Shown here piece by piece: positions 1-64,000 of a DNA stretch of 64,000 nt. The DNA is from Anaerolineales bacterium (GTDB lineage Bacteria; Chloroflexota; Anaerolineae; Anaerolineales; Villigracilaceae), in contig JANWWK010000064.1 of assembly GCA_025056175.1 (NCBI GenBank), positions 62,001 to 126,000 on the forward strand, read 5' to 3'. The notes below the pieces were generated by a model. That model saw nothing but the letters and a program-made list of their open reading frames with translations, did not search any database and was not told the origin of the DNA. Each line of letters begins with the position of its first letter. Positions within the stretch are counted from its first letter, which is position 1. Made by a program: the position numbers and the translations under genes.

Positions 1-83
1 CACCGGTAAGGACGCAGCGCCAACGCACCCAGGCCCAGGGCGGAGAGTTTGAGAAAATCACGGCGAGAAAGAACTCTGGTCAT
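1..83 (-). CDS. N-terminus of a Tat-exported protein (partial)
   Basis: Only the first 27 codons lie in the window; the gene runs off the left edge. The start ATG is at 83-81 on the minus strand, preceded by a GAAGGTG-like ribosome site. The peptide begins MTRVLSRRDFLKLSALGLGA, a textbook twin-arginine signal (S-R-R-D-F-L-K followed by a hydrophobic run), so the product is expected to be exported folded across the membrane. The mature domain is not visible, so function cannot be assigned. It is divergent from the nucleoside hydrolase gene beginning at 225. Confidence 0.75.
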   Translation of the reverse strand, partial: MTRVLSRRDFLKLSALGLGALALRPYR

Positions 84-224
84 CGCGTTCACCTTCAGTA
101 CGAGATGGGAGAATTGTACCCGAAACTATCCGCCTTCCCGAACGCCTGCAAAGCAATCCACAGTGATACAATCAACACACTTCTGTTACATCATACCTCT
201 GGCTGAAGAAGCACCCACTTTCGA

Positions 225-1169
225 ATGCCCAAACGCCTGCTCCTAGATACCGACCCCGGCATAGACGATTCGCTTGCCATCCTGCTTGCGCTGGCCTCAC
301 CCGAACTTTCGCTGGAAGGAATCAGCGTGGTACACGGCAACTGTTCTGTTGAACAAGCCGTGACCAACGCCCTTGCGGTGCTGGAGCTGGCTGGAGCAAG
401 TCACATTCCGGTTGCGCGCGGTTGCGAACTGCCACTGGTTCAGCCCTCCCTGCTCGCCCCGGAAACGCATGGGCAAAGCGGTTTGGGTTATGCCAAACTG
501 CCCCCTCCGCAAAGGCAACCCATCCGCCAACATGCGGTGGATTTTCTCATCGAAAAACTGCTTGCCGCGCCTGGCGAATACACCGTAGCGGCTATTGGAC
601 CACTCACCAACCTGGCCCTGGCAATGCGAAAGGAGCCGCGTATCATCCCGGCCATTCGGGAGCTGGTTATCATGGGCGGCGCCATCCGGCATCCAGGAAA
701 CACCACTCCGCTGGCCGAATTCAATACCTATGTAGACCCCCATGCAGCGCACATCGTCTTTCATGCCGGCGCGCCGATAACACTCGTGCCGCTGGATGTC
801 ACCTACCAGTGCATTCTGACTCCTGCCGATGTTGCCCGCCTGCTGCAAATCGATTCGCCCCTTGTACGCTTCATCGCCGAGGCAACGCGCTTCTACATGG
901 AGTTTCACGATTCCTATCAAGGTATCGAAGGCTGCGTCATCAACGACCCTCTGGCACTGGCACTCACCTTTGCCCCCGCTTTGTGTGAGTACGAAGAATA
1001 TTTCGTGGATGTGGACATTCAGGGCGGCGTTTCGATGGGCAAAACCTTTGCCGATTTCTACCACATGACCGAGAAACCTGCCAATATGCGTGTTGCGCTC
1101 AACGTGCATACGAGGGAATTCATCACCCTGTTTCTGGAGCGCATCGAACGGCTGGCCAGGGAATTGTAA
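225..1169 (+). CDS. Inosine/uridine-preferring nucleoside hydrolase family protein
   Basis: This 314-aa protein should hydrolyse the N-glycosidic bond of nucleosides to free base and ribose in purine/pyrimidine salvage. It opens with LLLDTDPGIDDSLAILLAL, the DTDPGIDD calcium-binding aspartate cluster of the family, and has the downstream block VIMGGAIRHPGNTTPLAEFN and a late NDPLALA aspartate motif. Length matches the usual 300-320 aa. No signal peptide is seen, so it is cytoplasmic. The stop codon abuts the ATG of the diguanylate cyclase at 1170, so the two are probably co-transcribed, although no functional link is obvious. The precise nucleoside preference cannot be read from sequence. Confidence 0.9.
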   Translation: MPKRLLLDTDPGIDDSLAILLALASPELSLEGISVVHGNCSVEQAVTNALAVLELAGASHIPVARGCELPLVQPSLLAPETHGQSGLGYAKLPPPQRQPIRQHAVDFLIEKLLAAPGEYTVAAIGPLTNLALAMRKEPRIIPAIRELVIMGGAIRHPGNTTPLAEFNTYVDPHAAHIVFHAGAPITLVPLDVTYQCILTPADVARLLQIDSPLVRFIAEATRFYMEFHDSYQGIEGCVINDPLALALTFAPALCEYEEYFVDVDIQGGVSMGKTFADFYHMTEKPANMRVALNVHTREFITLFLERIERLAREL

Positions 1170-3773
1170 ATGCCCACTCTTTACCTGACCCCCGCATCCA
1201 TCAGTTACCTGAACCAGTTCCTTCTGTCGCTGTCCATCACGGTCTATCTGATATGGCGGTTCGCGGTCAGGCCAAACACCCGCGCTTCCACCGCCGACCG
1301 CTTTCTCGTCCTTTTTTTCATCACGACCACGTTGTTCTCGCTGGCGCTGTTTCTGGAAGTCTCTTTCCTGCCCACAGCGCGATTGATTGTGGTGTACCTG
1401 CTGAACAGCCTGCTGGCGCTGCTGCTGGTATTTCTGATTCAATTCGCCTACAGTTTTCCTGAGCCTGTTCCGCAACAGAAAATCGAACGCTGGCTTGCGT
1501 TACTGGTCAGCCTGGCCTATCTGGGTTGGGAATTGAAGATTGCGATCGAACGCTTTTTGCTGCTGAGCCAGGCAGAAGTGATTTTTCGCCCTCCCAACCT
1601 GGATTACTGGCCGGTTGCGCTTTTCGGATGGGTGGTGTTCGTGTTTGCGCGCGGCACCGTCAAACACTGGCACAACGTGGCTGCGCGCCGCTTTGCGCTC
1701 ATTTTTCTGATGCCGGTCATCTTGATGCTCTTGACGATTGGCCGCTCTTATGACTACATTTCCACGCCGTTTTATCACATCTCCGTCTCGGTTGGAATTC
1801 TGCTGTGTATTTTCCTGTTCGCATTGAATTACCTGGTCTCTCAGCCGGAATCCACTTCATTGTTGGCCAAATTCTCTGGCACCGTGCTGACCGCCACGCT
1901 ATCGCTCTTTGGCGTAATTGCCTGGCTGGTAACACCGGCCTACGCGGCGCAATATCGGCCTGCGCTGATAGATAACCGCACCATCCGCTTCACGCCCAAC
2001 GACAGGGGTGGCTATGATGTAGAAGAAATCCCCTTTCACTTCGAAATGGAAAAGGGACGCCTGCTGAGACTGAAAGATAAACCGAACAGTCCTGAAGGGT
2101 ATGCTCAGGTGGAATTTCTCTTCCCCTTCTTTGGTCAAACATACGAGCGACTGTTCATTCACCACGATGGAAGGATTGCCTTCGGCCAGCCTGGAACATC
2201 CTGGAGTCTGGAATACCGTCTTTCGAATATTCCTCTCTTCTTTGCCCTTTTCCTGGATTTGTACCCCGAAGCCAATCCGCAAAGCGGCATCTACATGCTT
2301 CAGGAAACACAGCGTCTCATCGTCACCTACGACCAGGTCAGCGCCTTTCACCAGCCGGAACAAAAATATACTTTTCAGGTTATCCTATACCTGGACGGAT
2401 ACATAGACCTGACTTACAACGGTCTGCCCTGGCAAATTCAATACTCCACCAACGACCGCCCCGATGCCTCTCCCTGGCTCATCGGCGCCAAACCAGGCCT
2501 GGATTCTGCCGCACGGGTAAGTTTTGCCAGGCTGCCTCTCTCCTTCGGGCCAGAGGGCGCGCTGGATGACCAGTATCTTGCCTTTCGCCAGTTTATTCAC
2601 GCCTTTCTTGCGCCGCTGGCAATCGCCATTCTGGTCAGCAACCTGCTGTTCCTGATAGGGTTACCTGTCCTTCTGCTCAGAGTTATTGCCCGGCCTTTGC
2701 AGACGCTCCTCTATGGCGTAGAGCAATTCGACCGCAACCAAAAGCACGAACGCATTCCCGTTGAATATAGTGATGAAATTGGCTATCTGACGACAGCGTT
2801 CAACAACATGACCAGCGCGTTGGACGACTTGATTCGCAACCTGGAAACGCATGTCTCCCAGCGCACGGCAGATTTGCAAAACGCCAACGCCCAACTGCGC
2901 AAACTTTCGGTTGCGGTGGAACAAAGCCCCAGCAGCATTGTCATTACCAATCCGCAAGCAGAAATCGAGTACGTGAATGCCGCCTTCACGCTGGCAACTG
3001 GCTACACCTTCGAAGAAGTGAAGGGCCAGAACCCTCGAATTTTAAAATCCGGTCAAACCTCACCCGAAACGTTCCAGGAAATGTGGACAACGCTGCTGGC
3101 CGGAAAGACCTGGCGCGGCGAACTCATCAACCGCCGCAAGAACGGCGAAATTTACTGGGAATTTACCGTCATAGCCCCCATCCACGCCCCAGACGGACAA
3201 ATCATCCACTACGTGGCCGTCAAAGAAGACATCACTGCCCGTAAAATTGCCGAAGCCAGGCTGAAAGAACTCTCCATCACCGACCCGTTGACCGGTTTGC
3301 TGAACCGGCGTGGTTTCTTTGCTCAAGCCGAACTGCTTTATGAACGCAGTCTGCATCCGCCCTACGAGCTGGCGGCGCTGATGATGGACATTGACCATTT
3401 CAAGACGGTCAATGACCGCTTCGGTCATCAGGCAGGCGATGCCGTCCTGCGCGCGGTGGCCGCCTGCATCCGCAACAATCTGCGCCCCACCGACCTGGTG
3501 GCCCGCTACGGCGGCGAAGAGTTCGTCGCCCTGTTGCCACGCGCCCATCTGGGTACCCTGCAAGAGATTGCCCACCGTATCAACCAGGCGGTGAAACAAC
3601 ACCCGGTGACCTGCAATGGCATCGAGATTTGCGTGACCATCAGCATTGGCGGCGCAAAATTGAACGCGGAAAGCCGCTCGCTCGATGAGTTGCTCCTGCA
3701 GGCCGACCAGGCCATGTATCAGGCCAAAGCCGCCGGGCGTGATTGCACGGTAATTTCAAGGAACACGCAATGA
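1170..3773 (+). CDS. Membrane diguanylate cyclase with HAMP, PAS and GGDEF domains
   Basis: An 867-aa sensor predicted to make cyclic di-GMP from two GTP. About seven hydrophobic helices fill residues 1-250. An extracytoplasmic stretch (about 265-460) and another transmembrane helix follow. A HAMP linker (about 505-555) comes next, then a short coiled segment, a PAS domain starting near 577 (VEQSPSSIVITNPQAEIEYV) with a PAC tail, and GGDEF from about 700 (DPLTGLLNRRGFF). The active site is intact as GGEEF at 781-785. An RxxD inhibitory site (RPTD, 772-775) lies five residues before it, so product inhibition is expected. No EAL domain is present. The start directly follows the upstream stop codon. 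Confidence 0.92.
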   Translation: MPTLYLTPASISYLNQFLLSLSITVYLIWRFAVRPNTRASTADRFLVLFFITTTLFSLALFLEVSFLPTARLIVVYLLNSLLALLLVFLIQFAYSFPEPVPQQKIERWLALLVSLAYLGWELKIAIERFLLLSQAEVIFRPPNLDYWPVALFGWVVFVFARGTVKHWHNVAARRFALIFLMPVILMLLTIGRSYDYISTPFYHISVSVGILLCIFLFALNYLVSQPESTSLLAKFSGTVLTATLSLFGVIAWLVTPAYAAQYRPALIDNRTIRFTPNDRGGYDVEEIPFHFEMEKGRLLRLKDKPNSPEGYAQVEFLFPFFGQTYERLFIHHDGRIAFGQPGTSWSLEYRLSNIPLFFALFLDLYPEANPQSGIYMLQETQRLIVTYDQVSAFHQPEQKYTFQVILYLDGYIDLTYNGLPWQIQYSTNDRPDASPWLIGAKPGLDSAARVSFARLPLSFGPEGALDDQYLAFRQFIHAFLAPLAIAILVSNLLFLIGLPVLLLRVIARPLQTLLYGVEQFDRNQKHERIPVEYSDEIGYLTTAFNNMTSALDDLIRNLETHVSQRTADLQNANAQLRKLSVAVEQSPSSIVITNPQAEIEYVNAAFTLATGYTFEEVKGQNPRILKSGQTSPETFQEMWTTLLAGKTWRGELINRRKNGEIYWEFTVIAPIHAPDGQIIHYVAVKEDITARKIAEARLKELSITDPLTGLLNRRGFFAQAELLYERSLHPPYELAALMMDIDHFKTVNDRFGHQAGDAVLRAVAACIRNNLRPTDLVARYGGEEFVALLPRAHLGTLQEIAHRINQAVKQHPVTCNGIEICVTISIGGAKLNAESRSLDELLLQADQAMYQAKAAGRDCTVISRNTQ

Positions 3774-4507
3774 CCACCATGATTGTTGGCCTGGATTGCG
3801 CCACCGACCCGACCAAAACAGGCCTTGCACTGGCAACATGGAACGGCCAACGCACCCAAGTTCTCCGCATTGGGGTCGGCACTCCCGACGAGCCGATTGT
3901 CCAGACGCTGTTGCGCTGGCTGCCCGCAGAACAACCTGCGCTGCTTGCCATAGATGCGCCCCTGGGCTGGCCTGCCGCCTTCGGGCGCAACCTGGCACAA
4001 CACCAGGCTGGAGAGACCATCGAAAACGCAGCCGAAACACTGTTCCGCAGGCAAACCGACCAGTTCGTAAAACAGCTTGTGGGTCGCCAACCACTGGATG
4101 TAGGCGCAGACCGGATTGCCCGCACCGCCCATGCCGCACTTCGCCTGCTGGGAGAATTGCGCCGTCTCACGGGTCAGCCCATCCCACTGGCCTGGTCACC
4201 ATCCATCCAGGGCATTGCGGCCATCGAAGTGTATCCGGCTGGCACGCTCACCGCCTGCGGGTTACCTGCTTCTGGCTACAAGAAGAGCGGGCAAACCGAC
4301 ACACGGAGCGAAATCCTGACGGGCTTACGCCAGCACCTCACTCTGTGCGAAGACGTATCACTCCCGCTTGCCGATGCCGACGCACTGGATGCGCTGGTGT
4401 GCGTGCTGGCTGGGGCCGATTTTCTCTCCGGCAAAAGCCTGCCGCCTCCAGAACCGGAACGTGCCCGTAAAGAAGGTTGGATTTGGATTCGTCGCCCTCT
4501 GCAATAA
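3770..4507 (+). CDS. DUF429 family protein
   Basis: A 245-aa protein starting MTTMIVGLDCATDPTKTG. The start ATG overlaps the diguanylate cyclase stop as ATGA (3770-3773), showing translational coupling. An upstream in-frame ATG at 3743 lies inside the preceding gene and is less likely. The DUF429 hallmarks are the early GLDCAxDP segment, the LLAIDAPLGWPAAFG block and a late DADALDALVCVLAG motif resembling an RNase H-like fold nuclease core. The biochemical function of the family is not established; similarity to predicted nucleases is family knowledge, not shown here. Confidence 0.8.
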   Translation: MTTMIVGLDCATDPTKTGLALATWNGQRTQVLRIGVGTPDEPIVQTLLRWLPAEQPALLAIDAPLGWPAAFGRNLAQHQAGETIENAAETLFRRQTDQFVKQLVGRQPLDVGADRIARTAHAALRLLGELRRLTGQPIPLAWSPSIQGIAAIEVYPAGTLTACGLPASGYKKSGQTDTRSEILTGLRQHLTLCEDVSLPLADADALDALVCVLAGADFLSGKSLPPPEPERARKEGWIWIRRPLQ

Positions 4508-4511
4508 CGAA

Positions 4512-6643
<2,132 letters not shown>

Positions 6644-6710
6644 CCAAAAGACCCGGCGCTTAAGCCCGTAAAATCGCCCGAAGGCAGCAGTACGTGCTTT
6701 TTCCCTACCG

Positions 6711-6746
6711 AACGGTGACCGCCTTAAAGAAAGACGGTCACCGTTT
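6711..6746 (+). terminator. Hairpin downstream of enolase
   Basis: A perfect 11-bp inverted repeat, AACGGTGACCG at 6711-6721 and CGGTCACCGTT at 6735-6745, with a 13-base A-rich loop. Only a short TTTCGCTTCT follows, not a clean T-run, so termination efficiency is uncertain. It could also be a protein-binding palindrome. Confidence 0.55.
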
Positions 6747-6780
6747 CGCTTCTGCCTGACTGGCTGCCGCCTGACAGCGC

Positions 6781-6792
6781 GTAACCGGTTAC
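6781..6792. promoter_or_regulatory. GTAACCGGTTAC palindrome, LacI-like operator candidate
   Basis: A perfect 12-bp palindrome with a central CG step, the shape typical of LacI/GalR-family operators. It lies 48 bases before the -35 box of the ROK regulator that heads the sugar-transport locus. No LacI-family gene is in the window, so the partner protein would be encoded elsewhere. Confidence 0.4.
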
Positions 6793-6836
6793 ATGTCCAT
6801 ACAAAAGCAAAAATCACCCCAAAAACATTGTTAGAA

Positions 6837-6867
6837 AACTTGACAAAACTCAAGTTGGTGTTATTAT
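6837..6867 (+). promoter_or_regulatory. Promoter of the ROK regulator with embedded inverted repeat
   Basis: A -35 box TTGACA at 6840-6845 and a -10 box TATTAT at 6862-6867 are separated by 16 bases. The inverted repeat AACTTGA (6837-6843) / TCAAGTT (6850-6856) covers the -35 box and spacer, which is where an autoregulatory repressor would bind. The ATG follows at 6891 with a modest AGGAAA ribosome site. Confidence 0.6.
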
Positions 6868-6890
6868 AAAACACAGGAAAAGCGCGAAAA

Positions 6891-8138
6891 ATGACGCAAA
6901 CGGCAGAAATGACACCGTTCACCTGGTCTCCTCCGCAACAGGTTGTTAAGAACCTTAACAAACATGCCGTTTTAGATTTAATCCGTTTTACGCCCGGCGG
7001 AATTTCGCGCGCCGAACTGGCCCAGCGTATGGACCTCAGTCGCGCCGCCATGACCGCCATCGTCAACGACCTGCTGGAAAGCAAAGTCGTTCGCGAGACG
7101 GAATCGCGCAACAAACAAAGTGGGCGTCCGCCCATCATTCTGGAAATTAACCCCGCGCGCGGCTTCGTAGCCGGCATTGACATGGGCGCTTCGCATTTGC
7201 TGGTCATGCTGGCCGATTTTGCCGCCCAGGTTCTGGACGAGGTCGAAGTCCCCTTCAACATTGCCGATGGCCCGGAGAAATGCCTTGGCCAGGCCAGCAC
7301 CCTGCTTGCTGAATTGCTCAAAAAACACGAGATGACCCCCGCCAACCTGGGCGCGATTGGCCTGGGTGTTCCCGGCCCTATCGCCAGCGAAGCCGGGATG
7401 GTTTTTGCCCCGCCGATTATGCCCGGCTGGGATGGTTATCCCATCCAGGCCAGCCTGGAAGAAAAGTGGAACCTGCCCGTCTCGCTCAACAATGATGCCG
7501 AACTCGGCGCTATTGGCGAATGGGCCTACGGCGCTGGGCGCGGAGAGAACTTCCTGGCTTATATCAAAGTCGGCACGGGCATCGGTTCGGGCTTGTTGCT
7601 CAACGGACAAATCTACCGCGGCGCAACCGGCTCGGCAGGCGAAATAGGACATCTGACCATCGAAGAAAACGGCCCGCTGTGCGAATGCGGCAACGCGGGC
7701 TGTCTCGAAGCGTTGGCCGGAGGCCGCGCCATCGCGCGCCAGGCCCGCGAAGCTATCCGACAAGGAAAGCGCACCCTGCTCGCCAGCCTGGGCCCGGTCG
7801 AAGAAATCACTGCGCGCGATGTGGCCTCTGCCGCCCGCCGTGGCGACCTGGTGGCCCAGCAAATTATCAGCCGCGCCGGCAGTTATCTGGGAATCGCTAT
7901 CGCCGGTCTGGTCAACCTGTTCAATCCGCGCATGATAGTCGTTGGCGGCGGTGTAGCGCAGGTTGGAGATTTGTTGCTTCAGCCCATCCGCGATACCGTT
8001 GCCCGGCGCAGTCTTCAGGCTTCTGCACGCACGGTCAAAATCAACACTGCTGTTTTACGCAGGCATTCCTCTGCGATGGGTGCAGTCGTACAGGCCTTGT
8101 CTATTGCATTGCATCAAGCCACCGAGCAAAGGAGGTGA
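6891..8138 (+). CDS. ROK-family transcriptional regulator (XylR/NagC type)
   Basis: A 415-aa regulator with an N-terminal winged helix-turn-helix (about residues 20-85: VLDLIRFTPGGISRAELAQR, then RAAMTAIVNDLLES) fused to a ROK sugar-kinase-like domain. The ROK part shows the phosphate loop GIDMGASHLLV, the GVPGPI block, and the zinc-binding CECGNAGCLEALAGG motif, all intact. Proteins of this design usually repress sugar-uptake genes and respond to a sugar or sugar phosphate. Its position directly before the ABC transporter and amylase suggests it controls them. A promoter with an embedded palindrome lies upstream. Confidence 0.88.
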   Translation: MTQTAEMTPFTWSPPQQVVKNLNKHAVLDLIRFTPGGISRAELAQRMDLSRAAMTAIVNDLLESKVVRETESRNKQSGRPPIILEINPARGFVAGIDMGASHLLVMLADFAAQVLDEVEVPFNIADGPEKCLGQASTLLAELLKKHEMTPANLGAIGLGVPGPIASEAGMVFAPPIMPGWDGYPIQASLEEKWNLPVSLNNDAELGAIGEWAYGAGRGENFLAYIKVGTGIGSGLLLNGQIYRGATGSAGEIGHLTIEENGPLCECGNAGCLEALAGGRAIARQAREAIRQGKRTLLASLGPVEEITARDVASAARRGDLVAQQIISRAGSYLGIAIAGLVNLFNPRMIVVGGGVAQVGDLLLQPIRDTVARRSLQASARTVKINTAVLRRHSSAMGAVVQALSIALHQATEQRR

Positions 8139-8224
8139 TGCAATTTCCATTGAGAGATACCACTCTATTCATTCCGCTCGTTGAAAAGAAGCTCCGGCTT
8201 CTCAAAACCCAATCTACTTTCTAA
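8138..8224 (+). CDS. Possible 28-codon micro-ORF after the ROK gene
   Basis: The ROK stop overlaps an ATG (TGATG, 8136-8140) that opens a 28-codon frame beginning MQFPLRDTTLFIPLVEKK and ending at 8224. A near-perfect AAAGGAGG (8128-8135) precedes it, but the spacing to the ATG is only two bases, which is poor for initiation. It may be a translational-coupling relic, or the ribosome site may act only on the mRNA. No family is recognised. Confidence 0.25.
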   Translation: MQFPLRDTTLFIPLVEKKLRLLKTQSTF

Positions 8225-8243
8225 ACAAAAAGGAGAAAGAGAA

Positions 8244-9464
8244 ATGAAAAAGTCTTTGCTGGCACTGCTCAGCACCCTTCTGATTGCCTCGTTTGTCCTG
8301 GCCGCTTGTGGCAGCCCGGCGACCCCCACCGCCGCGCCCCAGCAGCCCACCGCTGCACCCCAGCAGCCCACCGCTGCCCCTGTTGAAAAGAAGACCGTGA
8401 CCTTCTGGCACGCTTACGGCACCGGCTCCGCCGAAGAAGTTGCGCTCCAGAAGATTCTGGAACAGGCCAAAACCGACCTGCCGCAGTACGACATCCAGGT
8501 TTTGCAGGTCCCGTTCAATGACATCTTCAACAAGTACCGCACCGATGTCGCTGCTGGCGGCGGCCCAGATATGTTCATTGCCCCCAACGACGAGCTCGGT
8601 AACGATGCCCGCGCTGGTCTGATTGCTGACATCACCGACCTGGCCAAAGACAAGCTGGGCGCTTACGCTCCGCTCTCCGTGGAAGGCATGAGCGTGGATG
8701 GCAAACTGTACGGCATTCCCGAATCGCTCAAAGCGGTTGCCTTCTGGTACAACAAAGACATGCTGCCCCAGGCTCCCAAGACCACCGATGAACTTAAGGC
8801 CCTCATGGAAGGCGGCACGCCCATCGCCATTTCCTACGGCTGCTACCATCACTGGGGCTTCTTCGGCGCCTTCGGCGGCAAAATCTTCGACAGCAACTGG
8901 AAAGTGGTAGCCGACCAGGGCGGCGTTGCTGATGCAATGGCGTACCTGAACGACCTGTATCAGATTTCCAAGAAGAACGGCTGGCCCAAGAACGACAGCG
9001 ATGGCCTGGCGCCCTTCTCGGAAGGCAAAGTGGCTGCCATCACCAATGGTAACTGGGCGATGGGCGACTACAAGAAAGCCCTCGGCGACAAACTCGCTGT
9101 TGCGCCCCTGCCCTCTGGCCCCGGTGGCCCTGCGAACCCCCTGCTCGGCGTGGATGGCTTCTACTTCAACCCGAACAGCGCCAACAAAGAAGCTGCTCTC
9201 GAAGTGGCCCTCTACCTGACCGGCAAGAACGCCCAGACCATCATGATGAACGAAGCTGGTCACGTTCCGGCCCGCACCGATGTGGAAATCACCGACCCGC
9301 TCATCAAGGGCCTGGTCGAAGCCTTCAAGACCGGCTACGTCCGCCCGCAGGTTCCGCAGCTTGGCCTGTACTGGTCCAACTTCTGCGGCACCGATGAAGT
9401 CTTCGAAAAAGGCACGCCTGCTGCCGATTGGGTTGCCAACGCCACTGCTAACGCCAACAAGTAA
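8244..9464 (+). CDS. ABC transporter sugar-binding lipoprotein (MalE-like)
   Basis: A 406-aa solute-binding lipoprotein. The start at 8244 follows AGGAGA (8231-8236) and gives a signal peptide with lipobox VLAAC (Cys22); the longer frame from 8181 has no such signal. A short PTAAPQQ repeat tethers the domain to the membrane. The fold-defining stretch starts at VTFWHAYGTGSAEE, with AGGGPDMFIAPND and KLYGIPESLKAVAFWYNKDML typical of family 1 sugar-binding proteins for malto-oligosaccharides. It heads an operon-like series with two permeases and an extracellular amylase. A strong hairpin after the stop probably keeps binding protein in excess over permease. Confidence 0.9.
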   Translation: MKKSLLALLSTLLIASFVLAACGSPATPTAAPQQPTAAPQQPTAAPVEKKTVTFWHAYGTGSAEEVALQKILEQAKTDLPQYDIQVLQVPFNDIFNKYRTDVAAGGGPDMFIAPNDELGNDARAGLIADITDLAKDKLGAYAPLSVEGMSVDGKLYGIPESLKAVAFWYNKDMLPQAPKTTDELKALMEGGTPIAISYGCYHHWGFFGAFGGKIFDSNWKVVADQGGVADAMAYLNDLYQISKKNGWPKNDSDGLAPFSEGKVAAITNGNWAMGDYKKALGDKLAVAPLPSGPGGPANPLLGVDGFYFNPNSANKEAALEVALYLTGKNAQTIMMNEAGHVPARTDVEITDPLIKGLVEAFKTGYVRPQVPQLGLYWSNFCGTDEVFEKGTPAADWVANATANANK

Positions 9465-9478
9465 TTCCCCCGCACTCC

Positions 9479-9508
9479 AGGGCGAACAGGGATACCCCTG
9501 TTCGCCCT
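9479..9508 (+). terminator. Hairpin between binding protein and permease genes
   Basis: A perfect 13-bp stem, AGGGCGAACAGGG (9479-9491) and CCCTGTTCGCCCT (9496-9508), with a 4-base loop ATAC. No long T-run follows. Position after malE-like and before malF-like genes suggests partial termination or mRNA stabilisation, as in other maltose-type operons. A TATAAT-like box at 9572-9577 may give the permeases an additional promoter. Confidence 0.7.
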
Positions 9509-9661
9509 TCCCTATTGGCACAAACGGCCTGACCACTCATTTTCCGGTATCTGCGTTGACGAGTTACGGCTTATAATTTCTGAACTTCTGCTAATCCGTA
9601 AATTGTGAACGCACGAATGCCCTTCTATCTCTTCAACCCTGAACGACAGGAGTAAACCTTC

Positions 9662-10681
9662 ATGGCAACGATGGAAATTGCAGGCACTGTCTCCTACGGC
9701 GCACGGTTGCGGCGGGCGCTCTTGCCCTACCTCTACCTGTTGCCGGCCTTTGCCGTTATGGCCGTCATCACTTTCTACCCGCTGGTCTATCAGGTAATTG
9801 TCTCGTTCACCGATTTCGCCACCAAAGACTTGCGCTTTGGCCTTGCCTCCCCTACGCTGCAATGGGTCGGCCTGAAGAACTACATAGACATCCTGACCGG
9901 CGGCCTGCCCGTGCAGAACTTCGAGTTCTTCCGTGTTCTCACATACAACTTCTGGTGGGCCATCACCAACGTCATGCTCCATGTTCCGGCAGGAGTGCTG
10001 ATTGCCGTCTTGCTGAACGTGCAAGGACTGTGGTTCAAAAAAATTTATCGCGCAATTTACATCTTGCCAGTCGTCGTCCCGCCCCTGGTAGTTGCTACGG
10101 TGTGGCGAAACATTTTTGACGAGCAATATGGGGCCATGAATCAATTCCTGACCACTGTTGCCATGTGGTTCGGTGCGACCGACCCGGTACGCATCCGCTG
10201 GCTGACCGAATACACCCCACCCATCCCCTGGCTCTTACCCAACGGGCCTCTGCCGCTGGCATACTATGCGATGATGATTGCCAACTTCTGGCTGGGGTGG
10301 CCTTTTATGACCGTCGTTGCTACCGGCGCGCTGCAGAGTATTCCCAAAGACCTTTACGAAGCCGCCTCCATTGACGGTGCATCCGACAGCCAGCAATTCT
10401 GGCACATCACCGTGCCGCTCCTGCGACCAGCGATGATACCGGCAGCCGTCTACGGCTTCACCACCTCCTTCAACCTGTTTGCATTTGTCTACTTCATGAC
10501 CGGCGGCGGCCCAGCGCGCACCACCGAAATCCTGGTGACCTTCGCTTATGACCTGGTACGTAACCTGCGACTTTACGGCGCGGCAGCGGCCTTCTCGGTT
10601 TTCATTTTCTTCGTCTCCCTCACGGTCTTCCTGATTACCAACCGCATCACCCGCGCCACTGAAACCTACACGGAGGCCTGA
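9662..10681 (+). CDS. Sugar ABC transporter permease (MalF-like)
   Basis: A 339-aa integral membrane protein, one of the two channel subunits for uptake of the sugar captured by the upstream lipoprotein. About six hydrophobic helices are visible, beginning YLYLLPAFAVMAVITFYPLV. The cytoplasmic coupling loop that docks to the ATPase is clear as EAASIDGASDSQQFWHITVP. A CAGGAG ribosome site at 9648-9653 precedes the ATG. The next permease begins one base after its stop. No ATP-binding subunit is in the window, so a shared MalK/MsmK-type ATPase elsewhere is implied. Confidence 0.92.
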   Translation: MATMEIAGTVSYGARLRRALLPYLYLLPAFAVMAVITFYPLVYQVIVSFTDFATKDLRFGLASPTLQWVGLKNYIDILTGGLPVQNFEFFRVLTYNFWWAITNVMLHVPAGVLIAVLLNVQGLWFKKIYRAIYILPVVVPPLVVATVWRNIFDEQYGAMNQFLTTVAMWFGATDPVRIRWLTEYTPPIPWLLPNGPLPLAYYAMMIANFWLGWPFMTVVATGALQSIPKDLYEAASIDGASDSQQFWHITVPLLRPAMIPAAVYGFTTSFNLFAFVYFMTGGGPARTTEILVTFAYDLVRNLRLYGAAAAFSVFIFFVSLTVFLITNRITRATETYTEA

Positions 10682-10682
10682 C

Positions 10683-11684
10683 ATGACCACTGCCAGCGAA
10701 CCCAAGAAAAACCTGCTCCTCCGCCTGCTCACCATGAACACCTCCAACGAGGTCGGCGGACGTGACCTGCCGCTCTGGCGGCAACTTCTGCTCCAGGCCT
10801 TGACGCTGCTCATCACGCTGGAAGTGATGTTCCCCATCATGTACATCATCACACTCTCGTTCAGTTCGCAAACCATGCGACCTTCAGCGTTGCAACTGCT
10901 TCCGCGTGAAATTTCCTTCGTCGCTTACCAGCAAGTGCTGGACCGCCCTACGGCAAACCCGGTTACCTTCCTGGAACTTTTACGGAACAGTTTTCTGCTG
11001 TCGGTGGGGGTTGGCCTGGTGGCGCTCATGATAGCCGTCACCGCCGCGTATGCCTTCTCGCGCTTCAAGTTTAAACTGCGGCAGGTGTTGATGATTATGG
11101 TCTTCATCCCCCTGCTTATGCCGGCGGTGGGCCTGGCTACGCCGCTCTTCCTTTTGATGAATAGCTTCCGGATTGTAGAATGCGCACCGGGCGTCCTGGC
11201 ATTCAATCCGTTCACAACCTGTGAGGGCGGAAAACTGCTCTTCAACCTGCGCGACTCCCTGCTGGGCGTAGGCATCGCCATGATTTCAGGCGCCCTGCCC
11301 TTTGCCATCTGGAACCTCAAAGGCTACCTGGATACGATTCCGCGCGAGCTGGAAGAAGCCGCCGCGATTGACGGCGCCAGCCCCAACCAAATCTTCTTCC
11401 TTATTGTCTTGCCGCTGGCCGTACCACAGCTAGCCGTCACCTTCTTCCTGGGCTTCATCGGTCACTGGCAGGAATTTGCCCTGCCCTGGCTGTTCCTGAC
11501 CAAACCGCAAGATTATACGCTCTCGATGACCCTGTATAACATGACCGGTCAGTACGCCAACGCCATCCCGTGGAACCGTTTCTCGGCTTTTGCGGTGATT
11601 GTCGCCCTGCCGGTTGCCATCACCTACATTGCATTGCAAAAATACATCACCAGCGGCCTGACCACTGGCGCGGTGAAAGGTTAA
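10683..11684 (+). CDS. Sugar ABC transporter permease (MalG-like)
   Basis: The second channel subunit, 333 aa, with about six transmembrane helices and the EAA coupling loop EEAAAIDGASPNQIFFLIVL near residue 225. The region after VLMIMVFIPLLMPAVGLATPLFLL is longer than in typical MalG, with an extra Cys-containing segment (VECAPGVLAFNPFTTCEGG, about 163-181), presumably an extracytoplasmic loop with a possible disulfide. GGAGG at 10672-10676, inside the end of the previous gene, serves as ribosome site. Confidence 0.92.
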   Translation: MTTASEPKKNLLLRLLTMNTSNEVGGRDLPLWRQLLLQALTLLITLEVMFPIMYIITLSFSSQTMRPSALQLLPREISFVAYQQVLDRPTANPVTFLELLRNSFLLSVGVGLVALMIAVTAAYAFSRFKFKLRQVLMIMVFIPLLMPAVGLATPLFLLMNSFRIVECAPGVLAFNPFTTCEGGKLLFNLRDSLLGVGIAMISGALPFAIWNLKGYLDTIPRELEEAAAIDGASPNQIFFLIVLPLAVPQLAVTFFLGFIGHWQEFALPWLFLTKPQDYTLSMTLYNMTGQYANAIPWNRFSAFAVIVALPVAITYIALQKYITSGLTTGAVKG

Positions 11685-11709
11685 TCCATCATCTACACAT
11701 TCTTTCTCC

Positions 11710-11753
11710 TTTCCTCTTTTGTCTTTCTGCCAACCGAAAGGCAAAAGAGGAAA
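11710..11753 (+). terminator. Terminator hairpin after the permease pair
   Basis: A 12-bp stem TTTCCTCTTTTG (11710-11721) / CAAAAGAGGAAA (11742-11753), extended inside by CTTTC/GAAAG. It sits in the 87-base gap before the amylase gene; being flanked by T-rich and A-rich tracts it could terminate either strand. The amylase gene may be expressed by readthrough. Confidence 0.65.
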
Positions 11754-11771
11754 AATTCTTTCAAGAGCCAC

Positions 11772-13409
11772 ATGAAACCTTTCATCCTGTTTACCTTGTT
11801 TATGAGTTTGCTCATCTCCTGCACTGTATCCCCTACCCCCGACGTTGCGGACATACAACCAGCCCAACCAACGCAAATAGAACTCTCTTCAGCGTCAGGC
11901 CAGTCTCTCCCCTGGTGGCGCGAAGCCATCTTCTACGAAATTTTCGTCCGCTCGTTTCAGGATTCTGACGGAAACGGTATCGGCGACTTTCAGGGCATCA
12001 TCCAGCGATTGGACTACCTGCAATCGTTAGGGGTGACCGCCCTATGGCTGATGCCCATCCACCCCTCGCCCTCTTATCACGGCTACGATGTGCTGAACTA
12101 TTACGCCGTTAACCCGACCTACGGTACGATGCAAGATTTCAAGCAGCTACTGGCAGAAGCCCATCAGCGACAAATCCGCGTCATCATTGATTTTGTGCCA
12201 AACCATACCTCCAGCCAGCATCCCTTCTTCCAGGCGGCACTCAATCCACAATCACCGTACCGTAACTACTACGTCTGGTCAGATACTGACCCGGGGCAAA
12301 AAGGGCCTTATGGCGGCCCCGCCTGGCACAAAGCCTCCACTGGCTATTACTACGGACTGTTCTGGGGCGGCATGCCTGACCTGAACTACACCAACCCTGA
12401 AGTCACTGCCCAAATCAAAAAAGTCGTGCGTTTCTGGCTGACCGACGTAGGCGTGGATGGCTTCCGCATAGATGCAGTAAAGCACCTCATCGAAGAAAAC
12501 GGCAAGCAGGAAAATACTCCCGCCACACATGCCTGGCTGCGTGAGTTTTACACTTTTTATAAAAACCTGAACGCGGAGTTTTACACCGTAGGAGAAGTGT
12601 ATGGCGCAGGCGGCACACTCATCCGTGCCTATGGCGGTGGCGAAGAACAGATGGACCACATCTTCAACTTTGAACTCGCCAGCGGCTACCTCAACAGCGC
12701 GCGCGGCGAGGCCAATTCCAGCGCCATCAGCGCCCTGAAGTTCACCCTGGCAGGCGCGCCGCATGGAAACTACGCCACTTTTCTCACCAATCATGACCAG
12801 GAGCGTGTGATGAGCGTCTTCAAAGGCAACGTCGGGCAGGCGAAAACAGCCGCTTCCATGCTCCTGACCGGTCCTGGCACGCCTTACCTGTATTATGGCG
12901 AAGAAATCGGAATGAGCGGCCAAAAACCGGATGAATACATCCGTACACCGATGCAATGGAGCGCAGAACCGGGAGCGGGCTTCACCACAGGACAACCATG
13001 GATTCGCATCAACGAAGATTATCGGACAAAAAACGTTGCAGCACAAGAAAATGACCCCGCTTCTTTGCTCAATCATTATCGCAAACTGATTGCCCTGCGA
13101 CGCGAGAACCTCGCGCTGCGCATTGGAGAAGTTATCTTAGTAGAGACCGGCAACCCGGCGGTTTATGCGATTCTGCGCAGGAGTGAACAGCAAACCGCGC
13201 TCATCCTCATCAACTTGAGCAAACAACCCATCACCGATTACAAACTAACCCTTACCGGTGGTGCGCTGCGGGATGGAGAATACACCTTGCGCCCTCTCTT
13301 TGGCACAACGCAAACCGCAAAATTAGAAATCAGCGGTGGTGGCTTTGCACCTTTTGTGCCGCTCTCACGCCTGGAAGCATACACTACCTATATTTTCTTG
13401 CTGGAGTGA
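11772..13409 (+). CDS. Secreted GH13 alpha-amylase/glucosidase lipoprotein
   Basis: A 545-aa glycoside hydrolase of family 13 carried on the outside of the cell: the signal peptide MKPFILFTLFMSLLISC has a lipobox ending at Cys17. The TIM-barrel begins at WWREAIFYEIFVRSFQDSDG. Conserved region I is DFVPNHTS, region II GFRIDAVKH with nucleophile Asp234, region III VGEVY with acid/base Glu275, and region IV FLTNHDQE with Asp342; all catalytic residues are present. A small C-terminal beta domain follows (about 440-545). With the adjacent binding protein and permeases it should cut alpha-1,4-glucans outside and feed the oligosaccharides to the transporter. The exact bond specificity is open. Confidence 0.92.
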   Translation: MKPFILFTLFMSLLISCTVSPTPDVADIQPAQPTQIELSSASGQSLPWWREAIFYEIFVRSFQDSDGNGIGDFQGIIQRLDYLQSLGVTALWLMPIHPSPSYHGYDVLNYYAVNPTYGTMQDFKQLLAEAHQRQIRVIIDFVPNHTSSQHPFFQAALNPQSPYRNYYVWSDTDPGQKGPYGGPAWHKASTGYYYGLFWGGMPDLNYTNPEVTAQIKKVVRFWLTDVGVDGFRIDAVKHLIEENGKQENTPATHAWLREFYTFYKNLNAEFYTVGEVYGAGGTLIRAYGGGEEQMDHIFNFELASGYLNSARGEANSSAISALKFTLAGAPHGNYATFLTNHDQERVMSVFKGNVGQAKTAASMLLTGPGTPYLYYGEEIGMSGQKPDEYIRTPMQWSAEPGAGFTTGQPWIRINEDYRTKNVAAQENDPASLLNHYRKLIALRRENLALRIGEVILVETGNPAVYAILRRSEQQTALILINLSKQPITDYKLTLTGGALRDGEYTLRPLFGTTQTAKLEISGGGFAPFVPLSRLEAYTTYIFLLE

Positions 13410-13432
13410 ACATCCACAAACTCTCTTGAACC

Positions 13433-13458
13433 TGGCCCGGACATTCACGTCCGGGCTA
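13433..13458 (+). terminator. Terminator after the amylase gene
   Basis: A perfect 8-bp stem GCCCGGAC (13435-13442) / GTCCGGGC (13449-13456) with loop ATTCAC, extended by T:A and a wobble pair, followed by TATTCATT. It closes the sugar-utilisation locus. Confidence 0.65.
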
Positions 13459-13543
13459 TTCATTAGAAAATTCGCAACCATTCTTTCGATACCGGCGTAA
13501 CGTTGAAAAAAGGAGAGTGTTTTCCTCCACAAAGGAGGCCAAA

Positions 13544-16500
13544 ATGAGTGAATATACCCTGGAACAAATCGAATTCATGCTATCGGAAATTGAACGATGG
13601 CGCAAAGCAGGGCTTATCACCGAGAGAGGGGCAGAAATTCTGCGCCGACCCTATCAACAAGCAAAAGCAAAGCTTGCAGGCGCTCCGCCTCCATCGTCTT
13701 CGGTCGTTACCGTATCCGCTTCTCCGTCGGTAGCGCCCGTCCCATCCGCTCCTGCATCCGTTCCCCCATCGGTACCACCCACCCCACCCGTTCCTGCATC
13801 TGTTCCCCCGTCGGTACCACCCACCCCACCCGTTTCTGCATCTACTCCGTCTGTACCGCCCGCCCCAGCCGTTCCTGCATCCGCTCCATCTGCTTCGTCC
13901 GTTCCACCCTCTGTTTCCCCCGCGTCTTCTGCTCCCTCCTCCGTACCGTCCGCTTCTCCCTCGATTGCCTCCCTGTTCCTCTCCGAAGCCAGCATCAAAA
14001 TTGCCCTATACCTCGGGGCATTTTTTGTGATTGCTGCCGCGCTCATCCTGGCAGCGGTGGTTGAAACCTTGCGCCTGCCCATTTTGTTAGGCGTCTCGGC
14101 ATTGTTTGGCAGCGGTGCGCTGGGCCTGAAAAAACGCCTGCCGCAACCCAGTTTCGTCCTGTGGCTGGTTTTCTCGGCACTCTTGCTCATCTCTGCTGGC
14201 GTACTGACCGACCAGCTGTACGACTCGCAGCTTTCATCCTACTGGATGCTTGTGATGACGTTTTTCTCGATTCTGTGGGGCTTCAGCACCTGGTTTTACG
14301 TCTCCCGCTTCTTCTCACTTGCATCGTTTGTTGCACTGGCACTTGCCGCATTAAACTTTGCGAACACAATCACATCTGTCTCGGAATTCCACCTCTTCTG
14401 CCTGGCTGGAACAGGTCTCATAGGAATAGGAGGCGTTTACCTGCTTAAAAAATGGCAATCGCCAACCTTTGCGAGGCCACTTTATCTCATTATTCAACTC
14501 TTCCAGCTTTTCATCCTGGCCAGTGCAACAGCAGTTGCAATTGTCAATCTCTCCAGAGAGTATTACCCACAACCCTGGTGGTTGTTCTCGGCATTTACGT
14601 GTGTGATTGCCTTCCTTTTCTATACAGCCAGTGACTTCATTTTTCCCTTCTCTCCGTTTCGCTTCCTTGCCACCATCTCCCTCATCCCGGTCGCCTGGCT
14701 AACCCTTAAAGAATCTAATCCGAGCGACACAGTGTACGCCATCGGCTGGTGGTTTTGGGCATTTATCCTGTTCGCAACCGGAGAAGCTGCCTCGTTCTTC
14801 AAAAATGAACGCATTTCGCGCTTAAGCCTGCCGTTCAACCTGGCCGGTATACCGCTCTTCTTCGTAAGCGCGCTCACTGGCATACCAGAAAGCATCTGGC
14901 TTGGCTTTGGCCTGTTTGCCGCCTCGGCAGTGGTGCTGAGCCTGGACCAAATCTTTCGTATGCGCTGGTGGGTGTGGACAGTGGCAGTGGGCTGCTGGGT
15001 AATCACCTGGTTTGTGTTTTTCTCCCTGCCACCCATCGCAAAACTCGAAATCAGTTCCATTCTTACTATCTCCGGTCTGGTGGTGCCGCTCTCTCTGGTA
15101 GACTGGTTGATGCCCGGTGCAGTAAACGCTCATCGAGGGTGGCGATGGCCGGTGCGTTTCTTCGCCATTCCCGCCTGGTTCATTGGTGTCATCCTATCCT
15201 TGCTTGCGAAGCCCCAGGACTGGGGAGTTTCCTCGCTCGCGTTTGGCCTGTTTACCCTGGTTGGTTTAGGTTATGCCCTGCGATTTTGGATGCCCGCATT
15301 GCTGCCGCTTTTCACCGTCCATCTTCCGCTCAGTGTGTTCTTTTTGTTGCAGCACGTTCGGCTTGACTGGTGGCTGCCAGTGCTTACGCTGGTGTCCACT
15401 ATTTACTATCTCTTCGGATACGGCCTGACCATCTTTGACCGGAAAAAACACTGGGCCAATGCCTTCCGTTGGTCGGGACTGGGACTGGGAACAGTCCTGT
15501 CCCTGTTGGCCGGAACTTATGCAGGCCCAGGCGATGGTTGGTACGTGAGCATTCTCGGCATCCTGTTCGTCATCGAGACCTTTGCGTACCTGGCCTGGCT
15601 TGAAGTTGGCGTGCATGCCATCTATGCACTGGCACTCAGCCTGCTCCTGAACGATAATGGAGTGACCTCCATCCATCCCTATCTGCTGGGTGTCAGCGGC
15701 ATCTCGCTTCTGTTGGATATGTTCTTCGAGCGTACCCTGCCGCGTCGCACCCCCTTCAAAATTGCCCCTCGCGCCATTGCCGCAATCATTGCATTAGTGG
15801 GCAACACCGCCTTATTCACCAGCGACACCCCGGTTTCCGTCCTGAACATCGCCATCGGTCTGACATACAGCGCACTCTTCCTGACTTATGCGCTCTTCTA
15901 CCGAGCGCCTGTTTTGCTCTTCGCCTTTACCGCGCAACTCCCCTTCCTGGTCGTTTACATCCTGAACGGCTGGCAACTTGACTGGTGGCTGCCAGCCCTT
16001 ACGCTCCTGGCGATTATTTATTACGGCATTGGCATAGCCTTGAACCAAAACCCAAAGACCTGGGAATGGAGCGAAAACATGCGTTGGTCTGGCCTGGCAG
16101 TGGGTGGCTTTCTCGCTGCCACCTGCTGGACATACAACGGAAGTGGTGATGGGTGGTATGCTGCTGTCCTGGGTCTCTTGTTCATCGCGGAAACGTTCAA
16201 ACGCCTTCCCTGGTTGGAATTGACAGTCTACGCCATCTACACGCTGGCTTTCATTTTCATCCTGCAAGAAAACGACGTCACACGACTCTCCATTTATCTT
16301 GCAGGCAGCACCATCATCCTGCTGGGATTCGATATGCTCTTCGAGCGCTTCCTGGCGAACCGTTCAGCGGGCAAAATCCTGCCGCGCGTGGGAGGCATGC
16401 TGGTTGCCCTGGCTGGGAATGCCTTCCTGCTTAGCGGGTGGAAAAACGCCTTGCCAGCCGATGGGATTGCCGCTATTCTTTACACCTTGCTCTTGCTGGG

Positions 16501-17317
16501 TTATGCTCTGTTCTATCGCAAACCCGACCTCTCCTTCCCCTTCTACTTCTCACTCACCGTCACTGTACTGACACTGAGCGGCCTGGCAGGCTTAACACAG
16601 GCTGCCGGTGTGCTTGCCGTGCTGGCAACAACACTATATTTCCTCGGCTTCGTAGATAAACCCCTGGGTTGGGGGCAAAATCGCCGGCTCAGCGGCCTGA
16701 TTTTGGCGACCATCAACGCATTTGTAGCCATATTTGAAGGTATCAGCGCATGGAGCAGCCTCTACGCGGCTTTAAGCGCCACCGTTTGGGCGGTAGAGGC
16801 CTTCTATCGGCGCAACGTCTGGCTTGGTTTTCCGGCCAACGGATTCTACCTGCTGGCCTACTACATCATCCTGTTTGAGATAAACATCACCGAGCCACAA
16901 TTCTTCTCGGTTGGGGCAGCCTTGCTGGGCTTACTGATGCACTACTTCCTCACCCGCTCCAGCGCAAAAACGGCCGCCTTCCTGACCGGCATGATTTCCC
17001 AACTCATCCTGCTTGGCACATCGTATGTTCAGATGGTCGCCAACAACTCGCTGGCCTATTTTGCTGCCCTGTTCTTCCAATCCATCGCCGTCATGGTTTA
17101 CGGACTGGTAATTCGTTCACGCAGCCTGGTATTTACGCCCATTTTCCTGGTTGTACTCGGTGTCATCACCGTCTTATTCAGCGTCCTGCGCGGCCTGGCA
17201 ACCGTCCTGCTGATTGGCTGTACGGGCATACTTTTCATCGTATTGGGCATTCTGGCCGTCTGGCAACGCGAACGAATTGCCGACTGGCGCGAACGCATGA
17301 GCAGCTGGAACGCCTGA
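13544..17317 (+). CDS. Giant polytopic membrane protein, unassigned (DUF2157-like layout)
   Basis: A 1257-aa protein of unknown function. The start at 13544 (MSEYTLEQIEFMLSEIERWR) is set by AAAGGAGG at 13531-13538; the GTG at 13517 is less likely. Residues 1-45 form a short charged helical domain that resembles the SHOCT/DUF2157-type N-terminus. Residues 45-150 are a Pro/Ser/Val/Ala-rich linker with a tandem repeat. The rest is almost wholly hydrophobic, well over 25 predicted membrane helices, with internally repeated units (the motif LDWWLPxLTLxxxIYYxxGxGL occurs near residues 615 and 820, each followed by a similar GDGWY block). This implies ancient duplications. No enzyme motif was found. 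Flanked by terminators, it is probably transcribed alone. Confidence 0.75.
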   Translation: MSEYTLEQIEFMLSEIERWRKAGLITERGAEILRRPYQQAKAKLAGAPPPSSSVVTVSASPSVAPVPSAPASVPPSVPPTPPVPASVPPSVPPTPPVSASTPSVPPAPAVPASAPSASSVPPSVSPASSAPSSVPSASPSIASLFLSEASIKIALYLGAFFVIAAALILAAVVETLRLPILLGVSALFGSGALGLKKRLPQPSFVLWLVFSALLLISAGVLTDQLYDSQLSSYWMLVMTFFSILWGFSTWFYVSRFFSLASFVALALAALNFANTITSVSEFHLFCLAGTGLIGIGGVYLLKKWQSPTFARPLYLIIQLFQLFILASATAVAIVNLSREYYPQPWWLFSAFTCVIAFLFYTASDFIFPFSPFRFLATISLIPVAWLTLKESNPSDTVYAIGWWFWAFILFATGEAASFFKNERISRLSLPFNLAGIPLFFVSALTGIPESIWLGFGLFAASAVVLSLDQIFRMRWWVWTVAVGCWVITWFVFFSLPPIAKLEISSILTISGLVVPLSLVDWLMPGAVNAHRGWRWPVRFFAIPAWFIGVILSLLAKPQDWGVSSLAFGLFTLVGLGYALRFWMPALLPLFTVHLPLSVFFLLQHVRLDWWLPVLTLVSTIYYLFGYGLTIFDRKKHWANAFRWSGLGLGTVLSLLAGTYAGPGDGWYVSILGILFVIETFAYLAWLEVGVHAIYALALSLLLNDNGVTSIHPYLLGVSGISLLLDMFFERTLPRRTPFKIAPRAIAAIIALVGNTALFTSDTPVSVLNIAIGLTYSALFLTYALFYRAPVLLFAFTAQLPFLVVYILNGWQLDWWLPALTLLAIIYYGIGIALNQNPKTWEWSENMRWSGLAVGGFLAATCWTYNGSGDGWYAAVLGLLFIAETFKRLPWLELTVYAIYTLAFIFILQENDVTRLSIYLAGSTIILLGFDMLFERFLANRSAGKILPRVGGMLVALAGNAFLLSGWKNALPADGIAAILYTLLLLGYALFYRKPDLSFPFYFSLTVTVLTLSGLAGLTQAAGVLAVLATTLYFLGFVDKPLGWGQNRRLSGLILATINAFVAIFEGISAWSSLYAALSATVWAVEAFYRRNVWLGFPANGFYLLAYYIILFEINITEPQFFSVGAALLGLLMHYFLTRSSAKTAAFLTGMISQLILLGTSYVQMVANNSLAYFAALFFQSIAVMVYGLVIRSRSLVFTPIFLVVLGVITVLFSVLRGLATVLLIGCTGILFIVLGILAVWQRERIADWRERMSSWNA
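13751..13834 (+). repeat. Two-copy 42-bp tandem repeat in the linker region
   Basis: Two adjacent 42-bp units (13751-13792 and 13793-13834) differ at only two positions and encode PASVPPSVPPTPPV. A degenerate third unit follows. It lies in the Pro-rich linker of the giant membrane protein and is a likely site of length variation between strains. Confidence 0.85.
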
Positions 17318-17334
17318 CCCCGGCAGCCTTCCTT

Positions 17335-18123
17335 TCATTCTCGAATCTGGCCCGGCGAGTCTTCGCTGGGCCAGGTTGCGTTCACCAGTGCCGGCAAAAT
17401 CTCCCCCGATTTTCCCTGCAAAAAGAAATCAACCTGTCCGGTGAGCGGGGTCGGTTCCAGGTTAATTTCCACCACCACCGCACCCCGCTCACGTGCGGCA
17501 TACGCCAGCGAAGCAGCCGGCTGTACCAGCCCCGAAGTGCCAATCGAAAAGAAGACCTGACACGTTTGCGATGCCTGAATAGCGGCTGCCAGCGCATGCG
17601 GCGGCAGCGACTCACCAAACCAGACCACATCAGGTCGCAACAGACCACCACAACGCAGACACTGCGGCACTTTGGGAGACGCTGCCTCCCACGCTGATGC
17701 CTGTTGACCGCAGCGCGAACATTTCACCCGCTGAAGATTACCGTGCAGTTCCACAACGCGCACACTGCCTGCGCGCTGATGCAGACCATCCACATTTTGC
17801 GTGATGAGCGTAAACTCCGCAATGCGCTTTTCCATCTCCACCAGCGCAAAGTGACCCGGATTCGGCTCCGCCGAACGCGCCTTCTCGCGCCGCAACGCGT
17901 ACCAATCCCACACCAGCTGCGGGTCGCGGGCAAAAGCCTGGGGCGTCGCCAAATCTTCGGGGCGATACTGCGCCCAAAGACCGCTTTGCGCATCTCGAAA
18001 CGTCCGCAAACCCGATTCCTGAGAAACTCCTGCGCCGGTCAAGACAACCGCCCGTTCTACTTTGCGTAAAAACGAGAGCAAGGAAGATGGAAAGTTCATG
18101 TCAGCACCGGCAGCATTGGGCAT
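17335..18123 (-). CDS. NAD-dependent protein deacylase (sirtuin)
   Basis: A Sir2-family enzyme that removes acyl groups from lysines using NAD+. The 262-aa frame shows VVLTGAGVSQESGLRTFRD (NAD binding, about 26-44), TQNVDGLHQRAG, catalytic His127 in ELHGN, zinc cysteines C135/C138 and C155/C158, and the late GTSGLVQPAA block. Tyr75 and Arg78 (WYALRRE) match the YxxR signature associated with CobB/SIRT5-type desuccinylases, so activity beyond deacetylation is possible. An internal start (Met9, 18099) is equally plausible as neither has a clear ribosome site. It follows phosphoglucomutase by 11 bases in the same direction. Confidence 0.92.
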   Translation of the reverse strand: MPNAAGADMNFPSSLLSFLRKVERAVVLTGAGVSQESGLRTFRDAQSGLWAQYRPEDLATPQAFARDPQLVWDWYALRREKARSAEPNPGHFALVEMEKRIAEFTLITQNVDGLHQRAGSVRVVELHGNLQRVKCSRCGQQASAWEAASPKVPQCLRCGGLLRPDVVWFGESLPPHALAAAIQASQTCQVFFSIGTSGLVQPAASLAYAARERGAVVVEINLEPTPLTGQVDFFLQGKSGEILPALVNATWPSEDSPGQIRE

Positions 18124-18134
18124 ACGCCATTTTT

Positions 18135-19772
18135 TTACGAGCGGCCTATCGCATTCGCCACAATCTCCTGTGCTTCAGCGAGAATTCGTTCCAGGTGGGC
18201 TTCATCCACAAAACTTTCAGCATAAATTTTATAAATCTCTTCCGTGCCGGAGGGACGCGCAGCAAACCAGCCATTGGCGGTGATTACCTTCAGGCCGCCG
18301 ATGGACGCCCCATTGCCAGGAGCGCGCGTCAACCGCGCGGTAATATGGTCACCTGCCAGGGTTTCGGCTTTCACCGCTTCAGGCGAGAGATTCTTCAAAA
18401 TGGCCTTTTGCGCCGCCGTTGCCTTTGCGTCCATCCGTTTATAGAGCGGCGCCCCAAACCGTTCGGTCAATTCACGATAATGTTGCGCCGGGTCACGTCC
18501 GCTCAGGGCGGTAATTTCCGCCGCCAACAGGTTCAGGAGCATGCCATCCTTATCGGTCGTCCAGACGGTGCCATCCTTCCGCAAAAAGGAAGCGCCGGCA
18601 CTTTCCTCCCCGCCAAACCCAAATGACCCATCCAGAAGACCATCCACAAACCACTTGAACCCGACCGGCACTTCGGCCAGTTCACGCCCCAGCGCCGCCG
18701 CCACCCGGTCGATTATGGAACTGGAAACGAGCGTCTTCCCCACTCTGGCATCAGCCCGCCAATAGGGACGATTCTGAAAGAGATACCAGATAGCAACCGC
18801 CAGATAGTGATTGGGGTTCATCAGCCCGGCAGAAGGCGTCACAATACCGTGTCGGTCTACATCCGGGTCATTGCCAAAGGCGATGTCAAAATCATCCTTC
18901 AACCGAATCAGCCCGGCCATTGCATACGGCGAGGAACAATCCATGCGGATTTTGCCGTCGTGGTCGAGCGTCATGAACGAAAACGCCGGGTCTATTGTGC
19001 GATTAACCACAGTGAGATTCAGACGGTAGATTTCTGCAATCGCATCCCAATACGCTATCGCCGCACCACCCATCGGGTCTACCCCAATCCGAATGCCCGA
19101 GCGGGCGACCTGTTGCAGCTCAACTACATTCTCCAAATCGCGCACATACGGCGTGACGAAATCGTATTCCCGCGTGGTTTCAACCTTCAGCGCTTTACGC
19201 AGCACAATCCGTTTCACCGCTTTCAGACCTGCGCGCAGGATTTCATTCGCACGCGCCTGGATATGGTTCGTAATCTCCGGGCCAGCCGGGCCACCGCTGG
19301 GCGGATTGTATTTGAAACCGCCATCTTCAGGCGGGTTATGCGAAGGGGTGATGACCACGCCATCGGCCAGCCCAGATGTCCGACCCCGGTTATAGGTCAG
19401 GATGGCATGTGAAATGACCGGTGTGGGCGTGTACCCGTTGGTGATACGGATTTCCACTCCATTGGCGGCAAAAACTTCAATGGCAGTCGCTTCCGCCGGT
19501 TCGGAGAGCGCATGGGTATCCTTGCCGATGAACAACGGTCCGCTAATGCCTTGCGCCTGGCGATATTCCACCAGCGCCTGACAAACCGCCAGAATGTGCG
19601 CTTCGTTGAAAGCCGCTTCCAGCGACGTGCCGCGATGCCCCGATGTGCCAAACGCCACCTGCTGGGACGGGGAGTCGGGGTCAGGTTGTTCAGTGTAGTA
19701 GGCCGAAACCAGTTTGGGGATGTTACATAACTGCTCGCGCGCAGCCGGCTGACCGGCCAGGGGATGGGGCAT
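18135..19772 (-). CDS. pgm: Phosphoglucomutase (alpha-D-glucose phosphate specific)
   Basis: A 545-aa enzyme interconverting glucose-1-phosphate and glucose-6-phosphate. Motifs in order: [10 protein letters not shown] (41-50), the phosphoserine loop [12 protein letters not shown] with Ser144, the metal site [10 protein letters not shown], the sugar-binding [10 protein letters not shown], and the phosphate-binding [12 protein letters not shown] near the C-terminus. Length and motif order match the Pgm (not ManB-only) subfamily. GGGAGG before the ATG and a TATAAT box on the minus strand at 19829-19824 form its start region. It would link products of the nearby glucan-uptake locus to glycolysis, and the sirtuin gene is probably co-transcribed. 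Confidence 0.95.
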
Positions 19773-19823
19773 GGCAACCTCCCAATTGGTAACCCTTGTG
19801 CTTTTCGGGAAATTTCTGGCTTG

Positions 19824-19829
19824 ATTATA
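19824..19829 (-). promoter_or_regulatory. -10 box of the pgm gene
   Basis: A perfect TATAAT on the minus strand, 51 bases upstream of the pgm start. No convincing -35 box was seen at the usual distance. Confidence 0.45.
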
Positions 19830-19941
19830 ACTTTTCTCAACGCAAAAAGCGCAAAAAGCTTCTTCTGGATTGAATCACAACGTTGCCTCGCACAGATAAA
19901 CATCTGTGGTGGTCACACCTGTTTTGTCTCTCCGCTTCCGT

Positions 19942-19947
19942 TATAAT
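19942..19947 (+). promoter_or_regulatory. -10 box of the FAD-subunit gene
   Basis: A perfect TATAAT lies 36 bases upstream of the ATG at 19984, in the 211-bp divergent region shared with pgm. The -35 region is poor. Confidence 0.45.
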
Positions 19948-19983
19948 ACACACGTCGTCCTACCGTTTCATGATGGAGACCAC

Positions 19984-20733
19984 ATGATTACTGCCTACTA
20001 CCGCCCGAATACTTTGGAAGATGCCCTGCGCCTGTTGGACCAGCCAGATACCCTGCCGCTTGGCGGAGGAACGAAACTCAACAGCCCGGCCTTCAAAACG
20101 CGCACGTTCGCCGTAGTTGATTTACAAAATCTAGGGCTGAATCAGGTTTCGGTGCATGGACATATACTTGAAATCGGCGCAACGGTCACCTTACAGGAAT
20201 TGCTCGAACACGAACACACGCCCGAAGCCTTAAAACAAACCCTGCGGCTCGAAACACCGCTCAATTTACGAAATGCTGCCACCGTCGCCGGGACGCTGGT
20301 CTCATGCGATGGACGCTCCCCCTTCGGAACAGCCATGCTGGCACTGGATGCAAAGATAACGGTCGTGCGCAAACAGCCATCCGTCATCACCCTGGCAGAA
20401 TACTGGGCGCTGCGCCCGGCAGGCCTCATCACCCTGCTGAGCATTCCATTAAACGCCAGATTGGCCTATGAGCAGGTGGCACGCACACCAACCGACGTGC
20501 CGATGGTGTGCGCCGCCCTGACCCAATGGAAGAGCGGACGCACCCGTCTGGCGCTTGGCGGCTATGGCGTCAGTCCGCTGCTGGCAATGGACGGCACCGA
20601 AGCAGACGGACTGGAAGCCGCTGCCCGCAATGCCTTCCACGAAGCCACCGACGCCTGGGCCTCTGCCGAATACCGCCGCGAGGTGGCCGCCACCCTCGCC
20701 CGGCGATGCCTGGAACAACTTCAGGCAGCCTGA
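19984..20733 (+). CDS. Molybdopterin-dehydrogenase FAD-binding subunit-like protein (orphan)
   Basis: A 249-aa protein similar to the FAD-binding (CoxM/XdhB-type) subunit of molybdenum hydroxylases. It starts MITAYYRPNTLEDALRLL with GGAG at 19975, and has the PLGGGTKLN flavin-binding loop and LRNAATVAGTLVSCDGRSP in place of the usual IGNxGTxGGNxxxxxPxxD. It carries no FeS or Mo subunit next to it, unlike the complete pair at 55.8-59.6 kb, and the divergence of the second flavin motif suggests it may act alone or assist another complex. The following GT39-like gene starts 5 bases downstream. Confidence 0.7.
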   Translation: MITAYYRPNTLEDALRLLDQPDTLPLGGGTKLNSPAFKTRTFAVVDLQNLGLNQVSVHGHILEIGATVTLQELLEHEHTPEALKQTLRLETPLNLRNAATVAGTLVSCDGRSPFGTAMLALDAKITVVRKQPSVITLAEYWALRPAGLITLLSIPLNARLAYEQVARTPTDVPMVCAALTQWKSGRTRLALGGYGVSPLLAMDGTEADGLEAAARNAFHEATDAWASAEYRREVAATLARRCLEQLQAA

Positions 20734-20738
20734 ACCCG

Positions 20739-22919
20739 GTGAAAGAAAGACAACCTCTCTTCCAAACATTGATACGCACATTCAAACCTGTGCTGGCCGG
20801 CACACTTTTGTTCGTCGGCCTGGCGCATCACCTGCTGAACCTTTGGGAGCAACCCGGCCTGTGGATACTCGCCGGGTTGTTCACGCTATGGCCGCTCTCG
20901 CTCGCCGCAACGCAGATAGGCAGCCGACACCTTTCACCCATTTGGGAACGTCTTCCCCGTCTTACGCGAACAGTATATCTTCTCGCAGCCCTTCTGCTGG
21001 GTGGCTTAATCGCCTGGCGCACCTACCATCTGCCTGAAACCTACCAAACCCTGACGATAACCGCGCAAAATGGCCCAATTGCACTGGTCGAAATCAAAAA
21101 CGATGATAATCCGCTCTCATTGGAAGAAATCGCGCGCGAAAGCACCTGGCAGATACGAGAAGATTTCCTTCAGGCTTTGCCCGTTTCAGCTCCTCTGCGC
21201 TTGAATTTCCGCGCCGCAGCGGGCAAGCCTATCGAACTCTTGTTGCTCACCTCTCCCGAAAGTGGGAGCGCACAAATCACCCTGAACGGGCGCAGCCTCA
21301 CCCTGAACTTACGCGAAGACCTGCCCGGGCAGACCACCCTGCGCCTGTATGCCGATTATCGCGGTCTACCGGGGCTTGCCTTTCGTATCTTTTTGCTCGG
21401 TGCAAGCCTTTTTTCTCTGGCAAGCACAGGCTTCGCCTTACTCCTGCTCCAACACGTTGCCAACGCTTCTCTTCGTCACGACTCTCCTCCTGCAAAAGTT
21501 CATCGCCGCAATTTGTTGCTTCTGTTGCTGACGGGACTGTGTGTCTATACGTTCAACGCCCTGACCATCCCCCTCATCCTCAATCCCGATAGCCACGGTT
21601 TGCTCCAGGGAAGTTTCCACCTGCTGAAATATGGCAACCTGGACGGTGTTTCGATGTATCGCGGCCCGGGCAGCACGTTTCTGTTCGCGCCGGTTCTGTG
21701 GATGTCTGGCAACAATGCCTGGGGTCTCAAGATTCTCCTGCACCTGTTCGCTCTGGCAAGCATATTCCCCGCTTACCGACTGGGCTGGCAATTGAGCCAT
21801 TCCCCCACCATCGGACTGCTTTCCGGCTTGCTGGTGGTGCTTTCTCCCGATTTACTCTCCTATACCGGGGTCGTCATGTCCGATGTCCCCAACATCTTCT
21901 TCGTGCTGACCTTTTTGAGTTTGCTGATTTCGGCGCTTCAAGACCCTGCCCCCCGCCGCGTTTTTGGCGCATTGCTCACCGGTTCTTTCGCCGTTTTATT
22001 ACGCGCTGAAAACCTTGCCATGCTGGCGCTGGGGGCACTGTGGCTCCTGGCTGCACCGTTCTACAACTGGAAACGCACCCGTGCTTTCGACAAACAACGT
22101 TTTGGAATAACAGCCCTGGCGGCCATCGCTGCCGCCCTGCCCATCCTGGCATGGTCAGCGCACAATCAACGCGTACACGGCTTCTTTGGCATGAGCAACT
22201 ATGGCGGCGAAGTCCTGTATGATGGCTGGGTCTATTATGGAGATGCGCTTGGAACACGCTTTTCACATCCCGATTCGCCAGCCATTCAGGCCATTCAAGC
22301 TGTGATTCAGGCGCACCCCATCACCATCACCGACCCAAAAGGTGTTCCCACCGGCTGGGAAATCTACCCCGCCATGCTGGCGGCCGGATACACTTCCAAT
22401 CAGGCTTTCGACCTGATGGGCGAGGCCGCTCTGGATTCCATTCGCGCCAATCCCCTGCGCGCGGCGGAGATTTTGTTCCACAAATATCAGCACGGCCTGA
22501 CGCCCCGGCTCGAACCACTCTACACTTACCCTTTGCCTGGAGAGCCGGGCTTTGGAGAACTCTGGCGCGATGAGTATTTCTACCAGCAAACGCCCAATCT
22601 GCCCCGTTTGATCGCCCTGCGCCGCGCACTCGACGACGTATTGCGCGCCAATTATCCGCGCCTTGCTCCCATATGGGTTTCGTTTACACTGACAACGGTT
22701 TTCTTGAGTTTCTTCCGGCGTCCGTGGCCGCTCTGGAGCGTGCATACCCTTATCACAGCCTCGCGTATCTTGCTTCCCCTCACCCTCGGGGTTGCCTTTT
22801 GGCGTTATGCACTCGCCGGTTGGATTCCAGCGCAAATCACCGCGCTGGCCTGGTTATGGCTGCTGGTTGCCAGCATAAGACCATTGGCAGCTCGAAGACC
22901 ACCTTCAGAAATGCTATAA
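20739..22919 (+). CDS. GT39-like membrane glycosyltransferase family protein
   Basis: A 726-aa polytopic protein, start chosen as GTG at 20739 (VKERQPLFQTLIRTFKPVLAG), 5 bases after the previous stop; earlier codons of the frame overlap the preceding gene. The first 340 residues hold two or three helices, a soluble extracytoplasmic insert (about 105-210) and another helix. The core from about 260 resembles the PMT/ArnT-type GT-C fold: ILNPDSHGLLQGSFHLL (acidic residue in the first loop), YRGPGSTFLFAPVLW, and many helices. Such enzymes use polyprenyl-phosphate sugars to glycosylate proteins or lipids. Acceptor and donor are unknown, and catalytic activity is inferred only. Confidence 0.6.
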   Translation: MKERQPLFQTLIRTFKPVLAGTLLFVGLAHHLLNLWEQPGLWILAGLFTLWPLSLAATQIGSRHLSPIWERLPRLTRTVYLLAALLLGGLIAWRTYHLPETYQTLTITAQNGPIALVEIKNDDNPLSLEEIARESTWQIREDFLQALPVSAPLRLNFRAAAGKPIELLLLTSPESGSAQITLNGRSLTLNLREDLPGQTTLRLYADYRGLPGLAFRIFLLGASLFSLASTGFALLLLQHVANASLRHDSPPAKVHRRNLLLLLLTGLCVYTFNALTIPLILNPDSHGLLQGSFHLLKYGNLDGVSMYRGPGSTFLFAPVLWMSGNNAWGLKILLHLFALASIFPAYRLGWQLSHSPTIGLLSGLLVVLSPDLLSYTGVVMSDVPNIFFVLTFLSLLISALQDPAPRRVFGALLTGSFAVLLRAENLAMLALGALWLLAAPFYNWKRTRAFDKQRFGITALAAIAAALPILAWSAHNQRVHGFFGMSNYGGEVLYDGWVYYGDALGTRFSHPDSPAIQAIQAVIQAHPITITDPKGVPTGWEIYPAMLAAGYTSNQAFDLMGEAALDSIRANPLRAAEILFHKYQHGLTPRLEPLYTYPLPGEPGFGELWRDEYFYQQTPNLPRLIALRRALDDVLRANYPRLAPIWVSFTLTTVFLSFFRRPWPLWSVHTLITASRILLPLTLGVAFWRYALAGWIPAQITALAWLWLLVASIRPLAARRPPSEML

Positions 22920-22965
22920 TCTAAACATCACCGCTTTCCTCCGATTGACGCCTGAATCTGCCTCC

Positions 22966-24177
22966 ATGACCACCTCCCCTCGCACTCCCGTCTGGACTTC
23001 GACCACCAAACTGGTGGTCGGCCTGACCCTGGTCGCCATCCTGGCCGGGATGCTCATCAAATTCCAGGCCATCCTGCCGCCCCTGTTACTGGCCTTTATC
23101 CTGGTTTATCTGCTCTATCCGGCAGCCAGTTTTCTCTCCCGCAAACTGCACCTCAAGTGGAGCGTCTCGGTCAATCTCATTTATCTCCTGCTTATCCTGC
23201 TGCTGGCCGGCTTGCTGACCATCGCCGGGTTTGAGATTGTCACGCAAGTTCAAAGCCTCATCGGCCTGGTCACACGCAGCCTCGATGACCTGCCCGGTCT
23301 GGCTGACCAAATCACCAATCAGTTACAGCAAATCATCGGCCCTTTCGTACCGGATGTCGAAGTGTTGAACCTGGAGCAGCTGGGCAACCAGTTGATTGAT
23401 AGTGTGCAAGCTGGTTTAGGGCAAATCGGCGAGCTGTTGGGCAAAGTAGCAGGCGGCGCGGTCAACACGCTGGTATGGACTCTATTCGTCCTCATCGTGT
23501 CTTACTTCATCCTGGTCGAAAGCGGCGGACTGCGCGAGCGCATCATCCAGGTCAACCTGCCAGGCTACAGCGAAGACTACGCCCGCATGAGCAAAGAAAT
23601 CGGTCGCATCTGGAATGCCTTTTTGCGCGGGCAAATCATTCTTATCAGCATCTCCACCGTGACATACACGATTGTCCTGGGCGGGATGGGGGTCAGTTAT
23701 GCGCTTGGGATAGCCCTGCTGGCCGGGCTGGCCCGCTTCCTGCCGTATGTCGGCCCGTTCGTCACCTGGACGGTACTGGCGCTGGTGGCTTTCTTCCAGG
23801 CCTTCAAACCATTCGGCTTGAGTCCGCTCGTATATATGCTCATCGTACTGGCCGTCGGCTGGCTGATAGATGCCCTGCTCGACAACATCATCTCGCCGCG
23901 CATCATGGCTGAAACGCTCAAAGTCCACCCGGCGGCAGTGCTGGTCGCGGCCATCATTGCACTCGACCTGCTGGGCGTTCTGGGAGTCGTCATCGCCGCC
24001 CCCATCCTGGCAACGCTACAACTGATTCTCCGTTACGTTGTCCGCAAACTGTTCGACCTCGACCCCTGGGAGGGCCTGGAAGAACACCCGACCCCACCCT
24101 CTCTGCGCGTGCAATTCCGTGAATGGATAGAAAGTCTGCGCGCCAAAGTACACCTGAACCCTCAAAAAAAGTTATAA
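22966..24177 (+). CDS. AI-2E family transporter (PerM/TqsA type)
   Basis: A 403-aa membrane protein. The ATG at 22966 (MTTSPRTPVWTSTTKLVVGL) is preferred over the TTG at 22945. The layout fits the family: paired N-terminal helices (LVVGLTLVAILAGMLIKF, ILPPLLLAFILVYLLYP), a soluble middle region (about 110-160), then the conserved SYFILVESGGLRERI segment, GMGVSYALGIALLAGLARFLPYVG, and the C-terminal DNIISPRIMAETLKVHPA motif. Members export varied small molecules or ions; autoinducer-2 transport is proven only for a few, so substrate is unassigned. Confidence 0.88.
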   Translation: MTTSPRTPVWTSTTKLVVGLTLVAILAGMLIKFQAILPPLLLAFILVYLLYPAASFLSRKLHLKWSVSVNLIYLLLILLLAGLLTIAGFEIVTQVQSLIGLVTRSLDDLPGLADQITNQLQQIIGPFVPDVEVLNLEQLGNQLIDSVQAGLGQIGELLGKVAGGAVNTLVWTLFVLIVSYFILVESGGLRERIIQVNLPGYSEDYARMSKEIGRIWNAFLRGQIILISISTVTYTIVLGGMGVSYALGIALLAGLARFLPYVGPFVTWTVLALVAFFQAFKPFGLSPLVYMLIVLAVGWLIDALLDNIISPRIMAETLKVHPAAVLVAAIIALDLLGVLGVVIAAPILATLQLILRYVVRKLFDLDPWEGLEEHPTPPSLRVQFREWIESLRAKVHLNPQKKL

Positions 24178-24178
24178 T
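24173..24178 (+). promoter_or_regulatory. -10 box of the 59-aa gene
   Basis: TATAAT overlaps the stop codon of the upstream transporter gene, 26 bases before the ATG at 24205. The -35 region is weak. Confidence 0.5.
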
Positions 24179-24204
24179 GGACTCATCTTTGAAAGGAGCA
24201 CATT

Positions 24205-24384
24205 ATGCCCAAGAACCCCGAACCCACCACCGAAACGCTGGCCGAGACCGAAAACTACCTGGTCTGGAAGGCCGAAGAACCCGATGGCGAAACCACCTAT
24301 CATGTGGAACTCGGCAATCTGACGATACATTTCTTCCGCGAAGAGTGGGAAGAGTTCCTGGAACTCGTCCGCGCACTGGAGTAA
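24205..24384 (+). CDS. Small acidic protein of unknown function (59 aa)
   Basis: A short gene with a full set of signals: TATAAT at 24173, AAAGGAG at 24193-24198, ATG at 24205, TAA at 24382, and an ideal terminator 10 bases later. The protein begins MPKNPEPTTETLAETENYLV and is strongly acidic (many Glu). The second half, from WKAEEPDGETTYHVELGNLT to a helix with FFREEWEEF, looks like a small beta-hairpin plus amphipathic helix. No cysteines or membrane helix. No family was recognised. Its complete transcription unit argues that it is real. Confidence 0.75.
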   Translation: MPKNPEPTTETLAETENYLVWKAEEPDGETTYHVELGNLTIHFFREEWEEFLELVRALE

Positions 24385-24393
24385 TCTCCACGC

Positions 24394-24420
24394 AGGGGCA
24401 GGTCAGCCTGCCCCTTTTTT
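24394..24420 (+). terminator. Intrinsic terminator of the 59-aa gene
   Basis: A perfect 9-bp stem AGGGGCAGG (24394-24402) / CCTGCCCCT (24407-24415), loop TCAG, followed by a T-run to 24420. This is the cleanest rho-independent terminator in the window. Confidence 0.92.
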
Positions 24421-24430
24421 GGCGTCATCC

Positions 24431-25417
24431 ATGAACAACACCATCACAGATGTTCCCGGCATCGAAGTCGGTCAGGCGCAAGACCTGGAGGCGCTGACCG
24501 GCGTAACGGTCGTCCTGTGTCGCAAAGGTGCAGTAGGTGGCGTAGATGTGCGTGGAAGCGCGCCCGGCACACGTGAAACCGACTTGCTTGACCCACTCAA
24601 CCTGGTACAGCAGGTTCATGCGGTTGTGCTGGCAGGCGGTTCAGCCTTTGGATTGGAAGCCGCCGACGGAGTGATGAAATACCTGGAGGAACAGAACATC
24701 GGCTTCAACACGGGCGCGGGGGTGGTTCCGATTGTGCCGGCAGCCATTCTCTTCGACCTGAACATCGGTCGAAGCGATGTGCGCCCCACCGCAGCAATGG
24801 GGTACCGCGCCGCCAGTGCCGCCCACGCCGGGCTGGTCGAAGAGGGCAACGTTGGGGCCGGAACAGGCGCCAGCGTGGGCAAAATCTTCGGAAACCGCAG
24901 CGCCATGAAGTCCGGTCTCGGCACAGCCAGCCTCAACATCGGCGGGGGTATTGTGATTGGCGCAATTGTAGCAGTCAATGCGTTTGGCGATGTCATCCAC
25001 CCCCAAAGCGGCGAAATCGTGGCTGGAGCACGCTCGCTCGAACTCGGGCCGCTTAAAATTGGCGAAACCCGCCGCTTTGCCGATACACTGAAAGTGATGA
25101 AAACTCTGCCAGGACGCACCATCCTGCAATTTGCTGCCAAAACCAATACGGTCATCGGCGTCGTAGCCACCAACGCCCGGCTGACCAAAGCCGAAGCCAA
25201 TAAAATGGCGCAAATGGCGCACGACGGCCTGGCGCGCGTCATCCGCCCGGCGCATACCCTGCTCGATGGCGATACCATTTTCGCCCTCTCCACCGGCACC
25301 AAACGGGCTGATGTCACCACCGTTGGCGCATTCGCTGCCGAAGCCTTCGCCCAGGCTTGCCTGCGCGCCGTGCAAACGGCTCAAAGTGCAGGCGGCCTGC
25401 CCGGCCTGGCCGGTTAA
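24431..25417 (+). CDS. P1 family peptidase (S58, DmpA-like)
   Basis: A 328-aa enzyme of the self-cleaving N-terminal nucleophile aminopeptidase family. It starts MNNTITDVPGIEVGQAQDLE, with the family signatures GVDVRGSAPGTRETDLL, VVLAGGSAFGLEAADGV, GNVGAGTGASVGK and MKSGLGTASLNIGGG. By analogy with DmpA, autoprocessing should occur before the Thr/Ser of SGLGTAS (inference). Family members cleave N-terminal residues from peptides or amides, and the substrate here is unknown. The ATG lies only 11 bases beyond the upstream terminator T-run and has no clear ribosome site, so expression may depend on readthrough. Confidence 0.9.
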   Translation: MNNTITDVPGIEVGQAQDLEALTGVTVVLCRKGAVGGVDVRGSAPGTRETDLLDPLNLVQQVHAVVLAGGSAFGLEAADGVMKYLEEQNIGFNTGAGVVPIVPAAILFDLNIGRSDVRPTAAMGYRAASAAHAGLVEEGNVGAGTGASVGKIFGNRSAMKSGLGTASLNIGGGIVIGAIVAVNAFGDVIHPQSGEIVAGARSLELGPLKIGETRRFADTLKVMKTLPGRTILQFAAKTNTVIGVVATNARLTKAEANKMAQMAHDGLARVIRPAHTLLDGDTIFALSTGTKRADVTTVGAFAAEAFAQACLRAVQTAQSAGGLPGLAG

Positions 25418-25423
25418 AAGCAA

Positions 25424-25445
25424 AATCGCGGCTTACGCCGCGATT
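25424..25445 (-). terminator. Terminator of rpmB between convergent genes
   Basis: A perfect 9-bp stem AATCGCGGC (25424-25432) / GCCGCGATT (25437-25445) with loop TTAC. On the minus strand it is followed by TTTTGCTTTT, so it should mainly terminate rpmB; it lies 7 bases past the stop of the convergent peptidase gene. Confidence 0.75.
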
Positions 25446-25471
25446 GCCGCTAAAAAGCCAAAAAAACAACC

Positions 25472-25654
25472 TTACGCCGTTTTGACCATCGTGCGAATGC
25501 ACTTGGTGCAAAGCGTTCGTTGCGACTTGCGCCCTTTCTCAATAACGGTCACTTTTTGCAAATTCGGTTTGAATTTGCGGTTGGTGGCGCGCATGGAGAA
25601 AGAACGATTGTGACCGAAGGTGGTGGTCTTACCACAGTGAGCGCACTTTGCCAT
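25472..25654 (-). CDS. rpmB: 50S ribosomal protein L28
   Basis: A 60-aa ribosomal protein of the large subunit. The start at 25654 (MAKCAHCGKTTTFGHNRSFS) follows AAAGGATG; the longer frame from 25696 is not homologous. It has both CxxC pairs (C4/C7 and C49/C52), the zinc-binding form of L28. The central RATNRKFKPNLQKV segment is diagnostic. Monocistronic, with its own terminator. Four-cysteine L28 implies a zinc-sensitive ribosome pool only if a cysteine-free paralogue exists elsewhere, which cannot be seen here. Confidence 0.96.
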   Translation of the reverse strand: MAKCAHCGKTTTFGHNRSFSMRATNRKFKPNLQKVTVIEKGRKSQRTLCTKCIRTMVKTA

Positions 25655-25790
25655 CGTAATTTCATCCTTTCTTGCTATAATTCCTGAAAGAACCACAGGC
25701 TCTTGCCTGCTTTCAACAGGCGCGGTATTTTATCATAAACCGCATCCTTTCACAAGGAAAGTGTTAAACATTTCGCAAAGGACACACGCT

Positions 25791-26147
25791 ATGGGACAAG
25801 AAAAAACCACACTGGGAAGCATTCACATCGCGCCGAACGCCATCGCCACCATTGCTTACCATGCGACCCTGCAATCGTATGGCGTGGTAGGGTTGGCGCC
25901 CAAGAACCTGGCCGAAGGAATTGCCAACACCATCACGCGCGAACCAACGCGCGGCGTGAATGTGCATTTCGACGGCGATAAACTTGACATTGACATTTAC
26001 ATCATCGTAGAATACGGCACGCGCATCGCCTCGGTGGCATCCAGCGTTGCCAACACAGTGCGCTACCATGTCGAAAAGACAGTTGGGTTAAAAGTTCACG
26101 AAGTCAACGTCCACGTACAGGGCTTGCGCATCAGCAACCCCGATTAA
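25791..26147 (+). CDS. Asp23/Gls24 family protein
   Basis: A 118-aa member of the Asp23 envelope-stress family, start at 25791 (MGQEKTTLGSIHIAPNAIAT) after AAAGGA. The alpha/beta core with VNVHFDGDKLDIDIYIIVEY and the end segment VGLKVHEVNVHVQGLRI is typical. In Firmicutes and Chloroflexota this gene commonly precedes the DAK-domain kinase gene, as here. The role in that context is not established. A strong terminator separates it from the next gene. Confidence 0.9.
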   Translation: MGQEKTTLGSIHIAPNAIATIAYHATLQSYGVVGLAPKNLAEGIANTITREPTRGVNVHFDGDKLDIDIYIIVEYGTRIASVASSVANTVRYHVEKTVGLKVHEVNVHVQGLRISNPD

Positions 26148-26158
26148 GGTGTATGGCG

Positions 26159-26192
26159 GAACACGCCTTTGCCGTAAGGCGTGTTCTCTTTT
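26159..26192 (+). terminator. Terminator after the Asp23 gene
   Basis: A perfect 11-bp stem GAACACGCCTT (26159-26169) / AAGGCGTGTTC (26176-26186), loop TGCCGT, followed by TCTTTT. Confidence 0.8.
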
Positions 26193-26279
26193 CCCGCATC
26201 CCATGTCAGCACCGGGAGCGCGCCGCGCCACCCGGCAGAGCAGAAACACATCGAGCAGACGTTTGTGTCATCCCCAAAT

Positions 26280-26293
26280 CCTGCTCGAGCAGG
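26280..26293. promoter_or_regulatory. 14-bp perfect palindrome before fakA
   Basis: CCTGCTCGAGCAGG, a perfect 14-bp palindrome in the 184-bp gap between the Asp23 terminator and the fatty-acid kinase gene, 38 bases before the ATG. It is the right size and place for a dimeric repressor site. No promoter boxes were clear. Confidence 0.4.
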
Positions 26294-26331
26294 CGCGGCG
26301 TACTTTCAGGTGATAGGAGATATTTTCGCGC

Positions 26332-27969
26332 ATGATGAGAAAGTCGTTCGATGGATTGGCCTTGAAAGAACTGGTCGAAGCCGGACTGACCTGGCTTCGC
26401 ACCAACCAGCAGACCGTCAACGCCCTGAATGTGTTCCCCGTTCCCGATGGCGATACCGGCACGAACATGCTGTTAACGATGACAGCCGCTTATAACGAAA
26501 TCAGCAACCTGGGACATCACAACGCCGGGCAAATGGCCGCTGCCGTAGCCCAGGGAGCACTGATGGGCGCACGTGGCAATTCGGGGGTCATTCTCTCGCA
26601 ATTGTGGCGCGGCTTTGCGCGCGCCTTGCACGGCAAAGAAGTGATTGACGCCCCCGCCCTGGCCGCTGCATTTGCCGAAGCGCGTGATACCGCCTACAAA
26701 GGCGTGGTGCGTCCCGTTGAAGGCACAATTTTGACCGTTGCCAAAGATGTCGCTGCCGAAGCCGAGCGCGCCGCCCAGGAAAGCGATGACCCGGTCGAAG
26801 TGTTACGCCGCTGCGTGCGTGCTGCCGACGAATCTGTGCAGCGCACGCCAGAATTCCTGCCCGTCCTCAAACAAGCCGGGGTGGTTGATTCAGGTGGAAA
26901 AGGGCTGTTCTTCATCCTGGAGGGAATGTTGCGTTTTCTGGATGGCGAATCGCTCGAAGCGCCGCTGGTTTCCGTTCAGCCGCTTTCGGCCATGATGCTG
27001 GAGAATGCCATGGAAGAAGTGGAAGAAGGCCAGGACTGGGAAGTGGTGGTAGATTTTCGCCCCGGTAACGGCTTCGATTTGCAATCCTTCTACCGCCGCC
27101 TGGAAGAAATTGGCACCTCGATTCAGGTCGGCGAGGGCGAAGGGATATACCGCATGCACATCCATACCCCACTGGAAAAGCGCTATGAACCGATTGACTA
27201 CATCATGGGCATCGGCACAATCACCAAAGTGGCAATGGAAAACCTGCTGGCACAAATGGAAGACATCGAAGGCCGCGCTGAGACTTCCATCGAACTCGCC
27301 AATGTAGAGCCAGGACAGATTGCCGTGGTCGCCGTCTCACCTGGCACAGGCATCTCACGCATTTTTGCCAGTCTGGGAGTGGCTGCCATCGTCTCCGGCG
27401 GGCAAACGATGAACCCCTCCACAAAAGATATTTTAGAAGCGTTCGAGAATCTGCCCACCGATAAAATCATCATCCTGCCCAACAACAAAAACATCGTTCT
27501 GGCCGCCAACCAGGCCAGAGAAGTCACCGTTAAGCAGGTACACGTCATTCCCAGCCGAAACGTGCCGCAAGGCCTGGCCGCTATGCTACACCTGGACCCC
27601 GATGGCGACCTGGAAAAAGTGGCCGAGAAGATGACCAAAGCCCTCGACCACGTCGTCTGCGGCGAAATTACGGTCGCTACACGGTCGGTGGAAATTGATG
27701 GGGTCACCGTACGAGAAGGTCAGGTCATCGGCCTGCTCAACGGCAAACTGGCCGTCTCCTCCGATACGCTCGAACACGCCTGCCTGGAACTGCTCGAAAA
27801 AGCAAACGCCACGGCATACGAACTCATCACCCTTTTCTACGGCGCAGACTTGAAAAACCTGGAAGCCAACCGTATTGCTGACCTGATACGCGAGAAATAT
27901 CCCAACCAGGAAATTGAATTGCAGGAAGGCGGACAGCCGCACTATCAATTTATTCTTTCAATCGAGTAA
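26332..27969 (+). CDS. fakA: Fatty acid kinase catalytic subunit, DAK domain protein (FakA/YloV)
   Basis: A 545-aa ATP-dependent kinase that phosphorylates fatty acids held by a FakB/DegV partner, feeding exogenous fatty acids to phospholipid synthesis. The N-terminal DAK2 kinase domain (about 8-205) has the metal/ATP signature NVFPVPDGDTGTNM at 27-40 and ARGNSGVILSQLWRG. The C-terminal FakA-specific domain contains GDGIYRMHIHTP-like EGEGIYRMHIHTP and the IILPNNKNIVLAANQA block. AGGAG at 26315-26319 precedes ATGATG. A DegV-family gene follows directly, the canonical pairing. Confidence 0.93.
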   Translation: MMRKSFDGLALKELVEAGLTWLRTNQQTVNALNVFPVPDGDTGTNMLLTMTAAYNEISNLGHHNAGQMAAAVAQGALMGARGNSGVILSQLWRGFARALHGKEVIDAPALAAAFAEARDTAYKGVVRPVEGTILTVAKDVAAEAERAAQESDDPVEVLRRCVRAADESVQRTPEFLPVLKQAGVVDSGGKGLFFILEGMLRFLDGESLEAPLVSVQPLSAMMLENAMEEVEEGQDWEVVVDFRPGNGFDLQSFYRRLEEIGTSIQVGEGEGIYRMHIHTPLEKRYEPIDYIMGIGTITKVAMENLLAQMEDIEGRAETSIELANVEPGQIAVVAVSPGTGISRIFASLGVAAIVSGGQTMNPSTKDILEAFENLPTDKIIILPNNKNIVLAANQAREVTVKQVHVIPSRNVPQGLAAMLHLDPDGDLEKVAEKMTKALDHVVCGEITVATRSVEIDGVTVREGQVIGLLNGKLAVSSDTLEHACLELLEKANATAYELITLFYGADLKNLEANRIADLIREKYPNQEIELQEGGQPHYQFILSIE

Positions 27970-28010
27970 CGCAAGTCTATGACTTGCGTGCGCAAATCTC
28001 CGATTTGCGC
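27969..28010. repeat. Paired intergenic hairpins (dispersed repeat, copy 1)
   Basis: Two adjacent hairpins: ACGCAAGTC (27969-27977) / GACTTGCGT (27981-27989), then GCGCAAATC (27990-27998) / GATTTGCGC (28002-28010), each with a 3-base loop. The second is nearly identical over 21 bases to 52882-52902, and both share the AAGTC/AAATC core design with 50619-50671. It lies between fakA and the DegV gene. Confidence 0.75.
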
Positions 28011-28026
28011 TAGGCCACGCCCATCT

Positions 28027-28881
28027 ATGAAAATCGGACTTGTTACCGACTCGCCTGCCGACCTGCCGCCCGACCTGGTGGAGCAATATGGCATCGAGGT
28101 CATTCCGGCTCTGCTCATCATCGACGGCCGGGAATATGTGGACGGCGTGGACATGACGCGCGAACAGTTCTATGCCCGTCTGCCGGTTATGCGGCAACAC
28201 CCCACCACCGCCGCGCCATCGCCACTGCGCTTTGCAGCCTGTTACGAGAAACTGCTCGCCAACGGCTGCGAGCATATCCTTTCCATCCACACGGCAGAAA
28301 AACTAACCAGTTTAACAAACTTTGCCCGCCAGGCGGCGCGAGAATTTGACGGACGAGTAACGGTATTAGAATCTGGTTCCCTGACGCTTGGCACGGGATT
28401 TCAGGTATTGGCCGCTGCCGAAGCCATCGAACAGGGCGCCGGGCTAGAAACTGTCCTGGAGCGGGTACGCTCCACCCGTCAACGGGTGCGCGTGGCTGCC
28501 GCGCTGGATACAATGGATTACCTGCGGCGCTCCGGGCGCGTCCCTGCGGCCATCACGACCATCGGCGGCCTGTTAAGCATCAAACCGGTCGTGGAACTGC
28601 GTGAAGGCGCCGTCAGACCCATCAGCGCAGCGCGCACCACCCGCCAGGCTGCACAAGCCCTGCTCGAATTTTTGGTCAAACTCGGCCCACTGGAACGGCT
28701 GGCGATTCTGCACACCAACGCCGAAACACGCGCCCATGAATTTCTCACCCTTCTCATGAACAGTGGACATCATCGCAGCTTGCCGCCGGAAATCCGTCTG
28801 GTGAACGTCACCGGGCTGATTGGCGCACATGTTGGCCCCAACGGGCTGGGCATCGCTGCAGTACAAAAGGAAAACGGATGA
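28027..28881 (+). CDS. DegV family fatty-acid-binding protein (FakB-like)
   Basis: A 284-aa DegV protein, start at 28027 (MKIGLVTDSPADLPPDLVEQ). It should carry a fatty acid for phosphorylation by the adjacent FakA. The N-terminal TDSPADLP and the C-terminal GAHVGPNGLGIA are typical. The segment that is usually SSxLSGT is HTAEKLTSLTNFA (from about 95), a departure at the head-group site that may change ligand choice. Its stop overlaps the start of panC (ATGA, 28878-28881), so translation is coupled. Confidence 0.88.
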   Translation: MKIGLVTDSPADLPPDLVEQYGIEVIPALLIIDGREYVDGVDMTREQFYARLPVMRQHPTTAAPSPLRFAACYEKLLANGCEHILSIHTAEKLTSLTNFARQAAREFDGRVTVLESGSLTLGTGFQVLAAAEAIEQGAGLETVLERVRSTRQRVRVAAALDTMDYLRRSGRVPAAITTIGGLLSIKPVVELREGAVRPISAARTTRQAAQALLEFLVKLGPLERLAILHTNAETRAHEFLTLLMNSGHHRSLPPEIRLVNVTGLIGAHVGPNGLGIAAVQKENG

Positions 28882-29723
28882 GCGACTCAATGATTCTGGT
28901 TAACACACTGGAGGAACTCTGGCAGGCGCTCTCATTGTTAGAGCGTCCGCTTGGTCTGGTGCCGACAATGGGCTACCTGCACGAGGGACATCTCTCACTG
29001 GTACGCCGCGCACGCCAGGAATGCGTCAGCGTCGCCGTGAGCATCTTCGTCAACCCCACCCAATTCGGCCCGAATGAAGACCTCTCACGCTACCCGCGCG
29101 ACCTGGAACGCGACCTGCATCTGCTCGAAGCCGCTGGCGCCGACCTGGTATGGATACCCTCCAACGAAGTCATGTACCCGCCCGGCTTCCAGACGTGGGT
29201 CACAGTCGAAACACTCACCCTGCCCCTCGAGGGCGCCATGCGCCCCGGTCACTTTCGCGGGGTGACAACGGTTGTCTCGAAACTGTTCAATGCCGTGCGG
29301 CCCGAAAAAGCCTACTTCGGCCAAAAAGATGCACAACAGGCCGCCGTCATCCGCCAGATGACGCGCGACTTGAGTTACCCTATCGAAATCGTGGTCTGTC
29401 CAACGGTGCGCGAAGCCGATGGACTGGCAATGTCGAGCCGGAATACTTACCTTAGCCCCGAAGAACGCCAGGCGGCGACGGTCTTGTTTCGCGCGCTGAG
29501 CGCCGCCGAGACGGCCTACCGCGCTGGAGAGCGCAACGCCGAAACCCTGCGCCACATCATGCGCACAACCATCGAATCGGAACCACTGGCGCGCCTGCAA
29601 TACGTCTCCTGTGCCGATTACGACACGCTGCAAGAGCTGGAAACAGTAAGCGGCAAAGCCCTGCTCTCAATGGCTGTTTTCATCGGAGCAACCCGGCTGA
29701 TAGACAATTGCGTTTTAGGATAA
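28878..29723 (+). CDS. panC: Pantothenate synthetase
   Basis: A 281-aa enzyme joining pantoate and beta-alanine with ATP in vitamin B5/coenzyme A synthesis. The nucleotide-binding motif is PTMGYLHEGHLSLV (HxGH), followed by SIFVNPTQFGPNEDLSRYPR, YFGQKDAQQAAVIRQM, VREADGLAMSSRNTYL (KMSKS-like), and the C-terminal VFIGATRLIDN. The start overlaps the DegV stop. No panB or panD is nearby; the coupling to fakA/fakB may tie CoA supply to fatty-acid activation (inference). Confidence 0.95.
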   Translation: MSDSMILVNTLEELWQALSLLERPLGLVPTMGYLHEGHLSLVRRARQECVSVAVSIFVNPTQFGPNEDLSRYPRDLERDLHLLEAAGADLVWIPSNEVMYPPGFQTWVTVETLTLPLEGAMRPGHFRGVTTVVSKLFNAVRPEKAYFGQKDAQQAAVIRQMTRDLSYPIEIVVCPTVREADGLAMSSRNTYLSPEERQAATVLFRALSAAETAYRAGERNAETLRHIMRTTIESEPLARLQYVSCADYDTLQELETVSGKALLSMAVFIGATRLIDNCVLG

Positions 29724-29746
29724 TACCGGCCTATTTAACAGCCATA

Positions 29747-29821
29747 CGCCGGGGGGAGGACCCGGCGCAGGCGTTCGCCAAAGGAGGAGACAGCGAGGAG
29801 CATGGGATTGCTCTTGTCGCT
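29747..29821 (-). ncRNA. Candidate small RNA with C-rich loops
   Basis: Read on the minus strand, three hairpins follow one another: AGCGA..GAGCA/TGCTC..TCGCT (29821-29792), GGCG-AA-CGCC (29779-29770), and CGCCGGG/CCCGGCG with loop TCCTCCC (29767-29747). Between the first two is an unpaired CTCCTCCTTT that matches the anti-Shine-Dalgarno sequence. A well-spaced promoter lies just upstream. The region is the 208-bp gap between convergent panC and the PH-like gene and holds no convincing protein gene. No T-run terminator was seen, so the 3' end is uncertain. The family is unknown. Confidence 0.35.
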
Positions 29822-29825
29822 TATA

Positions 29826-29854
29826 ATCATACCGCTTTGCGCAAAAAATCACAA
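29826..29854 (-). promoter_or_regulatory. Minus-strand promoter for the candidate small RNA
   Basis: On the minus strand: -35 TTGTGA (29854-29849), a 17-base spacer, and -10 TATGAT (29831-29826). Transcription would begin near 29820, at the base of the first hairpin. Confidence 0.45.
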
Positions 29855-29931
29855 AGTATTTTCATCACAAAACAATAGTGACAAATCTCACAATTTGAAC
29901 AGGCGCAACGGGAATAAGATTGTGAAATCTC

Positions 29932-30594
29932 TTACTTCCGCATCAAATCGTCCAGCAAGCCGCCACCAATGCGCGGACCGGCAGAACGGCGCGGCGGCTG
30001 GGGTTTTCCCCCTCCCGAACGGCGGCTATCCAGTTCAATGCTGAAGCGCATCCAGTCGTCTACGATGAAGACAAAGTGGGGCGTTTTATCGTAAAAAAAG
30101 AACGGAGAAAGAAACAACCCGAGCAAAAAGCGCGGTAGAGGGTATTTCGTCAGATGAACGACCAGCGCGGTTTGGCTGGCAAGCGGTTCGATGATTTCGC
30201 GTGCCGTCCCTTTGTATTTCGCGGGGGGGAACAAATCGGCCACCTGCGCAGTGACAGTGCGGTGAATGCGTTTATAAGAAACGTTGGTGCGCAAGAAGGG
30301 TGTGACAATTCTTAAGTGTGTATCGAACAATTGCACATACGCGCCATTGCGAATCAGCCATAGCCAAAACGTGATGAATAAAGCAAAAGCGCCTGTGCCA
30401 AGCAGCAGGTAACCGGCGTCATCGGGCAAAACTGGCAGGGGGTTTTCCGCCGGATTGAGAAAATACCACTGCGCCCCCCACAATATCCCTACGAAGAGGA
30501 AGAGAAAAATTGCCAGCGTCAAAGTCGCCGGCCACCAGCGGTCGAGAATGTGTCGGTACAGGAGAAGACGGTATTTTCGTCCGCCTTTTGCCAT
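29932..30594 (-). CDS. Membrane protein with PH-like domain, function unknown
   Basis: A 220-aa protein. Two hydrophobic helices (about 21-42 and 61-82: WWPATLTLAIFLFLFVGILW and YLLLGTGAFALFITFWLWLI) precede a soluble region with beta-strand pattern (VQLFDTHLRIVTPFLRTNVSYKRI), which resembles bacterial PH-like (YdbS/YdbT-type) domains. The tail is Arg/Gly/Pro-rich (RRSGGGKPQPPRRSAGP) and ends in LLDDLMRK. It lies 9 bases behind the translin gene in the same direction, so is likely the last gene of that operon. No enzyme motif. Confidence 0.6.
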   Translation of the reverse strand: MAKGGRKYRLLLYRHILDRWWPATLTLAIFLFLFVGILWGAQWYFLNPAENPLPVLPDDAGYLLLGTGAFALFITFWLWLIRNGAYVQLFDTHLRIVTPFLRTNVSYKRIHRTVTAQVADLFPPAKYKGTAREIIEPLASQTALVVHLTKYPLPRFLLGLFLSPFFFYDKTPHFVFIVDDWMRFSIELDSRRSGGGKPQPPRRSAGPRIGGGLLDDLMRK

Positions 30595-30603
30595 ACGTCA
30601 CTC

Positions 30604-31245
30604 TTACACAGCGCGGTCATCTAATTGCTGGCTGAGACGTGCCAGCGCCTGCTCCAGGTGTTCTCCGCGCAGGCTAAAGGTGATGTCGCCGCGTGTTTTT
30701 TCGATGATACCGCGTGCCAGGTCGGTCTGACGGCGCAAACCGTTGGTAATCGCATCGGGATAATCCATCGTTACAAGAATGGCGTAGATGTCATCCATCA
30801 AGGTCATCAGGCGCTCAGCTTCGGCCGAATAGCCATGCCGCAAAATGTCCAGGCAACGGCGGCGGAGTTCTCCCACCGCTTCTGCCAGGCCGTTGAGATA
30901 GGTGTTGGCCTCCACGCCGAGTTCATCCGGGCCGGGCAAGGGTTGGTCGAGAATCAGCGCGCAGGTAACGGTGGCTTCAACGAACTCTTTGAGCGCATCC
31001 TGGGTGTAACCGGCATAGTATAAATCAGGATACGGCGCAAGCGCCTCGCGCAGAGAAGTGAAAAGAGCACGCGCCTGGCTCAGTTGTTCGTTCATGACAG
31101 CCAGGTCATCTCGATGCACAGCACGAATGGCCTGCGAACAAAAACGGGTCAACAACCGTGCCTGTGCCAGAGCCTGGTCACGCGCGGCAGTGCGAATATC
31201 GAACTGCTGGCGGATTTGCTCCGCCAGCGCATCCAACTGTTTCAT
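30604..31245 (-). CDS. Translin family protein
   Basis: A 213-aa all-helical protein. The signature DYPDAITNGLRR...TDLARGIIEKTRGD at 161-187 is the translin/TRAX C-terminal block. A helix with KEFVEATVTCAL (86-97) offers Glu87 and Glu90 in the place where TRAX-type nucleases carry catalytic acids. In eukaryotes translin and TRAX form the C3PO RNase/ssDNA-binding octamer; archaeal and bacterial members bind or cut RNA. Cys35, Cys95 and Cys131 are not in a metal pattern. It lies between DUF3467 (3-base gap) and the PH-like gene, downstream of ssb. GAAGGAAAA precedes the start. Confidence 0.85.
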   Translation of the reverse strand: MKQLDALAEQIRQQFDIRTAARDQALAQARLLTRFCSQAIRAVHRDDLAVMNEQLSQARALFTSLREALAPYPDLYYAGYTQDALKEFVEATVTCALILDQPLPGPDELGVEANTYLNGLAEAVGELRRRCLDILRHGYSAEAERLMTLMDDIYAILVTMDYPDAITNGLRRQTDLARGIIEKTRGDITFSLRGEHLEQALARLSQQLDDRAV

Positions 31246-31248
31246 GGG

Positions 31249-31578
31249 TTATGGTTTTCCTTCGTCAGCAGGCGGGGCTTCGGGTGGTTGAAAGGGGCGA
31301 AATAACTGGTCGGCCAGCGTGGAGGCAGGCATATGAATTTCGCCAAAGGCGGCTTCGTAGCGCGCCAGGTTCTCGGTAAGCGCGCGCAAAAGCAATTTGG
31401 CGCTGAGCGGCGACATAATGACACGCGCGTTGACCTGAGTCCTGGTTTCGCCGGGCAGCAGGTGGGCAAAATCCAGCACCAGGTCAGCTGGAGAATGAGC
31501 AATGCGCACCAGGTTGGCATACACCGGTCGCAATTCTGCCGGAATCTCGAGAGATGTGGGGACGCGATTGGGCGTCAT
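31249..31578 (-). CDS. DUF3467 family protein
   Basis: A 109-aa protein, start chosen at 31578 (MTPNRVPTSLEIPAELRPVY). It shows the DUF3467 core: an N-terminal strand pair, YANLVRIAHSPADLVLDFAHLLPGE, the R-V-I-M-S-P strand (VNARVIMSPLSAKLLLRAL), and an amphipathic helix ENLARYEAAFGEIH. The Pro-rich tail PFQPPEAPPADEGKP is probably disordered. Family function is unknown. It is separated from upstream ssb by a terminator hairpin and followed tightly by translin. Confidence 0.8.
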   Translation of the reverse strand: MTPNRVPTSLEIPAELRPVYANLVRIAHSPADLVLDFAHLLPGETRTQVNARVIMSPLSAKLLLRALTENLARYEAAFGEIHMPASTLADQLFRPFQPPEAPPADEGKP

Positions 31579-31598
31579 AATCACTCGCTTTGCAAAAA

Positions 31599-31631
31599 CC
31601 GTTCCGAAGGGACAAGTCTCCTTCGGAACGG
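31599..31631 (-). terminator. Terminator/attenuator between ssb and DUF3467
   Basis: A perfect 12-bp stem CCGTTCCGAAGG (31599-31610) / CCTTCGGAACGG (31620-31631), followed on the minus strand by TTTTT. It begins only 6 bases after the ssb stop and 21 bases before the DUF3467 ATG, leaving little room for a promoter, so the downstream genes probably rely on partial readthrough. Confidence 0.85.
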
Positions 31632-31636
31632 TGATG

Positions 31637-32065
31637 CTAGAACGGAATATCGTCTTCGGGTGCTCCAACGAAGGAGTTGCTCATTTCGCCGACTGCAGCA
31701 CCGGCTACACCGCCGTCTTCGCGGCTGGAGAGGAAGCGCACCGTACTGGCAGTGACTTCGAAGGATGCGCCTGCCGTACCATCCTGGCGCGTCCACAGGC
31801 GCGGGCCACCCGTGTTCGGGTCGGGGGTCAGACGGCCTTCGATAAGGACTTTGCTGCCCTTTTTGAGATACTGGTTACAGATTTCGGCCTGTTTGCCCCA
31901 GGTTGTGACTTTGAACCAGATGGTTTCTTTGACGACCTGGCCGTTGTTGCCGGTATATTGACGGCTGGTGGCTACCGAAAACGAAGTGACCGGCTGGCCG
32001 GAGGGGGTGTAGCGCATTTCGGGGTCGCGGCCAAGATTGCCAACGATGATAAGGGTGTGAAACAT
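31637..32065 (-). CDS. ssb: Single-stranded DNA-binding protein
   Basis: A 142-aa SSB. The OB fold starts MFHTLIIVGNLGRDPEMRYT and includes VTSFSVATSRQY, ETIWFKVTTWGKQAEIC and SKVLIEGRLTPDP. The short linker ends in the acidic protein-interaction tip EDDIPF, identical in form to the DDIPF tail that recruits repair and replication proteins. AAGGAGA gives a strong ribosome site. A GC hairpin (32092-32108) lies in the leader. The following translin-containing genes may share its promoter. Confidence 0.95.
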   Translation of the reverse strand: MFHTLIIVGNLGRDPEMRYTPSGQPVTSFSVATSRQYTGNNGQVVKETIWFKVTTWGKQAEICNQYLKKGSKVLIEGRLTPDPNTGGPRLWTRQDGTAGASFEVTASTVRFLSSREDGGVAGAAVGEMSNSFVGAPEDDIPF

Positions 32066-32170
32066 GCAGAGTCTCCTTCAGGATACAGGTCCCGCCGCGG
32101 CGCGGCGGTGCAAACATAGAACAAATGTATTTTACACTAAATTACGGCTGAACAAGCGTTTTTGGTGAAA

Positions 32171-34165
32171 TTAACCAACAACTGAAACGTCTTCCTGTCG
32201 CGTCAGCAGGGCTACGGCATACGGGTAAAGCGTCAACGCACCGGGCGCGAAGGACTGGCCAGTGAGGTGGTCGGTGGCGTCCCACGGCAGAGTAACGGTT
32301 TGCTCCTGACGGCTATGGTTGATGACAAAGTACAGCCGCCTGCCATCCGGGCGGACGCGTACCCGCACCTCCACCGCTGGCGGAGTCTCAAACGGTTTCA
32401 GCGAGGTGTTGAGCAGAATCTGCCGCACGAGCGTATCCTGGCTGCGTTCATCGAGCCACGCGCCAACCGTATAGACGAATCCGCTGCCATACGGATTGAC
32501 CACAACGGCGGGTTGGTCATCGAGCCAGCCATTGCTGGCACCATAACGTGCCATGACAGTGGTGAACGGCTGCCCCAACAGGCGCAAACGTTCGGCCCAC
32601 AGCGAAGCCGTTCCCTGAAATAACTTGCCCCCCACCGGGATTGGATGCTGCAGCGAGTAGTATTCTTCCACTTCTACCCCTGCCAGCTCAGCCAGCGCAC
32701 CGGGGGGACGGGAGGGCAGCATCGCGTTGTGGCGGTCTTTCATGCCGGTTCGCAAGGTCAACACCAACCGCCCGCCGCGCTGGACGAACGCGCGCAGATG
32801 TTCGATACGCTGCTCGTCCAGCACAATCAGCGCAGGCGCAATGACCAGCTGATAGCCATCCAGGGCTTCATCGGCAGAGAGCAGGTCAATTTCCAGATTA
32901 CGCACCGAAAGCGGACGGTACCAGTGTTCCAGGTAGGCTACGTAGTCAAACGCGCTGTTGTGGCGCTGAAATTCAATAGCCCAACGGCTTTCGTAACAGT
33001 TGAGAATCGCAGTTCTGGCCTGCACGGTTGAGCCAATGACCAAATCGGAAACACGGGCAAATTCCGCACCAATGAGTTGGGCTTCTTCGTAAAACGGGCG
33101 CGGCTGACCAGATTGGTCAATCAGCGTACCATGATATTGCTCCTGTCCATTCAGCGCCGAACGCCACTGCCAGTAGAGCAGCGCATCGGCGCCATGCGCT
33201 ACGGCGTGCCAGGCCATTGCGCGTGCTTCCATTTTGTTCAGCGCGTTATTGGTCTGTGACCAGTTGACATGTCCGGGCTGCGTTTCTATCAGCCAGAAAT
33301 TCTTGCGTTTGTAACCACGCACCAGGTCGTGCGCCGCGCCGGAAGTCAGGTGGTCGTGATGGCCGGTGGCAACGTACCAGTCCCACGAGGCCAGATCCAG
33401 GTCGTACGAAAGTTCGTAATGGTCAAACCCGCCGAACCAGTTCATGAAGTTGTGCGTTACCCAGACGGAAGAGGGCAGATGAGGGCGGAGTTCCTCCAAC
33501 TGTGCACGCTGGAAATTGCGATACGAGCGGGTTACAAAGCGTCGAAACGCGAGCATGAGACCCGGATTGTGCGGCCCAATGGGGAGCGGAATCTGCTTCC
33601 AATCGGAATACGTCTGGCTCCAGTAGGCAGTTGTCCAGCGGGCGTTGAGTTCGTCGAGCGTGCCATATTCCTGTTGCAAAAAAGCCTGGAACTGAGCGTG
33701 ACAATGGTCGCAATAACATACCCGGTTGTATTCGTTATCCACCTGCCAGCCAATCACGCGCGGATGACTGCCAAAGCGTTCCGCCATCGCGCGGGCAATC
33801 CGGCGCGCCGCACGGTGCATTTCGGGGGCATTGACGCAGTAATGACAGCGGTTGCCAAATTGTACGCGGCGTCCCTGCTCATCTACGGCCAACGTTTCGG
33901 GATATTGGGTGACCAGCCACGCCGGCGGAGCAGCCGTAGGGGTGCCGAGTACCACCCAGATTCCCGCTTCGGCCAGTTGTGCAATGGCCTGTTCCAGCCA
34001 ATCGAAACGGAAATCGCCTTCAGACGGCTCCAGGCTCGACCATGCAAATTCCGCCAGACGAACGACGGTGAAATGCGCTTCTTTCATCAGGCGAATATCT
34101 TCGGCCCAGCGTTGCGGCGGCCAATGTTCGGGATACCAGGCCGCGCCAAAATGCAGTCGTTGCAT
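32171..34165 (-). CDS. Beta-galactosidase, GH42 family
   Basis: A 664-aa glycoside hydrolase expected to cut terminal beta-galactosides in the cytoplasm (no signal peptide). The start at 34165 (MQRLHFGAAWYPEHWPPQRW) follows AGGAGA; the 51 codons upstream in frame are not homologous and include the ClpC terminator. Acid/base Glu145 lies in GWQVDNEYN and nucleophile Glu294 in FWLIETQPG. Cys107, Cys150, Cys152 and Cys155 match the zinc-cluster positions of thermophile GH42 enzymes. The glutamine-amidotransferase-like trimerisation domain (about 385-590) and the C-terminal beta domain follow. Confidence 0.92.
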   Translation of the reverse strand: MQRLHFGAAWYPEHWPPQRWAEDIRLMKEAHFTVVRLAEFAWSSLEPSEGDFRFDWLEQAIAQLAEAGIWVVLGTPTAAPPAWLVTQYPETLAVDEQGRRVQFGNRCHYCVNAPEMHRAARRIARAMAERFGSHPRVIGWQVDNEYNRVCYCDHCHAQFQAFLQQEYGTLDELNARWTTAYWSQTYSDWKQIPLPIGPHNPGLMLAFRRFVTRSYRNFQRAQLEELRPHLPSSVWVTHNFMNWFGGFDHYELSYDLDLASWDWYVATGHHDHLTSGAAHDLVRGYKRKNFWLIETQPGHVNWSQTNNALNKMEARAMAWHAVAHGADALLYWQWRSALNGQEQYHGTLIDQSGQPRPFYEEAQLIGAEFARVSDLVIGSTVQARTAILNCYESRWAIEFQRHNSAFDYVAYLEHWYRPLSVRNLEIDLLSADEALDGYQLVIAPALIVLDEQRIEHLRAFVQRGGRLVLTLRTGMKDRHNAMLPSRPPGALAELAGVEVEEYYSLQHPIPVGGKLFQGTASLWAERLRLLGQPFTTVMARYGASNGWLDDQPAVVVNPYGSGFVYTVGAWLDERSQDTLVRQILLNTSLKPFETPPAVEVRVRVRPDGRRLYFVINHSRQEQTVTLPWDATDHLTGQSFAPGALTLYPYAVALLTRQEDVSVVG

Positions 34166-34219
34166 GTCATTTCTCCTGAGTACGTGGAAAATGCGAATGA
34201 CCCATTTTACCCAAGAAAC

Positions 34220-34255
34220 ACGAAACTCCTCCCACATGGTGTGGAGGAGTTTCGT
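34220..34255 (-). terminator. Terminator after the clpC gene
   Basis: A long stem with 34220-34236 (ACGAAACTCCTCC...) pairing with 34240-34255, one bulged C and a 3-base loop. On the minus strand it is followed by GTTTCTTGGG. It separates clpC from the beta-galactosidase gene. Confidence 0.8.
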
Positions 34256-34283
34256 ATCGCATCTGGCGAGAGAACAAACGTGC

Positions 34284-36713
34284 TTACGGGTGAAAGACCA
34301 CACGGTCGTCTTCCACATCCACAGTCAGACGGCTGCCTTTCTCGTATTTTTTGGAGAGCAACTCCACCGAAAGCGGGCTTTCGATGAATTTCTGGATGGC
34401 GCGGCGCAGGGGACGGGCGCCAAAGGCCGGGTCGTAGCCTTGTTTGGCAAGCCAGGCGCGGGCAGCAGCGGTGAGTTCCACATGCACGCCATATTCATCC
34501 AGCCGTGCCTGCACTTCTTTCATTTGCAAATCTACAATTTTTTCCATCTGCTCCAGGCTGAGCGGCGAGAACATGATGATTTCGTCAATCCGGTTCAGGA
34601 ATTCAGGCCGGAAGGCGCTCTTGAGCGCGCGCTCGATTTTCTGGTGGGCTTCGCGTTCACCGTCATCGGCGGTTTTCTGCACAAAGCCGAGCGTACCGCC
34701 CTTGCGGACGTACTCGGTGCCGAGGTTGCTGGTCATAATCAGGACGGTATTGCGGAAGTCCACTACGTTGCCCTGTCCGTCGGTCATGCGGCCATCATCC
34801 AGGATTTGCAAGAGAGCATTCCACACTTCGGGATGCGCTTTTTCGATTTCATCGAACAGAAGGACGCGGTAGGGCCGGCGACGAACGGCTTCGGTGAGTT
34901 GACCACCCTCCTCGTAGCCCACGTAGCCGGGCGGTGCGCCAAACAGGCGGCTGACGGTATGCTGCTCCCGGTATTCAGACATGTCAATCCGCACCAGCGC
35001 ATCTTCGTCATCGAACAGGAACCAGGCCAGGGCTTTGGCGAGTTCGGTCTTGCCCACACCGCTGGGGCCAATGAAGATGAATGAGCCAATTGGACGGCTG
35101 GGGTCTTTGAGACCACTGCGAGCGCGGCGGATGGCATCTGAAATGGCGTGGATGGCTTCGTCCTGGCCGATGATGCGCTCGTGCAGGCGTTCTTCCATGT
35201 GCAGCAGCTTCTCGGCTTCGGTTTCCATCATCTGGCTGACGGGGATGCCCGTCCACTGGTGAACGACTTCAGCGATGTCGTTGACGTCCACCACTTCATC
35301 AATCTGGTTTTCGGCTTCCCAGCGGTCGCGCCGGGCGCGATACTCCTGCTCCAGGCGCAGCCGCTCCGATTTTTTCTGGGCGGCGCGTTCGTATTCGCGC
35401 GCCAGGCCAGCCTGTTCTTCTTCGGCGGCCAGTTTATCAATTTCATTTTTCATGGCCTTCAGTTCAGGCGGCATCGAGTAAAGCGCCACGCGCAGTTTGG
35501 CGGCGGCTTCGTCCATCAGGTCAATGGCTTTATCGGGCAGGTGACGGTCGGTGACGTAGCGGTCTGAAAGACGGACGGCGGCCTCCAGCGCGGCATCGGA
35601 ATAGCGCACTTTGTGATGGGCTTCGTAGCGGTCGCGCAGACCCTTGAGCATTTTGATGGCATCTTCGACGGTGGGTTCATCCACGTAAATGGGAGCAAAG
35701 CGGCGTTCAAGAGCGGCGTCTTTTTCGATATATTTGTGAAACTCATCCAGCGTAGTAGCGCCGATGCACTGTAACTCGCCGCGCGCCAGTGCCGGTTTGA
35801 GCATGTTCGAGGCGTCCATCGCCCCCTGGGCCGCGCCCGCGCCAACCACGGTGTGCAGCTCGTCAATCATCAGGATAATATCGCCTTGAGAACGCTGCAC
35901 TTCTTCGATGACGGCCTTCAGGCGTTCCTCGAACTCACCCCGAAAGCGCGAACCGGCCACCATGGCGCCCAAATCGAGCGCCAGCACGCGCTTGCCATTG
36001 AGGATTTCCGGCACATCGTTGTTGGCAATTTTCTGCGCCAGGCCCTCCACAATCGCGGTTTTCCCGACCCCGGCCTCGCCAATCAGTACCGGGTTGTTCT
36101 TGGTGCGTCGGGAGAGAATCTGGATAAGCCGCAGAATCTCGTTATCGCGGCCAATCACAGGGTCAAGTTTGCCTTCGCGGGCCAGTTGGGTCAGGTCGCG
36201 GGAGTATTTTTCGAGAGTGCGGTAGCGGGTTTCGGCTTGCGGGTCGGTCACGCGCTGTCCGCCGCGCAGTTGTTGAATGGCTTCGTAAGCGCGCTCACGG
36301 GTGATACCGGCGCTTTCCAGGACACGTGCGGCGGGGGTGTTGCGCTCCGTCAGAATCGCCAGGAAGATGTGTTCGGTGGAAATATATTCATCGCGCAAAC
36401 GGTTGGCTTCTTCGTTTGCCAGGTCAATAATGCGTTTGACACGCGGCGTGATGAAAATCTGCCCTGCGCCGCCGCCTCCAAAGATGTTGGCTTTAGGGGT
36501 AGCGCGCAGGGTGGCATCCAGCCTGTCGGCCAGCGCCTGTGCGTTGACGTTGAGTTGATTGAGAATTTGGGGAATCACCCCACCGGGCTGTTCGATGAGC
36601 GCCAACAAGATGTGTTCGGTATCAATCTGATTATGCCCATAACGCTGAATGATTTCCGCGGCGCGTTGGGCAGCTTCTTGCGCTCGTTCGGTGAATCGGT
36701 CAAATCGCATCAT
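34284..36713 (-). CDS. clpC: ATP-dependent Clp protease ATP-binding subunit ClpC
   Basis: An 809-aa AAA+ unfoldase (start [20 protein letters not shown] at 36713; Met2 also possible). The N-domain has two Clp repeats (1-145). The first ATPase has Walker [11 protein letters not shown] near 209. A short middle coiled coil ([20 protein letters not shown]) is of ClpC rather than ClpB length. The second ATPase has [10 protein letters not shown] near 548, and the D2-small domain ends ...[11 protein letters not shown]. It should hand unfolded proteins to ClpP, although the ClpP-docking loop was not verified. No mcsA/mcsB/ctsR neighbours are present. Start region: AAAGGAC on the minus strand. Confidence 0.93.
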
Positions 36714-36887
36714 GGTTGAGAGAGTCCTTTCGCGCGCGGGAATTTCCGCGCTGGGAACGATTATAGCAAAGGCCGCATGAATTTTATGGAAAAAGGGGGT
36801 TAGAAATACGTATGAAATGGTGGTTACACCGTCTTTAGGCGGCGAGGGATGGGCTGAGGCCAAACCAGATAACAGAGAGAATCCACG

Positions 36888-36916
36888 CTGACATCTTGCC
36901 CTACATGCGCTACAAT
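36888..36916 (+). promoter_or_regulatory. Promoter of the GNAT gene, predicting a leaderless mRNA
   Basis: CTGACA (36888-36893), a 17-base spacer, and TACAAT (36911-36916). The A of the ATG is at 36924, 8 bases after the -10 box, so the start codon would be at or next to the first transcribed base. No ribosome site is present. Confidence 0.7.
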
Positions 36917-36923
36917 TGAAGCG

Positions 36924-37925
36924 ATGACCGCTACGTTTGCGCTCACGCCCGTCCACACCTGCGCCGCGCCGGGCCGGATGCGTCCGCTGAACGTGTTACG
37001 TGACCTGCCCGCCGTGGCCGACCTGATTGAGTTGTGCTTCCAGGAGACGCTCGACCCGGAAGGCCGCAGTTACATTGACCAGATGCGCCGCAATGGACAG
37101 GATTCAGGTTTTCTGGATTGGGCGCCGCGCGTCATCGAAAGCGTTTCTCTGCCACTTTCGGGCTTCGTGTGGGAAGATGAGGGGCAGATTGTTGGCAACG
37201 TCAGCCTGGTGCCGTTCCACAAACGGGGTCGCAAAATTTTCATGATTGCCAACGTTGCCACGCACCCAAATTATCGCCGCCAGGGCATTGCCCGGGCGCT
37301 GATGGAAGCAACTCTTTTGCGGGCGCGAGACAAACACGCTACTTCGATTTGGCTGCACGTGCGGCAAGATAACCCGGGCGCGATTGCGCTCTATCGCGAT
37401 TTGGGATTTTACGAACGCGCTCGCCGCACGACCTGGTACGCGACGCCTGGCGGCCTGCCGCCTGAATCCAAACGCCGTGCGGGCATCAGCATCCGCCCAC
37501 CCTCTTCGTGGGATTGGCCACAGCAAAACCACTGGCTCGAAACAGCTTACCCCACAGCGCTGGATTGGTACTTTGCTCAACGGTGGAAGTCGCTCCGGCC
37601 AGGCCTGTTTCACCGCTTCTACCGTTTTCTGGCAGATATAGACGTCCTGCAATGGGCGGCCTATCGGGACGGGCAGTTGGGGGCTGTTCTTTCCTGTCAG
37701 CGCACAAATGGCCGCAGCGATACGCTCTGGTTGGCAGCTCCTCGCCGTCCGGACCCGGAATTGTTGACCGGCCTGCTGCTGCATGCCCGCCATGCTTTGG
37801 CCGAACGGCACAGCCTGATGCTGGAATTTCCCACCGGACCGGCGGATGAATCGCTGCGCGCGGCCGGGTTCATCCCCCAGCGCACGCTGGTCTGGATGGA
37901 AGCGCCTGGTGCGCAACCGCGCTGA
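36924..37925 (+). CDS. GNAT family N-acetyltransferase
   Basis: A 333-aa acetyl-CoA-dependent acyltransferase. The N-terminal GNAT fold (about 20-175) has the acetyl-CoA loop [19 protein letters not shown] and the following [17 protein letters not shown] strand. Residues 190-330 form a second region with GNAT-like secondary structure but no intact pyrophosphate loop, so it may be a degenerate second domain. The substrate is unknown. The start has no Shine-Dalgarno sequence, consistent with the leaderless promoter. It is divergent from clpC. Confidence 0.85.
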
Positions 37926-37969
37926 AGGTCTGCACGCACGACAAAACACACAACGAAAAGGAAAGCAAC

Positions 37970-38341
37970 ATGAGTCGTTTTTTCTTACGCTGGCTGATTA
38001 ACGCAGTGGCGCTGTATGCTGCCGTGGCTCTCGTGCCTGGAATCACCGCCCAATCTACCAACTGGCTGTCTTTTTTGTGGCTGGCACTGATTTTTGGACT
38101 GCTCAATGCCCTGCTGCGCCCCCTGCTCAAACTGCTCACCTGTCCCCTCATCCTGCTCACGCTTGGCCTGTTCACGCTGGTCATCAACACGTTCCTGTTC
38201 TGGCTGGCAGGGCTGGTGGGGACGAACTTTGGTGTCGGCTTCACGGTGGATGGGTTCTGGCCGGCCTTTTGGGGTGGGTTGATGGTCAGCGTGGTGAGTG
38301 TGGCACTGACGCTGCTTTTCAAAGAGGATAAGAAAAAGTAA
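37970..38341 (+). CDS. Phage holin family (4-TM) small membrane protein
   Basis: A 123-aa protein with four hydrophobic helices starting MSRFFLRWLINAVALYAAVA and ending with a basic tail KEDKKK. The conserved loop FGLLNALLRPLLKLLTCPL is typical of the chromosomal holin superfamily IV/DUF360-like proteins widespread in bacteria outside prophages. No phage genes are near, so a lysis role is unlikely. Ribosome site AAAGGAAAG. It follows the GNAT gene by 44 bases. Confidence 0.8.
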   Translation: MSRFFLRWLINAVALYAAVALVPGITAQSTNWLSFLWLALIFGLLNALLRPLLKLLTCPLILLTLGLFTLVINTFLFWLAGLVGTNFGVGFTVDGFWPAFWGGLMVSVVSVALTLLFKEDKKK

Positions 38342-38389
38342 ATTCAGTTGAGGGAGGGGAAAACAAGAACCGTTTCAACGCGCGCGGCT

Positions 38390-39064
38390 TCAGGGAGAAG
38401 AGAAGTTGTTCAGCACCGCTTTCAGCGCGCGCACGCCCGCGCCTGGTCCGTGCGGGTGCTTGAACACGGCATTGCCAGCCACGAAGGCATTCGCCCCGGC
38501 GGCAATCAGTTGCGGCAGAGTGGCTTCGGCGACGCCGCCATCCACTTCCAGCCAGGCAGAAGATTGAATGGCAGCAAGCATTCGGCGGATTTCTGCAATT
38601 TTCGGCAGCGTTTCCGGCAGGAACGATTGCGCCCCAAAGCCGGGATTGACGGTCATCACCAGCACCAAATCGGCCAGGGGCAGAACTTCTTTGAGCAAGA
38701 CGGCGGGCGTGCCAGGGTTGAGCGTTACGCCAGGACGGACGCCCAAAGCTCGAATCTGTTGCAGGGTACGATGCAGATGCGGGCAGGTTTCCACATGAAC
38801 GGTCAACCGGTCGGCGCCGGCGCGGGCAAAGGCTTCTAAATAACGTTCCGGCTGCTCAATCATCAGATGAACATCCAGCGGAAGCCGGGTAGCGCGGCGG
38901 CAGGCTTCGACGACCAGCGGGCCAATCGTCATATTCGGAACGAAATGACCATCCATCACGTCCAGGTGAATCCAATCCGCGCCAGCTTCTTCGGCGGCGC
39001 GGATTTCTTCGCCCAGGCGGGTGAAATCGGCAGACAGTATAGAAGGAGCGAGAACGAAAGGCAT
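38390..39064 (-). CDS. rpe: Ribulose-phosphate 3-epimerase
   Basis: A 224-aa TIM-barrel enzyme of the pentose phosphate pathway. The start at 39064 (MPFVLAPSILSADFTRLGEE) follows the kinase stop by a single base. Signatures: APSILSADF, HLDVMDGHFVPNMTIGP with metal-binding His and Asp, DVHLMIEQPERY, VMTVNPGFGAQSFLP, and EVDGGV near the end. Co-transcription with the Ser/Thr kinase is likely; in many bacteria rpe lies in a cluster with prpC/pkn and rsgA, so the kinase-rpe neighbourhood is a partial version of that cluster. Confidence 0.95.
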   Translation of the reverse strand: MPFVLAPSILSADFTRLGEEIRAAEEAGADWIHLDVMDGHFVPNMTIGPLVVEACRRATRLPLDVHLMIEQPERYLEAFARAGADRLTVHVETCPHLHRTLQQIRALGVRPGVTLNPGTPAVLLKEVLPLADLVLVMTVNPGFGAQSFLPETLPKIAEIRRMLAAIQSSAWLEVDGGVAEATLPQLIAAGANAFVAGNAVFKHPHGPGAGVRALKAVLNNFSSP

Positions 39065-39065
39065 A

Positions 39066-40145
39066 TTAACGCGGATTGAGCAGGGTGCCAATCACATACA
39101 ACCACCATGGGATAAGGCCGCCCACTGCTGCAAGGGCAATCAACCCCAGAAAAACGCTTATCCAGTCAATGCCGCCAAGCGGCTCTTCGGCAGGTGGCGG
39201 TGGGGGTTCGGGACGAGGGGAGCGCGCGCGCGTTTTGGCCGAAACTGCCGGAGCGGCCACCGTTTCCGCCTGGGGTTCCACAGGGGGCGGCGGCGGGGTC
39301 AACCGCACAGCAGGCGATTTTTGCGCCTGTCCAAAAGTCATCAACACACGCCCTAACTGGTCGGCAGTGCGGTAACGCGCAGCCGGTTCTTTCGAGAGGA
39401 CCTTGAGGATGATTTGTTCCAGTTCGGGCGTAATGGCCGGATTGAGCTGGCTGGGCGGCTGGGGCGCCATTTCCCGATGCAGGCGCGCCAGGGTTTCTGC
39501 CGTGCGCGCAACAAACGGCGGACGCCCGGTAAGCAGCTCATACATCACCACGCCCAGCGAATAGACATCCGATGCCGGGGAAGGCGCCTGCCCGGCGGCC
39601 TGTTCGGGGGAAAAATAGAGAGGCGACCCCCATACGACTTCGTTCTGCTCTTCGGGATGGATGGCGGCCACCGCGCGCGCGATGCCGAAATCGGTCACTT
39701 TCAGCCGCCGGTCGGGGGTGACGAGCATGTTGTGCGGCTTGACGTCACAATGCACCAGCCCGGCACGGTGGGCGTATCCCAACCCGGCGCACGCCTGCAC
39801 CATCAGCGGAATGGCGTCTTCGGGGCTGAACTTGCCCAAATTCTCAATCATCGTTTTCAGGTTGGTGCCAGGCACAAACTCCATCACGATGAACAGCTGT
39901 CCCTGGTCAAACCCGAAATCATGGACTGTGACGATGTTGGGGTGCGAAAGGTTGGCCGCGGCCTTTGCTTCCTGGCGGAAACGAATTTGAAAATCCTTAT
40001 CGGCAGAATAATCGGCGCGCAGCACTTTCACGGCCACGAAGCGCTCCAACATCAGGTCGCGGGCGCGATAAACCTGCGCCATGCCGCCGGAGCCGAGCGG
40101 CTGGAGAATCTGGTAGCGGTTGTTGAGCAGGGCAGGCGTGGTCAT
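39066..40145 (-). CDS. Serine/threonine protein kinase (PknB-type)
   Basis: A 359-aa kinase. The catalytic domain (about 10-270) has GSGGMAQVY, ATP-lysine Lys40, catalytic loop HCDVKPHN (132-139), DFG at 152-154 and SPEQAAG. The loop has Cys133 where RD kinases have Arg, so activation-loop phosphorylation may not be the main switch. A Pro-rich linker (RLTPPPPPVEPQ) leads to one transmembrane helix near the C-terminus (VFLGLIALAAVGGLIPWWLY), with only a few residues outside, so there are no PASTA repeats. rpe follows at once. Confidence 0.92.
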   Translation of the reverse strand: MTTPALLNNRYQILQPLGSGGMAQVYRARDLMLERFVAVKVLRADYSADKDFQIRFRQEAKAAANLSHPNIVTVHDFGFDQGQLFIVMEFVPGTNLKTMIENLGKFSPEDAIPLMVQACAGLGYAHRAGLVHCDVKPHNMLVTPDRRLKVTDFGIARAVAAIHPEEQNEVVWGSPLYFSPEQAAGQAPSPASDVYSLGVVMYELLTGRPPFVARTAETLARLHREMAPQPPSQLNPAITPELEQIILKVLSKEPAARYRTADQLGRVLMTFGQAQKSPAVRLTPPPPPVEPQAETVAAPAVSAKTRARSPRPEPPPPPAEEPLGGIDWISVFLGLIALAAVGGLIPWWLYVIGTLLNPR

Positions 40146-40194
40146 AGTGCGGGAATTATATCACCAGCAGACGATACCCTGCCCCCTGACCAAT

Positions 40195-41241
40195 TCAAGT
40201 TTCCTGCTGACCGCGATGATTACGTAAAACGTTGAATCCCACCATTACTTTACGCTGTTCATCCCATAAACGGTATTGGAGCGATTTGAGACTGCGCCAA
40301 AGGGTGAGCGGACGTACCTGTTGGAAAATTGAATGTTCGCGCTGAACCTTGGGCAAATAATAATTGGGAATGCGCGGGCTGAGATGATGAATATGATGGT
40401 AACCGATATTGCCCGTAAACCAATTCAGTATGGCGGGCAGTTTGTAATACGAACTGCCAAGTAATCCGGCTTTGTAAAAATCCCAATTTGCCTGACGTTC
40501 CCAATACGTGCCATCGAAGTTGTGTTGAACATAGAATAACCATAGCCCGGCGGTAGAAGCAATTGCCAACAAGGGCAATTGCACAGCGAGAAAGGCCTTC
40601 CAACCAACCAGCCAGATAAGCAGGCTGATGACGACAGCCAAGGCAATGTTGGTGTAAATCACGCTGGCGCGCTCACGCTTTCCCGTTCCGGGCAGCCAAA
40701 AGCGATGGGAAATCGCAAAAACGTAGAAGGGGATGATGGTCAGCAGGATAAGCGGATGGCGCATGAGACGATAGCCCAGCCGGGCATACCAGGGTTTGCT
40801 GCGATACTCCTCCACCGTCCAGGTCGGCACATCGCCCACGCCACGTTTATCCAGATTCCCGGCAGTGGCGTGATGAACCGAATGGTCGTGCTTCCAGTAG
40901 TCATAGGGAGTGAAGACAATCACCCCCAAGGTGCGGCCAACCCAATCGTTAGCAGCTTTGGATCGGAAGAACGCGCCGTGACAGCAATCGTGAAACAAGA
41001 TGAAAGCGCGCACCATAAAGCCAGCGGCCAAAACAATGACGAGAAGAGTCACCCAGTAGGGAAAGTGGTTGAACGTATAAACCGCAAGCGCCCATAATCC
41101 CAAAAAAGGCAGCAGCGTATTGAACAACTGCCAGACACTGTATGAAAGGCTCGGTTTTTGATAACGGTTAAGAACGGCGCGAATCGCATCGCGGTGCGCC
41201 TCGATTTGGCGCGTAAAATCTTGCATGGCTGGCATTTGCAT
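40195..41241 (-). CDS. Fatty acid desaturase
   Basis: A 348-aa membrane di-iron desaturase. The start Met at 41241 (MQMPAMQDFTRQIEAHRD) is chosen because GGAGG lies just upstream; the TTG at 41259 would swallow it. All three histidine boxes are present: HDCCHG (84-89), HDHSVHH (118-124) and HHIHH (about 282). Four membrane helices surround them (for example LLPFLGLWALAVYTF). The HDHSVHH/HHIHH type is that of acyl-lipid DesA/omega-6 enzymes, so it probably introduces double bonds into membrane lipids. An oxygen-dependent enzyme implies at least some oxygen exposure. Confidence 0.92.
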   Translation of the reverse strand: MQMPAMQDFTRQIEAHRDAIRAVLNRYQKPSLSYSVWQLFNTLLPFLGLWALAVYTFNHFPYWVTLLVIVLAAGFMVRAFILFHDCCHGAFFRSKAANDWVGRTLGVIVFTPYDYWKHDHSVHHATAGNLDKRGVGDVPTWTVEEYRSKPWYARLGYRLMRHPLILLTIIPFYVFAISHRFWLPGTGKRERASVIYTNIALAVVISLLIWLVGWKAFLAVQLPLLAIASTAGLWLFYVQHNFDGTYWERQANWDFYKAGLLGSSYYKLPAILNWFTGNIGYHHIHHLSPRIPNYYLPKVQREHSIFQQVRPLTLWRSLKSLQYRLWDEQRKVMVGFNVLRNHRGQQET

Positions 41242-41523
41242 ACGTTCCTCCGCGAACAAACGAGAGGTGTTTTTGATGTGGAACGCCCTTCGGGCGAGTC
41301 ATGGACAGAGATTGACAACAAAAATTCCTGATTCGATTGTACAAACAAAATGGACGTTTCGCCTCATGATGTATTGTGATTGATAGCAAAATGATAGCCA
41401 TATTACTGGAAAATTTGTTCGATTTCCATGCACGGCTCTTGCCGGAAATGAGGAAAGCATGTAAATTAACGCATGTCGCCGGCGCACCGCCAGGCAACCG
41501 GCTTGTAGGAAGGAGAGAATATC
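41242..41523. other. Divergent intergenic region, desaturase/HerA-partner
   Basis: 282 bp without a gene. TTGACA at 41312-41317 and TACAAA-type boxes are present, but spacing is poor on both strands. A short palindrome CGCCCTTCGGGCG lies near 41284-41296. An AAGGAGAG ribosome site at about 41509-41516 serves the gene at 41524. No RNA motif was recognised. Confidence 0.4.
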
Positions 41524-42114
41524 ATGCCATCCCCTATCGAAATTGGACGCCTGTTGCGCGCCGGCACAACCGGCTTCGTCGCGGGCTGTTCGGTCTCGCA
41601 GTTTGATGCCCCTTCCTTTGGCGCACTCGTCCGTGCGCCGCTGGGAGAAGCCTACCACGTCTATGGCCTGATTTACGACATCCACATTGACGATGACGGC
41701 CTGGTGCGTCAACTGGTCACTGCTGAAAACGTCAGCCCGGAAGTGATGAAAGACAATCGGGAGCGACGGATTGTGCCGGTCGAAATGTCGGTATTATCGG
41801 TGGGCTACGAACAAGAGGGGCGGGTATTTCATCTCTTGCCGCCACGCCCCCCCTTGAGCCTGGATGTGATTTACCTGTGCAACGACACCGAAGTCAGACG
41901 CTTTACATCCAGCGGACGATTCGGTTATTTTCGACACATTCTACGCGTCAACGATGCCCCTCTCGGCGAAATTCTGGCGGCACACATACAACAAGCCAGC
42001 GCAGCCAACCCGCCGGCATGGAAAGACCAGGCCATCCAGGAACTGATTGCGCTCCTGCGCGATGACTACCCCACGCTGATGAGCGTTTTGAGCGCGCTGG
42101 GTGAAATCGTTTGA
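41524..42114 (+). CDS. HerA-associated protein, function unknown (HAS-barrel-like)
   Basis: A 196-aa protein without a recognised catalytic motif. The N-terminal half is beta-rich (IGRLLRAGTTGFVAGCSVSQ, FGALVRAPLGEAYHVYGLIY), and resembles the HAS-barrel that begins HerA proteins. The second half is helical (AIQELIALLRDDYPTLMSVL). The HerA-family ATPase follows 94 bases later, whose own N-terminus has a similar barrel pattern (SFVVIDSGNYRFYGLVTDLR). Paired genes of this kind would give a heteromeric or split DNA-translocase complex (inference). Confidence 0.5.
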   Translation: MPSPIEIGRLLRAGTTGFVAGCSVSQFDAPSFGALVRAPLGEAYHVYGLIYDIHIDDDGLVRQLVTAENVSPEVMKDNRERRIVPVEMSVLSVGYEQEGRVFHLLPPRPPLSLDVIYLCNDTEVRRFTSSGRFGYFRHILRVNDAPLGEILAAHIQQASAANPPAWKDQAIQELIALLRDDYPTLMSVLSALGEIV

Positions 42115-42208
42115 CCACAGCAGCAACAGAACATAACGGAGAGAGCGTGACGGTCAAAAAGGCTTCTATCCCGCAAAGCCACAACCGTCGCAGACAAAGG
42201 ATTTGGTT

Positions 42209-43909
42209 ATGACGAACAATCCACAAATCGGCTATATCATCGGTGGGGGGTTGAAGGAGTCGTTCTCCGCGCGCCTGACCGTTGACCCACTCACCGTTCA
42301 GGAAGGCAGCTTCGTGGTGATAGATAGTGGCAACTACCGCTTCTATGGATTGGTCACCGACCTGCGTTTGGGCGCAACCGACCCGCGCTTTGCCGATGAA
42401 CCATCCGAAACGCGCTTGCGGCCCGCCCTGGCAAAAGCCCTGCACGGACAAACGCTCTACACCAACCTGGAAATTTTACCGGCGCTGATGCTCGAACGCG
42501 GTCCCGACCCGGCCTCGCCCGCATACAAACGCTGGCGCGCCGAACAACGCGAAGAGCCGCGCCCCGTGCCGGTCAAAACCGTCCCTGCGCACCATGCTCC
42601 GGTCGCCCTGGCAGACCAGACTGACATCGCTGCCATCTTCGGCGACCCGGACAAAGAAGGCAACTTCATCATCGGCTACACCCGCGAGCAGGGACACCCG
42701 GTCTGCATCAACCTGGAGAAGTTCGTGCAGCGTTCGTCGGGTGTCTTTGGCGCCACCGGCACGGGCAAATCGTTTCTTACGCGCATTGTCCTGGCCGGGC
42801 TGATGAAGTATGACCGCGCCTCGGTGCTGGTGCTGGATATGCACAACGAATACGGCTTCGATGACGTGGCTTCCGACACCAAACAAACCATCACCGGTCT
42901 GCAAACCAGGTTTCGGACCAAAGTGCAGGTCGTGGGGTTGGGCGCCGGCGCCAAAATTCGCGGCCAAATGCCTTCGTTCAACCTGGAAATTCCGATGGAC
43001 GAAATCAGCACGGGTGATGTGGAAACGCTCAGCCGCGAACTCAACCTGCGCGAAACCGCCCCCACTGTGTTGAGCGCGCTATTCACGTCCTTCCGCACGC
43101 ACTGGTTTGCCCGCTTCCGCGCCATGAACCGGGAAGAAGTGGAGTACGAAGACGAAAAAGGCCGGATGAAGCGCCAGCCGCATCCCGACAGCGTGGCGGC
43201 GTGGGCACTGGCAAACGGCGTGAACGTGATGGCTGCCGAAGCCCTGCACGACAAACTGCGCCGCCTGTTTGATAAGCCTTACATCGTCGAAACCCCTGCT
43301 ACCGATAGCGTGGCCCAAATCATTCAATCGCTCGAAGCCGGGCGACACGTGATTCTCTCGTTTGGTGATTACGAGAGCGACCTGGATTACCTGTTCGTCT
43401 CCAACCTGCTGACCCGCAAAATCCGCGAAGCGTGGGAACGGCGCACCAACGAATTCCGCTCGCACGGCGGCAGAGAACCGCGTCCGCTGGTGATTGTGGT
43501 GGAGGAAGCCCACAAACTGCTCAACCGCGAAATGGCCGCCCAAACCGCCTTCGCCACCATTGCCCGCGAGTTGCGGAAATACTACGTCACCCTGTTGATT
43601 GTAGACCAGCGCCCCTCGCAAATTTACGATGAAGTCATGTCGCAGCTCGGCACGCGCATCAGCGGCTGGCTCGGCGATGACCTGGATATTCAGGCCGTAC
43701 TGGCGGGTCTTTCGGGGCGCGATTCCCTGCGCGGTATGCTGGCGCGGTTGCAGCCCAAAGAAGAAGTGCTGCTGCTGGGTTGGGGCGTTCCCATGCCTTT
43801 GCCGGTTCGTTCACGCCGCTACGATGACAATTTCTGGCGCGAACTGCTCGGCAAAGAGAACAAGCCCACCGAATGGGAACTGAAACAGACCCTGGGCTTT
43901 GAGACATAA
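42209..43909 (+). CDS. HerA-family DNA translocase ATPase
   Basis: A 566-aa ATPase of the HerA/FtsK superfamily. The ATG at 42209 (MTNNPQIGYIIGGGLKESFS) follows AAAGGAT; a TTG at 42203 is also in frame. An N-terminal barrel (1-95), Walker A GATGTGKS (181-188), LDMHNEYGFDD, Walker B LVIVVEEAHKLL (about 427-438) and the arginine-finger region DLLIVDQRPSQI-like VTLLIVDQRPSQIYDEV are all present. HerA hexamers pump DNA, usually with the NurA nuclease in end resection or with other effectors in phage defence. No NurA-like gene is adjacent. Confidence 0.85.
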   Translation: MTNNPQIGYIIGGGLKESFSARLTVDPLTVQEGSFVVIDSGNYRFYGLVTDLRLGATDPRFADEPSETRLRPALAKALHGQTLYTNLEILPALMLERGPDPASPAYKRWRAEQREEPRPVPVKTVPAHHAPVALADQTDIAAIFGDPDKEGNFIIGYTREQGHPVCINLEKFVQRSSGVFGATGTGKSFLTRIVLAGLMKYDRASVLVLDMHNEYGFDDVASDTKQTITGLQTRFRTKVQVVGLGAGAKIRGQMPSFNLEIPMDEISTGDVETLSRELNLRETAPTVLSALFTSFRTHWFARFRAMNREEVEYEDEKGRMKRQPHPDSVAAWALANGVNVMAAEALHDKLRRLFDKPYIVETPATDSVAQIIQSLEAGRHVILSFGDYESDLDYLFVSNLLTRKIREAWERRTNEFRSHGGREPRPLVIVVEEAHKLLNREMAAQTAFATIARELRKYYVTLLIVDQRPSQIYDEVMSQLGTRISGWLGDDLDIQAVLAGLSGRDSLRGMLARLQPKEEVLLLGWGVPMPLPVRSRRYDDNFWRELLGKENKPTEWELKQTLGFET

Positions 43910-43939
43910 CACAAAATACCCGAAGCACAACTTTAACAA

Positions 43940-43968
43940 TTGGCTAAAATCCCCAAATGTAATATAAT
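43940..43968 (+). promoter_or_regulatory. Promoter of the candidate ncRNA
   Basis: TTGGCT (43940-43945), 17-base spacer, perfect TATAAT (43963-43968). Transcription should start near 43975. No open reading frame with a ribosome site follows for over 220 bases. Confidence 0.7.
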
Positions 43969-43974
43969 ACGGCC

Positions 43975-44118
43975 TCGCGGTTGCGGGCGAATTTGCAATT
44001 CGCCCCCGCGATTTCCAAAGGCACTCACCTGCCCTGTCCGTGTCAGACAAGAAGAGCCACACCCCCTGCGGCAGCCCTTGTTGGACGACAGGGCGGGGCC
44101 TTTTAAGCCCCCGCAACA
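43975..44118 (+). ncRNA. Candidate structured non-coding RNA
   Basis: About 144 bases with its own strong promoter and a second promoter for the next gene behind it. The 5' and 3' ends pair: GTTGCGGG (43980-43987) with CCCGCAAC (44109-44116). Inside are a hairpin GGGCGAATT-TGC-AATTCGCCC (43985-44005, competing with the closing stem), a stem CCTGCCCTGTC (44028-44038) / GACAGGGCGGG (44087-44097), and GGGGC/GCCCC at the 3' end. End-to-end pairing and size suit a free-standing RNA. I could not match it to SRP, 6S, tmRNA or RNase P RNA: the SRP GGAAGGAAGCAG core and the RNase P GAGGAAAGTCC core are absent. A long leader of the nnr gene is the alternative. Confidence 0.5.
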
Positions 44119-44131
44119 CACGGAAAACGGA

Positions 44132-44160
44132 TTGACTTTTCGGGCAGATGAATTTAGGAT
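44132..44160 (+). promoter_or_regulatory. Promoter of the NAD(P)HX repair gene
   Basis: TTGACT (44132-44137), 17-base spacer, TAGGAT (44155-44160). The ATG is at 44199, with a GAGGAGAG ribosome site before it. Confidence 0.65.
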
Positions 44161-44198
44161 TGCGGCATCCGATTTTTGCAAAACAGAGGAGAGCTACG

Positions 44199-45845
44199 AT
44201 GAAACTCGTCAGCGTGGCGGAAATGCGCGCCATTGAACAGGAGGCCAATGCCAGCGGCCTGAGTTACGCTCAAATGATGGAAAACGCCGGTCGTGGACTT
44301 GCCAGTGAAGTAGCAAATTTCTTAAGGGATAACACACCACCAGCGCAAAGCGACATCCCCGCCGAAGCACTCGGCCTGGTAGGACCAGGCAATAACGGCG
44401 GCGATACGCTGGTGGCGCTGGCAGCGCTGGCCGCACAAGGCTGGAAAACGCGCGCCTACCTGGTGCGACGAAAGGCCGAAGCTGACGCACTGGTGGAACG
44501 GCTGCGAAAGCATGGCGGGGAAGTGGTCTCTGCAACGCAGGATTCAGACTACACCCAATTGCGCCATCTCCTCGAGAACGCCGATGTCGTCCTGGATGGC
44601 GTTCTCGGCACAGGCACACAACTGCCGCTCAAGCCAGAAATCGCCACCGTGCTGCAGGCCGTCAATCAGGCACTCTCCGAGCTGGCCATGCCGCCTTACG
44701 TCGTGGCAGTAGATTGTCCCTCTGGGGTAGATTGTGATAGTGGGCAGGCCGCGCCGGAAGTCATCCCGGCCAGCGTTACGGTGTGCATGGCTGCCGTCAA
44801 ACGCGGTCTGTTGAACCTGCCGGCCTTTGAACTCGCTGGCGAATTGCGCGTGACCGACATCGGCCTGGATGAGGAAATGCCCTCCTGGAAGAACATCCGC
44901 CATTTTGTAGCCGACTCAGAAATGGTCAGCGAGCTGCTGCCCGCCCGGCCTGCCGACGCGCACAAAGGCACCTTTGGAACTTTGCTGGTGACTGCCGGGT
45001 CAGTCGGTTACACCGGCGCGGCGCTCCTGGCAGGCAAATCGGCTTACCGCGCCGGGGTCGGCCTGGTGCAGATGGCTGTTCCGGGCGCGCTGCACCCCAT
45101 TCTGGCCGGCGCTTTCCCCGAAGCCACCTGGATTTTACTCCCCACCGAAAAAGGCGTTATCGCTGAACACGCTGCCGAAATCTTGCTCAAGAACCTGGAG
45201 CGCGCCACCGCGCTGTTACTGGGACCCGGATTGGGAAACGAAGAAACCACCGGAAAATTTCTCGAAGCCCTGCTCAACGGCACGGGTGGAAAGAAACCCG
45301 CCGCGCCCATCGGCTTCGTTCGCCGCGATGCGGCTCAGACCGAAACTGGCGTCACCGCGACTCTGCCGCCCATGGTGATAGATGCCGATGGTCTGCGTCA
45401 CCTGTCGAAACTGAGCGAATGGCACAAACGCCTGCCCCCCGAAAGCATTCTGACCCCGCATCCCGGCGAAATGGCCGCCCTGACCGGCCTGGAAAAAGAC
45501 CAGATTCAAGCCAACCGGCTGACGATTGCCGCAGAATACGCCGCAGCGTGGGGACATGTGGTGGTTCTCAAAGGCGCATTCACCGTTATCGCCGCACCAG
45601 ATGGACGCACCACGCTCATTCCGGTTGCCACCCCGGCCCTGGCACGCGCCGGAACAGGGGATGTGCTGGCCGGGCTGATTGGCGGCCTGCGGGCGCAGGG
45701 CCTCTCAGCCTATGAGGCAGCAGTGGCCGGCGCCTGGATTCACGCCCAGGCCGGGCTCAAAGCCGCTGAAACGGTTGGCGCGGAGGCTGCGGTGCTGGCC
45801 GGAGATGTGATGGAAACCATCGGCGCAGTGTTGAGCGGTTTGTAA
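44199..45845 (+). CDS. nnr: Bifunctional NAD(P)H-hydrate epimerase / ADP-dependent dehydratase
   Basis: A 548-aa repair enzyme that returns damaged hydrated NAD(P)H to use. The start at 44199 (MKLVSVAEMRAIEQEANASG) has a clear ribosome site, whereas the frame from 44148 crosses the promoter. The N-terminal YjeF_N epimerase domain (about 1-225) has LVGPGNNGGDTLVALAAL and VVAVDCPSGVDCDSG. The C-terminal ribokinase-like dehydratase (about 255-545) has KGTFGTLLVTAGSVGYTGAA, LGPGLGNEETT, LTPHPGEMAALTG and ARAGTGDVLAGLIGGL. Both halves look intact. It is followed by tpiA. Confidence 0.94.
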   Translation: MKLVSVAEMRAIEQEANASGLSYAQMMENAGRGLASEVANFLRDNTPPAQSDIPAEALGLVGPGNNGGDTLVALAALAAQGWKTRAYLVRRKAEADALVERLRKHGGEVVSATQDSDYTQLRHLLENADVVLDGVLGTGTQLPLKPEIATVLQAVNQALSELAMPPYVVAVDCPSGVDCDSGQAAPEVIPASVTVCMAAVKRGLLNLPAFELAGELRVTDIGLDEEMPSWKNIRHFVADSEMVSELLPARPADAHKGTFGTLLVTAGSVGYTGAALLAGKSAYRAGVGLVQMAVPGALHPILAGAFPEATWILLPTEKGVIAEHAAEILLKNLERATALLLGPGLGNEETTGKFLEALLNGTGGKKPAAPIGFVRRDAAQTETGVTATLPPMVIDADGLRHLSKLSEWHKRLPPESILTPHPGEMAALTGLEKDQIQANRLTIAAEYAAAWGHVVVLKGAFTVIAAPDGRTTLIPVATPALARAGTGDVLAGLIGGLRAQGLSAYEAAVAGAWIHAQAGLKAAETVGAEAAVLAGDVMETIGAVLSGL

Positions 45846-45855
45846 GTTCTTCGGA

Positions 45856-45861
45856 TATAAT
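45856..45861 (+). promoter_or_regulatory. -10 box of tpiA
   Basis: A perfect TATAAT 29 bases before the tpiA ATG. The best -35 candidate is TTGAGC at 45831-45836, 19 bases away and suboptimal. Confidence 0.5.
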
Positions 45862-45890
45862 CGAGAAAAAATTCACAAGAGGAAAATCTC

Positions 45891-46649
45891 ATGCGTACTC
45901 CCCTGGTTGCAGGCAACTGGAAAATGAACAAAACCGTCGCCGAGGCGCGCGAGCTGGTGGCGGGGATGGGACAAAATCTCAAACGGATTCAAGGCGTGGA
46001 GAAAGTGCTTTGCCCGCCTTTCATGTCGCTGGTAGCGGTCGCTAACCTGCTGGGCGGCACCGACATCGGTCTGGGCGCGCAAAACATGCACTGGGAAGAC
46101 AAAGGCGCTTTTACCGGTGAAGTTTCGCCGGTCATGGTCAAAGAATTCTGTCAATACGTCATCCTTGGCCATTCCGAACGCCGCACCTACTTTGGCGAAA
46201 CGGATGAAACCGTCAACCGCAAAGTGCTGGCAGCCCAGCGGCATGGTCTCACCCCAATTGTATGCATCGGAGAAACGCTGGCGCAATACGAATCCGGCCA
46301 AACGGCAGATGTAGTGCGTCGTCAGACCCTGGAAGGCCTGAAAGGGGTGGATGCCGCATTTGCGCCGCGCCTGGTGATTGCCTACGAGCCGGTTTGGGCC
46401 ATTGGCACCGGCAAAGCCTCTTCAGGAGAAAACGCTGAATTCGTTCACCGCGACGTGATTCGCCCTGCGCTGCGAGAGCTTTTTGGTGAAGAAACCGCCC
46501 AGTCCATCCGCATTCTGTATGGCGGGTCGGTCACTGCCGCCAACGCCCCCGAATTTTTTGCCCAACCCAACATCGATGGTGCGTTGGTGGGTGGCGCCAG
46601 CCTGAAAGCCGAAGAGTTCGTCGCCATCGTCCAGGCGGCGGTTAAGTAA
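45891..46649 (+). CDS. tpiA: Triosephosphate isomerase
   Basis: A 252-aa glycolytic enzyme interconverting dihydroxyacetone phosphate and glyceraldehyde-3-phosphate. Catalytic residues are present: Lys11 in GNWKMNK, His94 in ILGHSERR, Glu166 in AYEPVWAIGTG, and the phosphate-binding YGGSVTAAN near the C-terminus. Length is standard. It has an AAGAGGAAA ribosome site and its own -10 box. A small membrane protein gene follows after 14 bases and is probably in the same transcript. Confidence 0.97.
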   Translation: MRTPLVAGNWKMNKTVAEARELVAGMGQNLKRIQGVEKVLCPPFMSLVAVANLLGGTDIGLGAQNMHWEDKGAFTGEVSPVMVKEFCQYVILGHSERRTYFGETDETVNRKVLAAQRHGLTPIVCIGETLAQYESGQTADVVRRQTLEGLKGVDAAFAPRLVIAYEPVWAIGTGKASSGENAEFVHRDVIRPALRELFGEETAQSIRILYGGSVTAANAPEFFAQPNIDGALVGGASLKAEEFVAIVQAAVK

Positions 46650-46663
46650 AAAAGGAGTTCTTT

Positions 46664-47110
46664 ATGGTCAAATCTGGTTTGATTGTCGGCGCAGTGATGT
46701 TCTTCATCGTGCTGCTACTGGCTGTAGGGATTAGCCCGTTGTGTGCGCTCTGCGTGCCGCTGTTCACCGGTCTGGGAGCAGGCTACCTGACCGGCATATT
46801 CGATAAACCGCTCTCCAACAGTCAGGCCGCCCAACGCGGCGCCATCGCCGGAGCAATTGCAGGCGGCATTTCTCTGCCGGCCCAGATGATTGCATCCGTG
46901 ATTAACGCAATGGTACTGCAAAATCCACAGTTCCAGCTTAGTCAGTTTTTCGGCGGCGAAGTGGTGGACCCAACAACAGTATGGCTGGCACAAATTGCCT
47001 TTGCGATATGCATTGGCCTGCTGAACATCGGCCTGACAACAGCCTTTGGGGCGGGTGGCGGCGCCATCTGGTTCAGCACAAAAGGCGAGAAACAGGTGCC
47101 TGTCATCTAA
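46664..47110 (+). CDS. Small membrane protein, unknown function
   Basis: A 148-aa protein with about four hydrophobic segments: GLIVGAVMFFIVLLLAVGIS, a Gly-rich second segment, AAQRGAIAGAIAGGISLPAQ, and a final helix pair ending in a short hydrophilic tail. Cys27 and Cys30 (PLCALCVP) form a CxxC at the end of the first helix. No family was recognised with certainty. AAAAGGAG precedes the ATG; it ends the tpiA transcription unit at a strong terminator. Confidence 0.65.
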   Translation: MVKSGLIVGAVMFFIVLLLAVGISPLCALCVPLFTGLGAGYLTGIFDKPLSNSQAAQRGAIAGAIAGGISLPAQMIASVINAMVLQNPQFQLSQFFGGEVVDPTTVWLAQIAFAICIGLLNIGLTTAFGAGGGAIWFSTKGEKQVPVI

Positions 47111-47134
47111 TTGAGCGTTCTGAAGGTACACATC

Positions 47135-47176
47135 TCCCGAAGGTTCTGTAGTTTCACCTTCGGGAAGTTTTCTTTT
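47135..47176 (+). terminator. Terminator of the tpiA transcript
   Basis: A perfect 10-bp stem TCCCGAAGGT (47135-47144) / ACCTTCGGGA (47156-47165), 11-base loop, followed by AGTTTTCTTTT. The next ATG is only 4 bases past the T-run. Confidence 0.88.
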
Positions 47177-47179
47177 CTC

Positions 47180-47938
47180 ATGCTTACGGCATTCGATGGT
47201 TTCTTGTGGGCCACCACCGCAATGGCGGGCTTACTTTTCTTGCAGCGCGCCTTACACCGTGAAATTCAAGCCGTCTTCCTGATTGCCACCCGCAACCCCG
47301 GCGTTACTGTTATGGCTTTTTCTCTCATCTTTTTGCCGGGCGTCTTTTTGCACGAACTCAGTCACCTGCTGGCGGCCAAACTGCTTGGCGTGCGCACCGG
47401 ACGCTTCTCGCTGCTCCCCACCGTCTTGCCAGATGGACGCCTGCAATTAGGCTATCTGGAGGCCGCGCACAGCGATATTGTGCGCGATTCACTGGTGGGT
47501 GTTGCCCCGCTCATCAGCGGCCTGCTCTTCGTGGCCTATGCCGCAGTGAAACAAATGCACCTGGTGGTGATGTGGGATACCCTGCGTAACGGACAATGGG
47601 AGCTGTTCTGGATGGGATTGCGTCTTTTGCCCACCCTGCCCGATTTTTGGGTATGGTTTTACCTGACCTTTGCAGTATCCAGCACGATGATGCCTTCTGA
47701 ATCGGACCGACACGCCTGGCTGCCGCTCGGCATGGTCAGCGGTCTGTTGCTGGGCCTGGTGGCACTGACCGGCGCCGGCCCCTGGATGCTCGAACATCTC
47801 GCCCCCTGGTTGAACGAATTCCTGCGCGGCACGGCGCTGATTTTACTGGTGAGCATCCTGATTCATGCCTTATTGATACTACCGCTTCTGCTCCTGCACC
47901 GCCTCCTGACCCGGCTCACCGGCTGGGACGTGGGCTAA
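47180..47938 (+). CDS. Membrane zinc metalloprotease-like protein (M50-type HExxH)
   Basis: A 252-aa polytopic protein starting MLTAFDGFLWATTAMAGLLF. The zinc motif HELSH (about residue 60, in PGVFLHELSHLLAAKLLGVR) lies at the edge of a helix, as in M50/site-2-type proteases, and PLISGLLFVAYAAV follows. The usual second NPDG-type M50 motif is not evident; a late SSTMMPSESDRHAW segment holds the acidic residues that might replace it. The start lies directly after the tpiA terminator with no ribosome site. The gene ends with a 3-base stop overlap against the convergent metallophosphoesterase gene. Confidence 0.65.
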   Translation: MLTAFDGFLWATTAMAGLLFLQRALHREIQAVFLIATRNPGVTVMAFSLIFLPGVFLHELSHLLAAKLLGVRTGRFSLLPTVLPDGRLQLGYLEAAHSDIVRDSLVGVAPLISGLLFVAYAAVKQMHLVVMWDTLRNGQWELFWMGLRLLPTLPDFWVWFYLTFAVSSTMMPSESDRHAWLPLGMVSGLLLGLVALTGAGPWMLEHLAPWLNEFLRGTALILLVSILIHALLILPLLLLHRLLTRLTGWDVG

Positions 47939-48849
47939 TCCGTTTCTCCGCTTTCCAGCGTGAACACCGTTATCTCCGGGCGGCAGTTGAAGCGTACTGC
48001 CGGAAACGTCATGCCGACGCCGCGATTGGTGTATTGAAACATCCCCTCCACCCGATACAAACCGGAGACATACTTCTGCCCCCATTTGGGCAACACCGGC
48101 GGCCCAACGAACGGCAGCACCACCTGACCACCATGCGAATGACCGGACATTTGCAGGTCGAACCGCCCTGTTGCTGCACTACGGTCAGCAAAATCGGGGA
48201 CATGCGAGAGCAGAATTGCGCCTGCTTGCGGCGGAAGTTGAGACAAAACAGCATCGAGATTGTCTTTTCCCTCGTAAGCATCATCGATGCCGGCAACGTA
48301 AAAACGTGCATCGCCACGCTCCAGCACAGAGACCGCATTCGATAGAACCTGCACCCCACCCGCCTCCAGCGCGCCGCGCACCTGCGCGGCGTTATACCAG
48401 TGGTCGTGATTCCCCAAAACGGCAAACACCGGCATCCGGCGCGTATATTCTGCCAGCAGCCCAGCCAGCTCGCCCAGCTCGTCTTGATAGGAAAGGTTTC
48501 GCCATCCATACGTCAGCACAAAATCACCGGTCAGCGCCAGCGCATCAGGCGTTTCGGAAACCGCCATCTCAAACAGTTCGCGAACACGCTGCAAAGTCAT
48601 CCATGGACCGATATGAATATCACTCAATTGCGCCATGCGCCAACCGGAAAAAGCACGCGGCAAGCGAGGCAAACGCAGCGAAACATGCCGCACGTCCACC
48701 CACGTCGGTTCGATACGGGTGATATAGCCAAAACCAGCAATTCCAAGCAGCAACGTATCGAACCCCAAAATTGCAGATACTTTGAGAAAATCGCGCCGTG
48801 AAAAACGCCGCTGGGGAGAAACTGACCTTTGACTTGCGGTAGGCTTCAT
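47935..48849 (-). CDS. Tat-type metallophosphoesterase
   Basis: A 304-aa calcineurin-like phosphoesterase, start at 48849 (MKPTASQRSVSPQRRFSRRD). The N-terminus is a twin-arginine signal-anchor (FSRRDFLKVSAILGFDTLLL), so the enzyme acts outside the membrane. The metal-binding blocks are LSDIHIGPW, ALTGDFV, LGNHDHW, LLSHVPDF and SGHSHGGQV, giving an intact binuclear site. Such YkuE-like enzymes hydrolyse phosphodiesters or UDP-diacylglucosamine-type lipids; the substrate is not assigned. Convergent with the M50-like gene, overlapping by four bases. Confidence 0.9.
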   Translation of the reverse strand: MKPTASQRSVSPQRRFSRRDFLKVSAILGFDTLLLGIAGFGYITRIEPTWVDVRHVSLRLPRLPRAFSGWRMAQLSDIHIGPWMTLQRVRELFEMAVSETPDALALTGDFVLTYGWRNLSYQDELGELAGLLAEYTRRMPVFAVLGNHDHWYNAAQVRGALEAGGVQVLSNAVSVLERGDARFYVAGIDDAYEGKDNLDAVLSQLPPQAGAILLSHVPDFADRSAATGRFDLQMSGHSHGGQVVLPFVGPPVLPKWGQKYVSGLYRVEGMFQYTNRGVGMTFPAVRFNCRPEITVFTLESGETD

Positions 48850-48963
48850 TGGCCCTCTGCTTCCATACGTGCAATTATAGCGGATTGGTGCCTTTTGCGG
48901 CATTTCTGCGCAAAGCATGACAAAACTCCCCCAAACCAATGACACCCATCGTATTCCCAAAAT

Positions 48964-48987
48964 TGAATGTGTTGTAGAATACATTCA
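48964..48987 (+). promoter_or_regulatory. ArsR operator overlapping -10 box and start codon
   Basis: Inverted repeat TGAATGT (48964-48970) / ACATTCA (48981-48987) with a 10-base centre that contains the -10 box TAGAAT (48975-48980). The ATG begins at 48987, 7 bases after the -10 box. This is the size and place expected for an ArsR-family autorepressor site. The mRNA should be leaderless. Confidence 0.65.
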
Positions 48988-49379
48988 TGAAAGCGAATAT
49001 GGATATTTTGATTCTCTCCGAACGCATTGCTCAAATCTTTCAACTCCTGAGTTCGCCCGCGCGGATTGCCATCCTGCTGACCATTGGGCGCGGCGAAGCC
49101 TGCGTCTGTCACCTGGAAGCCGTCCTCGGCTGGCGGCAGGCTTACCTTTCCCAGCATCTGATGACCCTGCGAAAAGCCGGCCTGCTGCAAGACCGCCGCG
49201 AAGGACGTTACGTCTATTATCGCTTGCGAGACGAAGCCGTTCTCGCGCTGGTGGGCCAGGCCGCAGAACTGAACGGCATCACCCCCCAAAACGTGGACGC
49301 ACTGACCAACCCGAATCCGCACACCCGCTGCGAATGTCCGCACTGCGCCCCGCAGTTCACCGCCCTGCTTCAGCCCTGA
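48987..49379 (+). CDS. arsR: ArsR-family metalloregulator
   Basis: A 130-aa winged-helix repressor that releases DNA on binding As(III) or a metal. The wHTH (about 15-85) contains ACVCHLEAVLGWRQAYLSQH, in which Cys39 and Cys41 form the CVC site of ArsR on the recognition-helix lead-in. The C-terminus adds an unusual CECPHC (Cys115, Cys117, Cys120), possibly a second metal or arsenic site. A palindromic operator overlaps its start. The radical SAM gene begins 6 bases after its stop. Confidence 0.9.
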   Translation: MKANMDILILSERIAQIFQLLSSPARIAILLTIGRGEACVCHLEAVLGWRQAYLSQHLMTLRKAGLLQDRREGRYVYYRLRDEAVLALVGQAAELNGITPQNVDALTNPNPHTRCECPHCAPQFTALLQP

Positions 49380-49385
49380 ACCGAT

Positions 49386-50612
49386 ATGGAAACGCTCTCT
49401 CTTCCACTTGACCACGCGGGCAAACTCCAAATCCCCAGGCATCTGGCCGACGAACTCGGCGCAGGGCCAGATGGTGAACTCTCCCTGCGCGTCACGCCGG
49501 AGGGCATTCTGTTGCGCCCCTCGCTGCACCAGGCGCGCAAGGTGTACATCGAGCCGACCGGCAAATGCAACTTCAACTGCCGCACCTGCATCCGCCACGC
49601 CTGGGAGGAGACGCCCGGCGCAATGAGCGAAGCCACCTTCCGGCGGGTTCTGGAGGGCGTTGCTGCCTTTCGCCCACGCCCCTCGGTCTTCTTTGGCGGG
49701 TTCGGCGAACCGCTCACCCATCCACGCATCGTCGAGATGGTACAGGCCGCCAAAAACGTTGCGACACGGGTGGAACTCATCACCAACGGCGTGCTGCTTG
49801 AGGCAGAAACCGCCCGGGGATTGATTGCCGCCGGGCTGGATACGCTGTGGGTCTCGCTGGATGGGGCCTCGCCCGAAAGTTTTGCCGATGTGCGCCAGAG
49901 CGAATCGCTGCGTGAGATTTTGGAGAATATCAAACGCTACCGCGAAGCCTACCGCCAGACGCGCGGCGGCACGGCAGACATCGGCGCAGTGTTCGTCGCC
50001 ATGAGGCGCAACATTCACGAATTGCCGAAACTGCTGGAGATGAGTTCCAAAATCGGCATCAGCCGCTACATGGTCACAAACGTCCTTCCCTACACGCCCG
50101 AAATGTGCCAGGAAGTCCTGTATCACCGCGCCATCGAACGGGTTGCCTGGCAGGCTTCGCCCTGGCATCCACACGTCAGCCTGCCGGAAATGGACTTGAA
50201 CCAAGCCACCCGCGAGGCGCTCTTCCAGGCCTGGAACACTCGTCCTGGCGTCATGTTCAAAAAACACGACCAATGCCCCTTCATCGAGCAGCGTTCGGTC
50301 TCCATTCGCTGGGATGGCGGCGTCAGCCCATGCCTGGCCTTACTGCATTCGCACGAGAGTTACCTGTTCGAGAAGAAACGCAACGTCAGCGCTTGGGTTA
50401 TCGGCAACGTGGACGAAACCCCGCTGCCTGACCTGTGGAACCTGCCGGAGTACCGCGCTTTCCGTGAGCGGGTCGAGCAGTTCGATTTCGCCCCCTGCAC
50501 CTACTGCGCCAGTTGCGAAATGGCCGAAGCCAACCAGGAAGACTGCTTCGGCAACACCTTTCCAGCCTGCGGCGGCTGCCTGTGGGCGCAAGGCGTCATT
50601 CAATGCCCATAA
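49386..50612 (+). CDS. Radical SAM/SPASM protein with AbrB-like N-terminus
   Basis: A 408-aa protein. Residues 1-45 (LPLDHAGKLQIPRHLADELG...) look like an AbrB/SpoVT swapped-hairpin strand set. The radical SAM core follows with [4Fe-4S] cysteines C61/C65/C68 (CNFNCRTC), FFGGFGEPLTHP and LITNGVLL. The C-terminal SPASM-like region is rich in cysteines (DQCPFIEQR, SPCLALL, CTYCASCEM, then three more CxxC-type pairs), enough for auxiliary FeS clusters. SPASM enzymes modify peptides or build cofactors; relatives include tungsten-enzyme maturases. It is placed inside an ars-type operon. The reaction is unknown, and it is unlike ArsS or ArsL in cysteine spacing and size. Confidence 0.75.
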   Translation: METLSLPLDHAGKLQIPRHLADELGAGPDGELSLRVTPEGILLRPSLHQARKVYIEPTGKCNFNCRTCIRHAWEETPGAMSEATFRRVLEGVAAFRPRPSVFFGGFGEPLTHPRIVEMVQAAKNVATRVELITNGVLLEAETARGLIAAGLDTLWVSLDGASPESFADVRQSESLREILENIKRYREAYRQTRGGTADIGAVFVAMRRNIHELPKLLEMSSKIGISRYMVTNVLPYTPEMCQEVLYHRAIERVAWQASPWHPHVSLPEMDLNQATREALFQAWNTRPGVMFKKHDQCPFIEQRSVSIRWDGGVSPCLALLHSHESYLFEKKRNVSAWVIGNVDETPLPDLWNLPEYRAFRERVEQFDFAPCTYCASCEMAEANQEDCFGNTFPACGGCLWAQGVIQCP

Positions 50613-50618
50613 AGCCGG

Positions 50619-50671
50619 ACTCCAAAGTCTCTTGACTTTGGGGTAAGTCCAAAATCGGGAGATTTTGGACT
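50619..50671. repeat. Paired intergenic hairpins (dispersed repeat, copy 2)
   Basis: Two hairpins side by side: ACTCCAAAGTC (50619-50629) / GACTTTGGGGT (50634-50644), then AGTCCAAAATC (50646-50656) / GATTTTGGACT (50661-50671), 4-base loops. It lies in the gap between the radical SAM gene and the permease. Same paired AAGTC then AAATC plan as at 27969-28010. Confidence 0.75.
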
Positions 50672-50699
50672 CCAGGTATCATCGGACCAGCGAAAAACT

Positions 50700-52157
50700 A
50701 TGGACTTTATCCTACACCTGCTCACCAGCGGCCTCGGCAACCTGGCCGCTTACCTGGCTGCGCACGTTTTACTCTGCCTGCTGCCGGCCTTCTACATCGC
50801 CGGGGCGATGACGGCTCTCATCCCCAAAGAGGCGGTCACGCGCTTTTTGGGGCGCAACACGCCCAAATGGATTTCGTACCCGGCTTCGGCGGCGGCGGGC
50901 TTCCTGCTGGCGGTCTGCTCCTGCACGGTCATTCCGCTTTTTGCCGGAATCTACAAAAAAGGCGCAGGACTCGGCCCGGCCATCACCTTCCTGTTTGTTG
51001 CGCCGGCGGTCAACGTGCTGGCACTGGTCTATACCGGCAAAATCATCGGCACCGATTTGGCCATCGCGCGGCTGGTGCTCTCCATCGCCTTTGGCATCGG
51101 CATTGGCGTCATCATGGCACTGCTGTTCAGCAAGCAGGATGCCGAACACGATGCCGCCACCGACGCGCTTTTTGCCGGGCAGGCTGCCATGCGCCGCGCG
51201 GCGGTCGTGTTCCTGCTCGTTCTGGTAGCCCTGCTGGTGGCGGGAACCTTTCAGTTCGACTTTCTGAAGCAGACCTACGCCGCGCTCACCCTGCCCATCG
51301 GGTGGGTTCAGCCCTTCCAGACCTGGCTGGCGCAGCTCGTCCCGTTCGACCCGGCGCGAGGCGAGGAGGGCGTCACCGCCCAGGGCGCGATTCTGATTGG
51401 CCTGCTGGCGCTGATTGGGCTGGCCTCCTGGCGCGGAATCGAGACCATCCACGAAGGCTTCAACCGCTGGACGTGGATTTCCACCGCGCTGGTCGGCCTG
51501 ACCCTGGTCTTTGCCGCGCTACGGATGACGCCCATCGCTGGCGGCGTGACCCTGGCTTTTACCGGCAAATTCTTTGGCGTGCTGGCAAGCGTGGTTGCCC
51601 TCGGCTGGATGTTGCGGCGCGGCCTGACCGAAGACGAAACCCGCGATACGCTCTGGGAAACGTGGAAGTTCGTCAAACAGATTTTCCCGCTCCTGCTTGT
51701 GGGCGTCTTTGCAGTCGGTGTCATCCGCCAGCTCGTCCGGCCCGAATGGATTCAGGCGGTGGCGGGGCAAAACACCCTGCTGGGTAATTTCGTCGGCGTG
51801 ATGTTTGGCGTCTTCATGTACTTCCCCACCCTGGTTGAAGTGCCAATTGCCCAGATGTTCCTGTCACTCGGAATGCACCGCGGCCCCTTGCTGGCCTACC
51901 TGATTTCCGACCCGGAACTGAGCCTGCAAAGCATCCTGATTACCGCCACAATTATCGGACGCCTGCGGGCATGGGTATACGTTTTCTGGGTCGCGCTGTT
52001 CAGCACCCTGGCTGGTCTGCTCTACGGCGCGTGGGTGGATGGCGCCAGCCTGGGGCTGATGGCGCTCTTTCTCATGGCGTTCCTGGCAACGCTGGGTGGT
52101 CTGCTCTGGCTGTTCAGCCGCCGCCAGGAACATCAACCAATTTCAACTGGAGGATAA
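50700..52157 (+). CDS. Permease of the ArsP/DUF318 family
   Basis: A 485-aa membrane protein with about ten helices. The family motif AVCSCTVIPLFAGIYKKGAG (Cys73, Cys75) followed by FLFVAPAVNVLALVY is clear, and a second copy of the fold begins near residue 320 with MFGVFMYFPTLVEVPIAQ. DUF318 permeases include ArsP, which exports trivalent organoarsenicals; some relatives move other metals. The neighbours (ArsR, arsenate reductase, CxxC protein) favour an arsenic role. The thioredoxin-like gene starts 2 bases after its stop. Confidence 0.87.
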   Translation: MDFILHLLTSGLGNLAAYLAAHVLLCLLPAFYIAGAMTALIPKEAVTRFLGRNTPKWISYPASAAAGFLLAVCSCTVIPLFAGIYKKGAGLGPAITFLFVAPAVNVLALVYTGKIIGTDLAIARLVLSIAFGIGIGVIMALLFSKQDAEHDAATDALFAGQAAMRRAAVVFLLVLVALLVAGTFQFDFLKQTYAALTLPIGWVQPFQTWLAQLVPFDPARGEEGVTAQGAILIGLLALIGLASWRGIETIHEGFNRWTWISTALVGLTLVFAALRMTPIAGGVTLAFTGKFFGVLASVVALGWMLRRGLTEDETRDTLWETWKFVKQIFPLLLVGVFAVGVIRQLVRPEWIQAVAGQNTLLGNFVGVMFGVFMYFPTLVEVPIAQMFLSLGMHRGPLLAYLISDPELSLQSILITATIIGRLRAWVYVFWVALFSTLAGLLYGAWVDGASLGLMALFLMAFLATLGGLLWLFSRRQEHQPISTGG

Positions 52158-52159
52158 AC

Positions 52160-52411
52160 ATGTTAACTGTCAAAATTTTGGGTTCGGGCTGCGCCAATTG
52201 CAAGCGAGTCGAGCAAATCGCCCGCAAAGTCATCAGCGAGATGGCGCTGGAGGCCGAAGTGGTCAAAGTCACCGACTACAAAGACATCATGGCTTACAAC
52301 ATTCTCTCAACCCCCGGACTGGTCATCAACGAAAAAGTCGTATGCAGCGGACGCATCCCCAGCCCTGCCGAAGTGACCACCTGGCTGGCAGACGCGCTCG
52401 AAACAGCCTGA
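52160..52411 (+). CDS. Thioredoxin-like small redox protein (TM0996/MTH895 type)
   Basis: An 83-aa single-domain protein starting MLTVKILGSGCANCKRVEQI, with the redox CxxC at Cys11/Cys14, a cis-proline region STPGLVINEKVV, and an additional Cys in VVCSGRIPSP. GGAGG at 52149-52153 is the ribosome site. Such proteins are regularly found beside DUF318 permeases and ArsR genes; it may hand electrons to the arsenate reductase or hold the metalloid for export (inference). Confidence 0.9.
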   Translation: MLTVKILGSGCANCKRVEQIARKVISEMALEAEVVKVTDYKDIMAYNILSTPGLVINEKVVCSGRIPSPAEVTTWLADALETA

Positions 52412-52443
52412 ATCTTAACAAGACCATAACATTCTCCTCGCGC

Positions 52444-52466
52444 AGGACAGGATAATATCCTGTCCT
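52444..52466. promoter_or_regulatory. Near-perfect palindrome before arsC
   Basis: AGGACAGGATA (52444-52454) / TATCCTGTCCT (52456-52466) with a single central A. It lies in the 80-bp gap between the thioredoxin-like gene and arsC, so could be an operator, an mRNA-processing hairpin or a dispersed repeat unit. Confidence 0.45.
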
Positions 52467-52491
52467 ACCTACCAGAACGAGGAGAGAAACC

Positions 52492-52893
52492 ATGAAAAAA
52501 GTCTTGTTCCTTTGCACCGGCAATTCCTGCCGCTCGCAGATGGCGGAGGCGATTGTGAACGCCCGCTTTGGAGACGAGTGGCAGGCCGTCAGCGCCGGGA
52601 CGCGCCCGGCAGGCTACACCCACCCCAAAGCGATTGCCGCGCTGGCCGAAATCGGCATCCAGCACCAGGGCCGCTCAAAGCACGTGGACGAGTTTCTCGG
52701 CCAGGAGTTCGATCTGGTCGTCACGGTCTGCGATTCGGCAGCGGAGGACTGCCCCGTCTGGCTGGGCAAGGGCAAAAAAGTGCATCACAGTTTCTTCGAC
52801 CCGGCCATAACCGACGACATGGCCGACTTCCGCCGCGTGCGCGATGAAATTGCGCAGGTCATTCCAAATTTGTTGCGTGAGGCAAATCTCTGA
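52492..52893 (+). CDS. arsC: Arsenate reductase, thioredoxin-coupled LMW-PTP type
   Basis: A 133-aa enzyme reducing arsenate to arsenite. The phosphatase loop is CTGNSCRS with nucleophile Cys8, and the redox relay is Cys80 and Cys87 (VTVCDSAAEDCPVW), matching the three-cysteine mechanism of pI258-type ArsC. The acidic loop FFDPAITDD supplies the general acid. GAGGAGAG precedes the ATG. As the last gene of the operon it would supply arsenite, or an organic arsenical if the radical SAM enzyme makes one, to the permease. Its stop lies inside a repeat hairpin. Confidence 0.93.
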   Translation: MKKVLFLCTGNSCRSQMAEAIVNARFGDEWQAVSAGTRPAGYTHPKAIAALAEIGIQHQGRSKHVDEFLGQEFDLVVTVCDSAAEDCPVWLGKGKKVHHSFFDPAITDDMADFRRVRDEIAQVIPNLLREANL

Positions 52894-52902
52894 TTTGCGC
52901 TA
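52882..52902. repeat. Intergenic hairpin (dispersed repeat, copy 3)
   Basis: GCAAATC (52882-52888) / GATTTGC (52892-52898) plus GCTA. Over 21 bases it differs from 27992-28012 at a single position. It overlaps the arsC stop codon and is a single-hairpin version of the repeat. Confidence 0.7.
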
Positions 52903-53008
52903 TGCGCCGCGAATGGGAAATGAGAACAAATCCTGGCACGGCGGTTTCAAGGAGACAAACTGGTTCATCCATTATCCGAACTCCTGTATGAACCTCGCAA
53001 AATCCATC

Positions 53009-53037
53009 TTGACGCTGCACGCCCCCAATGATATAAC
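53009..53037 (+). promoter_or_regulatory. Promoter of the aspartokinase operon
   Basis: TTGACG (53009-53014), 17-base spacer, TATAAC (53032-53037). Transcription should start near 53044, giving a leader of about 160 bases before the aspartokinase ATG. The preceding 100 bases hold no gene. Confidence 0.75.
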
Positions 53038-53047
53038 TGCGCCCAAT

Positions 53048-53125
53048 ATGACCCCGACCTGCTCCAAGACGATGTCCATGACCACTACCCCTCGGTTGCC
53101 CCGCGGGGTTTCTGTGGTTGGATGA
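53048..53125 (+). CDS. Threonine/methionine-rich leader peptide
   Basis: A 25-codon frame begins at ATG 53048, a few bases after the predicted transcription start, and ends at TGA 53123-53125. It starts MTPTCSKTMSMTTTPRLPRG: six Thr (three consecutive at 53081-53089) and three Met in its first 14 residues. It precedes a terminator hairpin and an aspartokinase gene. This mirrors the thr operon leader peptides of enteric bacteria, where stalling at Thr codons relieves termination. There is no Shine-Dalgarno sequence, so it would be translated as a nearly leaderless start. Confidence 0.6.
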   Translation: MTPTCSKTMSMTTTPRLPRGVSVVG

Positions 53126-53154
53126 GTCAGGCCGAGCGCCATACCTGTCCACAC

Positions 53155-53185
53155 AAACGCCCTGCGGGAACGCGGGGCGTTTTGA
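53155..53185 (+). terminator. Attenuator terminator upstream of aspartokinase
   Basis: A 12-bp stem AAACGCCCTGCG (53155-53166) / CGCGGGGCGTTT (53171-53182), with one T:G pair, tetraloop GGAA, and TTTTGATT after. It ends 24 bases before the aspartokinase ATG. Alternative pairings exist: GGGGTTT (53105-53111) with AAAC(g)CCC of the left arm, and GCCCCGCG (53098-53105) with CGCGGGGC of the right arm. A separate hairpin, TGTGG (53113-53117) with CCACA (53149-53153), lies between leader peptide and terminator. Confidence 0.7.
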
Positions 53186-53206
53186 TTATGCAATTGAGGA
53201 GAGAAC

Positions 53207-54643
53207 ATGTCTCAGCAATCATCCCCTGGAACACTGGTCATGAAGTTTGGCGGCACATCGGTAGGCTCTGCGCGCGCCATGACGAACGTCGTACAAATCG
53301 TGCGCGAAGCACGCAGCGAATGGCCGCGCGTGGTGGTCATCACGTCAGCGCTTTCGGGCGTCACCAACCTGCTGCTGGAAAGCGCCGCACAAGCCGCGCG
53401 CGGTGAAACTGCCCAACTGCCCGAAGCCGAGCAAACCCTGCTTGCCAACCATCAGACAATCGCTACCTCGCTCATCCCTGAGGAAGCACGCCGCACCGCC
53501 GTGCTGGATGAGATTGCCGGGTTGGTGCGCTCGTTTGTGGAGCTGTGTCACGCCATTTCGGTTTTGGGAGAAGCCACCTCCCGCGCGCTGGATGCGGTTG
53601 CCTCGCTGGGCGAACGCATGAGCGTGCGGCTGTTGGCTGCCGTGCTGGAGAGTGCCGGCATTCCATCCAAAGCCATCGAAGCCAGCGAACTGATTGTCAC
53701 CGATGACCATTTTCAGAGCGCGCACCCGGATTTTTCGCTCACCACCGAACGCACGCGCCGAATCCTGCTCCCGCTACTGGAGCAGGGTCTCACCCCGGTC
53801 ATCACGGGCTTTTTGGGCGCGACCCGCGATGGCATTGTCACCACATTAGGGCGCGGCGGCAGCGATTACTCCGCCGGCATCATCGGCGCAGTGCTGCCTG
53901 CCGATGATGTGTGGATTTGGACCGACGTGGATGGCGTGATGACCGCCGACCCGCGCCTGGTGCCACAAGCACAAACCCTGTCGCAGATTTCGTACAGCGA
54001 AATTGCCGAGCTGGCCTATTTTGGCGCGAAAGTGCTACACCCGAAAACCATCCGTCCGGTGGTGGAAGCCGGCATCGGCTTGCGAATCTGTAACACCTTT
54101 AACCCATCGCATCCTGGCACACGGCTGATTGCGAACGGCAAAGCCGAAAAGCCACAGACAGGAGAAAAAGTCATCAAAGCCGTCACGGCTATCCGCAAAC
54201 AAAGGCTGGTGACCATCGAGGGGCGCGGTATGCTGGGCGTGCCGGGCGTTGCAGCGCGTGCGTTTGCAGCAGTGGCCTCCACCGGCACCAGCGTTCCGCT
54301 GATTACGCAGGCTTCTTCGGAACAATCTATTTGCTTTTCCATCCCATCAGAGGCTTCTTCCGCCGTTTTGACTGCGCTGGAAAAGACCTTTGCCGCCGAA
54401 TTGACCCAACGCGATATTGACCGTGTGTGGGCCAGCGAGGATGTTTCGATTATCACAGTGGTAGGGCATGGCACACGCCATACCCCCGGCGTCGCCGGGC
54501 AGATTTTCACACAACTGGGACGAGCGGGCATCAACGTCCTGGCGATTGCACATGGTTCTTCTGATGTCTCTATCAGCATGGTGGTTGAGTCTGCCGAAAC
54601 AGAAAAGGCCGTGAAAGCCCTGCATGAATTGATTGTCGCCTGA
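53207..54643 (+). CDS. Aspartate kinase (ThrA-type, monofunctional)
   Basis: A 478-aa enzyme phosphorylating aspartate at the head of the Lys/Thr/Met pathway. The catalytic domain has VMKFGGTSVGSARAM (10-24), ITGFLGATRDGIVTTLGRGG and WTDVDGVMTADPR. Two ACT domains occupy about 325-478. The first contains LITQASSEQSICFSIP, very like the threonine-sensing segment of E. coli ThrA, so feedback by threonine is likely; unlike ThrA, no homoserine dehydrogenase is fused. GAGGAGAG precedes the ATG. A leader peptide and terminator upstream suggest attenuation, and asd follows after 13 bases. Confidence 0.93.
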   Translation: MSQQSSPGTLVMKFGGTSVGSARAMTNVVQIVREARSEWPRVVVITSALSGVTNLLLESAAQAARGETAQLPEAEQTLLANHQTIATSLIPEEARRTAVLDEIAGLVRSFVELCHAISVLGEATSRALDAVASLGERMSVRLLAAVLESAGIPSKAIEASELIVTDDHFQSAHPDFSLTTERTRRILLPLLEQGLTPVITGFLGATRDGIVTTLGRGGSDYSAGIIGAVLPADDVWIWTDVDGVMTADPRLVPQAQTLSQISYSEIAELAYFGAKVLHPKTIRPVVEAGIGLRICNTFNPSHPGTRLIANGKAEKPQTGEKVIKAVTAIRKQRLVTIEGRGMLGVPGVAARAFAAVASTGTSVPLITQASSEQSICFSIPSEASSAVLTALEKTFAAELTQRDIDRVWASEDVSIITVVGHGTRHTPGVAGQIFTQLGRAGINVLAIAHGSSDVSISMVVESAETEKAVKALHELIVA

Positions 54644-54656
54644 AAAGGAGTTCTCA

Positions 54657-55718
54657 ATGTCTCTTGGTTCCCCTCTCCCTGTTGCCGTTCTCGGCGCCAC
54701 CGGCTCGGTGGGACAACGCTTCGTTTCTCTGCTCGATAAGCACCCCTGGTTCAAGGTCGTTGCCCTGGCAGCCAGCGACCGCTCGGAAGGCAAACCTTAC
54801 GCGCAAGCCTGCCGCTGGATTCTTTCCGAGCCGATGCCCGTCTGGGCGCGCGAGATGACCCTGCTCCCCTGCACGCCACAGGCCATGCCCGAAGTCCGCA
54901 TCGTGTTTTCGGCGCTGCCTTCGGAACAGGCCAAAACGCTCGAACCGGAGTTCGCTGCCGCCGGCTTCGCCGTTTGCTCGAATGCTTCTTCGTACCGCGC
55001 AGAAAGTGACGTGCCGTTGCTCTTGCCAGAAGTAAACGCTGGGCATATCCACCTGGTGCGGCATCAACGCCTGGCGCGCGGCTGGAGCGGCTGTATCGTC
55101 ACCAACCCCAACTGCACCAGCACCGGCCTGACGGTGACGCTTAAGGCGCTCGATGGTGCCTTCGGTGTGCGGCGCGCATTTGTCGTTTCGCTCCAGGCGC
55201 TTTCGGGTGCGGGGTATCCGGGCGTGCCGTCTCTCGATATTCTGGATAACATTATTCCGAACATCAACGGGGAAGAAGAAAAAGTAGAATGGGAACCGCG
55301 CAAAATGCTCGGTCATCTCAACGAAGACAGCATCACGCTTTCGGACATACAGATTTCCGCGCACACCAACCGTGTGGCTGTGCTGGATGGTCACACAGTG
55401 TGCGCCAGCGTGGAACTGGCAACCCCCGCACTGGTCGAAGAAGCGGTGCGCGTCCTGCGCGCTTACCAGGCACCGGAAATTGCCCGCGCGCTGCCGTCTA
55501 CCCCCAACCCTGTCATCATCGTCCGCGAAGAAGCCGATAGACCCCAGCCGCGTCTCGACCGGTTGACCGGCGGCGGGATGACCACCGTAGTGGGCAGGGT
55601 GCGCCCCGACCCGTTGCTGACGCTTAAGTTTGTGGTTCTCTCACACAACACTATTCGTGGTGCAGCAGGCGGTTCAATTTACAACGCCGAATTGCTTGTA
55701 AGCGAGGGGTTACTCTGA
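54657..55718 (+). CDS. asd: Aspartate-semialdehyde dehydrogenase
   Basis: A 353-aa NADPH-dependent enzyme reducing aspartyl phosphate to the semialdehyde. The start at 54657 (MSLGSPLPVAVLGATGSVGQ) follows AAAAGGAG right at the aspartokinase stop. The active-site Cys153 is in TNPNCTSTGL and the catalytic His236 in SAHTNRVAV. Length and the NNxxxRGAAGGSI-like end (NTIRGAAGGSIYNAELL) match the archaeal/fungal branch rather than the classic bacterial one. It forms a two-gene operon with aspartokinase. Confidence 0.95.
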   Translation: MSLGSPLPVAVLGATGSVGQRFVSLLDKHPWFKVVALAASDRSEGKPYAQACRWILSEPMPVWAREMTLLPCTPQAMPEVRIVFSALPSEQAKTLEPEFAAAGFAVCSNASSYRAESDVPLLLPEVNAGHIHLVRHQRLARGWSGCIVTNPNCTSTGLTVTLKALDGAFGVRRAFVVSLQALSGAGYPGVPSLDILDNIIPNINGEEEKVEWEPRKMLGHLNEDSITLSDIQISAHTNRVAVLDGHTVCASVELATPALVEEAVRVLRAYQAPEIARALPSTPNPVIIVREEADRPQPRLDRLTGGGMTTVVGRVRPDPLLTLKFVVLSHNTIRGAAGGSIYNAELLVSEGLL

Positions 55719-55733
55719 AACCGCAGGTTGACT

Positions 55734-55768
55734 GCCTGAAGGCGGGAGCATAAACCCCACCTTCAGGC
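55734..55768 (+). terminator. Terminator after asd
   Basis: Stem GCCTGAAGG (55734-55742) / CCTTCAGGC (55760-55768), with inner GGG/CCC pairing. It lies between the convergent asd and molybdenum hydroxylase genes. Confidence 0.6.
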
Positions 55769-55785
55769 GGCGCAGCTGCAAACAT

Positions 55786-58656
55786 TTATAGTTCGAGCGC
55801 AACGGCTCTCTTTTGCAGCTCCCAGAGCAGTTTTTCCTGGTCTACCGGCAGAGAGTCAAAGCGCACGCCAACGGCGTTGTAGATGGCATTGGTGATGGCC
55901 GGCGGGGTGGGAATCAGGACAATTTCTCCCACGCCTTTTGCGCCGTAGGGGCCGGTCGAAACCGGGTCTTCAACCACAATCGGGATGATTTCCGGCGTGT
56001 GGACGATGGATGGCACACGGTAACGCGCCATGCGGTCGGTCACGACATAACCGTTTTCGGTGATGAAGTTTTCGAGCAGGGCATGCCCCACTCCCATCAC
56101 CACGCCGCCTTCGATTTGCCCGCGCAAACCCAGTGGGTTGAGAGCATGGCCGACGTCGTTTGCAGCAATCACCCGCAAGACCCTCACCTCCCCGGTCAGG
56201 GTATTCACTTCGACTTCGGCGGCCTGCGCCGCAAACGAGAACGCCACGTGCATATCACCCGGTGTGCCAAGCGGAGTGGTGGCTGGAGCGTGATAGTCGT
56301 ACAGGACGCGCGGCTCTTTTCCGGCGGCTTTCATCTCCCGGTACACTTCTTGCATGGTAAGCGCATGCCCGTTGACATGCACACACCCTTTCTCAAAGCG
56401 AATGGCTTCAGGCGGCTGGTCGTATTTTTCGGCCAGCGTGGCAGTGATTGCTTCGCGCAGGGTGCGCGCAGCCAGACGCGAGGCATTGCCGGTCACGTAG
56501 GTCTGACGCGAGGCGGTGGTGGGGCCGCCGTTGGGGGTCAGGTCGGTATCCATCACCCGCACGCGCACCTGTTCGGGCGGTAGGGAGAGCTCTTCGGCTA
56601 CGACCAGGCGCATCACCGTCACCAAACCCTGCCCCAGTTCGGCAGAAGAAGAGCGCACCTCGAACAACCCGTCGGCGTAGAGTTCCACTTCCGCCCCGGC
56701 ACAATCATCAGCGCCGCCGCCCAGCCCGGTGTTTTTGAAGCCCACCGCAAAGCCCCACGCGCGTATCAAATGGGGGGACTCTGGCACACGCCGCGCTTTG
56801 AACAACGCCTGGCGCAACAAACCAGATACCTGAACCATGCGCTCTGAAACCTTGTCAATACATTCCATCAGCCCCACGCTCTCGCGCAAGACCTGCCCGG
56901 TGCTGGTTTCGGTATCAGGGCGCAGGGCGTTTTTGCGGCGCAATTCAATCGGGTCTAACCCCAGCCGTTCGGCCAGCATGTCCATCGCGCTTTCGATGGC
57001 AAACGCCGATTGCAAAACCCCAAACCCGCGAAACGCGCCTGCCGGAGGGTTATTGGTGTACATGGCATAACAATCGGCGTGAACGTGCGGAATGACATAC
57101 GGTCCAGCCGAATGTGTGGTGGCACGGGTCAGCACTTTTTCGCCAAGCGAAGCATACGCGCCCGTATCACCATACAGTTCCGTCCTGACAGCGGTCAGCG
57201 TTCCGTCTTTCTTTGCGCCAATTTTGACGGTGATTTGTGTGGCGTGGCGTTTGGGATGCACCAGCAAACTTTCGCGGCGGTCAAACAGAAGTTTGACCGG
57301 CCTGCCGGTGGCATTTGCCAGCAACGCAGCATGAATTTGCCCGGCGATGTCTTCTTTGCCGCCAAAGCCGCCGCCCATCAATTGCCCCACCACGCGAACG
57401 CGGCTCTCCTCCCAGCCCAGCGCGCGCGCTACCTGGCTCCTATCCTGATACGGTATCTGGGAGCCGACGTAAATTAACATCCGCTCGCCCTCTGGCACGG
57501 CGATACTGCATTCCGGTTCGATGAACAAATGGTCGTGCGCGGGGGTGTGAAAGGTGTGTTCCAGAATCACATCCGCTTCGCGGAAGCCAGTTTCGGGGTC
57601 GCCCTTGCGAACTTTGATGTGCTTGAGTAGATTGCCTTTGGGGTGCAACTGCGGCACATCGGCCTGGCGCGCCTGAACAGGGTTACTGATGACCGGTTGC
57701 AGGTCGAACTCGACTTCAATGGCCTCCACAGCCGCACGCGCCTGTTCCTGGCTCTCAGCAGCCACAATCGCAATGGCATCGCCCACGTAACGCACGCGCT
57801 CACCAACTCCCACCATCACAGGCCAATCACGCGTCACCAGGCCGTGCAAATTCTCCCCGGGGATGTCTTCTGCTGTCAGGACGGCGGCTACACCGGGCAT
57901 CTGACGGGCGCGGCTGACCTCGATGCGGCGCACAAAGGCGTGCGGCACGCCCGCACGCCGCACGGCAGCATACAGCATGTTCTCAAAGACCAGGTCATCG
58001 GTGTAAATGGCCTGACCCGTCACCTTTTCAACCCCATCAGGACGCAGATGCAGATGTCCAACCACCTGTCCCTGCTGCGCTGAAGGAGAAACATCTGGCC
58101 CGGCGACGGGTTCTCCGGTACGCAAGGCATGAGCCGCCGCTAAAATCGCCTTCTCGATGGTGGGATAGCCCGCACACCGGCAGATGGTATCTTTGAGCGC
58201 ATGACGAATTTCGGCAGAGGTTGGGTCAGGATTTCTGGAAAGCAGGCCGTAAGCGGTCATAATCTGTCCGGGGATGCAGAACCCGCACTGCACCGCTCCA
58301 TGTTTAATGAAGGCTTCCTGTAACGGATGGAGTGCCGCGCTCAACCCTTCTCCCTGCGGAAGCGAGGCGTCTTGTTCCCGCCCCTCCAGGCGGGAAAAAC
58401 GCGTAGCAAGGGAAGCCAGCCCTTCAATCGTCAACACCGTCTTGCCATCGGCGCGCTCGGCAGGGGTAGAACAGGAAAGAACCGGTTCGCCATCCAGGAT
58501 GACCGTGCAGGCACCGCACTCGGCCTCGTTACAGCCAATTTTCGTACCGGTCAGACGCAAGCGTTTACGAAGCAAATCTGCCAGCGTTTCGCCGGGAATT
58601 GAGGCCAGCGTGTGGATGGTCCCATTGACGGTTAGGGTCAGGTGTGTTTTTCGCAT
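55786..58656 (-). CDS. Molybdenum hydroxylase, fused [2Fe-2S] and molybdopterin subunit
   Basis: A 956-aa xanthine dehydrogenase-family subunit (start taken at 58656, MRKTHLTLTVNGTIHTLASI; Met codons at 58698 and 58713 are alternatives). The ferredoxin-like domain has CNEAECGAC (Cys42/47/50) and Cys62. The second FeS domain has CGFC and CRCAGYP. The Mo domain starts near residue 190 and has VGQLMGGGFGGKED, PPAGAFRGFG and the C-terminal TGPYGAKGVGE with the catalytic Glu. FeS-Mo fusion occurs in selenium-dependent hydroxylases and YgfN/XdhD-like enzymes; the substrate (purine or another N-heterocycle) is not known. Its FAD subunit is encoded upstream. Confidence 0.9.
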   Translation of the reverse strand: MRKTHLTLTVNGTIHTLASIPGETLADLLRKRLRLTGTKIGCNEAECGACTVILDGEPVLSCSTPAERADGKTVLTIEGLASLATRFSRLEGREQDASLPQGEGLSAALHPLQEAFIKHGAVQCGFCIPGQIMTAYGLLSRNPDPTSAEIRHALKDTICRCAGYPTIEKAILAAAHALRTGEPVAGPDVSPSAQQGQVVGHLHLRPDGVEKVTGQAIYTDDLVFENMLYAAVRRAGVPHAFVRRIEVSRARQMPGVAAVLTAEDIPGENLHGLVTRDWPVMVGVGERVRYVGDAIAIVAAESQEQARAAVEAIEVEFDLQPVISNPVQARQADVPQLHPKGNLLKHIKVRKGDPETGFREADVILEHTFHTPAHDHLFIEPECSIAVPEGERMLIYVGSQIPYQDRSQVARALGWEESRVRVVGQLMGGGFGGKEDIAGQIHAALLANATGRPVKLLFDRRESLLVHPKRHATQITVKIGAKKDGTLTAVRTELYGDTGAYASLGEKVLTRATTHSAGPYVIPHVHADCYAMYTNNPPAGAFRGFGVLQSAFAIESAMDMLAERLGLDPIELRRKNALRPDTETSTGQVLRESVGLMECIDKVSERMVQVSGLLRQALFKARRVPESPHLIRAWGFAVGFKNTGLGGGADDCAGAEVELYADGLFEVRSSSAELGQGLVTVMRLVVAEELSLPPEQVRVRVMDTDLTPNGGPTTASRQTYVTGNASRLAARTLREAITATLAEKYDQPPEAIRFEKGCVHVNGHALTMQEVYREMKAAGKEPRVLYDYHAPATTPLGTPGDMHVAFSFAAQAAEVEVNTLTGEVRVLRVIAANDVGHALNPLGLRGQIEGGVVMGVGHALLENFITENGYVVTDRMARYRVPSIVHTPEIIPIVVEDPVSTGPYGAKGVGEIVLIPTPPAITNAIYNAVGVRFDSLPVDQEKLLWELQKRAVALEL

Positions 58657-58739
58657 GGAATTCTCGTGCTGATTGGAGGTCTGATATTCAGTGACCATAG
58701 TTTTACCCTGCATTCGTCGAGCCAGACACTGCTTGTTGA

Positions 58740-59633
58740 TTACTGTTGATTGCTCCCTGGATACTGTCCCGCTCGCTGCCAGGCTGTGGTCAGGGCATTT
58801 TTGAGCAGAACAACCGCCAGCGCGCGGCGATATTCAGCAGTCGCGCGCGCCGGAGAGGTGCGAAAGCGCGCTTCGGCCAGGAGGGTTTCCTGGGCACCTG
58901 CAATCGTCTCAGCAGTGAAGGGCTTACCGGTGAGATAGGCGCTTGTCTGTACAGCGCGGAACGGCGTGGGGCCAGCCGGGCCAACGGCTACCCGCGCAGC
59001 GCGAATGGTCTCCTCCTGCCGTTCCAGCCAGACAGCCAGGTTCAAAATTGGCAGAGCAATGCCCTGCGCTCGCATCACGCGCACGAAGGCAGAACCCTGT
59101 CCCGGTGCCCGGAGCGGAAGATAAAAGCCCACAATGATTTCTGTCGGCGCGAGCGTAGATTGGCCCGGCCCGCGAAACAGGGCTGGCAAAGAGACCCGGC
59201 GGCGGCCTTCGGGGGAGGCAATTTCGGCTTCGGCTTCCAGCGCCAGCAGGCCAATCGTCCCATCGGCGGCGGGCAAAGCGTGCGCCACGTTGCCGCCCAG
59301 CGTGGCCATGTTGCGTACTTGCGGCCCGCCAATCAGTCCACAGGCCTCGACAAGCGAAGCGGCATGTTCACGCGCCAGCGGCGATTCGACAATGCGATTG
59401 TGCGGCACGCCCGCTCCAATGAACAACCATTCGCCGCGAATTTCCAATGCACGCAGTTCGGGAATGCCAGTCAAATCCACCAGCGTATGCACCGGTGGAT
59501 GATTGCCTTGCTGCAAATCGAGCATCAAATCGGTGCCGCCCGCAATCGGGATAGCGGGAGAAGCAGCGGCAGATAACGCCTGAACAGCCTGTTCTACGGT
59601 TTGGGGATGGAGATATTCTTTCCAGAGGCTCAT
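58740..59633 (-). CDS. Molybdenum hydroxylase FAD-binding subunit
   Basis: A 297-aa flavoprotein that passes electrons from the FeS-Mo subunit to the acceptor. The start at 59633 (MSLWKEYLHPQTVEQAVQAL) follows AAGGAG on the minus strand; the 84 upstream codons in frame are not homologous. FAD loops PIAGGTDLMLDLQQG (about 32-46) and MATLGGNVAHALPAADGTIG (about 108-127) are intact, and a C-terminal CO-dehydrogenase flavoprotein domain follows. It is upstream of, and co-transcribed with, the fused Mo subunit. Compare the more divergent orphan homologue at 19984. Confidence 0.9.
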   Translation of the reverse strand: MSLWKEYLHPQTVEQAVQALSAAASPAIPIAGGTDLMLDLQQGNHPPVHTLVDLTGIPELRALEIRGEWLFIGAGVPHNRIVESPLAREHAASLVEACGLIGGPQVRNMATLGGNVAHALPAADGTIGLLALEAEAEIASPEGRRRVSLPALFRGPGQSTLAPTEIIVGFYLPLRAPGQGSAFVRVMRAQGIALPILNLAVWLERQEETIRAARVAVGPAGPTPFRAVQTSAYLTGKPFTAETIAGAQETLLAEARFRTSPARATAEYRRALAVVLLKNALTTAWQRAGQYPGSNQQ

Positions 59634-59903
59634 AGGGTCGGCTCCTTGTCTCCCTTGGGCGCTGCCTCCACACACGAACGTGCGCAAAAACAGGTCAGAG
59701 GAAGACCAAAGAAGGGGGGTCAGCGGCACTTTTCGAGAGACTTGCTCACGCCGCCGGGCCGCCCCGGCGACCGCCGAACCCATGTTGTAACTGGATAGAT
59801 TGTTAAGATTTCGGTCAAACGCTGGCCGTAAACACATTTCAGACACAGCGCACCGATTACACCCATTGTACAGAACGAACGTCACGGATTCAAGTTGCGA
59901 ATG
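59634..59903. other. Intergenic region before the molybdenum hydroxylase operon
   Basis: 270 bp without a gene. On the minus strand it has TTGACC-like and TACAAT-like boxes at poor spacing, and a GC hairpin GCCGGG/CCCGGC (around 59753-59768). A molybdenum-cofactor riboswitch would fit the context, but I could not match its consensus. Confidence 0.35.
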
Positions 59904-62021
59904 TCACCTCTGCGGGTTAGATTGCAACACCCGCTGGAAGGCCCGCAACAATTCGCCGCGTTGTTCGTAACCGCTTTCCCCCAGTTCGGAAATGCCAAGA
60001 TAAATCTGTTGCCGGCAACGATGCAACAAACCGCAAACCAGCCGCGCCAGGCTCTCACGCCCGGCCTGAACTTCATCGGCATCCGTCCACACCCGTCCCG
60101 GCGGCCAATGACGCGATAGCACGTAGGGGTGCGTAAGCGGTTGGGCAAGCCGTTCGTACCAGCCGCTCGAACCGGCGTCCAGCCAGATTTGCACACTGAC
60201 CGGACGATTCATCATCAAATAAGTGTACGCAGGTGACACCAGCACCGATTCGTCCCATGCGCTGCTCCAGCCTTGCAGATATTGCGCCGCCAGCACCCCC
60301 TCTTCGAGCAAGAGCAGATATTCGCGGCCCAGGTCAGGCCAGGAGATGACGTTCTGAAGCGCCTGGCGGAATTTCCGCACCGATTCGACCAGGCTGGAAG
60401 CCACCCGCACAGCGTCCAACTCCCGATGAAAGCGGAAACCGGGCTGCGAGAGCACTTCTCCAAACAATTTGCGCAGAAAGTGGTCCAGCGGCAGGCGGTC
60501 TCCTTCGCGGTAGAACAAGAGCCAATCGCGCAAGCGGTCAAACCGTTCGCCCAGCACGTAGGTGATGCGTTCGCGCATGTTGGCCTGGATGGCCGAAAAA
60601 GGCGTGAAGGTGAAATCGCGCGTGCGGTAGGTAATTTGCGTCAGCAGCTGGGCGCGTACCAAATCCAGGTCTTCGATGGATTGCATCAGAGCGTAGGAAA
60701 CATCATACAGTGGCGGGCGAAGGTTCCATTCTGGATGCGCCAAAACCGCCAGGGTGAGCAAAGCACGGCTGGCAGGTTCTTCGCGCAGCGAGCGCGAGGG
60801 GCGGTGCGAGCGGGTAGGAATGCCCAGCGCATCCAGCCGCTGCATCAACGCGAAGCGCAATGAATCGGACAAGTAGGGAGCAACAATGACTATCTCGGAG
60901 GCCGGCAGGCCCTCATCGAGCAGGCGGCGGGTTTCGGCAGCCACCTGGTCGAGCAGTTCCGGATAGAAGCGGGCCTGGAGTAGCGAGAAAGCAAACGGAA
61001 AATTGGAAGATGATATGGGCGCAGATTCATCTTCTGGAAGCAGAGGGAGAAGCCGTGCCTCCGTTCCTGGCAAAATAGCTGCTGCGAGAGCATTGTTCAG
61101 CCGTGCAACCGGTTTGCTGACCACCAGCGATTCGTCCCACACGATGCGTTGTTCGCACAAATCGGCCAGAGCGCGGGCGGTGTCAGTATCGGCGCCCAAA
61201 AAACTGCGGTAGCCTCCGCCCTCGTCATAGACCAGTAAGGCCGAGTCGAAATCCGGCAACCATTCACGCACCAGGTCATGGGCGCGGGGAGCATCTTCCT
61301 CCACGTTGTCATAAATCAGATGACGATAGGAGCGGGTCAGATAAGCGCGCACAAGCGGGTTGGGCCACAAAAAATGAAGGAACACTTCCAGTTGAAGGGA
61401 AAAATCCAGCAGGTTGTGTTCCAGACAGTACGCACGAAAGCGGTTGGCGCAATCCTGCGCATCGGCATAGACGCGGCGCTGAGCGGGTTCCCCCAGCCAG
61501 GCCGAATCGAGCCGTGCGCCGATTTCGGTGTGCGGAAAGCCAATCAGGGCTGCTTTGTTCAGGTTATCCAGAATCTGGGAATACAGGCGGTTGCGGTCCA
61601 TGGTGAGCGACTCGAAGTACCCCTGCGCCAGCAAAGGGCGGACGAGATGCGCCATGAAATATTGCGCTGTTTCGAGCGTGAGGAAAGTGGGAGGAAGGTC
61701 AGGATGATGAAAGCCCGCCGGTTCTGCCGCGAGCGGCCAGAACAGTTCCACCATGCGGCGCGCCAGGCCACCGAGGGTGGCAGAGGTCACTTCGCCGCCC
61801 GCGCCGCGTTCGGGGCTGGAGAGCAGGTCGAGATATGGCTCTTGCAGGGTGCGCTGTGGCGTGAGCAAGAGGATGCTTTCCCCCGGAATTCCGTTTTCGA
61901 GCAAAGCACGCAGACGTTCGCGGGCTGCTGTTGTTTTGCCACTTCCTGCCGGACCAGAGAGGAACAATTTGGCGTTGAGGGGAGAGTGGACGATAGCGCG
62001 TTGAGCAGATGTGAGGGACAT
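59904..62021 (-). CDS. Divergent UvrD/Rep-like SF1 helicase
   Basis: A 705-aa protein. The N-terminus SLTSAQRAIVHSPLNAKLFLSG plus Walker A GPAGSGKT (23-30) is that of UvrD-family helicases, followed by ILLLTPQRTL (motif Ia). The Walker B/DExQ position around residue 235 reads IYDNVEEDAPR, lacking the canonical D-E-x-Q. The later region has IVIVAPYL and DALGIPTRSHRPSRSL (like motif IV), but motif V/VI are not recognisable, and there is no C-terminal nuclease. It may be an AddB-like or inactive helicase partner. The neighbours downstream in transcription (none within 270 bp) give no clue; SET and YgjP genes lie upstream. Confidence 0.65.
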   Translation of the reverse strand: MSLTSAQRAIVHSPLNAKLFLSGPAGSGKTTAARERLRALLENGIPGESILLLTPQRTLQEPYLDLLSSPERGAGGEVTSATLGGLARRMVELFWPLAAEPAGFHHPDLPPTFLTLETAQYFMAHLVRPLLAQGYFESLTMDRNRLYSQILDNLNKAALIGFPHTEIGARLDSAWLGEPAQRRVYADAQDCANRFRAYCLEHNLLDFSLQLEVFLHFLWPNPLVRAYLTRSYRHLIYDNVEEDAPRAHDLVREWLPDFDSALLVYDEGGGYRSFLGADTDTARALADLCEQRIVWDESLVVSKPVARLNNALAAAILPGTEARLLPLLPEDESAPISSSNFPFAFSLLQARFYPELLDQVAAETRRLLDEGLPASEIVIVAPYLSDSLRFALMQRLDALGIPTRSHRPSRSLREEPASRALLTLAVLAHPEWNLRPPLYDVSYALMQSIEDLDLVRAQLLTQITYRTRDFTFTPFSAIQANMRERITYVLGERFDRLRDWLLFYREGDRLPLDHFLRKLFGEVLSQPGFRFHRELDAVRVASSLVESVRKFRQALQNVISWPDLGREYLLLLEEGVLAAQYLQGWSSAWDESVLVSPAYTYLMMNRPVSVQIWLDAGSSGWYERLAQPLTHPYVLSRHWPPGRVWTDADEVQAGRESLARLVCGLLHRCRQQIYLGISELGESGYEQRGELLRAFQRVLQSNPQR

Positions 62022-62076
62022 GGCACAGAATCTGGTGAATGGGTCATCTACCTGCTCATTTTACACCACTCACCGC

Positions 62077-62586
62077 TCACTGTTCACGCAAGCCCTGTAT
62101 CCGCCTTTGCAAATAGGCCGAAAAATAGCCATTGTACCGCTCCCACAATTCCGGGCGTTTCCAGTCGTCGCCCGTCACCCGTCCACGGCAAAGCGGCGAG
62201 CCACACGCACAGAGAAACTCGTCGAAAGCGCTGCTATCAGACATGGCGTAATCGAAGGTGATTTCCTCCCCCGGTGCAATCGGACGCATGGCAACCAGCG
62301 AGACCTGTCCGCGAATGCCGGCGTTAGGGTCACAGGAATGGTTGATGTAATCGGCAGGTTCTTCTTCGGGGCCGAAGGGAGCCAGGTAAATCTCGTCCTC
62401 TACTTGAATCGTGTGGCTGCGTTCCAGCGGAGAAAGTCGTTCGAGCTCCTGAAAGGTGACGGCGCGGCCCGTCCAAACGCAAATCAATTCGTCTTTTGCC
62501 AGGGCTTCGCGCGCAAAGACAGCAAAACCGCCCTTTTCGGGGGCGGCGCGGATTTCGAGTTTAGGGGAAAGGTAGGAGGTAGGCAT
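62077..62586 (-). CDS. SET-domain protein methyltransferase
   Basis: A 169-aa SET protein, typical of lysine methyltransferases that use S-adenosylmethionine. It has GGFAVFAREALAKDELI, the pseudoknot motifs NHSCDPN (82-88) and EEITFDY (107-113), and a post-SET CACGSPLC (Cys126, Cys128, Cys133) which with Cys85 would bind one zinc. Bacterial SET proteins are sporadic, and targets include ribosomal or nucleoid proteins. The -10 box TATAAT (62598-62593, minus) lies 6 bases before the ATG, so the mRNA should be leaderless. Confidence 0.88.
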   Translation of the reverse strand: MPTSYLSPKLEIRAAPEKGGFAVFAREALAKDELICVWTGRAVTFQELERLSPLERSHTIQVEDEIYLAPFGPEEEPADYINHSCDPNAGIRGQVSLVAMRPIAPGEEITFDYAMSDSSAFDEFLCACGSPLCRGRVTGDDWKRPELWERYNGYFSAYLQRRIQGLREQ

Positions 62587-62592
62587 AGCCCG

Positions 62593-62619
62593 ATTATATC
62601 AAGCCTGCTGTAACGTCAA
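62593..62619 (-). promoter_or_regulatory. Promoter of the SET gene inside the end of the upstream gene
   Basis: On the minus strand TTGACG (62619-62614), a short 15-base spacer, and perfect TATAAT (62598-62593). The ATG at 62586 comes after a 6-base gap. The boxes overlap the last codons and stop of the metallopeptidase gene. Confidence 0.6.
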
Positions 62620-63288
62620 AAATCGTCCGTTCTTTTTCAACCAGTCACGGTGAGTTTTGTAATCGGGCATCATCCTGGCGACTTCGGCCCAAAAGGCTGC
62701 CGAATGGTTCGGATGGCGCAGGTGCGCCAATTCGTGAACCACCACATAATCCACCACTTCCAGCGGAGCCATGACCAGCCGCCATGTGAAGCTGAGCGTA
62801 CCGTGCGAACTGCACGACCCCCACCGCGTCTGCGCCGAAGAAATGCGAAGTTTCTGATATGTCAGGCCAAAAGTTTGGGCATAAAAGCGCGTTCGTTCGG
62901 TCAGGATTTTGCGCGCCATCGCTCTGTACCACCGCTCGAACAGAGCAGCAGCCTGTGGCAGATTTTCAGAGTTCAAAACAAAACCTTCTGAAAACCATAA
63001 CCCGGTCTTCGGGCCGCCTGCCAGGCGCAAGGGATATTCCCGCCCCAGTACCGGAAAGGTCTCCCCCTCGGCAAAACGGCGTTTCCGGTGCGCCACCTGT
63101 TGCTGAATCTCTTGTGCTTCGGCTTTCCTGGCCGCAATCCACCCGGCTTTGGATTGAACAAAGGCCAGGATTTTCTCGCGGGAAAGCCGCAGCGGGGCGC
63201 GCACGATAACTTTGCCATCGGGTCGCACGAGAATGGCAACGGTTTTGCGCCTGGAACGGATAACCTGGTCAACAAGGGGAAGATTCAT
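62599..63288 (-). CDS. YgjP-type metallopeptidase (M48-related, DUF45)
   Basis: A 229-aa protein starting MNLPLVDQVIRSRRKTVAIL. The zinc-binding motif is HELAHLRHPNHSAAFW in the C-terminal third, with the preceding QTRWGSCSSHGTLSFTWRLV strand that defines the YgjP/WLM-like family. No membrane helix is present, so it is cytoplasmic. Some family members are DNA-protein crosslink proteases or are found with restriction systems. Its role here is not established. The mogA-like gene ends 20 bases upstream. Confidence 0.87.
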   Translation of the reverse strand: MNLPLVDQVIRSRRKTVAILVRPDGKVIVRAPLRLSREKILAFVQSKAGWIAARKAEAQEIQQQVAHRKRRFAEGETFPVLGREYPLRLAGGPKTGLWFSEGFVLNSENLPQAAALFERWYRAMARKILTERTRFYAQTFGLTYQKLRISSAQTRWGSCSSHGTLSFTWRLVMAPLEVVDYVVVHELAHLRHPNHSAAFWAEVARMMPDYKTHRDWLKKNGRFLTLQQA

Positions 63289-63308
63289 GGAGAAGAGCGC
63301 GCGGCGGG

Positions 63309-63803
63309 TTATTTCATGTGTTTCTGCTCAGAATCTGGCGCTTCGCGCAAGAGTTCGACCGCATGGGGCAGGGCCGGGGCAATGACCAGCAGGTTTTCCA
63401 CCGCCCCTTTGGGACTGCCTGGCAGGTTGACGATGAGAGTGCGTTTGCGAATGCCGCTGACCGCCCGCGAGAGCATGGCGTGGGAATGGATGTTCAGGCT
63501 GGCGGCGCGCATGGCTTCGTCCAGGCCGGGCGTCAGGCGTTCAACGACTTGCCGGGTGGCTTCGGGGGTCACATCACGGGGGGCAAAGCCAGTGCCACCG
63601 GTGGTGAGAATCACATCAAAATGCGCCGAATCGGCCCATTCGGCCAGTTTTTGGGCAATCACTTCACGCTCATCGGGCAGAATGGCTGTTTCCAACACCT
63701 GCCAGCCTTGCGTGCGCACGGCTTCGGCCAGCGCCGGGCCTGAAAGGTCGGGACGCTCACCGCGCCAGGAACGGTCAGAAATGGTGAGAATGCCAAAGCG
63801 CAT
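63309..63803 (-). CDS. Molybdenum cofactor biosynthesis protein, MogA/MoaB family
   Basis: A 164-aa enzyme that adenylylates molybdopterin. The start at 63803 (MRFGILTISDRSWRGERPDL) is preferred. The family motifs TTGGTGFAPRDVTPEAT and NLPGSPKGAVENL are intact. It supports the molybdenum hydroxylase encoded 4 kb away on the same strand, although they are not in one operon. It starts 4 bases after the stop of a GNAT gene. Confidence 0.93.
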   Translation of the reverse strand: MRFGILTISDRSWRGERPDLSGPALAEAVRTQGWQVLETAILPDEREVIAQKLAEWADSAHFDVILTTGGTGFAPRDVTPEATRQVVERLTPGLDEAMRAASLNIHSHAMLSRAVSGIRKRTLIVNLPGSPKGAVENLLVIAPALPHAVELLREAPDSEQKHMK

Positions 63804-63807
63804 CGAG

Positions 63808-64000
63808 TCACCCAAAATTTTTACCAAACAGGCGCACGCTGGTCATTTCGCTCCAGCCGCGCTTTTCGTACATCTCGGCTGCGCTGTTTCCGCGCTTGAC
63901 GAGCAAGTAAGCGCGGCGGCAGCCTTTGGCCTTCAGTCGGGCTTCGATTTCGTCCATCAGGCGCGTGCCGATTCCGCGTCCACGAAATTCTGCATCTACA
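63808..64000 (-). CDS. GNAT acetyltransferase, C-terminal part
   Basis: The last 63 codons of a minus-strand gene that continues past the right edge. The peptide has the acetyl-CoA loop DAEFRGRGIGTRLMDEIEAR followed by LVKRGNSAAEMYEKRGWSE, which is standard GNAT. The stop is at 63810-63808, four bases before the mogA-like start. Substrate cannot be judged. Confidence 0.82.
   Translation of the reverse strand, partial: VDAEFRGRGIGTRLMDEIEARLKAKGCRRAYLLVKRGNSAAEMYEKRGWSEMTSVRLFGKNFG

Follow-up and report, generated by a model that had tools for sequence, protein, structure and literature searches.

Predicted ribosome-mediated attenuation of an aspartokinase–asd operon in Chloroflexota

Genes and features of the locus

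In the window, by which we mean the whole 64,000-nucleotide stretch of DNA analysed here, an aspartokinase gene is followed after 13 bases by a gene for an aspartate-semialdehyde dehydrogenase and preceded by a series of putative regulatory features (Table 1). The kinase exceeds the cut-off of TIGR00657, with its nearest equivalogs in the NCBIfam search staying below theirs, and has one match in its own genome. An earlier note, made from the sequence without database searches, had called it ThrA-type; this holds at most for the kinase part, as the protein is monofunctional. The same note's guess of a Chloroflexota origin agrees with the names of the relatives: among the kinase loci from named species genomes, of which the best 80 of 575 were kept, 78 carry Chloroflexota names, and the two exceptions have titles naming Acidobacteriota and KSB1.

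Genes for a radical SAM protein, a permease, an ArsE-type protein and the ArsC-like protein stand in series upstream (window 49386-52893). The radical SAM protein resembles a tungsten-cofactor oxidoreductase maturase (310.7 bits, cut-off 380), the permease is near the Cu/Zn or SaoE efflux families, and the ArsE-type thioredoxin-like protein lies above the cut-off of TIGR00412. On the minus strand, a gene convergent with asd (window 55786-58713), its end 67 bases beyond asd, encodes a 975-amino-acid protein that matches both iron-sulfur and molybdopterin subunits and is nearest to selenium-dependent xanthine dehydrogenase (785.8 bits, cut-off 830.45).

Table 1 Features of the attenuator region and adjoining genes (window positions)
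Feature	Position	Strand	Remarks
ArsC-like gene	ends 52893		upstream neighbour of the attenuator region
−35 hexamer TTGACG	53009-53014	+	read in sequence
−10 hexamer TATAAC	53032-53037	+	ends 10 nt before leader ATG
Leader peptide frame MTPTCSKTMSMTTTPRLPRGVSVVG, 25 codons	53048-53125	+	ATG 53048, stop TGA 53123-53125
Putative control codons Thr-Met-Ser-Met-Thr-Thr-Thr (ACG ATG TCC ATG ACC ACT ACC)	53069-53089	+	
Segment 1 CCCCTCGG	53088-53095	+	overlaps last Thr codon; partner of segment 2 in predicted protector
Segment 2 CCCGCGGGGT	53100-53109	+	common to predicted protector and antiterminator; A1 columns 44-51 are 53101-53108
Left terminator arm AAACGCCCTGCG	53155-53166	+	pairing in 99.0% of cells; two-sided change at 7 of 10 pairs
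Antiterminator 3′ strand GCCCTGCGGG	53159-53168	+	overlaps left terminator arm
Right terminator arm CGCGGGGCGTTT	53171-53182	+	hairpin loop GGAA
T tract TTTT	53180-53183	+	short (TTTTGATT)
Shine-Dalgarno-like GAGGAGAG of aspartokinase	53196-53203	+	read in sequence
Aspartokinase, monofunctional, 478 aa, ACT domains	53207-54643	+	NCBIfam, Pfam
Aspartate-semialdehyde dehydrogenase (asd_EA type)	54657-55718	+	TIGR00978, 411 bits, cut-off 301

Re-reading of the sequence confirmed the promoter, the 25-codon frame and the 12-bp terminator that the earlier note had placed directly before the aspartokinase–asd pair. The promoter hexamers are 17 nt apart; an automated promoter scan of the window did not list 53009-53037 because it demands T at the sixth −10 base. 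Within the first 14 codons of the leader there are, as had been counted, six Thr (three of them consecutive, at 53081-53089) and three Met, including the start. The terminator hairpin at 53155-53182 comprises 12 bp with one G-U pair and has a predicted energy of −22.2 kcal/mol (z −5.8), matched by none of 200 shuffles; an automated terminator scan of the window, set to require five T within eight bases behind a stem, did not list it.

The RNA of the window can fold in two ways. From 53096 to 53170, the part that a ribosome stalled on the Thr codons would leave exposed, it folds into an antiterminator of ten pairs (53100-53109 with 53159-53168), and from 53081 to 53185 into a protector hairpin plus the terminator, with 0 of 200 shuffles as good in either case. 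The protector pairs 53088-53095 with 53101-53108, and the same fold also pairs 53081-53085 with 53114-53118; taken alone, the protector is matched by 26 of 200 shuffles (z −1.3). The motif GGGGTTT, which the earlier note had paired with the left terminator arm, is present at 53105-53111, but the fold gives a better register in the ten-pair antiterminator.

Conservation of the element among relatives

Comparison was based on 150 genomes of the same family, 97 of which had a kinase match at E 1e-40, and on the named loci described above. The 100 family matches yielded 96 loci (30 + 66), with G110 (twice), G120 and G122 left out. After identical sequences were merged, 176 loci gave 136 distinct upstream regions, of which 129 were long enough for a null test. 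Of these 129 regions, 78 contain a short frame that opens with ATG and includes four or more Thr within eight codons; none of the 129 reverse complements does, and ten shuffled sets average 1.2 each. The Thr-rich frame is kept among relatives despite variation in sequence and length.

We also applied a fixed rule, consisting of TTGAC 36-44 nt before a start codon, then a leader with at least four Thr plus Met in ten codons (at least two of them Thr) and then a terminator. Seventy-six of 92 distinct family upstream regions pass and 16 fail, whereas no reverse complement (0 of 92) and no sequence in twenty shuffled sets of the family regions does so; outside the family, 4 of 38 regions pass. When 91 regions are sorted by kinase identity, the rule is passed by 40 of 42 with an identity of at least 68%, 11 of 13 at 64-68%, 3 of 12 at 60-64% and 1 of 24 at 50-60%. 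The pass rate thus falls with kinase identity, which argues that the element characterizes the family and has scattered relatives elsewhere. Several of the loci without the element, among those listed for inspection, have the kinase gene, as judged by eye, closely behind another coding region. Among loci with room for it, an asd homologue is present at 34 of 37 leader-bearing loci as against 15 of 33 other named loci. The earlier note had named, as evidence that would speak against an attenuator, relatives with the hairpin but no Thr-rich frame; the relatives instead keep the hairpin, the frame and the alternative pairing jointly.

Thr-rich frames were found in 93 regions. A terminator was not found in four of them (L092, L098, L104 and L159), and four more (L049, L075, L083 and L101) were set aside by eye, leaving the 85 leaders used below; L075, L083 and L092 were later judged real by eye, and the terminators assigned by script to L027, L123, L139 and L176 are probably misplaced. 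Upstream of the kinase of Anaerolinea thermolimosa (L085), a frame starting from GTG contains TITTITITRIPIP, and the usual promoter was not seen there by eye.

Promoter spacing and a probable leaderless start

In 78 of 84 leaders, TTGAC lies between −50 and −26 relative to the leader ATG (1.3 in shuffles). Of these 78, 73 have a 17-nt spacer, and 69 have a −10 box that stops 10-11 nt short of the ATG. A Shine-Dalgarno-like motif (AGGA, GGAG or GAGG) occurs near the leader ATG in only 1 of 84 leaders; ahead of the kinase ATG, taken as the most distant one in frame, it stands at 4-20 nt in 81 of 85. As transcription usually starts 6-8 nt past the −10 box, the 5′ untranslated region would be a few bases long. 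Leaderless messages are recognized in sequence by a −10 box close to the ATG and the lack of a Shine-Dalgarno motif, and the leaders have both. The leader frame is therefore probably leaderless, with the AUG near the 5′ end given by the predicted start site.

Alternative pairings and covariation

An alignment, A1, drew on 67 of the 89 terminator-bearing leaders, excluding divergent or misplaced ones, and was thinned to 51 sequences by shared 8-mers, so that its counts describe the alignable core only. Columns 44-51 pair either with 31-38 (protector) or with 130-137 (antiterminator), and columns 127-136 pair with 145-154 (terminator). Antiterminator and terminator are mutually exclusive, because columns 130-136 pair with either 44-51 or 145-151.

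The compensatory change that had been sought in aligned relatives is present in both of these structures. In the antiterminator, 95.8% of cells are paired (39-67% in slid versions) and 27 two-sided changes compare with a shuffled mean of 8.0; in the terminator, 99.0% of cells are paired and 27 two-sided changes compare with a mean of 5.6. Two of five antiterminator measures were not extreme, namely two-sided pairs (60 of 500 shuffles) and pair types (32 of 500). Three-way covariation is apparent, with columns 47-134-147 mostly U-A-U or C-G-C and columns 48-133-148 mostly G-C-G, with A-U-A in a few. For the protector, 82.6% of cells are paired (33-61% in slid versions), but its 11 two-sided cells compare with a shuffled mean of 4.5 and with up to 18 in slid versions, its covariation score of 0.152 is no better than the slid maximum of 0.153, 482 of 500 shuffles have more pair types than it does, and its inner pairs shift register. 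Compared with slid versions, then, antiterminator and terminator stand out on all measures, whereas the protector does so on paired cells only; its predicted pairing is kept, and its covariation is not decisive. Unaided, RNAalifold predicts the outer protector pairs and the terminator. A further hairpin behind the leader, which the earlier note had described as an intermediate, is present but weak (−3.6 kcal/mol, z 0.2) and loosely conserved (69.3% of cells), and the attenuator model does not need it.

Other tests indicate how far the pairing signal extends. Mapped on a tree of 37 kinases, three antiterminator pairs need a minimum of 6, 3 and 3 changes, which are few events. A test of independent pairs was underpowered, as there were too few pairs to reach significance, and a few random pairings had one pair going the opposite way. 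When arms were swapped between loci, self pairing averaged −18.7 compared with −14.1 kcal/mol, 20% of swaps were as good and 12 of 85 leaders beat every swap. Against synonymous-codon versions, 25 of 85 leaders beat 95%; against base shuffles, 49 of 85 beat 99%. The swap and synonymous-codon tests are weak, probably because the arms resemble one another and segment 2 is almost fully determined by the peptide. Taken together, comparison at the level of sequence establishes the frame with its codons, the predicted antiterminator and terminator as mutually exclusive structures, the spacing of the promoter and the want of a Shine-Dalgarno motif before the leader.

Two loci (L018:2980-3113 and L122:318-450) carry a partial tandem duplication of the left terminator arm (about ACGCCTCACGCCTCACG), natural variants in which segment 2 could pair with either of two partners.

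Similar leaders before other genes

We built a covariance model from A1 for RNA model searches. In its own genome the model had one strong match, the aspartokinase locus; the second best, L178, was rejected as, by eye, a hairpin beside an apparent tRNA. Matches were found in 119 of 301 genomes of the order, many of them weak, and in 35 of 400 genomes of the phylum, with 18 in the family (own genome included) and 17 outside it at E 1e-6 to 0.01. Twenty secondary or distant matches were opened. Thirteen belong to a class I/II aminotransferase, two to threonine synthase, two to hisG and one to a kinase (L245); the remaining two (L236 and L240) are plain terminators in which such a leader frame is absent.

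The 13 aminotransferase loci (L232-L235, L237-L239, L241-L244, L247 and L248), assigned by likeness to L234, have leaders rich in Thr and, in most cases, in Asn. L234 itself matches PF00155 only, and among the NCBIfam matches listed for it none is above its cut-off, the best being a guanitoxin-pathway enzyme (74.5 of 415 bits). The own genome has no match to this aminotransferase at E 1e-60. At the thresholds used, 29 of 101 genomes of the order have the aminotransferase and 53 have hisG, and 29 and 30 loci, respectively, were examined. A frame with at least four Thr or Asn in ten codons precedes 18 of 29 aminotransferase genes (reverse complements 3, shuffles 3.1). Taken by itself, Asn gives a modest signal at these loci, as a frame with at least two Asn in ten codons occurs at 15 of 29 loci versus 6.7 in shuffles. 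In the control window (ten codons round the densest run), Asn makes up 17.8% in 23 aminotransferase leaders, some of which were selected for Thr plus Asn content, and 18.5% in the 13 that came solely from the RNA model. Complementarity between leader and left terminator arm exceeds shuffles in 19 of 20 aminotransferase leaders, hand-picked from the model matches and the locus survey. The Thr and Asn codons suggest that this aminotransferase, which lacks a named family, may form aspartate.

The two threonine synthases (L250 and, from another part of the phylum, L251) are above curated ThrC cut-offs, and their leaders contain 6 and 8 consecutive Thr; TTGAC is found upstream of one of the two, and one of the two passed the complementarity test. 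The hisG matches with His-rich leaders are L249, above the curated cut-off, and L246, identified by PF01634. A frame with at least three His in ten codons precedes 26 of 30 hisG genes, including that of the own genome, compared with 4 reverse complements and 1.4 in shuffles. The own-genome hisG region (L306:299-470, contig C15) has the leader MVRMTALHHHHPKRPLPDRSAG, a −10 box ending 10 nt before its ATG and a terminator with a T tract; its leader/left-arm complementarity has p 0.06. Across 22 hisG leaders, terminators are present in all (by a lax rule), a Shine-Dalgarno-like motif in none and TTGAC upstream in 10, and complementarity was mostly negative (7 of 22 beyond shuffles). The His case therefore rests on codons, terminators and the lack of a Shine-Dalgarno-like motif.

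Proposed mechanism and alternative readings

The region has the codon-rich leader, intrinsic terminator and mutually exclusive antiterminator of a classical attenuator. We consider that 53009-53190 is a ribosome-mediated transcription attenuator of the aspartokinase–asd operon, with a probability of roughly 0.9, and the reading proposed in the earlier note is well supported by the comparison across the family. Transcription would begin a few nucleotides before the leader ATG, and a ribosome would load on the leaderless AUG. With ample charged Thr-tRNA, and probably Met-tRNA, it would reach the stop codon and leave; segment 1 would then pair with segment 2, the left terminator arm would stay free and the terminator would end transcription. 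When Thr (or Met) is scarce, the ribosome would stall at the control codons and mask segment 1, segment 2 would pair with the antiterminator 3′ strand, and the operon would be read with its terminator blocked. The earlier note had instead proposed that a ribosome at the stop covers GGGGTTT; judged by its footprint, such a ribosome would touch only the 3′ end of that motif, so the protector hairpin explains termination better.

The earlier note had described a Thr-type leader, and the element would indeed respond to Thr. The same attenuator might sense Thr only, its ATGs being spare leaderless starts or serving RNA shape. Thr is the dominant codon (49.6% of the control window in 85 kinase leaders), 8 of the 85 have no Met in that window and E. 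coli-type thr leaders combine Thr with Ile. Met nevertheless accounts for 18.4% of that same window, compared with 2.2% in 27 like-built His leaders and 4.3% in 23 aminotransferase leaders. Start codons excluded, it makes up 8.0% of leader residues, against 1.5% of the window kinase and 0.6% in the other two frames, and MM beside Thr runs recurs in dissimilar leaders (L030, L070, L086 and L172). This enrichment makes sensing of Thr and Met together likelier than Thr alone, which we regard as possible but doubtful. Kinase and asd supply both the Thr and the Met pathways, so joint sensing would make sense, and the kinase leaders probably co-sense Met besides Thr.

Two other readings dispense with stalling at scarce codons. 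The terminator could be constitutive, or a metabolite, a T-box or a protein could control it, with an incidental leader frame; a strong terminator is the best conserved element, and regulation in Chloroflexota has been little studied. Yet the frame keeps its Thr and Met codons while its bases vary, leaders of other operons carry codons of their own product, and at gathering thresholds no Rfam family, Thr_leader (RF00506) and T-box included, matches across the window; at E up to 10, the interval 52950-53260 gave five weak sRNA or miRNA matches only, far below cut-offs. We hold this reading to be extremely improbable. Alternatively, the leader peptide or released RNA could act in trans, or the peptide could arrest its own ribosome by its sequence. 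A C-terminal REAFVLG/RGVLVxG looks conserved by eye, and in Sinorhizobium meliloti the peptide peTrpL is reported to be needed for regulation of other genes (PMC7298713). That C-terminal part, however, coincides with segment 2, which covaries base by base with the terminator arm, and distant leaders with different C-termini still match their own arm (L062 and L172), which makes such action very unlikely.

We lean, by a small measure, towards a broader proposal, in which leaderless ribosome-mediated attenuation is widespread in Chloroflexota over the aspartate family and histidine, with a codon mixture that encodes the end products being read: Thr and Met for aspartokinase–asd, Thr and Asn for the aminotransferase that may make aspartate, Thr for threonine synthase and His for hisG. 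These leaders have no Rfam match, and their origin may be independent of the proteobacterial ones. If this is true, textbook attenuation would reach a phylum without a case in the literature searched, would be coupled there to leaderless translation and would offer a readable code for the sensing of several end products. Leader codons would also give clues to function, as for the PF00155 aminotransferase.

Comparison with known systems

The mechanism is already known; within the reach of our searches, its carrier, its leaderless start and the mixtures of codons are new. The closest counterpart is the thr attenuator of E. coli and relatives (thrL), which likewise combines a Thr-rich leader peptide with antiterminator/terminator logic before the first aspartate-pathway enzyme. 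The Chloroflexota element differs in its phylum, in having no Rfam match, in its probably leaderless start, in placing Met rather than Ile beside Thr and in controlling a monofunctional kinase with asd. T-box riboswitches likewise exert amino-acid-dependent control of a terminator, but they sense uncharged tRNA directly and require no leader peptide, whereas here there is a leader peptide frame and no Rfam T-box match. Lopatovskaya et al. 2010 may contain earlier attenuator predictions outside Proteobacteria.

Among the titles and abstracts listed by open-access literature searches, none reported an attenuator in Chloroflexota. In the accessible portions of the respective papers, the sole mention of Chloroflexi is that they have too few genomes to be judged (PMC4833913), conserved RNA structures are said to be lacking before threonine or methionine operons in Actinobacteria (PMC1262725), and the thr operon leader is given eight ACC codons (PMC1183508). 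His attenuators have been proposed in Firmicutes, likewise outside Proteobacteria and by the same comparative route, and the available text of that study concerns Firmicutes and histidine only, whereas the leaders described here are from Chloroflexota (PMC9413887). In Streptomyces lividans, leader frames are reported, in the part of the paper at hand, to be leaderless for leuL, metL (before metN) and thrL (before thrS), and Thr and Met leaders are proposed, metL having several Met and Thr codons (PMC8079986). Those leaders precede thrS and metN, and termination is called unclear there (PMC8079986, same part), whereas the leader described here precedes aspartokinase and is joined to a strong terminator and to an antiterminator that are kept in many genomes.
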